Source of the DNA: Fibrobacter succinogenes
Lineage (GTDB): Bacteria; Fibrobacterota; Fibrobacteria; Fibrobacterales; Fibrobacteraceae
DNA length: 33,601 bases
Assembly: GCA_902781185.1 (NCBI GenBank)
Contig: CACZII010000012.1
Coordinates: forward strand, 1 to 33,601
Direction: 5' to 3'
The notes under the pieces were generated by a model. That model searched no databases. It was not told where the DNA came from and worked only from the letters and a program-made list of their open reading frames with translations. The position numbers and the translations under genes were made by a program. Of this stretch, positions 1-33,601 are shown piece by piece. Numbering within the stretch: the stretch's first letter is position 1; the number at the start of each line of letters is the position of its first letter.

Positions 1-323
1 GGCAGGCTCGCCGTACAGACCCCATAACCGAACAGCACTACCGTCGGCAGCGAAAGCAGGGTCGTCCATCTAAGAACACGTTCCTTGGGGAACTTGTCAG
101 AAAAATAGCCCGAGGGCGTTATGAGTAACACGCAGGGCAGCAAAAACAGCAGGTGCAGCACATAGAACTGCCAGGAACCCATGGCCGTATATCCGGCCCG
201 ACCAAGCACAAGCTCCATGTAGGCAACAATGGCGGTAGAGAGGGCTACCTGGGTAAAGGCCAGCCCGTAAAAAGAAAATAATCCCTTAGACTTTTTCATC
301 GGTTTATTCCGTAAATCTTTCAT
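1..323 (-). CDS. MFS-like membrane transporter, N-terminal part (cut by window edge)
   Basis: Only the first ~107 residues are present; the gene runs off the left edge. The visible part has at least three hydrophobic segments. After the second comes GYFSDKFPKERVLRW, which fits the MFS loop 2-3 motif A (G-x-x-x-D-K-x-x-K/R). Proline-rich hydrophobic residues before that loop recall the LplT/Aas lysophospholipid transporter branch, but the substrate cannot be read from this fragment. ATG at 323 is used; a second in-frame ATG at 299 (MKKSKG) is equally possible, since neither has a clear Shine-Dalgarno. A TATCTT hexamer at 333-328 lies just upstream of 323. The gene is separated from the upstream lipoprotein gene by a hairpin terminator. 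Confidence 0.6.
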   Translation of the reverse strand, partial: MKDLRNKPMKKSKGLFSFYGLAFTQVALSTAIVAYMELVLGRAGYTAMGSWQFYVLHLLFLLPCVLLITPSGYFSDKFPKERVLRWTTLLSLPTVVLFGYGVCTASL

Positions 324-327
324 GGGA

Positions 328-333
328 AAGATA
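328..333 (-). promoter_or_regulatory. Possible -10 element of the MFS-like gene
   Basis: TATCTT on the minus strand lies 4 bases before the ATG at 323. Transcription from it would start at about 321-323, giving either a leaderless mRNA for that ATG or a ~22-base leader for the ATG at 299. No good -35 hexamer was seen. Confidence 0.3.
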
Positions 334-340
334 CATAATT

Positions 341-370
341 AAAACGGTCCCGCCAATGCGGGACCGCCTT
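341..370 (-). terminator. Rho-independent terminator after the FISUMP lipoprotein gene
   Basis: Perfect 9-bp GC-rich stem (345-353 with 358-366) closed by a CAAT loop. On the minus strand it is followed by GTTTTAATT. It sits just past the lipoprotein stop codon at 399. A short T-run on the plus strand may make it bidirectional. Confidence 0.75.
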
Positions 371-398
371 TTTCAGTTAAGGTAAAGGAATGTCAAAA

Positions 399-2516
399 CT
401 ATCTTCTGAGGGCCATCGTATAGTCCACACCATCTTCGGTTCGAACACAGCGGACAGGAGCACTCTCCTGTTTGGAAAGTTCATCTGCTTCGTCTATATA
501 ATTGAAGTACGTACCTTCTGTACCTGCATAAGCAGCACCCGCATCATCACCATAGGAATCTGAGGTCCAGAAATATCCCCAATAGCCATCAGCCTCCCCA
601 TAGGTCGGCTTCAAGTCAAACCCAACCAGGTTCCAGCCGGCATTACCTTCTGGCCAGCCCTCCTGCGAGAAGAGAACATTGGCTGCAAAGATTTCATCGT
701 ACGGAGGCGCGAACATCCCTGCAGCAGAGCCATAGATTTCATCAGCATATTTTTTAGAAACTGCAATCATCAAATTACGCCACTCGTAACTCGAAGGCAC
801 ATGCCAGCCCTCCGGGCAAAGGCCCTGCACAGGCAATTCTATTTCGTCAGTATCCGACACGGAAGTGGCATGAAGTCCCATGGCCACATCCCAAGTGTAG
901 CCGACTACGTTACAAGTATCCGCGCCATCGAGGCAGGTGTACTGTTTTTCTGTTTGAACGGAACCCGATGTATCAATGGTTTCAGACACTGGTTTCACCT
1001 TCAGGTTCTCGGCGAACCAGGTCTGGTTACCGATGGTAACGGTCTTATAGACAATGGACCCGTTGTTGGGGTCGGTAAAGATACTGTCTTTTTTCAAAGC
1101 GGCAACATCCGCCTTCAGCTTTTTCATCGTGTTTCCAGAGCACTTGCCATAGGCGCCAAATTCATAAATACCGAAGGTGTTTTCGTATGTCCCTTTCTTG
1201 AGTGATTCGACAACGGCAAAGTCCACTTTACTAATCCCGCTTTCATAAACGAGGCCAATTTCATCGTCAGTATCGCCAAAAATCATTCTCAAAAAGGCTT
1301 CTCCGGATGGTGCATCAGGATACAGGTCTGCCGCAACGAAGGCAAACTTGTTCCAGGGGATATTCACCGTTTTTTCCTGACCAGCAGTGGCAGGAACCGC
1401 AGCGGACATGGGGACCATATCTCCACCTATAAGGATTTTCATTTCCATATCGGAAGAATAGGTCAGGCAGAATCCGCCCCAGTCCGCCGAGACCGTTTTG
1501 CTATCGGTAAACTCGTATGACAGGCCTACCATCGGATAAGTCGTCTCCATGGCTTCAATAAAATCCATATCCTTTTCAACGGAAAGGGTCGCTTTACCCT
1601 TAAACCCGTAATTCTTTCCAAGAGATTCAATCATGGGTGGCATCTCATCAAGAATATCAGAGCCGGAAGGGGCAACCGTCTGCGAGCCATCTAAGACTTC
1701 AACCTCAGCCCCTTCCCATTGGATGGTTCCCATTTCGGAATTTTCACTCCATACCGCCAGAGGTTCAATGTATGCGCGCCGGCCAAAACTTTCTTCATAG
1801 AGTCTGTCAGATTGGGACAGGCCCTTCCAAGTGGGGAACCCTGTCCCAGAAGCTTCCGCTACAAAGCCCATTCCGTTACCGCAATCATAAACCAACAAAT
1901 CTAAACCGACATAAGTCACACTACAGGTGTTGTCTTCCTTCAGGGATTCGGGCGTAACGGCAGCCGAACTGCTGGATTCAGAAACGACACCGCCATTGCT
2001 GGATTCGGGAACCTTGCCGGATCCGCCGGTCTTGACCTCTACCGACTTGTCGCCACAGGTGAACTTCACGCCGGAACCGTCTTCCAGATTTTCCACAGTA
2101 CAACCGGGTTCGGTTTCAGGAACATCGGCATCGGAACCTTTCTCGCCCTTGGCGCCGTTCTTGATAACCGCCAGGGAGTCACCGTTGCAGACCAGCTTGT
2201 AGCCGCTCTTGTCGGCAAGTTCTTCGGCCTCGCAGTCGAACTTGGTTACGGCAGGAGTCGTAGAAGTGGATCCACCCACAGTCTTCCATTCCCAGGCCTT
2301 TGCACCATCCTTTTGAGTTTCAGCGCAAACGTAGACTTCGCTCTTGGAGGGAACTACCGCAAAGTAGCCCTTGTTGCTTGCTTTGCACTCGGGCAAATCT
2401 TCGCCAGAAGCATAAGACTCGGCTTTCACCAGTTCGCTAGTGGATTCGTCACCGCAAGCGACAAAAAGAGTACCGGCCGCAACCAGGGCCACCGGCAATC
2501 CAAACCTGTATTTCAT
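399..2516 (-). CDS. FISUMP-domain lipoprotein with repeat, Ser-rich linker and CBM-like middle
   Basis: 705 residues. The N-terminus is a lipoprotein signal with lipobox FVAC (Cys21), so it is predicted to be anchored in the outer envelope. Residues ~95-170 hold two short Cys-paired repeats (C-x-E-x-L-x-D-K/G-S-G...C-G/N), followed by a Ser-rich linker. The middle (~225-455) resembles a beta-sandwich carbohydrate-binding fold as seen in other Fibrobacter proteins; this is an impression from GGFCLTYSSD and IPWNKF, not a search. The C-terminal ~200 residues are a FISUMP domain: IGNQTWFAENLKV, CPEGWHVPSSYEW, YFWTSDS, APVRCVR. The start at 2516 is chosen over an upstream in-frame start at 2558 because AGGAG lies 8 bases before it and the lipoprotein signal begins there. 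The function of the FISUMP domain is unknown. The gene is monocistronic with its own promoter and terminator. Confidence 0.85.
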   Translation of the reverse strand: MKYRFGLPVALVAAGTLFVACGDESTSELVKAESYASGEDLPECKASNKGYFAVVPSKSEVYVCAETQKDGAKAWEWKTVGGSTSTTPAVTKFDCEAEELADKSGYKLVCNGDSLAVIKNGAKGEKGSDADVPETEPGCTVENLEDGSGVKFTCGDKSVEVKTGGSGKVPESSNGGVVSESSSSAAVTPESLKEDNTCSVTYVGLDLLVYDCGNGMGFVAEASGTGFPTWKGLSQSDRLYEESFGRRAYIEPLAVWSENSEMGTIQWEGAEVEVLDGSQTVAPSGSDILDEMPPMIESLGKNYGFKGKATLSVEKDMDFIEAMETTYPMVGLSYEFTDSKTVSADWGGFCLTYSSDMEMKILIGGDMVPMSAAVPATAGQEKTVNIPWNKFAFVAADLYPDAPSGEAFLRMIFGDTDDEIGLVYESGISKVDFAVVESLKKGTYENTFGIYEFGAYGKCSGNTMKKLKADVAALKKDSIFTDPNNGSIVYKTVTIGNQTWFAENLKVKPVSETIDTSGSVQTEKQYTCLDGADTCNVVGYTWDVAMGLHATSVSDTDEIELPVQGLCPEGWHVPSSYEWRNLMIAVSKKYADEIYGSAAGMFAPPYDEIFAANVLFSQEGWPEGNAGWNLVGFDLKPTYGEADGYWGYFWTSDSYGDDAGAAYAGTEGTYFNYIDEADELSKQESAPVRCVRTEDGVDYTMALRR

Positions 2517-2563
2517 AACTACTCTCCTCGTTATGGGGCAGAAACATTCGACCCCCAAAAAGA

Positions 2564-2592
2564 AATGTAGTATTCCCCTTTACAAAAAGCAA
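2564..2592 (-). promoter_or_regulatory. Promoter of the FISUMP lipoprotein gene
   Basis: TTGCTT (2592-2587) and TACATT (2569-2564) are separated by 17 bases on the minus strand. About 47 bases of leader follow before the SD and the ATG at 2516. Confidence 0.5.
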
Positions 2593-2602
2593 ACAACGTT
2601 AT

Positions 2603-2638
2603 ACAAAAAAACTCCCGATGCAACCAGCACCGGGAGTT
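2603..2638 (-). terminator. Rho-independent terminator after the Lys-rich lipoprotein gene
   Basis: 8-bp stem AACTCCCG / CGGGAGTT (2610-2617 with 2631-2638), extendable past one mismatch by TGC/GCA. On the minus strand it is followed by a T7 run. It lies 22 bases beyond the stop codon at 2661. Confidence 0.75.
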
Positions 2639-2660
2639 TAGACGTAATTTTAGGTATAAA

Positions 2661-3533
2661 TTACTTGTTCTCGAAGTAGTAGGTGGTCAGGGTCTTGCCA
2701 TCCTGAGAGAACTGGATGATCTGCTTACCCTTGGGGAGCTCGCCAGTGATCTTGAACAGGTTTTCGGCCATGTAGGTCACCGTCAGGTTCGTGCCCTTGT
2801 CCTTGTCGGCAAAGAGACCCTTCTTTTCACTCTCTTCAAAGCCCTTGCAGTCCTTGTGGGCAGCCACGTCGCCTTCCACGGCAGGATAGGTCTTGGCAAT
2901 GAGCGGAGAGGTCACGGAGCTAGCATTGCGGTAGAACACCTCAAGCTTGCCTTCGATCACGCGAGGAGCGGGCAGCGGAGACATCTTGGCGGCAGGTTCC
3001 TTTTTACCCTTCTTTTTCTTCTTGTCCTTCTTCTGGTCAGGCACCTTGGCGCCGTCGCCAGCCTGGGGGCGTTCCAGCTGATAGCCGGCAATGGATTCGT
3101 TGCACTGGGTAGACCAGACGACCCATTCGTTGGAAATCTTCTTGGGGCCGTTTTCTTCGTCGCCAGGCAGATAGAGACCCGGTTCAATCTGGTCGCTATA
3201 GATGTACAGCGTCACCTTCAGGTTCGGGTTCTCTTCGGTGGTAGAAATCATGTTCTTGCTCTTGATGTACTTGGAGCGGCCGGCGAGAATCTTGTAGTTA
3301 CCCACGGGGACCTTTTCGAACTTGAACTGGCCCTTGCGGAGTTCCTGCTTGTACTTGTACTTTTCCTTGAGGGTGGAGTAGATAGTAGAGTCCATCCAAA
3401 TAGTGGGCATTTCCAAAGGCTTGCCAGTGAAAGCGTCACAGACTTCACCTTCGATGGTACCGGTCTTTTCGCAACCGGTCAGTGCCAGGGCCATGAGAGC
3501 GGCAGAAGCACAGAGAGTAAGTGTTTTTTTCAT
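2661..3533 (-). CDS. Lipoprotein with N-terminal carboxypeptidase-regulatory-like region and Lys-rich linker
   Basis: 290 residues. Lipoprotein signal with lipobox LTGC (Cys21). Residues ~25-110 (GTIEGEVCDAFTGKPLEMPTI ... GQFKFEKVPVGNYKILAGR) look like a beta-sandwich of the carboxypeptidase-regulatory/CNA-B type, which usually acts as a structural or adhesive module. Residues ~165-185 are a very basic Lys-rich linker (DQKKDKKKKKGKKE). The C-terminal third has no family I can name. The SD AGGA lies 6 bases before the ATG. The gene is flanked on both sides by terminators, so it is probably transcribed alone; a TATATT hexamer just downstream of the rpmE terminator may be its -10. Function unknown; envelope location is well supported. 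Confidence 0.75.
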   Translation of the reverse strand: MKKTLTLCASAALMALALTGCEKTGTIEGEVCDAFTGKPLEMPTIWMDSTIYSTLKEKYKYKQELRKGQFKFEKVPVGNYKILAGRSKYIKSKNMISTTEENPNLKVTLYIYSDQIEPGLYLPGDEENGPKKISNEWVVWSTQCNESIAGYQLERPQAGDGAKVPDQKKDKKKKKGKKEPAAKMSPLPAPRVIEGKLEVFYRNASSVTSPLIAKTYPAVEGDVAAHKDCKGFEESEKKGLFADKDKGTNLTVTYMAENLFKITGELPKGKQIIQFSQDGKTLTTYYFENK

Positions 3534-3561
3534 CGTTTTTCCTCGTGTTTTCTCTAAATAT

Positions 3562-3589
3562 ATAAAAACCCTCCCGTTTTAGGGGAGGG
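3562..3589 (-). terminator. Rho-independent terminator after rpmE
   Basis: Perfect 7-bp stem CCCTCCC / GGGAGGG (3569-3575 with 3583-3589) with a 7-base loop. TTTTTATA follows on the minus strand. It is 9 bases beyond the L31 stop codon. Confidence 0.8.
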
Positions 3590-3598
3590 CGTAAAAGA

Positions 3599-3901
3599 CT
3601 AGGCTTCTTCTTCGGCCTTGGCGGGAGCCGCCTTGCGGGTCTTGCGCTTTGCACCGGTGATGTTGCCAGCGAAACGCTTGTTGAAGCGGTCGATACGGCC
3701 AGCCGTATCCACGCGATGCTGCTTGCCCGTCCAGAACGGATGGGTATCAGCGGTGATTTCCAGAGAAATCACGCTATGTTCAACCCCATCGATAGTCTTC
3801 TTTTCGGCGGAAGACTTCGTGGAGCGGGTGATGTATTCTTTACCCGTATTCGCATCGACGAACACGACCGGTTGATAGTTAGGGTGGATACCTTCTTTCA
3901 T
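3599..3901 (-). CDS. rpmE2: 50S ribosomal protein L31 type B
   Basis: 100 residues, starting MKEGIHPNYQPVVFVD, with TADTHPFWTGKQ and GRIDRFNKRF, all typical of L31 (central protuberance of the large subunit, at the inter-subunit bridge). There are no Cys residues, so this is the zinc-independent type B form, often expressed when zinc is scarce. A basic then Ala/Glu-rich tail of ~20 residues (TRKAAPAKAEEEA) extends beyond the usual ~80-90 residues. The ATG at 3901 has SD AGGAAG 9 bases upstream; a longer in-frame reading to 4147 is not supported. It has its own promoter and terminator. No Zur box was recognised. Confidence 0.95.
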   Translation of the reverse strand: MKEGIHPNYQPVVFVDANTGKEYITRSTKSSAEKKTIDGVEHSVISLEITADTHPFWTGKQHRVDTAGRIDRFNKRFAGNITGAKRKTRKAAPAKAEEEA

Positions 3902-3938
3902 TTTTAAACTTCCTGTGAAGTAGTTAATTGGAGCACAC

Positions 3939-3967
3939 AATTTAGAAGAATTCGGCCTTTTTGGCAA
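3939..3967 (-). promoter_or_regulatory. Promoter of rpmE2
   Basis: TTGCCA (3967-3962) and TAAATT (3944-3939), exactly 17 bases apart on the minus strand, ~38 bases before the L31 start. The divergent gene at 3999 begins 31 bases away. Confidence 0.6.
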
Positions 3968-3986
3968 GCGGAAAGCCGTTTTTTTG

Positions 3987-3992
3987 TATCTT
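3987..3992 (+). promoter_or_regulatory. -10-like hexamer implying a leaderless start
   Basis: TATCTT ends 6 bases before the ATG at 3999. The start has no Shine-Dalgarno, so transcription would begin at or within a base or two of the ATG. Confidence 0.4.
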
Positions 3993-3998
3993 TGGGCC

Positions 3999-4628
3999 AT
4001 GAATCGGAGCCGTTTTTGCGAAAGAAAGCTGCACTTCGGGCAATGGAAACTGCTCGGACTGTCCCTGCTTGTCGGGTTTCTTTGCGCCTGCAAGTCGGAG
4101 CCGCCGGTGGCGACCATCGTGGTCGTAAACAAGAAAATCCTCCTCACGGAATGGCCCGACAGCCTCTATATCGCAGACCTAGACTCCATCCTGGCCCTGG
4201 AACCTATCAAGAAGAAGGACAAGAACCAGCCAAGCATCGCCATGAACACCTTCAAGGCTCCGAACTTTATACTGCCTTCGTCAGTAACAGGGAAGAACGC
4301 AGCAAAGGAGACCAGGGGGAACCAGGGTTCACGGACCGGCGAAGCTAAGCCAGCCAAGGCTACCCGGGACAATTCCGCCGAGAATTTTGCAAACCAGTTT
4401 ACCCAGGCGCTCTCCGCCCTCCAGTCGGACCCCAGCAATGCCAAGCTTTACAAGGTGGTGGAATCCAAGGACGGAGAAGACCTGTTCCAGCTCTTGAAGC
4501 GGACCTACGGTGCAGGAGCCCAGAGCCTCCCCCGCTTCTACGTACTTTCTACCCTACAATCAGTAAACCCCGGCGTGATGCTGGAGCACCTGAATGCCGG
4601 GGACAAGGTACGGGTACCTAGAATATAG
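3999..4628 (+). CDS. Lipoprotein with C-terminal LysM-like segment
   Basis: 209 residues. After a basic N-terminus comes a hydrophobic stretch and lipobox LCAC (Cys31), so a lipoprotein is predicted. Residues ~35-65 are beta-like, followed by a long low-complexity linker (~70-130). The last ~60 residues (ESKDGEDLFQLLKRTYG ... VNPGVMLEHLNAGDKVRVP) have the LysM layout: G-D/E-x-L-x-x-L then L/I-N-P then G-D-x-(V/L)-x-(V/I)-P. LysM binds peptidoglycan GlcNAc, so a cell-wall-anchored lipoprotein is inferred. The start at 3999 is preferred to one at 3984 because the -10-like hexamer would exclude the latter. The gene is convergent with hisB, with a heptameric repeat between them. Specific function unknown. 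Confidence 0.7.
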   Translation: MNRSRFCERKLHFGQWKLLGLSLLVGFLCACKSEPPVATIVVVNKKILLTEWPDSLYIADLDSILALEPIKKKDKNQPSIAMNTFKAPNFILPSSVTGKNAAKETRGNQGSRTGEAKPAKATRDNSAENFANQFTQALSALQSDPSNAKLYKVVESKDGEDLFQLLKRTYGAGAQSLPRFYVLSTLQSVNPGVMLEHLNAGDKVRVPRI

Positions 4629-4641
4629 TTGCAAGCGCAAA

Positions 4642-4714
4642 ATGTGGAATGTGAAATGTGAGGTGTGAAATTATCACACTAAGGCTCAATTTCTAATTCC
4701 ACATCCGTAACTTC
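4642..4714. repeat. Heptameric TGTG-rich inverted repeat between convergent genes
   Basis: The left arm is four tandem 7-mers (ATGTGGA, ATGTGAA, ATGTGAG, GTGTGAA). An imperfect reverse complement lies at ~4690-4714 (TTCCACAT ... TTCACAT). The array fills the gap between the convergent LysM-like lipoprotein gene and hisB. It can fold into a hairpin in RNA from either side. Related arrays occur at 8208-8236 and 9272-9333. Confidence 0.65.
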
Positions 4715-4717
4715 ACA

Positions 4718-5302
4718 TTATAGTACGCCCTTGCTGCTGGGCACGCCCTTCACATTACGGCTCGGGGCTACGGCCATGGCCACAGAACGGGCAAAAGCCT
4801 TGAAGATGCTTTCCAGGCAATGGTGGTTGTCGCTACCGTAGAACAGTTCCACATGCAGGTTCATGCGAGCATTCTCGCAAACCGTCTTGAAAAAATGTTC
4901 AAACATGCTGGCCTCGATGCCACCCGCCGTTTCACCGGGAAGTTCCACCTTCCACACAAAACCGATGCGGTTGCTGAAGTCAATGCACACGCGGCTGAGA
5001 GCCTCGTCCATAGGCACAAAATAGAAACCGTAACGCTCGATACCCTTCTTGTCACCCAGGCATTCCACCAGGGCCTGCCCAAGCACAATGCCAATGTCTT
5101 CCATGCTGTGGTGCATGTCGATGGCCGTGTCGCCCTTGCAGGTCAGGTCCAGACGGAAACCGCCGTGAACCTGGAACAAGTCCAGCATATGGTCCAGAAA
5201 GGCATTGCCGGAATCGATGACGCCCCTGCTGGCCTCGTCCAGATTGAGGCTCAGGGAAATGGAAGTCTCGCTAGTCTTTCGCTCGATCTTGGATACGCGC
5301 AT
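4718..5302 (-). CDS. hisB: Imidazoleglycerol-phosphate dehydratase
   Basis: 194 residues, the usual length of the monofunctional bacterial enzyme. It catalyses the dehydration of imidazole glycerol phosphate to imidazole acetol phosphate in histidine synthesis, using manganese. The metal-binding signatures are clear: HHSMED at 64-69 and DNHHCLE at 158-164; FLDHMLDLFQVHGGF (35-49) is the third conserved block. No phosphatase domain is attached. The start codon shares one base with the rodZ stop (TAATG), so translation is coupled, and hisB is last in the maf-rodZ-hisB operon. No other his genes are nearby, so the pathway is scattered in this genome. Confidence 0.96.
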   Translation of the reverse strand: MRVSKIERKTSETSISLSLNLDEASRGVIDSGNAFLDHMLDLFQVHGGFRLDLTCKGDTAIDMHHSMEDIGIVLGQALVECLGDKKGIERYGFYFVPMDEALSRVCIDFSNRIGFVWKVELPGETAGGIEASMFEHFFKTVCENARMNLHVELFYGSDNHHCLESIFKAFARSVAMAVAPSRNVKGVPSSKGVL

Positions 5303-6318
5303 TACTCGGCTCCTTCTATGACTTTACCGTCAAAGACCCTGAACTTGGTGACACGCCCGAATTTCATTCCCGGCAGCGGCACTTCCTTGTTGTTCAGGTA
5401 GAACTTGGAAATGGCGCGGGGTTCGCCCACCACCACGTACAGAGTGTCCGCAGATTCGTAGGCCATGCGGGTTCCGGCCTTGGAAAGGTTGGCTTCCTTG
5501 AGGAATGCAGAATCGTCTTCATGATGCTTGATGCCGACCCAAGTACGCATCTCGCCAGAAGCCACCAGCAACAGCTTGGTGACTGCACCGGAAGGTGCCG
5601 CTGCCTTTTCAGAGGTCTTGGAATCGGAAGAAAGGAAAATCGTTGCCGAAGCGGGGCGGTCGGAATTCTTCTTGAGAGCCGAGTCTACCACAGCCTGGCT
5701 GATTCCCTGTTCCTTGCCGGCCACAGGAACGGCCTTCTCTTCCGCTGCCTTATTCTCTGCAGGAGATGCAGCCGTTGAATCCGCATTCACGGAATCGGCA
5801 GGCACAACCTCAGCACCTTCGGGCATTTCGGGAGTCTCTGTTGCGCTTTCCTCTTCTACCAGTTCTGTCTTCGCAGGTTCGGGAGCGCTCTGTACGGGAG
5901 TCACGTCTTTAAAGAACTTGGACGCAACCACCAGAGCAAGTCCTATAACCACCAGGATGATAACAATCGCTTTGCCCTTAGAAGACTTGTCGCCTTCTGT
6001 AGAGGACTTACCCTGGGAGTCATCAGAGAGATCGGTGAGGAGGCTTGCAAACTTGGAACCATTCTCGGCGGCATACCAGTCCAGCACCCGCTTGGAATCG
6101 AGGCTCAGCTTGACGCTGATGGAATTCAGGTAACCGCGCAGGTAAGCCTGCACCGGGAAAGCCTTCCAGTCTCCGGCTTCAATAAGGGAAATATTCTTTT
6201 CGGACAAGCGCGTGGCCGTGGCTAGTTCCGCCACCGTCATGGACTTTGCCTCGCGGGCACGGGCCAGGTAAGCACCAAGGCGCTCGTCAGGACGTTTATC
6301 TTCAATAGGGTTACTCAT
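5302..6318 (-). CDS. rodZ: RodZ-like HTH / single-membrane-span morphology protein
   Basis: 338 residues. Residues ~12-80 form a Cro/C1-type helix-turn-helix (LGAYLARAREAKSMTVAELA ... ISLIEAGDWKAFPVQAYLRGYL) with the FPVQAYLRGYL ending typical of RodZ. A Lys/Ser-rich stretch precedes one transmembrane helix (~115-136, KAIVIILVVIGLALVV). A Pro/Glu/Ala-rich linker (~140-235) leads to a C-terminal beta domain (DUF4115-like, MRTWVGIKHHEDDSAFLKE). RodZ links the MreB cytoskeleton to the wall-elongation machinery. The order cytoplasmic HTH, membrane, periplasmic linker and domain matches the family. Its ATG overlaps the maf stop by 4 bases (ATGA), and its stop overlaps the hisB start by 1. Confidence 0.85.
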   Translation of the reverse strand: MSNPIEDKRPDERLGAYLARAREAKSMTVAELATATRLSEKNISLIEAGDWKAFPVQAYLRGYLNSISVKLSLDSKRVLDWYAAENGSKFASLLTDLSDDSQGKSSTEGDKSSKGKAIVIILVVIGLALVVASKFFKDVTPVQSAPEPAKTELVEEESATETPEMPEGAEVVPADSVNADSTAASPAENKAAEEKAVPVAGKEQGISQAVVDSALKKNSDRPASATIFLSSDSKTSEKAAAPSGAVTKLLLVASGEMRTWVGIKHHEDDSAFLKEANLSKAGTRMAYESADTLYVVVGEPRAISKFYLNNKEVPLPGMKFGRVTKFRVFDGKVIEGAE

Positions 6319-6899
6319 ACCTTCACCTTCAAGTTCGTAAGCATGTCGAGGGTGCGAGCTACAGGGAGCCCCACCACGTTATAATAGCATCCTCGGATAA
6401 AACGAATCAAGCGGGCTCCCATCGTCTGGATCCCGTAAGCCCCAGCCTTATCCATGGGGTCTAAAGAATTTACATATTCTTCAAGCTCTTGTTCGGAATT
6501 GTCCCTGAAAAACACCTCCGTTTCCTCTTGAGAAGCGTCCAGGAGCATTCCCCCATGAGCCACGGCCACACCGGTGATGACCTTATGGGAGCGGCCGTTC
6601 AGTGCCCGAAGCATTTTCAGGGCATCCTCTTTGTCCTTGGGCTTGCCGAGAGGGACTCCATCCAAAAATACCAATGTGTCAAAGCCCAGCACCACAGCGG
6701 AAGGGTCCTTGTGGGAGACAGCCAGGGCTTTCTGGCTTGCATTTTCACGGGGAAAATCCAGCGGATTTTGGGCAGTGGGTTTTTCTTCTACGTCGGAAAC
6801 CAACACGCGGAACTCGACCCCGATTTGCTCGAGGATTTCGCGACGGCGGGGGGACCCGCTGGCAAGTACCAGATCTACCGACTTTAAACACTCTTCCAT
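6315..6899 (-). CDS. maf: Maf-family nucleoside triphosphate pyrophosphatase
   Basis: 194 residues. The N-terminus has the Maf signature LVLASGSPRRREILEQIG (substrate loop). GFDTLVFLDGVPLGKPKD carries the catalytic Asp, and DKAGAYGIQ ... YYNVVGLPV is the second conserved block. The DKAGAYGIQ pattern fits the dTTP/UTP pyrophosphatase branch (YhdE-like). These enzymes hydrolyse non-canonical or excess NTPs to NMP and pyrophosphate, and in some species restrain septation. The ATG at 6899 is chosen because the Maf fold begins there; an upstream in-frame start at 7013 reads through G-rich intergenic repeat. There is no SD; a TACATT hexamer 7 bases before the ATG suggests a leaderless message. First gene of maf-rodZ-hisB. 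Confidence 0.92.
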   Translation of the reverse strand: MEECLKSVDLVLASGSPRRREILEQIGVEFRVLVSDVEEKPTAQNPLDFPRENASQKALAVSHKDPSAVVLGFDTLVFLDGVPLGKPKDKEDALKMLRALNGRSHKVITGVAVAHGGMLLDASQEETEVFFRDNSEQELEEYVNSLDPMDKAGAYGIQTMGARLIRFIRGCYYNVVGLPVARTLDMLTNLKVKV

Positions 6900-6906
6900 G
6901 GCCAAA

Positions 6907-6912
6907 AATGTA
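6907..6912 (-). promoter_or_regulatory. -10-like hexamer before maf (possible leaderless start)
   Basis: TACATT on the minus strand ends 7 bases before the maf ATG. The nearest TTGACA (6931-6926) is only 13 bases upstream, too close for a standard -35, so the promoter assignment rests on the -10 and the absent SD. Confidence 0.35.
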
Positions 6913-6923
6913 GTAATTAATTG

Positions 6924-6955
6924 CCTGTCAACAAGTTGCAGGCGCGTTTGACAGG
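6924..6955. promoter_or_regulatory. Inverted repeat in the divergent maf / GH8 region
   Basis: CCTGTCAA (6924-6931) and TTGACAGG (6948-6955) are perfect reverse complements, 16 bases apart. This places the half-site centres 24 bases apart, slightly over two helical turns. The site lies between two divergently transcribed genes and could be an operator. No regulator is identified. Confidence 0.35.
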
Positions 6956-6963
6956 AAAAATGA

Positions 6964-7042
6964 GGGGGTATTAGGGGGATTTGCCCCCTAGGCGAAGGGG
7001 TAGGCCGAGACACAGCTCGGCCGAGGGGAAAGCCTGCCCCTT
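6964..7042 (+). repeat. G-rich structured element upstream of the GH8 gene
   Basis: 6964-7002 is a G-rich stretch with a short hairpin (AGGGGG / CCCCCT). It closely resembles a minus-strand element at 30194-30229. Then GGGGTAGGC (6997-7005) pairs with GCCTGCCCC (7031-7039) around an inner perfect hairpin GGCCGAG / CTCGGCC, and TTTTC follows. The whole looks like a terminator or attenuator in the GH8 leader. Confidence 0.45.
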
Positions 7043-7094
7043 TTCACCGATTCCAGGAACCTTTTATTATTTTTCCCAAAAAACGGAGTTTATT

Positions 7095-8207
7095 ATGGAA
7101 CGATTCAAGCCGCGTGATATGTTCGTGGAAGCAGGCTATGGCCCGAACTTCGCAGACCAGCTTTTGCAGAATGCCTACAGCAAGCTTTTTGAGGGCGACC
7201 CCATCGACGAGCGCATCTGCTTTGACGCCTCCGACGACATGGCCTACATCGTAGACATCGGACACGACGACATCCGCTCCGAGGGTATGAGCTACGGTAT
7301 GTTCGTCACCGCCCTCACCGACCACCCGGAACTTTTTGAGAAGCTCTGGCGTTTTGCCAAGCGCTACCTGTACAACGCGGGCGGTCCGCACCAGGGTTTC
7401 TATTCCTGGCAGGTTTCCACCACCGACTTTTCCATGATGGACCCGGGATCCGCCCCTGACGGCGAGGAGTACATCGCAGCGGCGCTGCTGATTGCCGCCA
7501 AGCGTTTCGACCGTGACGACTATAAGCAAGAGGCCGTGGAGCTTATCAACATGATGCGGCACAAGCAGACCAACGAGCTGGTGGGCCCCATCATCGACCC
7601 CAAGATGGGAATCGTTAGGTTCTCCCCCGTGCTGGGCAACGACTTCACCGACCCCAGCTACCACACCGTGGCCTTCTACCGCATGTTCGCGGAAGCCACC
7701 GGCGACAACGAATGGAACGAGATTGCCAAGCGGAGCATTGAATACCTGACGAAGGCGGCTCACCCGGAGACGGGCCTCTGCGCCGACTACTCTGAGTTTG
7801 ACGGCACACCCAAATCCATGCCCTGGTTCCCCGAGAGCAACTGCTTCAGCGGAGACGCCTGGCGGGTGGCCCTGAACTTGAGCCTGGACTACACGCTGTT
7901 CCGTGGTGACGAGCGTGAGAAGGAAATCTGCGAGAGACTGCTGAACTATTTCGAAAGCAAGCGCCCGTACCTGGCGGACTACTCCGTAGACGGAAGCCCC
8001 TTTCCGAGACAAGGGCGCGAGGCCACTCCGGGAGTGATTGCCATGAACGCCGCTGCCACCCAAGTGCTCCCTGCCGAGAGCCCGCTGGTACATGGGTTTG
8101 TGCGTGACCTGGCGAACCTGTCTGTGCCTTTCCGTTTCTGGCGCTACTACGACGGAATGCTCTACATTATCGGGATTCTCGCCACCGCCGGAAAGATTGA
8201 ATTTTAG
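7095..8207 (+). CDS. Glycoside hydrolase family 8, reducing-end xylose-releasing exo-oligoxylanase-like
   Basis: 370 residues with no signal peptide, so cytoplasmic. SEGMSYGMF (~61-69) holds the GH8 general-acid Glu. PDGEEYIAAALLIAAKRF corresponds to the conserved second block, and FSGDAWRVALNLSLDY contains the Asp expected to be the catalytic base in the Rex branch of GH8. Rex enzymes (EC 3.2.1.156) remove one xylose from the reducing end of xylo-oligosaccharides by inversion; the length and block order match them better than GH8 endoglucanases or chitosanases. The ATG at 7095 has GGAG 8 bases upstream; the in-frame sequence before it runs into the G-rich element. Fibrobacter degrades xylan, so a cytoplasmic enzyme finishing imported oligosaccharides is plausible. 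Activity is inferred by family only. Confidence 0.85.
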   Translation: MERFKPRDMFVEAGYGPNFADQLLQNAYSKLFEGDPIDERICFDASDDMAYIVDIGHDDIRSEGMSYGMFVTALTDHPELFEKLWRFAKRYLYNAGGPHQGFYSWQVSTTDFSMMDPGSAPDGEEYIAAALLIAAKRFDRDDYKQEAVELINMMRHKQTNELVGPIIDPKMGIVRFSPVLGNDFTDPSYHTVAFYRMFAEATGDNEWNEIAKRSIEYLTKAAHPETGLCADYSEFDGTPKSMPWFPESNCFSGDAWRVALNLSLDYTLFRGDEREKEICERLLNYFESKRPYLADYSVDGSPFPRQGREATPGVIAMNAAATQVLPAESPLVHGFVRDLANLSVPFRFWRYYDGMLYIIGILATAGKIEF

Positions 8208-8236
8208 ATGTGAAGTCTGGAATGTGTGGTGTGAGG
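8208..8236. repeat. Heptameric TGTG-rich repeat, second copy
   Basis: Tandem 7-mers (ATGTGAA, GTCTGGA, ATGTGTG, GTGTGAG) begin right after the GH8 stop codon. This is the same family as the arrays at 4642 and 9272 but with only one arm, so it has no obvious hairpin alone. Confidence 0.5.
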
Positions 8237-8250
8237 TTACACTCAGCGTC

Positions 8251-8293
8251 ATCCTCGTCCCGCATCAAGTGCGGGATAAACTCCGGCGAGGAT
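8251..8293. repeat. REP-like nested hairpin
   Basis: Outer arms ATCCTCG (8251-8257) and CGAGGAT (8287-8293) enclose a perfect inner stem TCCCGCA / TGCGGGA (8258-8264 with 8270-8276). Compact nested palindromes of this kind between genes are typical of dispersed REP-type elements. There is no T-run, so it is not a classical terminator. Confidence 0.5.
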
Positions 8294-8328
8294 CCATACA
8301 GTTTTAATTTATAAGTAAAAAGGTTATT

Positions 8329-9267
8329 ATGTTTAAATTAAACAATTGCGGTAAAAGAATTTTTGTGGCAAGCCTCGCCGCCTCCGTGGCATTCATGGCT
8401 GCAGGCTGCGAAGACGTTCGGGTGGAAAAATACCCTAACGGGAACGTGCAATTCGAAACCACCTACGTAAATGACAAACGCGAGGGCATGGAAAAGGAAT
8501 ACTACGAGAACGGCTCGCTGAAGCGGGAAACCCCGTACAAGGCAGACCGCCGCGAAGGCACCACCAAGGAGTATTTCGAGGACGGCACCGTGAAATCGGA
8601 AATTCCCTACGTGGACGGTTATATCGAAGGCGCAGTCCTTCGCTACCACAAGAACGGAAAACTTGCCTCCAAGGCCCTGTACCAGAAAAACAAGCAGGTG
8701 GAATTTGGCGAAGTGTTCGATGAAAGCGGGGACCCTGCCACCCACGGAAGCTACAAGGATCCTCGCGACGGGTACGCCTACGAATGGGTACGCATCGGTG
8801 ACCAGCTCTGGACAGCAGAAAACATGAACTTCGCTACGGCCGCAGGCTCCCTGTGCATGCAGTGCAACAACTGGGGCCGCCTCTACGACTTCGAGAACGC
8901 CAAGAACGCCTGTTTGGACGGGTTCCACATGCCCTCCAAGGAAGAATGGCAGAAACTGATTGCCGCCGCCGGCCAAAAGCCTGCGCTGGCCCTGAAGGCA
9001 GGATTCGGCTGGGACCCCATTAAGGAGGGCACCAACAACTACGGTAACGGTAAAGACGAACTAGGGTTCGGCGTAAAGGCCGGCGGCGGACATTTCGCCA
9101 AGAGCGACGTGCCGCTGAAAGAACGCAAGTTCGACACCGCCGGAAAGAAGGCCTACTTCTGGACTGCAGAGGGCGAAGTGGTGGTATTCCACCATAACAA
9201 GGACAACGTCACCTTCGAGAAGTTCAATCCCGAACACGGCGCCAGCCTAAGGTGCTTAAAGGATTAA
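8329..9267 (+). CDS. Lipoprotein with YwqK/MORN-type repeats and a FISUMP domain
   Basis: 312 residues. Lipoprotein signal with lipobox AAGC (Cys27). Residues ~31-120 are four to five ~20-residue repeats of the YwqK/MORN-variant type (KYPNGNVQFETTYVNDKREG, KEYYENGSLKRETPYKADRR, KEYFEDGTVKSEIPYVDGY). Residues ~145-312 form a FISUMP domain: DGYAYEWVRIGDQLWTAENM, LCMQCNNWGRLYDF, CLDGFHMPSKEEWQKLI, AYFWTAEGE, HGASLRCLKD. The Cys pair in CMQC is notable. The SD AAGG lies 8 bases before the ATG. Outer-membrane location is inferred. It shares the FISUMP end with the protein at 399-2516 but has a different N-terminal module. Confidence 0.85.
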   Translation: MFKLNNCGKRIFVASLAASVAFMAAGCEDVRVEKYPNGNVQFETTYVNDKREGMEKEYYENGSLKRETPYKADRREGTTKEYFEDGTVKSEIPYVDGYIEGAVLRYHKNGKLASKALYQKNKQVEFGEVFDESGDPATHGSYKDPRDGYAYEWVRIGDQLWTAENMNFATAAGSLCMQCNNWGRLYDFENAKNACLDGFHMPSKEEWQKLIAAAGQKPALALKAGFGWDPIKEGTNNYGNGKDELGFGVKAGGGHFAKSDVPLKERKFDTAGKKAYFWTAEGEVVVFHHNKDNVTFEKFNPEHGASLRCLKD

Positions 9268-9271
9268 CTAC

Positions 9272-9333
9272 AAGTGTGTAGTGTGTGATGTGGGATGTGA
9301 AATTACACATTCCACACTACACATTTCACATTA
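9272..9333. repeat. Heptameric TGTG-rich inverted repeat, third copy
   Basis: The left arm is tandem 7-mers (TGTGTAG, TGTGTGA, TGTGGGA, TGTGAAA). The right arm is the complement in the same 7-base rhythm (ACACATT, CCACACT, ACACATT, TCACATT). Together they can form one long imperfect hairpin just past the lipoprotein stop at 9267, in the gap before the convergent argJ. Confidence 0.65.
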
Positions 9334-9348
9334 ATTTCAAGTTCTCAG

Positions 9349-9442
9349 TTTTAGCGCGAGCGGTCGTCCGTGAGCCGCAAGCGACTCGTACCAACGAGTC
9401 GTGGCGGCGAGAGCGAGGGCTGACCGGAGAAGTTTCACACCA
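9349..9442. repeat. Structured ~95-bp element, copy A
   Basis: Begins TTTTAGCGCGAGCGGTC. The inner hairpin CGACTCGT-ACCA-ACGAGTCG (9382-9401) sits inside an outer stem GCCGC (9374-9378) / GCGGC (9404-9408). It is followed by GAGAGCGAG and CCGGAGAAG. It is in tandem with copy B at a period of ~94. Confidence 0.75.
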
Positions 9443-9538
9443 CTTTAGCCCGAGCAGTCGTTACCGTGAGCAACAAACGCCTCGTATTAACGAGGCGTGG
9501 TTGCGAGAGCGAGCGCAAGCCGGAGAAGCTATCCCCGG
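9443..9538. repeat. Structured ~95-bp element, copy B
   Basis: Begins CTTTAGCCCGAGCAGTC. The inner hairpin CGCCTCGT-ATTA-ACGAGGCG (9478-9497) lies inside the outer stem GCAAC (9470-9474) / GTTGC (9500-9504). The base pairs differ from copy A, but pairing is preserved in both stems. Confidence 0.75.
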
Positions 9539-9556
9539 TTTTAGCGCGAGCGGTCA
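9539..9556. repeat. Partial third unit of the ~95-bp element
   Basis: TTTTAGCGCGAGCGGTCAT repeats the opening of copies A and B. It stops 2 bases before the argJ stop codon, so the tandem array is cut at the gene boundary. Confidence 0.65.
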
Positions 9557-9558
9557 TT

Positions 9559-10713
9559 TTAAGTCGTGTATTCCGCGTTGATCTTTACGTACCCGTAGCT
9601 CAGGTCGCAGGTGAAGGCGCTGGCAGAGGCCTGGCCGATGTTCAACACCAGAGTCACCTTGTATTCACGCTGACGGACAACTGCGTGGAGGGCCGCCGTC
9701 TGGGCCTCGTCCAGAGGCAACGGGCGACCGCCTTCCAGAACCTTCACGTCACCGAAAAACAGGTCGGTGTGTTCGGCCACCATGTTGCAGCCGCTAGAAC
9801 CAGCGCTGCTGAGGATACGTCCCCAGTTGGGGTCTTCGCCGAACATGGCGCACTTGGCCAGATTACTGGTACCGATGAAGCGAGCCATGCGGAGAGCTTC
9901 TTCGTGGCTTTCGGCCTTCTCTATGCGCAGTTCAATAAGCTTGGTAGCACCTTCGCCATCACGCACAATGTCTTTTGCGAGGCTCTGCATAATGAGCATC
10001 AGGGCCGCACGGAACTCGCCCTGTTCGCTCAAGCTCAAGTCTTCGTAACGGAGCCCGCTCATGCCGTTGGCAAGCAAGATGCAGGTATCGTTGGTGCTGG
10101 TGTCGCCGTCCACAGTAATGGCGTTGAAGGAATCCGCAATGTCGGCGCGGAATTCCGCAAAGAAGTCGCCCGAGCCCTTGCAGGCGCCACCGATGGTCAC
10201 CACGCCCTTCTCGGTGTGAATTTCAACAGCATGGCTCTTGAGCGCAAGGTCGGTGGTGAGGATAGCACGACCAAATTCTTCGGAAGCGTCGGCGTGGAGC
10301 TTTTCCACCAGCTTAGGAATGCCGGCCTCGATTTTGTCCATGGGCATCAGGTGGCCAATCACGCCGGTGCTGCAGACCAGCACGCTCTTGGGCGTAAGGT
10401 TCAGGGCCTCTTCGGTAAGGGTAGCCATGCGTTCGGCATCCTTGTAGCCCTGCTCGCCGGTACAGGCATTGGCGTTACCGCTGTTCACCACCACGGCCGT
10501 TGCAAAATGGGCATGCTCCAGGGCAGCCTTGTCGTAGAGCACCGGAGCGGCCTTCACCTTGTTGGTGGTAAACACCGCAAAACAGCGGGCCGCCTTCTCG
10601 CTCTTGAGAAGCGCCATGTCGGCATTGCCGCTGGCCTTGATACCTGCACAGATTCCAGATGCCGTGAAGCCCTTGGGGGAACACACACCGCCATTTTCCA
10701 ACAGATTGTACAT
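9559..10713 (-). CDS. argJ: ArgJ: ornithine acetyltransferase / N-acetylglutamate synthase, autoprocessing segment missing
   Basis: 384 residues versus ~400-410 usual. ArgJ transfers acetyl from N-acetylornithine to glutamate in arginine synthesis. Family blocks are clear: SPKGFTASG, TNKVKAAPV, VVVNSGNANACTG, ILTTDLALK, IGGACKGSG, ITVDGDTSTND (199-209) and TCDLSYGYVKINAEYTT. Normal proteins have about 21 residues after KGSG that include PNMATML, whose Thr is both the self-cleavage site and the nucleophile. Here KGSG (179-182) joins directly to DFFAEFRADIADSFN, which aligns with the helix beyond that segment. The reading frame stays open. As written the enzyme should neither cleave nor catalyse the usual reaction. 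SD CAGGAG lies 6 bases before the ATG at 10713; upstream in-frame starts lack one. Divergent from greA. Confidence 0.85.
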   Translation of the reverse strand: MYNLLENGGVCSPKGFTASGICAGIKASGNADMALLKSEKAARCFAVFTTNKVKAAPVLYDKAALEHAHFATAVVVNSGNANACTGEQGYKDAERMATLTEEALNLTPKSVLVCSTGVIGHLMPMDKIEAGIPKLVEKLHADASEEFGRAILTTDLALKSHAVEIHTEKGVVTIGGACKGSGDFFAEFRADIADSFNAITVDGDTSTNDTCILLANGMSGLRYEDLSLSEQGEFRAALMLIMQSLAKDIVRDGEGATKLIELRIEKAESHEEALRMARFIGTSNLAKCAMFGEDPNWGRILSSAGSSGCNMVAEHTDLFFGDVKVLEGGRPLPLDEAQTAALHAVVRQREYKVTLVLNIGQASASAFTCDLSYGYVKINAEYTT

Positions 10714-10775
10714 ATCGACTCCTGCAAAAAGCGTCCTTTGAGGCATTCTGCCCCACAAGACGCCGTTAAAATTTT

Positions 10776-10781
10776 TACCTT
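10776..10781 (+). promoter_or_regulatory. -10-like hexamer before greA (possible leaderless start)
   Basis: TACCTT ends 7 bases before the greA ATG, with no Shine-Dalgarno in between. The geometry is the same as at 3987 and at maf. TAAAAT at 10766-10771 is an alternative -10. Confidence 0.35.
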
Positions 10782-10788
10782 GTAGAGC

Positions 10789-11259
10789 ATGGAAAAGAAA
10801 ATCCCGTTTACACAGGAAGCCTACGACCAGCTCGTTAAGGACCTCAATAATTTAAAAAATGTAGAACGCCCCCGCGTCCTGCAGGAATTGGTTGACGCCC
10901 GCGCACAGGGCGATTTAAGTGAAAATGCGGAATACCATGCCGCCAAGGAAAGGCTCGCCGCCATCGACAATGTGGAACTGCCCAAGCTGCAAGACCAGCT
11001 GGCCCGTGCCGAAGTGGTAGCCTTCGACGCCTCTTCCGACAGCATCCGTTTCGGAGCCACCGTCACCGTCAAGAACCTAAAGACCAAGCGCGACGTGGTG
11101 TATCAGCTGGTTTCCCCCGAAAGCGTGGACGCCCTCAACGGCAAAATCAGCTTCAAGAGTCCCATCGGTGCAGCCCTCATGGGTAAGAAGCGCGGCGATA
11201 CGGTAGAAGTGACCACCCCCAAGGGCGTGAACACCTTCGAAATTATCGACTTCAAGTAA
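10789..11259 (+). CDS. greA: Transcription elongation factor GreA
   Basis: 156 residues, standard GreA length. An N-terminal coiled-coil hairpin (residues ~1-75) carries the acidic tip DLSENAEYHAAKER, whose Asp and Glu position magnesium in the RNA polymerase active site for cleavage of backtracked RNA. The C-terminal domain has the FKBP-like fold (ISFKSPIGAALMGKKRGDTVEV), typical of GreA. It lies 21 bases upstream of holA, on the same strand, and is probably cotranscribed with it. Divergent from argJ across a 75-base gap. Confidence 0.97.
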   Translation: MEKKIPFTQEAYDQLVKDLNNLKNVERPRVLQELVDARAQGDLSENAEYHAAKERLAAIDNVELPKLQDQLARAEVVAFDASSDSIRFGATVTVKNLKTKRDVVYQLVSPESVDALNGKISFKSPIGAALMGKKRGDTVEVTTPKGVNTFEIIDFK

Positions 11260-11280
11260 GGTTCTCGGGAAAAGGCCAGA

Positions 11281-12252
11281 ATGATTGTCGCCCTGATAGG
11301 CAAGGACCAGTTCTCCAAGGACATCCGCATCGAGAAGTTTATCGCCGATGCCCTGGGCGAGCGGAAAGACGACCCTCTTTCCAAGCAGATTCTGTACGCC
11401 ACAGACACAAACATTCCCTCTATCGCCGAAGCTGTGATCAGCGCCTGCGATTCCGTGTCCATGTTCAGCCCGGAACAGGCCGTAGTGGTACGCAAGGCCG
11501 AGGCTCTGAAGGCCGACGACACCAAGTCTCTCGCCAAATGGCTTAGCCACACTCCCCAATGCAAGCTTCTGCTGGACTTCGAAACTCTCGCCGCCAACAC
11601 GGAACTTTTCAAGGCCCTGAAAAAGGCGGGTGAAATCGAGAAGGAATACGACGAGCCCAAGGCCTACAAGATGGCCGACTGGATTGCCTCGGTCATTCCC
11701 TCCCATTTCAAGAAGGCTATCGACAAGGATGCCTGCCAGTACCTGGCCGAGGCCCTCGGCACCGACACCAAGCTGGTCTGCGAAGAAGTGGACAAGATCT
11801 TGCTCTTCTCCCCCGACTGCAAAAAGATTACGCTGGACCTGGTAAAGACCATGGTGGTCCCCCAGCGGAAAATCGTAGCCTACGAGATCAACGACTACTT
11901 CGGCATGCGGGACGCCAAGACCTACGCCAAAAAACTGAACGAGATGCTGAACAACGGCGTACAGGCGGTACAGATCGTGGCATCGCTCTACTACTATGCC
12001 GTAGACCTAATGAACTTTTCTTCCCTGCTCGCGAAAGGCATGACGCCAAAAGATGCCGCCGCCGAACTGGGCAAGAACGACTTCATTTTCAATGTGAAAG
12101 GAAAGGCCCCCGAATGCGCACGCCGCTGGGGAAAGCCGCTGCTCTGCCGCGTCATCCGTAGGCTTGCCGACCTGGACTTTGAAATCAAGAGCGGAAAGTG
12201 CTCCACCCGTATTAGCCAAGAACTGGCATTAGCCGCCCTGGTGGTGCGGTAA
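11281..12252 (+). CDS. holA: DNA polymerase III subunit delta
   Basis: 323 residues, near the family length. Delta is the clamp-loader wrench that opens the beta sliding clamp. The N-terminus is unusual in lacking the classical Walker-like start, but MIVALIGKDQFSKDIRIEKFI fits the first strand and helix. The middle (DLVKTMVVPQRKIVAYEINDYFGMRDAKTYAKKLNEML) and the helical collar (AVQIVASLYYYAVDLMNF ... RRLADLDFEIKSG) match HolA. AAGG lies 6 bases before the ATG. Its stop is only 3 bases from the stop of the convergent outer-membrane gene, so no terminator separates them. Confidence 0.88.
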   Translation: MIVALIGKDQFSKDIRIEKFIADALGERKDDPLSKQILYATDTNIPSIAEAVISACDSVSMFSPEQAVVVRKAEALKADDTKSLAKWLSHTPQCKLLLDFETLAANTELFKALKKAGEIEKEYDEPKAYKMADWIASVIPSHFKKAIDKDACQYLAEALGTDTKLVCEEVDKILLFSPDCKKITLDLVKTMVVPQRKIVAYEINDYFGMRDAKTYAKKLNEMLNNGVQAVQIVASLYYYAVDLMNFSSLLAKGMTPKDAAAELGKNDFIFNVKGKAPECARRWGKPLLCRVIRRLADLDFEIKSGKCSTRISQELALAALVVR

Positions 12253-12255
12253 GAA

Positions 12256-13812
12256 CTAGAACTTCATATCCACAGGATTGAACTGAAGTTGGATTCCCGA
12301 ACGAATCCAACCGTCCATGCCGTTCTTGTGCGCAATGTGGGCCAGGTTCTCGTACTTGCGGCCACCACCGCCCAGATAGAAGTGCAGCCACTGGTTGAAC
12401 TTGAGCTGGTACTGAATGTCCAGCACGTACTGGGCCTCTTCTACACCGGAGGTTGCCCCCTCCACATCCAAGGCTACGTCATAATCAGTGTAAAGTTCCT
12501 TGTCGCCCTGACGGAGCCAGGCCGCCATAATAGCCAGGGAGTGGGCGCCATAGGTCCAGCCCAGTTCCAGCCACAAGTCAAGAGCATCGGAACCACGACG
12601 GTAACCGATGGGATAGTCCACGAAGTAGGCATCGGCATAACCGGCATCTCCCTGTTCGCGGTAGTTACTGCGGTAGTTACGACGGCTGGTATACTTCAGA
12701 AGCGGAAGCCTGCTGTTGTTTGATGCAGGATCGGTGCGGACCACCTCGAAGCGCCAGGAATATTCGCCAAAACGGTTGGTCTTGACCTGATGGAAATAGC
12801 CCGCCATATAGTTCAGGATAGAGCGGTTGGTGCCCTTGTCGTCATCTTCGCCTACGGGGCTATTGATGTCTTCCATATTGATCTGTCCGTAGAACTTGGC
12901 ACCGGCGGAAGTCTTGTAACCAAGTTCAAAGGACGTCATAGCAGAGGTGTAACCCGTGGCATAATTGTCATGCCAATAAATAAAGGGACTGATAGAACGG
13001 AATTCCAGGGCCTTGCCCCCCACCATGCTCTGTTCCACCACGTAGACCCAGAACTTGCTGGTCTCCACACCGAAGCGGTGGAACACCATGTTCTTCACGT
13101 TGTCGGTGTAGGTGCGGTTCCGCTGGTTTGACACCTGGCGACCGGGATTCGTGCATTTCTGGTCGTAGGCTTCGGTTCCTGGCTGCGGGCAACCTGTACT
13201 GCGGTCGACCACGTCCCCGAAGAGCCAAGGGTTCAGGGAACTGAGCATAAAATCGTAACGGAAGATACCCGGTTCGAACTTCCAGAGGATACCATCATGA
13301 TACGGGGCCCCGCCAATCAAGATGTCGTTCTTGGAAATTTTCAGGTCGTCGGGGCTGAAACGTCCGAACTGCACGTAACCCACGCCATTGTTCCACTTGG
13401 CATAGGCGTTGTTAGGGACGTTGATGTCCAGCTCACTGGGCTTGTAGGTAAAGTTGGTCTTCCAGTCGTCCTGATACCAGGCTTCCATATCCTTGCGGAG
13501 AGGAGCTTCTAGCAAGACGTGGAAATCCTTGTAGCCCGCACGGAAGCTAAGCGTAAAGAAGGGGTGAACCGATTCCTCGTAGCTGCGAGCGTTTTCCAGA
13601 GGGATACGAAGGCCCCGCCAGTTGGCACCATACCAATCCGCCGTATCCACGGCAAATTCCGGGTCGGTGGGTCCACCGTTGAGGCCGATGTCAAAATCCG
13701 TACCTATCTGGAAATAGCCTGTAGAACCCGACTGCGGGAATTCCGAGTCGGCAAAACTCATGGTGGCTAAAAAAGACACACCAAAAGCGAGGGCTTTAAT
13801 ACAGGACCTCAT
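12256..13812 (-). CDS. Outer-membrane beta-barrel protein, Wzi-like (family uncertain)
   Basis: 518 residues. A signal peptide (residues 1-21, cut after MSFA) is followed by a sequence of alternating polar and aromatic stretches typical of a large beta-barrel, ending in Phe as outer-membrane proteins do (NPVDMKF). GYVQFGRFSPDDLKISKNDILIGGAPYHDGILW and the repeated Tyr/Trp-rich strands recall capsule-assembly Wzi-like or carbohydrate-porin barrels; I cannot choose between them. Start at 13812 (MRSCIKALAF) because the in-frame upstream part to 13899 reads through a structured repeat. No clear SD. It lies downstream of ftsZ on the same strand, but with 400 bases of hairpins and repeats between. 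Convergent with holA, 3 bases between stops. Confidence 0.7.
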   Translation of the reverse strand: MRSCIKALAFGVSFLATMSFADSEFPQSGSTGYFQIGTDFDIGLNGGPTDPEFAVDTADWYGANWRGLRIPLENARSYEESVHPFFTLSFRAGYKDFHVLLEAPLRKDMEAWYQDDWKTNFTYKPSELDINVPNNAYAKWNNGVGYVQFGRFSPDDLKISKNDILIGGAPYHDGILWKFEPGIFRYDFMLSSLNPWLFGDVVDRSTGCPQPGTEAYDQKCTNPGRQVSNQRNRTYTDNVKNMVFHRFGVETSKFWVYVVEQSMVGGKALEFRSISPFIYWHDNYATGYTSAMTSFELGYKTSAGAKFYGQINMEDINSPVGEDDDKGTNRSILNYMAGYFHQVKTNRFGEYSWRFEVVRTDPASNNSRLPLLKYTSRRNYRSNYREQGDAGYADAYFVDYPIGYRRGSDALDLWLELGWTYGAHSLAIMAAWLRQGDKELYTDYDVALDVEGATSGVEEAQYVLDIQYQLKFNQWLHFYLGGGGRKYENLAHIAHKNGMDGWIRSGIQLQFNPVDMKF

Positions 13813-13840
13813 GTTATGTAAAATAGTAAAAAGCTGTCTA

Positions 13841-13927
13841 CGTGAGCAAAAAGCGACCCGTATTAACGGGTCGCGTTTGCGAGAGCAAAGCCCTTCCATA
13901 GAAGCACCACCAGTTTTTAGGCTTTGC
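13841..13927. repeat. Structured ~95-bp element, copy D
   Basis: The inner hairpin GCGACCCGT-ATTA-ACGGGTCGC (13853-13874) sits in the outer stem GCAAA (13846-13850) / TTTGC (13876-13880). It ends with TTTTTAGGCTTTGCGGT, equivalent to TTTTAGCGCGAGCGGT in the other copies. GCAAAGCC (13884-13891) could also pair with GGCTTTGC near 13920. Confidence 0.7.
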
Positions 13928-13941
13928 GGTAATGATGAGTC

Positions 13942-13978
13942 CGAGTGGTCTCATAATACTTCTTGTATCGTAGGCTCT
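13942..13978. repeat. ~38-bp direct repeat, first copy
   Basis: GAGTGGTCTCATAATACTTC and the bases after it match 14074-14108 (GAGCGGTCATATAATACTTC and on) with a few differences. In both places it follows the TTTTAG...GGT tail of the structured element, so this flank belongs to the longer repeat unit at this locus. Confidence 0.5.
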
Positions 13979-13990
13979 GCCGAAGATGCC

Positions 13991-14082
13991 CCGTGAGCGA
14001 CAAGCGACTCATATTAATGAGTCGTGGTCGCGAGAGCGAGCGCATTCCGGAGAATTTCACAAGGTTTTAGCGCGAGCGGTCA
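13991..14082. repeat. Structured ~95-bp element, copy E
   Basis: The inner hairpin CGACTCAT-ATTA-ATGAGTCG (14005-14024) sits in the outer stem GCGAC (13997-14001) / GTCGC (14027-14031). It is followed by GAGAGCGAGCGCA, CCGGAGAA and TTTTAGCGCGAGCGGTCAT. The spacing from copy D is 151 bases. Confidence 0.75.
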
Positions 14083-14090
14083 TATAATAC

Positions 14091-14126
14091 TTCTTGCATT
14101 GTGGACTCATGTCCACAATGCAAGAA
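14091..14126 (-). repeat. Perfect 16-bp hairpin downstream of ftsZ
   Basis: Arms 14091-14106 and 14111-14126 are perfect reverse complements around a 4-base loop (TCAT on the plus strand). There is no T-run after it on either strand, so it looks like a processing, blocking or repeat hairpin rather than a classical terminator. Confidence 0.6.
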
Positions 14127-14160
14127 GGGATCACCCAGGCAGGGAGACCCAGGTGATCCC
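14127..14160 (-). terminator. Hairpin in the ftsZ 3' region
   Basis: 9-bp stem GGGATCACC / GGTGATCCC (14127-14135 with 14152-14160) with a 16-base loop. It abuts the 16-bp hairpin on one side and leads to another hairpin at 14173 on the other. It probably contributes to ending or protecting the dcw mRNA, but lacks a U-tract. Confidence 0.45.
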
Positions 14161-14172
14161 TCGTGTTGTGGT

Positions 14173-14192
14173 GGATACGCTTGCGCGTATCC
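14173..14192 (-). repeat. Perfect 8-bp hairpin right after ftsZ
   Basis: GGATACGC / GCGTATCC with a 4-base loop, 21 bases past the ftsZ stop. First of three consecutive hairpins reading out of ftsZ. Confidence 0.55.
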
Positions 14193-14213
14193 GGTGTGTG
14201 TGTTAATTAAGGA

Positions 14214-15749
14214 CTAAAAAGAATCCAGCTTAAAGCCACCGTTGCGGAGGAAGGCCGGGACATCGTAATCCACGCCGCTGGTCTTCAAGGAACCTTCGGC
14301 ATAGTTCGTGTTACGGGGTTCTTCCACTTCGCGGGCAGGCATTTCGGTCATGGTCTGACGGGTATAGGCCGGAGTACCATAGTCACCGTTGGAAAGCTGG
14401 TCCATGTCGGCAATGCCGGGCATCTCTTCCGTCTCGGGGAGAGTGGCCGTGGCAATACCCTGGGGCATCAGCTTCTCTTCGAAGGCCGGGGCCTGGGCGT
14501 TGAACTGTGCAGAAGCAAAGTCCATAGCAGGGGCCTGAACTTCAGCCTGGGGGACAGCACCCATGGGAACCGTCTGGGCCAAGGCAACGAAGTTGGTAGC
14601 TGTCGGACGCGGCGTAGCTGCCACAGGCTGGGGAGCCTGCTGGTAGTTGCTGGGTGCGCCGATGGAGTTAACCACATCCATAGACTGAGTTGCAGCAGGC
14701 ACATCAGAAGCGCTTGCAAACATGGGCTTCACGTCAGAAGAAGCAGATGTTCCACCGCAACCGGTAGCAATCACGGTAATGCAAACCTGATCGCCCAATT
14801 CCGGAATCAGGATGTCGCCGATGATGATGTTCGGGTCACCCATCTCGCCCACGGCTTCATAAATGTGTTCCATGGCCTCATCGTATTCCAGCATGGAGAA
14901 GTTCTCGCCATGAGAAACGTTCACCAGCACGCCAGTAGCGCCTTCCACGTTCACGTCTTCCAGAAGCGGAGAAGAAAGGGCCGTATCCACAGCCTTGATG
15001 CCGCGGCCTTCGCCTTCAGCAATACCGGTACCCATCAGGGCGGAACCGCCATTGGACATCACCGTCTTCACATCGGCAAAGTCCACATGGATAAGGCCAT
15101 GGTTGAACATGATACCACAGATGCTGCGGACGGCATTACCGAGAATCTCGTCAGTGAGCTTGAAGGCTCCATCCAATGTCATCTTCTTGTCGGTTTCTTC
15201 CACCACCTTCATGAGCTTCTTGTTGTCCACCACGATCATGGTGTCCACATTTTCACGCAGAGCCTTGATGCCCTTTTCGGCATTACGAGAACGGACAGGA
15301 CCTTCGTGACGGAAGGGCTTGGTCACCACGGCAACGGTGAGGATACCCAGCTCGCGAGCAACGGCACCTACCACCGGAGCGGCACCCGTACCTGTACCAC
15401 CGCCCATACCGGCGGTAATAAAGATCATGTCGGCGCCCTTCATGGCTTCCTTCAGGTCTTCCACGTTCTCTTCGGCAGCCTTGCGGCCAATTTCGGGCTT
15501 AGCACCCGCACCGAGAGTCTTCGTGGTCTTCTGGCCGATGGCAATCTTGTGGTCTGCCTTGCTCAAGTCCAGAGCCATGGCATCGGTATTGACGGCGTAG
15601 TATTCCACGCCTTCAATGTTCATGCCGACCATGCGGTTCACAGTGTTACCACCGGCACCGCCCACGCCGAAGACCTTGACCTTCGCGTTGTTGAGGGTTG
15701 AGTCATCCATCAGGATGTGTGAGGTTGGGGTTATGTCGAATTCACTCAT
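14214..15749 (-). CDS. ftsZ: Cell division protein FtsZ
   Basis: 511 residues, longer than the ~380-400 typical. FtsZ is the tubulin-like GTPase that forms the Z-ring. An N-terminal tail of ~20 residues precedes VKVFGVGGAGGNTVNRM. The GTP signature GGGTGTG is at 116-122, and the T7 loop GLIHVDFADV (218-227) supplies the catalytic Asp. The globular part ends near 340, followed by a ~150-residue Pro/Gln/Ala-rich linker. The C-terminal peptide DVPAFLRNGG (496-505), which binds FtsA and other partners, is followed by six extra residues (FKLDSF) instead of the usual short basic end. SD GGGAG lies 8 bases before the ATG. Last dcw gene, 36 bases after ftsA. Confidence 0.98.
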   Translation of the reverse strand: MSEFDITPTSHILMDDSTLNNAKVKVFGVGGAGGNTVNRMVGMNIEGVEYYAVNTDAMALDLSKADHKIAIGQKTTKTLGAGAKPEIGRKAAEENVEDLKEAMKGADMIFITAGMGGGTGTGAAPVVGAVARELGILTVAVVTKPFRHEGPVRSRNAEKGIKALRENVDTMIVVDNKKLMKVVEETDKKMTLDGAFKLTDEILGNAVRSICGIMFNHGLIHVDFADVKTVMSNGGSALMGTGIAEGEGRGIKAVDTALSSPLLEDVNVEGATGVLVNVSHGENFSMLEYDEAMEHIYEAVGEMGDPNIIIGDILIPELGDQVCITVIATGCGGTSASSDVKPMFASASDVPAATQSMDVVNSIGAPSNYQQAPQPVAATPRPTATNFVALAQTVPMGAVPQAEVQAPAMDFASAQFNAQAPAFEEKLMPQGIATATLPETEEMPGIADMDQLSNGDYGTPAYTRQTMTEMPAREVEEPRNTNYAEGSLKTSGVDYDVPAFLRNGGFKLDSF

Positions 15750-15785
15750 AGTTATTCTCCCTGTTGTGAGTGGTTGTTTTTGTTT

Positions 15786-17024
15786 TTAGAAATACGTTTT
15801 AAGGACGTCCTTGAACCATTGGAGGCTCTTTTTCATAGACACCGAAATCTGCTTGCCGGTCTCGCGGCGTTTTTCCCTACGGCGTTGCTTGGCGGCATAC
15901 AGCAAGAGTCCAATTCCCGTAGCATAGGACGGGTTAGAATAGCTCTGCACACCGGCCACATCGCGGGGGTAGCCAATACGGACAGACTTGCCAAACACCT
16001 TCTCGGCCACAGCATCGATACCTTCCAGGGCGCAGCAGCCCCCCGTCAGCACGATACCACCGTTCAGCAGGCTATCCATCTTCTGCTTTTCAAGGTCTTC
16101 CTTCAAAATCTTGAATATCTCAAATACACGGGCCGTTATCACCTGCGCCAGCAATTTACGGGAGCACTGGACATCTCCCCTATCACCCACGCTGGGCACC
16201 GGGAAGGTCTCGTCTTCGATCAGGTTACTCATACGGCAGGTACCATAACGCTTCTTGATATCTTCGGCCTTGGAAAGCGATATGGGAACCCTCAGACACT
16301 GGCTAATATCGCTAGTAATCTTGTTTCCGGCAATATCCAGAGACGCCGTATAGCGAACAGATTCTCCAACAAAAACGGCAATATCCGAAGAACCTGCACC
16401 GATATCGATAAGGGCCACGCCCAGTTCACGTTCGTCATCGGTCAGCACGGCAGAGGCTGCGGCCAACGGTTCCAACACCAGTTCTTCTACATGGAGACCT
16501 GCACGGGTAACGCTCTTGTCAAGGTTCAGGATGACGTTCGAAGGTGAGGTGACCACTTGAACTTCTACTCCTAACCTACGACCGTTAAGACCCTTCGGGT
16601 TACGGATTCCCGCCTGATCATCCAGGGTATATTCCCCGGGGAACACATGAAGAATCTGACCTGCGGTTTCGGGAATGGTGCTAGCCAAGTTCTTGACCCG
16701 TTCCATATCCACTTCGCGAACTTCACCCGTAGGCAGCGTAATCAGGCCCTTGTAATTGACGGAGGACACATGGTTGCCCGCAATGCCCACATAGACATCG
16801 CGCACATCGAAATCGATGAAAGGCTCCAACTGCCTAATGACGTTCTGCAGGGTTTCCACCACATCGTCCAACTCATCGGGACGCTTCAGCGGTAAGGCTC
16901 CGCAGCAAAGAATCTTCACCGTGTTATCGGGATTCATGGCTCCCGCGAACAGGTTAATCTTGGAGGTCCCGACATCAAGACCGAATACCAAGTCCTCTTT
17001 TCTCAATTCATTGTTGTCATCCAT
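15786..17024 (-). CDS. ftsA: Cell division protein FtsA
   Basis: 412 residues. FtsA is an actin-fold ATPase that tethers FtsZ to the inner membrane. FGLDVGTSKINLFAG near the N-terminus is the phosphate-1 loop; ALIDIGAGSSDIAVF is phosphate-2, and GIVLTGGCCALEG is the adenosine motif. The last residues, KSLQWFKDVLKTYF, form the amphipathic membrane-targeting helix. The ATG at 17024 is chosen because GAGGTG precedes it by 6 bases; an in-frame TTG at 17042 has no SD. This start lies inside the end of ftsQ (8-base overlap), suggesting coupled translation. Confidence 0.97.
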   Translation of the reverse strand: MDDNNELRKEDLVFGLDVGTSKINLFAGAMNPDNTVKILCCGALPLKRPDELDDVVETLQNVIRQLEPFIDFDVRDVYVGIAGNHVSSVNYKGLITLPTGEVREVDMERVKNLASTIPETAGQILHVFPGEYTLDDQAGIRNPKGLNGRRLGVEVQVVTSPSNVILNLDKSVTRAGLHVEELVLEPLAAASAVLTDDERELGVALIDIGAGSSDIAVFVGESVRYTASLDIAGNKITSDISQCLRVPISLSKAEDIKKRYGTCRMSNLIEDETFPVPSVGDRGDVQCSRKLLAQVITARVFEIFKILKEDLEKQKMDSLLNGGIVLTGGCCALEGIDAVAEKVFGKSVRIGYPRDVAGVQSYSNPSYATGIGLLLYAAKQRRREKRRETGKQISVSMKKSLQWFKDVLKTYF

Positions 17025-17856
17025 TGACACACCTCTTGTCAAAATTCCTTACGTACAAGAAACCCGGAAAGCGCAAATCCACTTCCCCGGCACAGTTTAC
17101 GTCCTGGGGGAACCCGCGCTTGACAGATTCGTATAAGGTCCATAGATTCTTATCCCATTCCCTTTCAGGGAAAAGGACCTTGTAGCCCACATCGCTAAAG
17201 AACACTTCGTACGCCCTGTGCTCTTCGCTCCAGGACACCTGAGATACAAGACCGTAAAGTTCAGCATTTTCCTGCTTGAGTTTTTGCAGGTGGGCCGCCA
17301 CATCCCCAATCTTTTCAAAGGCCAGGGAATCCACCACAGGCAAATGGAAAGCCGTAGAAGTGGACATGGGCAGGGGAAGTCCCCGTTCAGAGTACACCAT
17401 GGCCCGCCCACCCTGAAAAAAGGCCACCACCGGAGAAGATTCCTGCACCTTGATGGTAAGAGACGAGGGGAAATGCTTTTCCACAGTCACCTTGTGAATC
17501 AAAGGTAGCTGCATCAAGTTCTTTTCCACAGAATCCTCGAAAACCTCGGACAAAAGCATTCCCGGTTCCACCTGGGCGTTCTGTACCACGTCTTCCCAAG
17601 TGAGCATGCGGTTACCTTCAATATCGATGTACTGGAGATGCCGAAGTTCCATGGGATTAAAGCGCTGCAGGTAGAAACGGTTCGTCCACGCGGCAGTAGC
17701 AAGAATTACCAGCACAAGACCGATAATCCAGCCACGACGCTTAAACCAGCCCAAGCTCTTTTTCGCACCATTCTTGATCTTCATGGCACGAGTACGCTTG
17801 CGCTTTTCCTCGTTGTAGCCTATACGGCGTCCAAGGAATGTGGTTTTAGGACTCAA
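17017..17856 (-). CDS. ftsQ: Cell division protein FtsQ (TTG start)
   Basis: 279 residues. The cytoplasmic tail of ~42 residues is strongly basic, then one transmembrane helix (~43-58, GWIIGLVLVILATAAW), then a POTRA domain (LRHLQYIDIEGNRMLTWEDVV ... HFPSSLTIKVQESSPVVAFF) and a C-terminal beta domain. FtsQ links early and late divisome parts and holds FtsB/FtsL. Start choice: GGAGGA ends 6 bases before a TTG at 17856, which overlaps the murC stop as TTGA. A GTG at 17862 is too close to that SD, and an ATG at 17784 would lose most of the tail. The low-efficiency start and overlap suggest coupling to murC and low expression. Confidence 0.9.
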   Translation of the reverse strand: MSPKTTFLGRRIGYNEEKRKRTRAMKIKNGAKKSLGWFKRRGWIIGLVLVILATAAWTNRFYLQRFNPMELRHLQYIDIEGNRMLTWEDVVQNAQVEPGMLLSEVFEDSVEKNLMQLPLIHKVTVEKHFPSSLTIKVQESSPVVAFFQGGRAMVYSERGLPLPMSTSTAFHLPVVDSLAFEKIGDVAAHLQKLKQENAELYGLVSQVSWSEEHRAYEVFFSDVGYKVLFPEREWDKNLWTLYESVKRGFPQDVNCAGEVDLRFPGFLYVRNFDKRCVNG

Positions 17857-19235
17857 ATGCACTCCTCCAAAATCTTCTGACCCAATTTCCAGATGTTTCC
17901 AGCCCCCATCAGCACCACCACATCACCCGGGCGGAGTTCCTCTTTCAAGATGGGGAGCAGGTTCTGCTGGTCACCCACAAAGCGAGCGTTACGGTGACCG
18001 AAAGCAAGAGCGCTATCAGAAACCAGAGCTCCAGTCACACCTTCGATGGGGCGCTCGCGGGCCGGGTAAATGTCGGTACACAACAGCACATCGCAGTTAG
18101 CAAAGGCACTTCCGAAGGCGTCGTGCTGATCCCTGGTACGGGAGAACAGATGAGGCTGGAAAGCCACAATCACGCGACGGTCCGGGAAAGCATCCCTGAA
18201 CCCTTGCAAGGTAGCAGTCGCCTCTGTGGGGTGGTGGGCGTAATCGTCGAATACCAGGATGTCATTCTTTTCACCCAAAAATTCAAAGCGACGCTGAACC
18301 CCTTCAAACGCGGCAACGGCACGCCTTGCCACTTCTACATCGATTCCCTCTTCCATGGCAAGGGCCACGGCAGCGGTAGCGTTCAGCACATTATGACGGC
18401 CCGGAATCTGCAAATGGAATTCCCCGAGGCTCACACCGTCATTAAGAATTTCAAAATGAGGGTATCCCTTCTCGAAACGAAGGTTATCGATATGGTACTT
18501 GGCCTGGCGGGAGAACCCGTAGGTAATCACCGGCTTACGGACCTTGGAATAAATCTGCTGTACATTGGGGTCATCAATGCAGAGGATAGCCTGTCCGTAG
18601 AAAGGAATCTTGTTCACAAACTGGACAAAGGCTTCCTTAATCTCGTCAATATTCTCATAGGTGTCCAGATGGTCCGCATCGATATTGGTCACGATAGCGG
18701 AGCTGGGCATCATGGAAAGGAAGCTGCGGTCAAACTCGTCACTTTCGGCAATGAGGTAGTCGCCCTTGCCCACTTTTGCGCCGCTACCCTTACCCTTCAC
18801 CACACCGCCCACGATGATGGTGGGGTCAAGACCGGCCTCTTCCCAGATTTCGCCCACGATAGAGGTTGTGGTGGTCTTGCCATGGGTTCCGGCAATAGCC
18901 AAGGTATACTTCATGCGCATCAGCTCGCCAAGCATTTCAGCGCGGCGGATCACGGGAATGCGACGGGCACGAGCCTCTACGAGCTCGGGATTGTCATAAG
19001 GAATGGCTGAAGAATAAACCACCAGGTCGGCGTCTTCTACGTTCTTGGCCTCGTGCTTGCCATCCACACGGATTCCCAGATGCTTCAGGTAATCGATGAC
19101 AGAGCCCTCGCCCATGTCAGAACCGGTCACCACAAAGCCATTTTCGTGCAGGACTTCTGCGATACCGGACATACCGGCACCACCGATACCCACCATATGC
19201 AAGCGACGGACACGTTTACAATCATTAATCTGCAT
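17853..19235 (-). CDS. murC: UDP-N-acetylmuramate--L-alanine ligase
   Basis: 460 residues, normal length. It adds L-Ala to UDP-MurNAc, the first peptide step of peptidoglycan synthesis in the cytoplasm. HMVGIGGAGMSGIAEVL binds UDP-MurNAc, AGTHGKTTTTS is the ATP P-loop, and ESDEFDRSFLSM ... NIDADHLDTYEN is the metal and ligase centre; VFDDYAHHPTE follows in the C-domain. The ATG shares one base with the murG stop (TAATG). murB and ddl, which commonly follow murC, are absent here. Confidence 0.98.
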   Translation of the reverse strand: MQINDCKRVRRLHMVGIGGAGMSGIAEVLHENGFVVTGSDMGEGSVIDYLKHLGIRVDGKHEAKNVEDADLVVYSSAIPYDNPELVEARARRIPVIRRAEMLGELMRMKYTLAIAGTHGKTTTTSIVGEIWEEAGLDPTIIVGGVVKGKGSGAKVGKGDYLIAESDEFDRSFLSMMPSSAIVTNIDADHLDTYENIDEIKEAFVQFVNKIPFYGQAILCIDDPNVQQIYSKVRKPVITYGFSRQAKYHIDNLRFEKGYPHFEILNDGVSLGEFHLQIPGRHNVLNATAAVALAMEEGIDVEVARRAVAAFEGVQRRFEFLGEKNDILVFDDYAHHPTEATATLQGFRDAFPDRRVIVAFQPHLFSRTRDQHDAFGSAFANCDVLLCTDIYPARERPIEGVTGALVSDSALAFGHRNARFVGDQQNLLPILKEELRPGDVVVLMGAGNIWKLGQKILEECI

Positions 19236-20305
19236 TATGCACTTTCCTTTTCCAAAATCACCTTGGCAATCTTGTCCGCAGCATCGGGCATTCCAAGCTT
19301 TTTCGCGGCTGCCGCCATCTTGGAAAGTTTCTCGCTATCGAACAGCAGGGACTCCACCTTGTCCCACAAATGGTTCTCGTCACTGTCCAGCTCCACTAGG
19401 GCGGCACCGGCCTTTTCAACAGCACGGGCGTTATGTTCCTGATGGTTCGCCGTAGCGTGAGGGAACGGAAGCAGAATAGAAGGCTTGCCGAAAGCAAGAA
19501 TCTCGGCCAGAGCCGAAGCCCCTGCGCGGCTGATAATCAGGTCCGCATGCTTCATGTAGGCATAGATCCCGTTCAGGAATCCCTTTACCGACACGTTGGG
19601 CAAAATTCCCAGGCGGCCGTTAATAGCATCCACATTCTTGACACCCACCTGCCAGACCACGGAAACGTTCTCGTTGTTCACGATTCTGGAGATGCTCTCT
19701 TCAATCTTGTTGTTGATGCCGACAGCTCCCTGAGAACCGCCTACGATAAACACGGCCTTCTTGCCTTCCCGGAATTCCAGCGGGCGTTCCAGGCTGTCTT
19801 CGGCAGGCAATTCACGGACCGGGTTGCCAAAAATCATGGTCTTTCCAGCAGGGAAGAACTTTGCCGCATCTTCCGAAGTCACAAATACCGTCTTTGCATA
19901 GCGGGCGCCCATTTTGTTGGCAATGCCTGCTACTGCATTTTGTTCCTGCAGATATACGGGTATTCCCATACTGCCTGCAGCAAGGACAATGGGCAGCGAA
20001 ACGTATCCACCGGTAGCCACCACCACATCGGGGTTCACCTTGCGAACGACCTTCTTCGCATGGGACAAGGACTTGATCAACTTGTAAGGCAGCGCTAAAT
20101 TCTTGAGGAAGGGACCTCGATGGAGGGGTTCAGCGGTAATGTATTCATAGGGCCAATTGCCCGCCACTAGGCGTTCTTCCATGGAATCCTTACGACCGGC
20201 AAAAGTAATGTCCTGGACACCCATCTTCTTAAGGCTCTCGGCAATAGCCACAGCCGGGAAAATATGTCCACCGGTTCCACCGCACACAAAAAGGAACTTT
20301 TTCAT
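19235..20305 (-). CDS. murG: Lipid II synthase MurG (GlcNAc transferase)
   Basis: 356 residues. It transfers GlcNAc from UDP-GlcNAc to lipid I at the inner face of the membrane. FVCGGTGGHIFPAVAIAESL is the first GT-B glycine-rich loop; NAVAGIANKMGARYA and the C-domain VVGGSQGAVGINN, ISRAGASALAEIL and LPFPHATANHQEHNA match the family. The ATG overlaps the ftsW stop by 4 bases (ATGA). Confidence 0.98.
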   Translation of the reverse strand: MKKFLFVCGGTGGHIFPAVAIAESLKKMGVQDITFAGRKDSMEERLVAGNWPYEYITAEPLHRGPFLKNLALPYKLIKSLSHAKKVVRKVNPDVVVATGGYVSLPIVLAAGSMGIPVYLQEQNAVAGIANKMGARYAKTVFVTSEDAAKFFPAGKTMIFGNPVRELPAEDSLERPLEFREGKKAVFIVGGSQGAVGINNKIEESISRIVNNENVSVVWQVGVKNVDAINGRLGILPNVSVKGFLNGIYAYMKHADLIISRAGASALAEILAFGKPSILLPFPHATANHQEHNARAVEKAGAALVELDSDENHLWDKVESLLFDSEKLSKMAAAAKKLGMPDAADKIAKVILEKESA

Positions 20306-21471
20306 CGTCCACTCCTTGAAATTTCAGATTCCGTAAGGGGACGAGAATCCGTCTTGTCCCCATTTTTCATATAGGGTTCCCAAATCTTCTTGCCTGTTCC
20401 CGGTTTCGAGATGTTCAAAAGAATTCCAATGAACAACGCCGAGAAAATCAAGTTGGTTCCACCAAAACTGAGGAAAGGCAAGGGCTGCCCCGTAGTGGGG
20501 AAAAGGCCCGTGCTCACGCAAACATGCACCAAGAAGTTCAAGAACAGAGAAATAGTCAAAGCCACCGCCATATACTTTCCAAAACGGCTCGAAGAATTCC
20601 GTGCAATTTCAAAACCCTGGTAGAACAGCATGCCGAAAAGCAGCAAGATGGCAAAAGTTCCCACAAAGCCAAACTCCTCGCCTATTACCGCATAGACCAC
20701 ATCCTTATGGGCCTCAGGCAGGTAACCCAACTTCTGCACGCCCATGCCAAACCCTGTACCGAAAAAGCCTCCGTTACCAAGAGCTTCCAGAGCATGCTCA
20801 CCCTGGTAAGCGGAATTCTGGTTTTCCGCCGGATTGAAGAACGCCATCAGGCGCTTGGAGGTATGAGACTTAATCAGGAGCACAATCAGGCCCACCGGAA
20901 TGCAAGCCGCAAGGGATATGGCGATATACTTGAAACGGGCCCCAGCCACAAAGAGTACCGCAAGGGTAATGCCTGCAAACAAAAGCAACATGGAAAAGTT
21001 CGGCTGCAAGGCAAGCAATATTGCCGAAATCCCGAAGGGTACCGCCGGCTGGATTAGGCTGCATTTCAGAGACTTGATGTCAGTACCCGCAATAGCAAGC
21101 TTGGCACAAACCCAAGAAATCAGCCCCAGTTTCAGGATTTCAGAAGGCTGGATTCCCCAAATCCAACGGTTTGCGCCCTTGACGCTACCGCCGGCGACAA
21201 TGGCCGCCACCGTAAGGACCGCCCCCACGATAAACACCACGCGGGAGCCCTTCATCCAAACACTGTAATCAATCCTCGAAACCACGAACATAATGACCAG
21301 GGCGGCAAGGACCTTCCACAGGTGAGCCTTCAGATAGAACTCCGGAGAAAGTCCCCGTTGCAGGGCATGGGGCGTAGACGCCGTATAGACTACGGCTATG
21401 CCGAAGCATATCAACAGCAGCGTTGCAAGCAACAGCCACTTGTTTACGCCTATGGTCTGCAAACTATTCAT
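20302..21471 (-). CDS. ftsW: SEDS-family lipid II polymerase FtsW
   Basis: 389 residues, about ten transmembrane segments. FtsW is the septal glycan polymerase working with FtsI. GANRWIWGIQPSEILKLGLISW and GNGGFFGTGFGMGVQKLGYLPEAHKDVVYAVIGEEFGFVG (read as two adjoining motifs) are SEDS signatures; PTTGQPLPFLSFGGTNLI is the C-terminal one. Only 24 bases lie between its start and the murF stop, where mraY and murD would be expected. Confidence 0.97.
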   Translation of the reverse strand: MNSLQTIGVNKWLLLATLLLICFGIAVVYTASTPHALQRGLSPEFYLKAHLWKVLAALVIMFVVSRIDYSVWMKGSRVVFIVGAVLTVAAIVAGGSVKGANRWIWGIQPSEILKLGLISWVCAKLAIAGTDIKSLKCSLIQPAVPFGISAILLALQPNFSMLLLFAGITLAVLFVAGARFKYIAISLAACIPVGLIVLLIKSHTSKRLMAFFNPAENQNSAYQGEHALEALGNGGFFGTGFGMGVQKLGYLPEAHKDVVYAVIGEEFGFVGTFAILLLFGMLFYQGFEIARNSSSRFGKYMAVALTISLFLNFLVHVCVSTGLFPTTGQPLPFLSFGGTNLIFSALFIGILLNISKPGTGKKIWEPYMKNGDKTDSRPLTESEISRSGR

Positions 21472-21495
21472 CTAAAAGCGTTTCCCCTATTCCTC

Positions 21496-22896
21496 TTAAG
21501 CCTTCACCGTTGTCTGTTTCAGCAGGGCATCCACAACCTGTTCCATCTTCATTCCGCGGGATCCCTTGACCAAAAGCACATCGCCCTTGCTCACCACATC
21601 CGTCAGGAACTCAATCACTTCTTGCACAGAGTTGAAATGCATGGCATTCTTCATGCCCTTCTCTTCGGCGCCCTTCACATAGTTCTTGGCCTGTTCGCCC
21701 ACGGTCACCAGAAGGTCAAAGTTCATCTCGGGAACCAGCGCACCAATGCTCCGGTGCAGTTCCTTGGATTCCTTGCCCAGTTCCAGCATATCGCCGAGAA
21801 CAGCAATGCGGCAGCCTTCCACGTTCATGTTCCCGATAGTCTGGAGAGCCATGCGGGTAGAAGAGGGGTTAGCGTTGTAGCAGTCCGACACAATCTTGAA
21901 GCCGTTGCCCTTCTTGATTTCCATGCGCATGTTGGTGGCGCGGAAATTCTTGAGCACCTTGGCAATTTCAGTCTTGGAAACACGGAAGGCCTCGCCCACG
22001 GCAATAGCTGCAAGAGCGTTGTAAAGGTTATGGGTTCCGGGCACGTTCAGCTGGAAATGGGTACGACCCACATAGAAATCGGCACAACCGTCCTCGTTCC
22101 AGGAAAGTCTTTCCGGCTTCACCACACCACGGCGCAGGCCAAAGGTCACCACCTTGTAATTCTTGGTGGTCTTGACCTTGCAGAGCCTCGAGTCATCGGC
22201 GTTCACAATGAGTGTGCCGTTCTTCTTAAGACCCGCCGTAATGGTAATCTTTTCACGGAAAACCCCATCCAAGTCACCCAGGCGTTCCAGGTGAGAGGCT
22301 CCAATGTTGGTAATCACAGCCACGTCGGGCTCAGCCGCCAGAGAAAGGGGCCTAATTTCGTCGGGGCCACTGGTGCCCATCTCCACCACGGCGGCCTCGT
22401 GCTTGTGCTTCAGCTGGAAAAGGGTCATGGGCACGCCGATATGATTGTTGAAATTCCCAGCGGTAGCATGGGTCACATACTTAGAAGAAAGCACAGCCTT
22501 CACCATTTCCTTGGTGGTGGTCTTGCCGTTACTACCAGTAATGGCCACCTTCTTCACCTTGAAGCGGCGCTGGTATTCCTTTGCCAGCTTGAGCAGGGCC
22601 TTGGTGGTGTCCTCTACAGGCGCGTAGGCCTTGAAGGTTTCATTCTGGGTGGAGTATTCTTCCACGGCTTTCTGGTTAACAACGCTCATGAGCGCCCCTT
22701 CCTTTTCCATCTGGTTTACAAACTTGTGGGCATCAAAACGGACGCCCTTGATAGGCCAAAAGACAACACCCTTGGCCTTTTCCCTCGAATCCATGCTGAG
22801 ATTCACCTTGCGCTTCAGAACCTTGGGAGCAACGCCCACGGCCTCCGTTTCAAGCATCTTCAGCATTTCGCCTATTGTCAAATCCAACTTCAGCAT
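21496..22896 (-). CDS. murF: UDP-MurNAc-tripeptide--D-Ala-D-Ala ligase
   Basis: 466 residues. It adds the D-Ala-D-Ala dipeptide, completing the UDP-MurNAc-pentapeptide. VAITGSNGKTTTKEMVKAVL is the ATP loop; EMGTSGPDEIRPL and NIGASHLERLGDLDGV are the central ligase motifs, and DCYNANPSSTRMAL lies in the C-domain. The N-terminal domain includes DSREKAKGVVFWPIKG. The ATG lies within the end of murE (7-base overlap). Confidence 0.97.
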   Translation of the reverse strand: MLKLDLTIGEMLKMLETEAVGVAPKVLKRKVNLSMDSREKAKGVVFWPIKGVRFDAHKFVNQMEKEGALMSVVNQKAVEEYSTQNETFKAYAPVEDTTKALLKLAKEYQRRFKVKKVAITGSNGKTTTKEMVKAVLSSKYVTHATAGNFNNHIGVPMTLFQLKHKHEAAVVEMGTSGPDEIRPLSLAAEPDVAVITNIGASHLERLGDLDGVFREKITITAGLKKNGTLIVNADDSRLCKVKTTKNYKVVTFGLRRGVVKPERLSWNEDGCADFYVGRTHFQLNVPGTHNLYNALAAIAVGEAFRVSKTEIAKVLKNFRATNMRMEIKKGNGFKIVSDCYNANPSSTRMALQTIGNMNVEGCRIAVLGDMLELGKESKELHRSIGALVPEMNFDLLVTVGEQAKNYVKGAEEKGMKNAMHFNSVQEVIEFLTDVVSKGDVLLVKGSRGMKMEQVVDALLKQTTVKA

Positions 22897-24317
22897 TTTT
22901 CCATAGCCTTTACTGCAATTTCCCTATCGTCAAAATGATGTTTCGTCTTGCCGATAATCTGATAGTCCTCATGGCCCTTGCCCGCAATCACGAGCCAGTC
23001 GCCATCCTTAAGTTCTGCGCAGGCCTTGTAAATGGCCTCTTCCCGGTTCTCCACCACAGAGAACTTGTCCGTCTTCATACCGGCACGCACATCGTTGATA
23101 ATGTCCGTGGGGTTTTCGGTACGGGGATTGTCTGACGTGAGCCAGGCCTTGTCCGAAAGCCTTTCTGCAATGCCTCCCATAATGGGCCGTTTGGTCTTGT
23201 CACGGTCGCCACCGCAGCCGAACACGCAAGAAAGCTTACCCCTGCAAAGGCTGCGGGCAGTAGAGAGCACGCGCTCTAATGCGTCGGGAGTGTGGGCGTA
23301 GTCCACAATCACGTGGCGACCATTCTTGTTCCAGACCTTTTCAAAACGCCCGGGCACGCGGATGTCAGCCAGAGCCCTGCGCATGGCGGCTTCAGGCACA
23401 CCGACCGCCTTCGCCCAAGAAAGCACCAGCATCACGTTATCCACGTTGAAATCCCCGCAAAGCGGAGTCTCGAAACGCTCCCCACTAATGGCGGGCAGTA
23501 GCATTTTCAAGCCGTCTTCGGTATTCTCTACCGGACCTTCGGGCTTCACATTAGCGCTAACGATTCCGAGACGCGAGACAGCCACCTTGCGGCCCGCTTC
23601 AATCCCGGTCAGGGAATCGTATAGTTTCTTTCCGTAGGAATCATCTACGTTAATGACAGCAACCCCGTCCTTAGCCAGGTAGCGGGTAAACAAAAGCTTT
23701 TTTGCCTCGAAATAGGCATCCATGGTCTTGTGGAAATCCAGATGGTCCTGGGTCAGGTTGCTAAAGAGGGCACTCTTGTAAAGCACACCCGCCATACGTC
23801 CCTGGTAAAGCGAGTGGGAAGAAGCCTCCATCACCAAGTCGGTGCAACCCGCTTCCACGGCAGAAGCGGCAAAGGCATACAGGTCCAAAAGTCCCGGCGT
23901 CGTAAGGGTCGCCTGCACGGACTTGTCCCCGATCTTGTTCTTGATAGTCCCCAACAGGGCCACCTTGTGGCCTGCGGCGGTAAGCATGGCATCCATCAAG
24001 AAGGCGCTTGTGGTCTTGCCGTTGGTTCCCGTCACCGCATGGGCGGTGAGCTTACCGAAGGGATTTTTGTAGAAAATCACCGCCGCTTCCAGGCGTGCCT
24101 TGCGGACATCCGTTACCTGGATCCACTTGGCCGTAAGTTTTTCGGGGGCGGGCGTTTCCGCCACCACGGCCACCGCTCCAGCATCGAGAGCCATCTGGGC
24201 AAAGCCCTCGGCACCCTCCGTAGGCATGGAGAAGAACAGGTTCCCCGGTTTCACCCTACGGGAATCGTCGCAAAGTCCAGTCACTTGGAGGTTCTGCATC
24301 AATCCTTCAGAAATCAT
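22890..24317 (-). CDS. murE: UDP-MurNAc-L-Ala-D-Glu--2,6-diaminopimelate ligase
   Basis: 475 residues. It adds the third stem-peptide residue. GTNGKTTS (97-104) is the ATP loop, and TNLTQDHLDFHKTMDAYFEAK is the catalytic region with the Lys expected to be carbamylated nearby. The C-terminal DNPRTENP motif is the signature of meso-diaminopimelate selection over lysine, so this cell wall should be DAP-type. Start at 24317 shares one base with the ftsI stop (TGATG); an internal ATG at residue 7 also has an SD-like AAGG, so the start could be six residues shorter. Confidence 0.97.
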   Translation of the reverse strand: MISEGLMQNLQVTGLCDDSRRVKPGNLFFSMPTEGAEGFAQMALDAGAVAVVAETPAPEKLTAKWIQVTDVRKARLEAAVIFYKNPFGKLTAHAVTGTNGKTTSAFLMDAMLTAAGHKVALLGTIKNKIGDKSVQATLTTPGLLDLYAFAASAVEAGCTDLVMEASSHSLYQGRMAGVLYKSALFSNLTQDHLDFHKTMDAYFEAKKLLFTRYLAKDGVAVINVDDSYGKKLYDSLTGIEAGRKVAVSRLGIVSANVKPEGPVENTEDGLKMLLPAISGERFETPLCGDFNVDNVMLVLSWAKAVGVPEAAMRRALADIRVPGRFEKVWNKNGRHVIVDYAHTPDALERVLSTARSLCRGKLSCVFGCGGDRDKTKRPIMGGIAERLSDKAWLTSDNPRTENPTDIINDVRAGMKTDKFSVVENREEAIYKACAELKDGDWLVIAGKGHEDYQIIGKTKHHFDDREIAVKAMEKC

Positions 24318-26224
24318 CAGCCCTTCTCCTTCAGTGTCAGCTTGCAGGTGGCACCTTTTGAAAGTTCCGTCTCGGCCTTAGGGAACTGGGAAACAACCCT
24401 ACCCTTGCCTTCAAATTCCACATTCATGCGAATGCTTCCCATCACCTCCAGAGCCTCTTTCAGCGAAAGCCCCACCAGGTTGGGCATCTTGCTGGCCGAA
24501 GTCTCGCCCAGGTTCAAGACCACCCCGAAAGAATCCAGCACGTCGCTACGCTGGGAAACCACACGGCTACCCTCACCCTTGAAAGCTACAGGACAACCCC
24601 TGTCGTGAGCCAGCTTCTTTGCCGCACCCATCGTCATTCCCATAAAGTCCACATCGCAGTTGCTGCTCGCCGGGACCCTTGCCAGCTTGTGGGTCAAGGG
24701 AGAAATTTCCGGATGGTAATAGATACTTTCCACGATATTGCGGAAAATAGGCCCTGCCGTCACACCGCCGGCGTGGCCGTAGGCCTTGTCGGAGTTGGGG
24801 TCATCTACAAGAACCAGGCAAACATAGCGGGCGTTTTCCACAGGGACCATCCCAATGAAAGAGGCCACCTGGAGCTTGCTGTCGTACTCGCCCGTCTTCT
24901 GGTTGAACTTTTCAGCCGTTCCCGTCTTGCCACCAAAGAGCACGTCGGGAATCTTCTTGCTTCTCACCTGCTTCGCCGTACCGTCGCTGTCGTTCACCAC
25001 ATGGCTGAGCATGCCGCGAATCTTTGCAGCGGTCACCTCCGAAATCACCCGGCGCACTTCCACCGGTTCGTTCTTCTCCACCACTTCGCCATTGGCATCA
25101 CGCCATTCCTTTACAATCATGGGTTCCATCAACTTGCCGCCATTGGCTATGGTGGAATAGACCATCACCATCTGCATAGGCGTCACCAACAGAGCATGAC
25201 CATAACCCATGGTTTTCAGAGTGCGGTCGTCACGGGTCAGTTCGTAAGGCTGGTAAAGCTTGCCCGATTCCTCGCCGTAGAAATTCTCCGAAGTCTTCAT
25301 GCCCAGCCCAAAGTTACGGGCCATGCGGTAAAGCTTGTCCGCTCCCACCTCGTTTGCAATCTTTGCAAACACGATATTGGAAGACTGCACCATGGCCTGG
25401 GTCATGTTCATGTCGCCATACACGTGGGAATCCCTGATGGGAGCCGATCTCGGGTTCCAGCTCCAGCTCTTGCCCTCGTTGGCGAACACCTTTTCCGGGT
25501 CCACCACGTTGTTTTCCAGAGCGGCGGCAGCGGTAACCACCTTGAAGGTGGAGCCGGGCTCATAAGACATGGAGACAATCTCGTTCTTTGCCACACGACC
25601 GATTCCCTGGGTCTTGGAATTGGGGTCAAAGGTTGGGTAACTGGCCATGGCCAGGATTTCACCGGTGTAAGGATCAACCACCACGGCAGAAGCACTGGTG
25701 GCGCTGTATTTCGTCACGCCATCCTTCAGGCCCTTTTCCACCAGTTCCTGCATATTCTTGTCGATAGTCAGCACCAGGTTCTTGCCCGGAACAGCCTCTG
25801 CCACATTCTCGGAACGGGAATACACTTCGCGACGGTGGGCGTCCTGCACGCTCACGCGGAACCCTTCGTTTCCGCTTAGGCGTTCGTCAAAGACGCGTTC
25901 CACACCCATAACGCCATGACCGTTAAAGTCAAGCTTTCCAATTACCTGGGAGGCAAGCTTGCCCTGCAAGAAAACGCGGCTATAGTCCAGGGCCTTGTTG
26001 GCAGTATCCCTGAAGTTATCCGCCAGCACCACACCGTTACGGTCCATAATCTGGCCCCGTTCGGCATAGATATTCTTAGAACGTGTCACCAGACTCATGG
26101 TCTTCTTCTGGTACACCTCGCGGTTCAGCACCTGGATATTGAATGTCTGCAAGGTCAGCACCACCACAAGGGACAGCACAATCCATTTCAGGAATCCGAG
26201 CGGTTCAAGAGGGAATCTATTCAC
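24317..26224 (-). CDS. ftsI: Septal peptidoglycan transpeptidase FtsI (PBP3-like) with C-terminal PASTA region
   Basis: 635 residues. One N-terminal membrane helix (FLKWIVLSLVVVLTLQTF) is followed by the PBP dimerisation domain (AERGQIMDRNGVVLADN) and the transpeptidase domain with all three active-site motifs: STFK (225-228), SSN (281-283) and KTGT (433-436). The last ~95 residues include a PASTA-like repeat (MPNLVGLSLKEALEVMGSIRMNVEFEGKGRVVSQFPKAE, read in two parts), as in SpoVD- or PBP2x-type enzymes but not in E. coli FtsI. Start: a GTG at 26224 is chosen because GGAGG lies 6 bases upstream; the in-frame ATG at 26263 has no SD and would lie deeper in ftsL. Overlaps ftsL by 8 bases. Confidence 0.95.
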   Translation of the reverse strand: MNRFPLEPLGFLKWIVLSLVVVLTLQTFNIQVLNREVYQKKTMSLVTRSKNIYAERGQIMDRNGVVLADNFRDTANKALDYSRVFLQGKLASQVIGKLDFNGHGVMGVERVFDERLSGNEGFRVSVQDAHRREVYSRSENVAEAVPGKNLVLTIDKNMQELVEKGLKDGVTKYSATSASAVVVDPYTGEILAMASYPTFDPNSKTQGIGRVAKNEIVSMSYEPGSTFKVVTAAAALENNVVDPEKVFANEGKSWSWNPRSAPIRDSHVYGDMNMTQAMVQSSNIVFAKIANEVGADKLYRMARNFGLGMKTSENFYGEESGKLYQPYELTRDDRTLKTMGYGHALLVTPMQMVMVYSTIANGGKLMEPMIVKEWRDANGEVVEKNEPVEVRRVISEVTAAKIRGMLSHVVNDSDGTAKQVRSKKIPDVLFGGKTGTAEKFNQKTGEYDSKLQVASFIGMVPVENARYVCLVLVDDPNSDKAYGHAGGVTAGPIFRNIVESIYYHPEISPLTHKLARVPASSNCDVDFMGMTMGAAKKLAHDRGCPVAFKGEGSRVVSQRSDVLDSFGVVLNLGETSASKMPNLVGLSLKEALEVMGSIRMNVEFEGKGRVVSQFPKAETELSKGATCKLTLKEKG

Positions 26225-26531
26225 CTTTACCCTCCAGAACCATAATCTTCTGCGGCACTTCATTCAGTCCAAGTTCTGCGCTTACGGCAAAGTCGGACAA
26301 GTTTTCCAGCGAAGACATCTGGTTAATTTTCAGTTCAAGCAAAAGGACGTCACGCTGCAGGAAGGTCACCTGGGTTTCCAGCTTGCGGGACTGTCCGTAC
26401 AGGCTATTCAAGCGGTTCTGCTGGTACAGCGGCAGCATCAAGAGCAACGCTCCCAAGAGCACAACGCAAAAGACGATTATGAAAATCGACCTATTGGTTG
26501 CCGCCACCTTGAATTTCTCAGTACCGCTCAT
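26217..26531 (-). CDS. ftsL: Cell division protein FtsL
   Basis: 104 residues, a typical small bitopic divisome protein. A short cytoplasmic part is followed by one membrane helix (~15-34, SIFIIVFCVVLLGALLLMLP) and a coiled coil with a leucine heptad (LYGQSRKLETQVTFLQRDVLLLELKI). Sequence is poorly conserved in this family, so identity rests on topology and on its position between rsmH and ftsI. FtsL with FtsB and FtsQ regulates FtsW/FtsI. Its ATG overlaps the rsmH stop by 4 bases (ATGA). Confidence 0.9.
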   Translation of the reverse strand: MSGTEKFKVAATNRSIFIIVFCVVLLGALLLMLPLYQQNRLNSLYGQSRKLETQVTFLQRDVLLLELKINQMSSLENLSDFAVSAELGLNEVPQKIMVLEGKGE

Positions 26532-27511
26532 ACCCTCTCGTAAATCCTCAACTTCGCAGAGCGAGCCCTGCTGTTCCTTGCAATCTCTTCGTCACTTGGC
26601 AGAATTGGCTTCCGGTTCACCTTCTTCAAACGCTGGTGATTTCCGCCGCACATGCACACCGGCAAGTTCTCTGGACAAATACAGGCCTTCTCGAACTCAG
26701 CGGCCGTTTCCTTCACGCAGCGGTCCTCTACCGAGTGATAACTCATCACCACCAGACGACCACCCACCTTCAGGCAGTCTACGGCAGAACGCAGGCTATC
26801 CTCGATTTCCTTCAGCTCGCCGTTCACTTCCATACGGATAGCCTGGAACACCCGAGCCAAAAGTCCATTCACTTCGCGACGCTTGTCGGGGAACACCGAT
26901 TCCACAATTGCCTTCACATCGTCCGGCAAAATCTCGCGACCCTCGGCCTTAACCGCAGCGGCCATTTCCACCATGCGGGTAGCCAACTTGAAAGCCCTAT
27001 CCATATCGGCATTCTTACGAAGGGCCTGAGCCAGGTCGTCGGCATTCACCTTGAAAAGCCATTCCTGGGCAGAAACGCCTTCGCGACGGTCCATGCGCAA
27101 ATCCAGTGGGTTGTTTCCTACGAAGGTAAAGCCACGGGCAGAATCATCCACCTGATGGCTGCTGATACCAAGGTCATAAAGGACACCATCCAAAGTGCCA
27201 GCTTCTATCTCGGCCCCTATCATACCGAACCGCACAGGATGCACAATAAACTTGCACTTCACGCCCGCAAGACGCTTTGTAGCAAAGGCAACAGCCTCTT
27301 CGTCACGGTCAAAGGCATGGAGCGTTCCGTCTTCATTTAGTTTGTTTGCAATTGCATAGGAATGTCCGCCACCGCCCAGGGTGCAGTCACCATAGGTACC
27401 ATTCGGCTTGATGTTCAAACCGTCCAGGCATTCCGCCAGCATCACAGGGTCATGATAGAACCCTAATTCATTTGTCTGTAATTTGGGTTGACGTAGGTCA
27501 GCGCTTGTCAT
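26528..27511 (-). CDS. rsmH: 16S rRNA m4C1402 methyltransferase RsmH (MraW)
   Basis: 327 residues. It N4-methylates C1402 of 16S rRNA using SAM. HDPVMLAECLDGL, DCTLGGGGHSYAI (SAM loop), YDLGISSHQVDDSARGFTF, LDLRMDR and VMSYHSVEDRCVKE are the family blocks. The ATG at 27511 is preferred to a GTG two codons upstream because GGAGG lies 6 bases before it. It overlaps the end of mraZ by 14 bases, so translation is probably coupled. Confidence 0.97.
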   Translation of the reverse strand: MTSADLRQPKLQTNELGFYHDPVMLAECLDGLNIKPNGTYGDCTLGGGGHSYAIANKLNEDGTLHAFDRDEEAVAFATKRLAGVKCKFIVHPVRFGMIGAEIEAGTLDGVLYDLGISSHQVDDSARGFTFVGNNPLDLRMDRREGVSAQEWLFKVNADDLAQALRKNADMDRAFKLATRMVEMAAAVKAEGREILPDDVKAIVESVFPDKRREVNGLLARVFQAIRMEVNGELKEIEDSLRSAVDCLKVGGRLVVMSYHSVEDRCVKETAAEFEKACICPENLPVCMCGGNHQRLKKVNRKPILPSDEEIARNSRARSAKLRIYERV

Positions 27512-27974
27512 TACCACCCTCCGTCAAACCTTCTCCGTAGAACGCAGCGTCGAATGCGGCAATAGCATCGTCTGATTGCAGACCATACTTGGCGTTGAAG
27601 CGTTCAGGATTCCACAGTTCGAGAGTTTTACCGCTAGCTTGTACGTAAAGGACTTCACCCTTAAGACCAGCATACTCCAACAAAATCTTTGGAAGTAAAA
27701 TGCGGTTCTGGCCATCCAGCTCCACAACCGTGGGGCAGAGGCCTCTCCGAACTAGGTCGGCTTGACGGCGGTCGGACCTCGAGTCCAGGTCCGCCATGAA
27801 CTTTTCGTATTCCGGCAAGGTAAACAACCGGAGAGTCTGATCTGGGCCACGGGTGACCACCAGCTCATCCCCTTCGGAAGCCGTAAGCTGACGACGGAAT
27901 TCCCTGGGGAAGGAAGACCTTCCCTTTCCATCGATAGCCGTTTTGGCTTGACCTATGAAAGACGTTAAGTTCAT
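27498..27974 (-). CDS. mraZ: MraZ, transcriptional regulator of the dcw operon
   Basis: 158 residues. Two AbrB-like half-domains each carry the D-x-x-x-R motif: AIDGKGRSSFPREFR near the N-terminus and ELDGQNRILLPKILLEYAGL in the middle. MraZ forms a ring that binds direct repeats upstream of its own gene and regulates the cluster. The ATG at 27974 is used; a GTG five codons upstream is possible but unsupported. No strong SD. It is first in the dcw operon, directly downstream of three GTGGTA boxes. Confidence 0.95.
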   Translation of the reverse strand: MNLTSFIGQAKTAIDGKGRSSFPREFRRQLTASEGDELVVTRGPDQTLRLFTLPEYEKFMADLDSRSDRRQADLVRRGLCPTVVELDGQNRILLPKILLEYAGLKGEVLYVQASGKTLELWNPERFNAKYGLQSDDAIAAFDAAFYGEGLTEGGNDKR

Positions 27975-27993
27975 ACTAGTTTTTGACACATTT

Positions 27994-28030
27994 TACCACA
28001 ACACAATACAAATATACCACTTTCTACCAC
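27994..28030 (-). promoter_or_regulatory. Three GTGGTA boxes, probable MraZ operator
   Basis: GTGGTA on the minus strand at 28030-28025, 28020-28015 and 27999-27994. Spacings are 10 and 21 bases, so all face the same side of the helix. MraZ is known to bind short direct repeats in such arrays upstream of mraZ. The motif fits, but binding is inferred. Confidence 0.7.
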
Positions 28031-28038
28031 TTCGGCAA
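28011..28038 (-). promoter_or_regulatory. Candidate mraZ/dcw promoter
   Basis: TTGCCG (28038-28033) and TATATT (28016-28011), 16 bases apart on the minus strand. Two of the GTGGTA boxes fall between or at the hexamers, which would let MraZ block RNA polymerase. A second -10-like TAAAAT at 27995-27990 is closer to the gene. Confidence 0.5.
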
Positions 28039-28071
28039 CAAAAATTATGGATTTCTTACAAAATCCACCCC

Positions 28072-28100
28072 AAAAAGAACGACCGGACCACCAGGTCCGG
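28072..28100 (-). terminator. Terminator insulating the dcw promoter
   Basis: Perfect 7-bp stem CCGGACC / GGTCCGG with a 4-base loop (28083-28100), followed on the minus strand by CGTTCTTTTTGG. It would stop transcription coming from the upstream accessory region before the mraZ promoter. Confidence 0.65.
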
Positions 28101-28132
28101 CCACTTTATAGTGAACATTTGTGTATTACGGC

Positions 28133-28241
28133 TAGCCTAAAAAACTACGGTTCCGTAGTGAATAAACAGCCTTGGATGGGCTTACGAAATAGGGAAAGTT
28201 TGATAGCCGAGGGCGCCTGTACAGAATAACCCGACAGAGCC
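28133..28241 (-). repeat. ~109-bp direct repeat, copy 1, with terminator-like hairpin
   Basis: About 12-13 differences from copy 2 (29963-30070). On the minus strand it begins at the stop codon of the GH-like gene and ends with ACTACGG-AA-CCGTAGT (28159-28144) followed by six T's, a convincing Rho-independent terminator. Copy 2 changes two A-T pairs in this stem to G-T, still pairing in minus-strand RNA. Confidence 0.8.
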
Positions 28242-29788
28242 TAGCGCTTTAAAATGGGATAGTAGGCGCCTTTGGCGGCTTTTCTCGGAACATTGCGGCC
28301 CTTGAGGTCGGTCATTTTGCTGGCACGGACGTTGCCGATATTGCCGCTGTTTAGAATGCGCCTGTCTGCGATAGCAGTGGTTCCGTTTTCGTCTAGCAGG
28401 CCCGCGATGACTTCGGCTCTTGCGCTGAGGTTTGCCTTGTAGGGAATGGTCGCGTCTTTCAAGAGCTTGTCGCTGGTAATGGAAACTTCGGGCGATTCGC
28501 TGTCACCGATTGTGAGGCCCGCGACGGTGAAGGTCGCTTCTTCGCCGGGGAGGAGGCCCTTGAGCGATTTGTCGCTGCGCACGCCGTTCACGGTCACGTA
28601 GGCGTTGTGGTAAAGCGGCGCGATGCCGATGTTCTTCACGCGCACGGCGGCCGAAACTTTGTTGACTGCGTAGCCCGTGATTTCGAACTTGTAGCCCGCA
28701 TAGGAACTTGCCTCGTACACGCGTTCCTTGGTGGCGTAACTGCCTTCGGGTGCGTCGTTGCCTATCACGTAGGTCATGTGGTATTTGGCGGCGGCATCTT
28801 CCCAGGTGACTCCGTAAAGGCCTGCCGGGTTCAGGAACTCGCGCTGGTCCTTTTCGGTGTAGTAGCTGACTTCGCCTCCGCCGGGAGCGGTTTTCCAGCG
28901 GTCCGTGCCCAGATCGCGCCAGTTCTGCTCGTTGTCGCCGTTGCCCTGCGAAATGTCGTGTTCCTTGTGCATGAAGGAATCGTCGAACAGCCCGAAATTG
29001 AGCCCGAGCAAGGTTTTGTTGCCTGCGACGGGCGTGTAGTTGTTGTCTGCCGCATCGATGGAGATGCTCCACGGGGTCTCTTTGAACAAACTATCAAGAT
29101 GCGTCAGGAATTCGGCCTGGTAATCCTTGGTGGCGAAGTTGACTCCAAAGTTTAGCTTGGTGCCGTAGATATGATATTCGCCCCAGTGCCCGAAACCCGC
29201 CTGCACGAATGCGATACGCGGGTCGTTGTCGTATTCCGCGGCAAAGTCGGTGTAGAACTGCTTGTAGAACCACAGGAGTTCCTTGTTGCTCCAGTCGGCA
29301 TAATACGTGGGGCCGTCGCCGCCCGGGTCTTCGGAATACGTCTCGGTGTAGGATTTGTTCGCCTTGATGTAGTTGGGGACTGCAGTGGCGCCCTTTACCT
29401 TCTCGGTGCAGCCCGATGCGTTCGTGATGGTTGCGCTCGGGTACTCGATGCGGAACCGCACGATGGCCTGGTGCCCGCGGCTCGCGATGTCGTCGAGCAT
29501 CTTTTCGAAACTGCTCCAGTCGTAGTCGATCTTGTCGTCGGTCTTGCCCTTCACCACGGCGCAGGGGAGGCAGTACGAGAATTCGAGCGAAATGGATTTT
29601 TGCAAATCCTTCTGGTCTTTTGCCTGGTCGGGCCAGAACACGATTCCCTTCATGGGTTCGAGCGATTCGATTTCTTTGTTGAGGGCGACGGAGCGGTCCG
29701 CCGCGAATGACATTGCGGCAAGCATGCCTGTTGCCAATGCCGCAGTTGTGATAATGGGGGCGGCGCCCGCGAGATATTTTTTCACCAT
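28241..29788 (-). CDS. Secreted GH-like protein (DUF4832/DUF4874 type)
   Basis: 515 residues. Signal peptide (residues ~1-30, ending MSFAA). The N-terminal ~340 residues look like a TIM-barrel of the DUF4874/DUF4832 pair: KGIVFWPDQA, AIVRFRIEYPSA, then DPRIAFVQAGFGHWGEYH (~205), where the Glu after Trp-Gly is a likely active-site residue by analogy with this class. A C-terminal beta domain (~380-480) is followed by MTDLKGRNVPRKAAKGAYYPIL, which resembles a type IX-type or basic sorting tail. Substrate unknown; a secreted polysaccharide hydrolase is an inference. Ala GCG and Arg CGC codons are visibly more common here than in the neighbouring dcw genes. It lies between two ~109-bp direct repeats. 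The ATG at 29788 is used; a GTG at 29797 is an alternative. Confidence 0.65.
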   Translation of the reverse strand: MVKKYLAGAAPIITTAALATGMLAAMSFAADRSVALNKEIESLEPMKGIVFWPDQAKDQKDLQKSISLEFSYCLPCAVVKGKTDDKIDYDWSSFEKMLDDIASRGHQAIVRFRIEYPSATITNASGCTEKVKGATAVPNYIKANKSYTETYSEDPGGDGPTYYADWSNKELLWFYKQFYTDFAAEYDNDPRIAFVQAGFGHWGEYHIYGTKLNFGVNFATKDYQAEFLTHLDSLFKETPWSISIDAADNNYTPVAGNKTLLGLNFGLFDDSFMHKEHDISQGNGDNEQNWRDLGTDRWKTAPGGGEVSYYTEKDQREFLNPAGLYGVTWEDAAAKYHMTYVIGNDAPEGSYATKERVYEASSYAGYKFEITGYAVNKVSAAVRVKNIGIAPLYHNAYVTVNGVRSDKSLKGLLPGEEATFTVAGLTIGDSESPEVSITSDKLLKDATIPYKANLSARAEVIAGLLDENGTTAIADRRILNSGNIGNVRASKMTDLKGRNVPRKAAKGAYYPILKR

Positions 29789-29805
29789 ATAATCCACACA
29801 CCTTT

Positions 29806-29823
29806 CGGGACGATGCCCGTCCC
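29806..29823 (-). promoter_or_regulatory. Leader hairpin before the GH-like gene
   Basis: GGGACG / CGTCCC with a 5-base loop lies between the promoter and the start codon, just upstream of the weak SD AAGGTG. It could modulate translation; no ligand motif recognised. Confidence 0.3.
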
Positions 29824-29827
29824 CCTA

Positions 29828-29856
29828 AATCTAATGTGTAAATAGCCAAAAGTCAA
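29828..29856 (-). promoter_or_regulatory. Promoter of the GH-like gene
   Basis: TTGACT (29856-29851) and TAGATT (29833-29828), exactly 17 bases apart on the minus strand, ~40 bases before the ATG. A second TTGACA lies at 29875-29870. Confidence 0.65.
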
Positions 29857-29962
29857 TAAAATGCGTTCTTGTCAACGCTTTTTTGCTCCAAAAAGGCCGA
29901 ATGGCTCTGTTAGGCCAGGCCGTATAGCTGCGAACATGCTGCGACGGTCAGGGCGGGCCGGA

Positions 29963-30070
29963 TAGCCAAAAAACTACGGTTCCGCAGCGAATAAACAGCC
30001 TGGAAGGGGCTTACGAAACCCAAAAAGTTTGCTAGCCGAGGGCGCCCGTACAGAATAACCCGACAGAGCC
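29963..30070 (-). repeat. ~109-bp direct repeat, copy 2
   Basis: Same orientation as copy 1. On the minus strand it ends with GCTGCGG-AA-CCGTAGT (29988-29973) followed by T6. It lies upstream of the GH-like promoter and downstream of the ORF6N pseudogene, so the pair brackets one gene. Confidence 0.8.
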
Positions 30071-30242
30071 ACGCAGGGCTGCGCCCACCCTTTCCGCTCT
30101 TCTATGTTATTATAAAGGGGGAAGCCTCCCCCTGATTGCTGTTTCGACAGGCATTGCGTAAAACAAGGTTGGTGAGCCCGTCGAACCATCCATCACCCCT
30201 TCCCCTAGGGGGACACCCCCTAAAACCCCGCCCCGCAGAAAC
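30071..30242. repeat. Hairpin-rich non-coding stretch
   Basis: No gene seen. It holds a 6-bp hairpin GGGGGA / TCCCCC (30117-30132), a near-perfect inverted repeat around TTCGACAGGC and GCCCGTCGAA (30141-30186), and a G-rich element at 30194-30229. On the minus strand the last matches the element upstream of the GH8 gene (6964-7002): TTAGGGGG, CCCCCTAGG, GAAGGGGT. Confidence 0.5.
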
Positions 30243-31105
30243 CTAATCTGCGTTGTCACCTTGTAATGTCCGACTTTCTTTTTTTCCCTGAATCTTCTGC
30301 GATCCCAAATCCTTGAGCGAAGCCCCAAAGTGGTAAGCCGTATCGTCTATGAATAGAAATCGGTCGTGCATTCCGTAACTTGGCAAGACTTGCATCGGAC
30401 TGTCGGGATATTGTTCGTTGTAAGTGGCTAGGTCCATTTCAAGGACTTTGCTTTTGTCATAGGTGTAGATTGTCACGGAAACGCCTTTTTCCCGCTTGAG
30501 CATCTTTTGGCTTGGCGAATCAAACCGCATACGAAAACGTATGCGTCAAATTCTTGATTGTTGTAAAACAGACCTTTAGATTTGAGCTCGCCACGGTCCA
30601 TCGCCTCGAAAAGTGAGTCGATTTTGTGATCATGATCTAAAAGACGGGCGTCTTGTTCCAAATCTTTTGCTTCGACATTAGAAAGGCGATTGACAATTCC
30701 GCCATTTTGATATAAATACTGCCGCATGGCGACAAACGCATCCATGATTGCGATGGATACATTCACGGCAACCTTGCTTTTCAGGACGGATGAAAGCATG
30801 GCAAAGCCCTGTTCTGTAAAAACATAGGGCTTAAACCTGTCTCCGCCCCAACTTGAAATCACATTTTGTGATTTCAAGTTGTCTAATTCACTTTTTTCCA
30901 ATTGGAAACAATATCTGTCAGGGAAACGTTCTATATTTCGCTTGACGGCCTGATTTATCGCCCTAGTTTCAACACCATATAATGTTGCAATATCACGGTC
31001 AAGCAGAACCTGCTTGCCACGAACAACCCGAATCATCTTTTCTACATCCAACTCCATAAGCGGGTTAGGTGCGATATCATCCGTTTTTTCGGTCTTTCTA
31101 GCCAT
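30243..31105 (-). pseudogene. ORF6N-domain protein, frameshifted by an internal deletion
   Basis: The first part (31105-30473) encodes an ORF6N DNA-binding domain (LMELDVEKMIRVVRGKQVLLDRD, RDIATLYGVETRAINQAVKR, FTEQGFAMLSSVLKSK), a phage-antirepressor-type module. After residue ~197 (AYVFVCGLIRQAK) the frame shifts and ends at 30473. The continuation (KREKGVSVTIYTYDKS ... DDTAYHFGASLKDLG) lies in another frame, 30243-~30515. Intact relatives have ~20 residues (of the type RIVLIDNYVDE...LL) between these blocks, so a deletion not divisible by three is inferred. The C-terminus after SLKDLG is also unrelated. The ATG at 31105 has GGAG 6 bases upstream. The N-terminal DNA-binding part might still be made. 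Confidence 0.75.
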
Positions 31106-31178
31106 CTTCTACTCCAATCCGCCTACAAGCAAAAAAGGCGGGGAAAAGTGTTCTCGACGCAAATATACATTCCTCGGA

Positions 31179-31193
31179 TGTCATATTATGACA
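31179..31193. promoter_or_regulatory. Perfect palindrome in the ORF6N promoter region
   Basis: TGTCATATTATGACA: 7-base arms around one central base. It lies ~75 bases before the ORF6N start; TATATT at ~31164 on the minus strand could be the -10. The site would suit a dimeric repressor. Confidence 0.4.
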
Positions 31194-31219
31194 ATTGGCG
31201 ATTTTCGCGGAAATTTTGG

Positions 31220-31237
31220 CAATTTTGAGGAAAATTG
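31220..31237. repeat. AT-rich hairpin
   Basis: CAATTTT / AAAATTG with a GAGG loop, between the ORF6N palindrome and the Rpn leader. No T-run; role unknown. Confidence 0.35.
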
Positions 31238-31270
31238 ACCCCTGCAGGCGGTTGAAATCTGCTTGTTTGC

Positions 31271-31315
31271 AAAGTATTGTTTGCAAAATGAAAAAAATTT
31301 ATGAAACAATACTTT
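31271..31315. repeat. Perfect 12-bp inverted repeat upstream of the Rpn gene
   Basis: AAAGTATTGTTT (31271-31282) and AAACAATACTTT (31304-31315) are exact reverse complements with 21 bases between. A direct repeat TTGTTTGCAAA (31263 and 31277) overlaps the left arm. It could be an operator or the first hairpin of a leader. Confidence 0.45.
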
Positions 31316-31342
31316 CCCACGAGGCGAATTGCTATATTCTAC

Positions 31343-31428
31343 ATAACCAGCAAATAGCTGGTCAAGCTCACAAAAGAGCCGTTTTCTATATCGTATTAAT
31401 TTATATGACATAGGAACGGCTCTTTTTT
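31343..31428 (+). ncRNA. Candidate ~85-nt small RNA or attenuated leader before the Rpn gene
   Basis: TATATT at 31333-31338 could be a -10, so RNA would start near 31345. It would then hold a hairpin ACCAGC / GCTGGT (31346-31362) and end at a strong terminator at 31374-31427. A 41-codon reading frame from 31288 (MKKIYETILSHEANCYILHN...) crosses the same region and is a less likely alternative. Confidence 0.4.
31374..31428 (+). terminator. Strong Rho-independent terminator upstream of the Rpn gene
   Basis: Perfect 10-bp stem AAGAGCCGTT / AACGGCTCTT (31374-31383 with 31415-31424). The T-run that begins in the right arm continues to 31428. The loop is 31 bases and AT-rich. It ends 41 bases before the Rpn start codon, so it either ends a separate short RNA or attenuates the Rpn gene. 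Confidence 0.75.
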
Positions 31429-31469
31429 TGTTTTTAAACCGCGCGGCGCATGCTGCGTAAAGGAGCATT

Positions 31470-32264
31470 ATGGATCCAAACCACATTCCATTCGAGGAAC
31501 TGCCCATCACAAACCGCTTCATGTTCGCGCTGGTATTCAGTCGCAAGCACATCGCAAAGCCTTTCCTGGAGGCTATTCTCGGAATCAAGATTTTTGACCT
31601 GCAGGAGCCCGAGCCTGAAAAATCCACCGAAACCAGCCCCTTTAACAAGGGCGTCCGCTACGATGTGTTCGTAAAGGAACAGGGCGCCGATAGCGAAATC
31701 ATCCGCACATTCGATATCGAGATGCAGATGGAGGACACTCACGATCTCCCGAAACGAACCCGATATTACCAGGCACTATGCGATTCCGAAGCTCTGAACA
31801 AGGGCGAATCTTATCGTAACCTCAAGGAACAGTACATCATTTTCATCTGTCCGGACGATATTTTCAAGCAGGACCGTGCCGTTTACAAGTTCAAGAATCT
31901 GGAAATCGGGCACCCGGAACACGAATTGGGTGACCTTTGTTATAAAAATTTTTATATATTCAATAAGTACAGGGATGTTGCCGAACAGTCGGTCAAGGAG
32001 TATCTCGAATATTTTGCGACCAACAAGGCTACATCCAAGGGGACAAAGGACATCGAACTTCAGCGGCAATGGTATTTGTCGGATAACGAAACGAGGAAAC
32101 GCTATATGACTTGGCAACAGGAATTGGATGACTTGGTGTACGATGAACGCCAGCGCACTAAAGCTGCCGAAAAACGCGCCAGCGAAGCTGAAACTCGTGC
32201 TGACGAAGAAAAGTCTCGTGCCGACAAGTACGAGAAGATTCTCAAGGAACACGGGCTCCTTTAA
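31470..32264 (+). CDS. Rpn family / PD-(D/E)XK transposase-family nuclease
   Basis: 264 residues. The N-terminal ~200 residues match the PDDEXK_2 (Rpn/transposase_31-like) family: LPITNRFMFALVFSRKHIAKPFLEAILG, GVRYDVFV (metal Asp), FDIEMQM (the E-x-Q/M element of the PD-ExK core), RTRYYQALCDSEALNKGE, and CYKNFYIFN. The C-terminal ~45 residues are a charged coiled coil (RASEAETRADEEKSRADKYEK). Relatives are abundant in Fibrobacter and Bacteroidota; the E. coli Rpn proteins promote RecA-independent recombination and act in phage defence. Whether this copy is mobile is not evident: no terminal inverted repeats or target duplication were found. AAAGGAG lies 5 bases before the ATG. Flanked by terminators on both sides. 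Confidence 0.85.
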   Translation: MDPNHIPFEELPITNRFMFALVFSRKHIAKPFLEAILGIKIFDLQEPEPEKSTETSPFNKGVRYDVFVKEQGADSEIIRTFDIEMQMEDTHDLPKRTRYYQALCDSEALNKGESYRNLKEQYIIFICPDDIFKQDRAVYKFKNLEIGHPEHELGDLCYKNFYIFNKYRDVAEQSVKEYLEYFATNKATSKGTKDIELQRQWYLSDNETRKRYMTWQQELDDLVYDERQRTKAAEKRASEAETRADEEKSRADKYEKILKEHGLL

Positions 32265-32290
32265 ATGGGGCCTTGAAACTTTTTTAGTCT

Positions 32291-32317
32291 AAAACCGGTC
32301 CGTAGGGGCCGGTTTTT
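32291..32317 (+). terminator. Rho-independent terminator after the Rpn gene
   Basis: 11-bp stem (32291-32301 with 32306-32316; one G-T pair) and T-run, 26 bases past the stop codon. Confidence 0.8.
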
Positions 32318-32401
32318 GCCGTTTTAGGTCGCTTTTTTACAACAAAAACGGCAGGTGTCGCCTTTTGTCATTCCAATAATCTATATTTCAAGGTGAAAAT
32401 A

Positions 32402-32468
32402 GAGTTTTCTCTTGTTCTCTATCTGAAACTTCGACAATTTCATACACAGAGAATGAGACGAACGCTCA
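32402..32468. repeat. ~66-bp direct repeat, copy 1
   Basis: Starts GAGTTTTCTCTTGTTCTCTA. It matches 32687-32753 at roughly four bases in five, with the central GAAACTTCGACA and TTTCATACACA almost unchanged. Confidence 0.65.
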
Positions 32469-32558
32469 CGTCTGCGGCCGGCATAAGCCCGTCGCATCGT
32501 TTTGCTACATGGTCTATTGTTTAAATAGCAGTTCGCCTGTATGCAAGCGGCCTTTTGG

Positions 32559-32640
32559 GGCGTGAGTTGTTTGCGTTTATTTGTGTAGGGCAGTCGAAGG
32601 CCTCAGGTAGGTAAATGCATTCAACTCCACGCCTTTTTTA
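32559..32640 (+). ncRNA. Candidate small RNA or long-loop terminator
   Basis: GGCGTGAGTTG (32559-32569) pairs with CAACTCCACGCC (32622-32633) with one bulged base, and TTTTTTA follows. The 52-base loop may hold further structure. It could be a free-standing RNA of ~80 bases or a terminator. It lacks the hallmarks of tmRNA (no CCA end), and 6S and SRP RNA were not recognised. Confidence 0.35.
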
Positions 32641-32686
32641 TTTTCGAAAAAGTCTGGATAGGTGCAGAACAGGGGTGGACTCGCTG

Positions 32687-32753
32687 AGTTTTGCTCTTGT
32701 CCTCTAACTGAAACTTCGACACTTTCATACACAAGGAATAAGACAATAACTCG
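32687..32753. repeat. ~66-bp direct repeat, copy 2
   Basis: Starts GAGTTTTGCTCTTGTCCTCT; same orientation as copy 1, 285 bases downstream. The two copies bracket the long-loop hairpin at 32559. Confidence 0.65.
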
Positions 32754-32794
32754 CCTTCGCCTGTGGGTTGCATGGGCGTAGTGTTGCGCCGTGT

Positions 32795-32829
32795 CATTGC
32801 GACCCTGAACTTATTTCAGGGGAAGCAAT
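32795..32829. repeat. REP-like nested hairpin
   Basis: ATTGC / GCAAT outer arms enclose a perfect CCCTGAA / TTCAGGG inner stem (32803-32809 with 32815-32821). Same style as the hairpin at 8251, with different sequence. Confidence 0.45.
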
Positions 32830-32999
32830 CTCTGACCGGCATATTGCGGGTGTATTGTATTCTTTTGAAAATGTCGCGTTTTTAGGCGAGGAGTGAGTCG
32901 GCTCCCCGCCGTTTCTTTTTGCCCGCACCCCGGCCAAGCGAATCGGCCAGAACCGCTCCCGCGAGAGTGAACTCGTTCACTTTCAACACGGAGCGAAAA

Positions 33000-33601
33000 G
33001 TGCCGAGTAAAAAGGTTGTCAAGAACGACAAAAGCAAACCGAAGTTCAAGTTCATCGATTTGTTTGCTGGTATCGGAGGGTTCCACACGGCAATGCATTC
33101 CGTTGGTGGAAAATGCGTTTTTGCAAGTGAATGGGACAAGAACGCTCGCATAACTTATGAAGAAAATTACAAGACCCTTGAGCCATCTCTTTTTGTAAAA
33201 GATAGCGAAGGTAATTACAAGTTTTTCAATGCTGACATAAACGACGTTCAATTGGATAAGGTTCCAGACTTTGATGTTCTGTGCGGCGGCTTCCCGTGCC
33301 AAGCTTTTTCGATTGCGGGGAAACGCAAAGGTTTTGAAGACACTCGTGGAACTCTCTTTTTTAACATCGCCGCTATAGTTGACCATAAAATAAAGACTGG
33401 AAAGAAGCCGAAAATTCTCTTCCTTGAAAATGTCAAAGGTCTGAAAAATCATGATCATGGGAAGACTCTTGAAACATTGTTACGAGTGTTAAAAGAGGAC
33501 TTGGAATATGAAGTCAGAACGATGGTTTTAAATGCCAAGTATTTTGGTGTGCCGCAAAATAGAGAAAGGCTCTTTTTTGTTTGTTGGGACAAAAAGCAAT
33601 G
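33000..33601 (+). CDS. DNA (cytosine-5-)-methyltransferase, N-terminal part (cut by window edge)
   Basis: About 200 residues visible; the gene runs off the right edge. The C5-methylase motifs appear in order: I, FIDLFAGIGGFH (~18-29, SAM loop); IV, GGFPCQAFS with the catalytic Cys; VI, FLENVKGL; VIII, VPQNRERLFFV. The target-recognition domain and motifs IX-X lie outside the window, so specificity is unknown. The start is a GTG at 33000 with GGAG 6 bases upstream; another in-frame GTG at 32967 has no SD. It is likely part of a type II restriction-modification system, but no nuclease partner is visible. Codon use is more AT-rich than the dcw genes, hinting at transfer. Confidence 0.92.
   Translation, partial: MPSKKVVKNDKSKPKFKFIDLFAGIGGFHTAMHSVGGKCVFASEWDKNARITYEENYKTLEPSLFVKDSEGNYKFFNADINDVQLDKVPDFDVLCGGFPCQAFSIAGKRKGFEDTRGTLFFNIAAIVDHKIKTGKKPKILFLENVKGLKNHDHGKTLETLLRVLKEDLEYEVRTMVLNAKYFGVPQNRERLFFVCWDKKQ

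Follow-up and report, generated by a model that had tools for sequence, protein, structure and literature searches.

What is the repeated element that lies against the stop codon of argJ in Fibrobacter succinogenes, does selection act on its fold, and does it belong to a known class of bacterial repeats? The window analysed here, i.e., the whole stretch of 33,601 nucleotides of contig CACZII010000012.1, contains four copies (A, B, D and E) at two loci, which a first-pass annotation made from the letters alone had described as a two-tier hairpin preserved by compensating base changes. All four copies were recovered, all on the + strand and with the inner and outer stem sequences originally given, and the hairpin pattern from which they were recognised is expected 0.00 times in shuffled windows.

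Architecture of the unit and the folding strand

The unit extends from GTGA to GGTC over about 90 nt and is composed of two domains, P1 and P2. In P1, a 5-bp outer stem is separated by an AA/G internal loop from a 9-bp inner stem, which carries a TATTAA loop region, found in 131 of 139 units (its outer T and A are fixed by the search pattern itself). After GAGA follows P2, a stem of 8 positions whose loop bears an extra hairpin in some copies. The segments GTGA, TATTAA, GAGA and GGTC are conserved between and around the stems, and the P1 and P2 types reassort freely among units. The two-tier hairpin is therefore real and equals P1, but the original description was incomplete in that the second covarying stem domain was overlooked: the right-hand flank GAGAGCGAG, thought to be fixed, is the start of P2, and in copy D it reads GAGAGCAAAGCC with a corresponding change in its partner (GGCTTTGC). 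A further stem (CCG/CGG) that would enclose the entire unit was rejected, as its 5' bases vary in the alignment.

At the argJ locus, unit A (9370-9459, + strand) comprises GTGA at 9370-9373, P1 at 9374-9408, GAGA at 9409-9412 and the P2 arms at 9413-9420 and 9448-9455, and ends in AGTC (9456-9459), while unit B (9466-9555, + strand) comprises GTGA at 9466-9469, P1 at 9470-9504, GAGA at 9505-9508 and the P2 arms at 9509-9516 and 9544-9551, and ends in GGTC (9552-9555). The two units are in tandem at a spacing of 96, consistent with the period of about 94-96 noted before, and are preceded by the 5' tail remnant of a further unit, which ends TTTTAGCGCGAGCGGTC (about 9341-9365, + strand; nhmmer partial match 9341-9367, blastn match 9348-9365). 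The gene abutted by unit B is argJ (9559-10713, - strand; Pfam ArgJ, E 8.1e-120), with the complement of its stop codon, TTA, at 9559-9561. The array had been interpreted as cut off 2 bases before this stop codon. Instead, GGTC at 9552-9555 is the normal 3' end of the element, it is separated from the TTA by 3 nt, and nearness to a stop codon is the rule across the repeat family rather than a peculiarity of argJ. A different kind of intergenic repeat (TGTGAAATGTG/CACATTTCACA) is found at 4640-4673, 8206-8239 and 9272-9332, and forms an inverted pair just upstream of the argJ array.

The second locus contains unit D (13842-13930, + strand), whose P2 (GCAAAGCC/GGCTTTGC) has no G.A mismatch, and unit E (13993-14081, + strand). 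Copy E is flanked by a direct repeat of about 36 nt (81%; 13942-13977 and 14073-14108) made of the tail plus the TAATACTTCTTG... flank, which is present as a single copy in the relative L176. Between copy E and ftsZ (14214-15749) lies the ftsZ-DE RNA (Rfam RF02985, 83 bits; 14124-14192, - strand), adjoined by a long perfect hairpin at about 14083-14127. Although it too is a structured RNA situated at the 3' end of a gene, its sequence and fold are different and it is located on the ftsZ coding strand; it is a neighbour of copy E and not a relative. Unrelated to the element is also a 103-nt direct repeat in two copies (88%) at 28139-28241 and 29968-30070, 1.8 kb apart. Outside the window, an insert of about 80-85 nt recurs inside the TATTAA loop of P1 at L007 (on contig C259 of the same genome), L195 and L229. 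It has a hairpin similar to AGAAACAAG-TATA-CTTGTTTCT with TATT on both sides, occurs also upstream of units in L109 and L141, and represents either another repeat nested within the element or an extended subfamily.

The suggestion of selection on the fold, initially derived from four copies, is supported by covariation far above the shuffled background; across the family the two-part shape has withstood hundreds of paired substitutions. Among 31 copies from the genome that contains the window, in a plain MAFFT alignment, 89.4% of the cells at paired positions are paired compared to 68.7% in shuffles, double changes are present at 18 of the 22 pairs, and the covariation score is 0.544 compared to 0.166. 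For 97 distinct copies, drawn from the window and from named Fibrobacter contigs and aligned by fitting to the model, the corresponding values are 90.9% compared to 68.4%, 20 of 22 pairs, and 0.522 compared to 0.148, with slid controls not exceeding 0.083; the copies share kinship and the cell counts are not independent events. The two central positions of P2 are occupied by G.A followed by A.G in 62 copies and by two standard pairs in 30, with no mixed case, and a second tandem G.A is present in 11 copies.

The fold had been proposed to exist in RNA or as cruciform DNA, and the latter part of this proposal does not hold. The stems read on the + strand contain 40 G.T but only 5 A.C (16 and 2, respectively, when the most variable pair is left out, P = 0.0013), and the tandem G.A modules are a feature of the + strand only. 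Because a cruciform would treat both strands alike, this asymmetry indicates that one strand folds, as RNA or as single-stranded DNA, and that the abutted gene is encoded on the other. Folding energies computed with RNA parameters give no clear preference and are -38.0 kcal/mol for the + strand and -36.6 kcal/mol for the - strand (the former is better in 47 copies, the latter in 39), whereas DNA parameters favour the + strand 70:15.

Distribution and placement at gene ends

A blastn search with copy B gave 34 matches in its own genome, a 2.2-Mb MAG that is 72% complete, and a covariance model built from the 31 copies gave 55, with unit B as the top match (115 bits). Extended to relatives, the model scan returned many copies with strong covariation at gene 3' ends, as the first-pass annotation had anticipated for a structured repeat family. 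Among 151 sampled genomes of the phylum, the element is carried by 65 of the 67 genomes listed for the genus and by six genomes of two sister genera (1-10 matches each), and it was not found in the remaining genomes of the sample; most of the genomes are MAGs. Near-complete genomes of the genus contain 69, 64, 49, 44, 36, 32, 25, 21, 20, 18, 15, 7, 2 and 0 copies. When the exact pattern was searched in GTDB, the named contigs among the matches listed all belonged to Fibrobacter or to other Fibrobacteraceae or Fibrobacterales MAGs, and the same pattern had no match among IMG/VR viral contigs. An Rfam search of the window and the loci, even at E up to 1, gave no match to the units apart from a single weak one (23.5 bits at a gathering threshold of 114) near a unit in L006, so that no Rfam family explains the units, and we found no description of this repeat in the literature; the first-pass annotation had likewise not recognised it as a named family.

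Genes around the element were called with a purpose-made caller trained on the loci, whose calls are approximate; 133 distinct arrays were placed, 104 of them with both neighbours called. The GGTC end faces an opposite-strand gene with its stop codon toward the element in 93 of the 104 arrays, mostly at a distance of 0-4 nt, and in 63 of these 93 the flanking genes converge, whereas in the other 30 both flanking genes are oriented against the element. The loci were picked for carrying the element, with the exception of the argJ set, which was chosen independently of it. In a test that does not depend on the caller, an opposite-strand frame of at least 60 codons ends -4 to +6 nt from GGTC in 67 of 123 arrays, compared to 53 of 1224 shifted positions (P = 8e-46) and to 8 of 122 at the element's other end (P = 4e-17). 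Among the arrays outside this strict test, several face opposite-strand tmRNA, RNase P RNA or tRNA genes, beyond their terminators (in L058 the element is located directly at the tmRNA end), and some have the stop codon in place behind a frame of fewer than 60 codons. Overlap between an array and a called gene never exceeds one half, and the arrays are exclusively head-to-tail, never of mixed orientation. The stop codon is TAA in 58 of 67 abutted genes compared to 49% of other genes (P = 3e-9), and comparison of the array flanks yielded no consensus past the stop codon. Among ten further proteins encoded by abutted genes are EF-P, SAM synthetase, a class I tRNA synthetase, a carboxyltransferase and two dehydrogenases, one for isocitrate/isopropylmalate and one for lactate/malate.

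Gain, loss and change at orthologous sites

The stop codon of argJ was compared in 30 genomes: a unit is present in eight, a solo tail in one, and nothing or fragments in the others, and the ArgJ C-terminus is constant (INAEYTT*) whatever the state of the array. In one genome without the element (L245), a different tandem array with a unit of about 75 nt (TTTTGTCGTTCGTCGG...) is found behind the argJ stop, and related sequence occurs in L236. Elsewhere, the orthologous loci L158 and L161 differ by exactly one unit, L136 and L243 differ by a unit versus a solo tail, and in place of copy E of the window L176 has only a solo tail. Many units are preceded by a 5' tail remnant at the same spacing. 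These comparisons indicate that orthologous sites acquire, lose and duplicate units. The idea that solo tails are empty attachment sites present behind other stop codons was rejected, as four GACCG matches were found there, none of them tail-like, compared to five in the control.

Changes between orthologous copies affect 74 of 394 positions in stems versus 39 of 414 unpaired positions, and 28 of the 41 changed pairs are double changes. The notion that nearly every change is compensated by its partner needs qualification in this respect: the changes are matched, but the inner stem evolves partly by block replacement (in L152/L164 six pairs are swapped at once) and not by one compensated mutation at a time. 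In three retained orthologous pairs the unit has changed at 4 of 272 positions and the flanks at 57 of 850, which suggests purifying selection in place, although the case is weakened by a probable recombination junction at another locus. There, L046 and L166 are nearly identical across the element and in the sequence immediately before it, and 71% identical in the abutting gene, as if recombination had occurred at the element's 3' end.

Nature of the element

The comparison with REP, REPIN and BIME sequences is based on PMC3733652, PMC2817692 and PMC12306157. Like these, the Fibrobacter element is a dispersed, clade-specific hairpin repeat with variable stems and fixed unpaired motifs; it is extragenic, palindromic and numerous within a genome (55 matches in its own genome, up to 69 in others) where REPs have tens to hundreds of copies, and it is located near gene ends, as known REPs also are (PMC12306157). 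The differences are equally clear. A REP unit is a single hairpin of 20-40 nt, whereas the Fibrobacter unit has about 90 nt and two covarying stem domains; the unpaired end tags of REPs are GTAG or CGTC (PMC3733652), whereas the present unit ends in GTGA and GGTC; and the REP-associated RAYT is absent from the copy-richest Fibrobacter genomes, although CGTC palindromic repeats also occur without a dedicated transposase (PMC3733652). The tandem G.A module, the strictly head-to-tail arrays, the fixed orientation and the placement of the end so near a stop codon (mostly 0-4 nt) are likewise unlike REPs. MITEs and palindrome-associated elements of the IS200/IS605 type are also short non-coding hairpin repeats, but the Fibrobacter element has no terminal inverted repeats or target duplication that we could see, and Y1 is missing from the rich genomes.

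The search for a partner protein covered the Y1 transposase, reverse transcriptase and integron integrase families. Y1 transposase (Y1_Tnp) is present in 20 of 61 genomes of the genus and absent from the copy-rich G053 and G037, reverse transcriptase (RVT_1) is present in 2 of 16 genomes, none of them among the richest, and the TIGR02249 cut-off for integron integrase is reached in 0 of 16. Y1/RAYT transposase, reverse transcriptase and integron integrase were therefore rejected as partners, their presence being inconsistent with copy number. Because the defining size, tag and RAYT of tagged REPs and the defining features of attC sites are lacking, the element is REP-like in kind and a member of neither family, and a host function at gene ends is the main rival to its interpretation as a mobile repeat.

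Our preferred interpretation, to which we give about an even chance, is that of a REP-like, non-autonomous repeat dispersed in Fibrobacter genomes. This interpretation is favoured by the very uneven copy number (0-69) within a single clade, by the variation among presence, absence and solo tail at the argJ stop with an unchanged ArgJ C-terminus, by the one-unit differences and the tail remnants described above, by the one-strand covariation, by the free reassortment of P1 and P2, and by the occurrence of known REPs near gene ends (PMC12306157). Units would enter by a transposition-like process at short AT-rich spots of gene ends, such as TAA stop codons and U-tracts, with the folded single strand as the feature that some protein would recognise. 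Arrays might then lengthen or shorten by recombination between the repeated tails, and copies would be kept at gene ends since nothing is broken there, perhaps with a mild benefit. Against this interpretation, none of the three protein families searched provides a mobiliser, a short AT-rich target by itself gives no reason for using the stop codon over other TTA in the same spacer, the low rate of change in the unit relative to its flanks in some orthologous pairs suggests selection in place, and no target-site duplication could be defined. A more novel reading, which we consider less likely than not, is a new mobile or domesticated nucleic-acid element that is directed in one orientation to functional 3' ends (stop codons and tmRNA/tRNA ends) and folded on the antisense strand, with the tandem G.A modules as recognition features of a putative partner protein.

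Alternatively, the + strand could be a host-functional RNA, located in the 3' region of the upstream gene in convergent pairs and in antisense transcripts elsewhere, whose nascent fold would limit or mark transcription just before it runs antisense into the abutting gene. The folding strand is indeed antisense to that gene, convergent pairs are enriched (63/104 arrays versus 116/536), the element occurs at protein genes as well as past the terminators of tmRNA, RNase P RNA and tRNA genes, and the three orthologous pairs point to conservation of the unit. We nevertheless consider this possibility unlikely: a U-tract was looked for after P2 on the + strand and none was seen, which speaks against an intrinsic terminator on this strand, 30 arrays have no upstream gene in the required direction, a terminator need not sit within 4 nt of a stop codon, and presence varies among close relatives, with one near-complete genome having 0 copies.

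Rather improbable is a role on the - strand, where the element would belong to the 3'-UTR of the abutting gene as a terminator, an exonuclease barrier or a translation brake, roles of the kind suggested for REPs near stop codons in E. coli. Ribosome stalling has been reported for E. coli REPs that lie no more than 15 nt from a stop codon (PMC12306157); the distance of 0-4 nt in most arrays is within this range, and by analogy the element might have such an activity. The P1 inner stem on the - strand is often followed by a T-rich stretch (e.g., TTTGTT), but many copies lack this stretch, an ordinary terminator is often still present farther downstream (L220, L239 and L241), the element is located past the terminator at stable RNA genes, and the G.U and tandem G.A evidence points to the other strand.

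Template switching between the arms of a quasi-palindrome during replication would change both arms without selection on the fold, and the preponderance of double changes between orthologous copies and the block-replaced inner stem are what it would produce. It leaves three features unexplained, namely the G.A/A.G module, which is all-or-none and lacks self-complementarity, the excess of G.T over A.C on one strand, and the conserved GTGA, TATTAA, GAGA and GGTC between the stems, and we consider it very unlikely as the source of the pattern. An integron-like origin is scarcely credible: attC sites are likewise structured, vary in sequence while the fold is kept, follow directly after the stop codon of a gene and fold on the strand opposite to it, but they require an integrase (none over the cut-off here), core sites (RYYYAAC/GTTRRRY is not kept, and AAC/GTT at the foot of P1 is freely replaced) and one stem instead of two, and the Fibrobacter copies are scattered over the genome with no cassette arrays seen.

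Few bacterial repeats combine such strong covariation with such tight positioning. The unit boundaries, the fold and the pairs of occupied and empty sites make the ideas of mobility and function testable. Mobility would call for a targeting mechanism that selects stop codons in one orientation, and to our knowledge no such mechanism has been described for a REP, a MITE or an integron site. If functional, the element would serve the whole genus at the ends of housekeeping genes, including argJ and the genes for EF-P, SAM synthetase, a class I tRNA synthetase, tmRNA and RNase P RNA, in Fibrobacter, an ecologically important genus of fibre-degrading gut and rumen bacteria.
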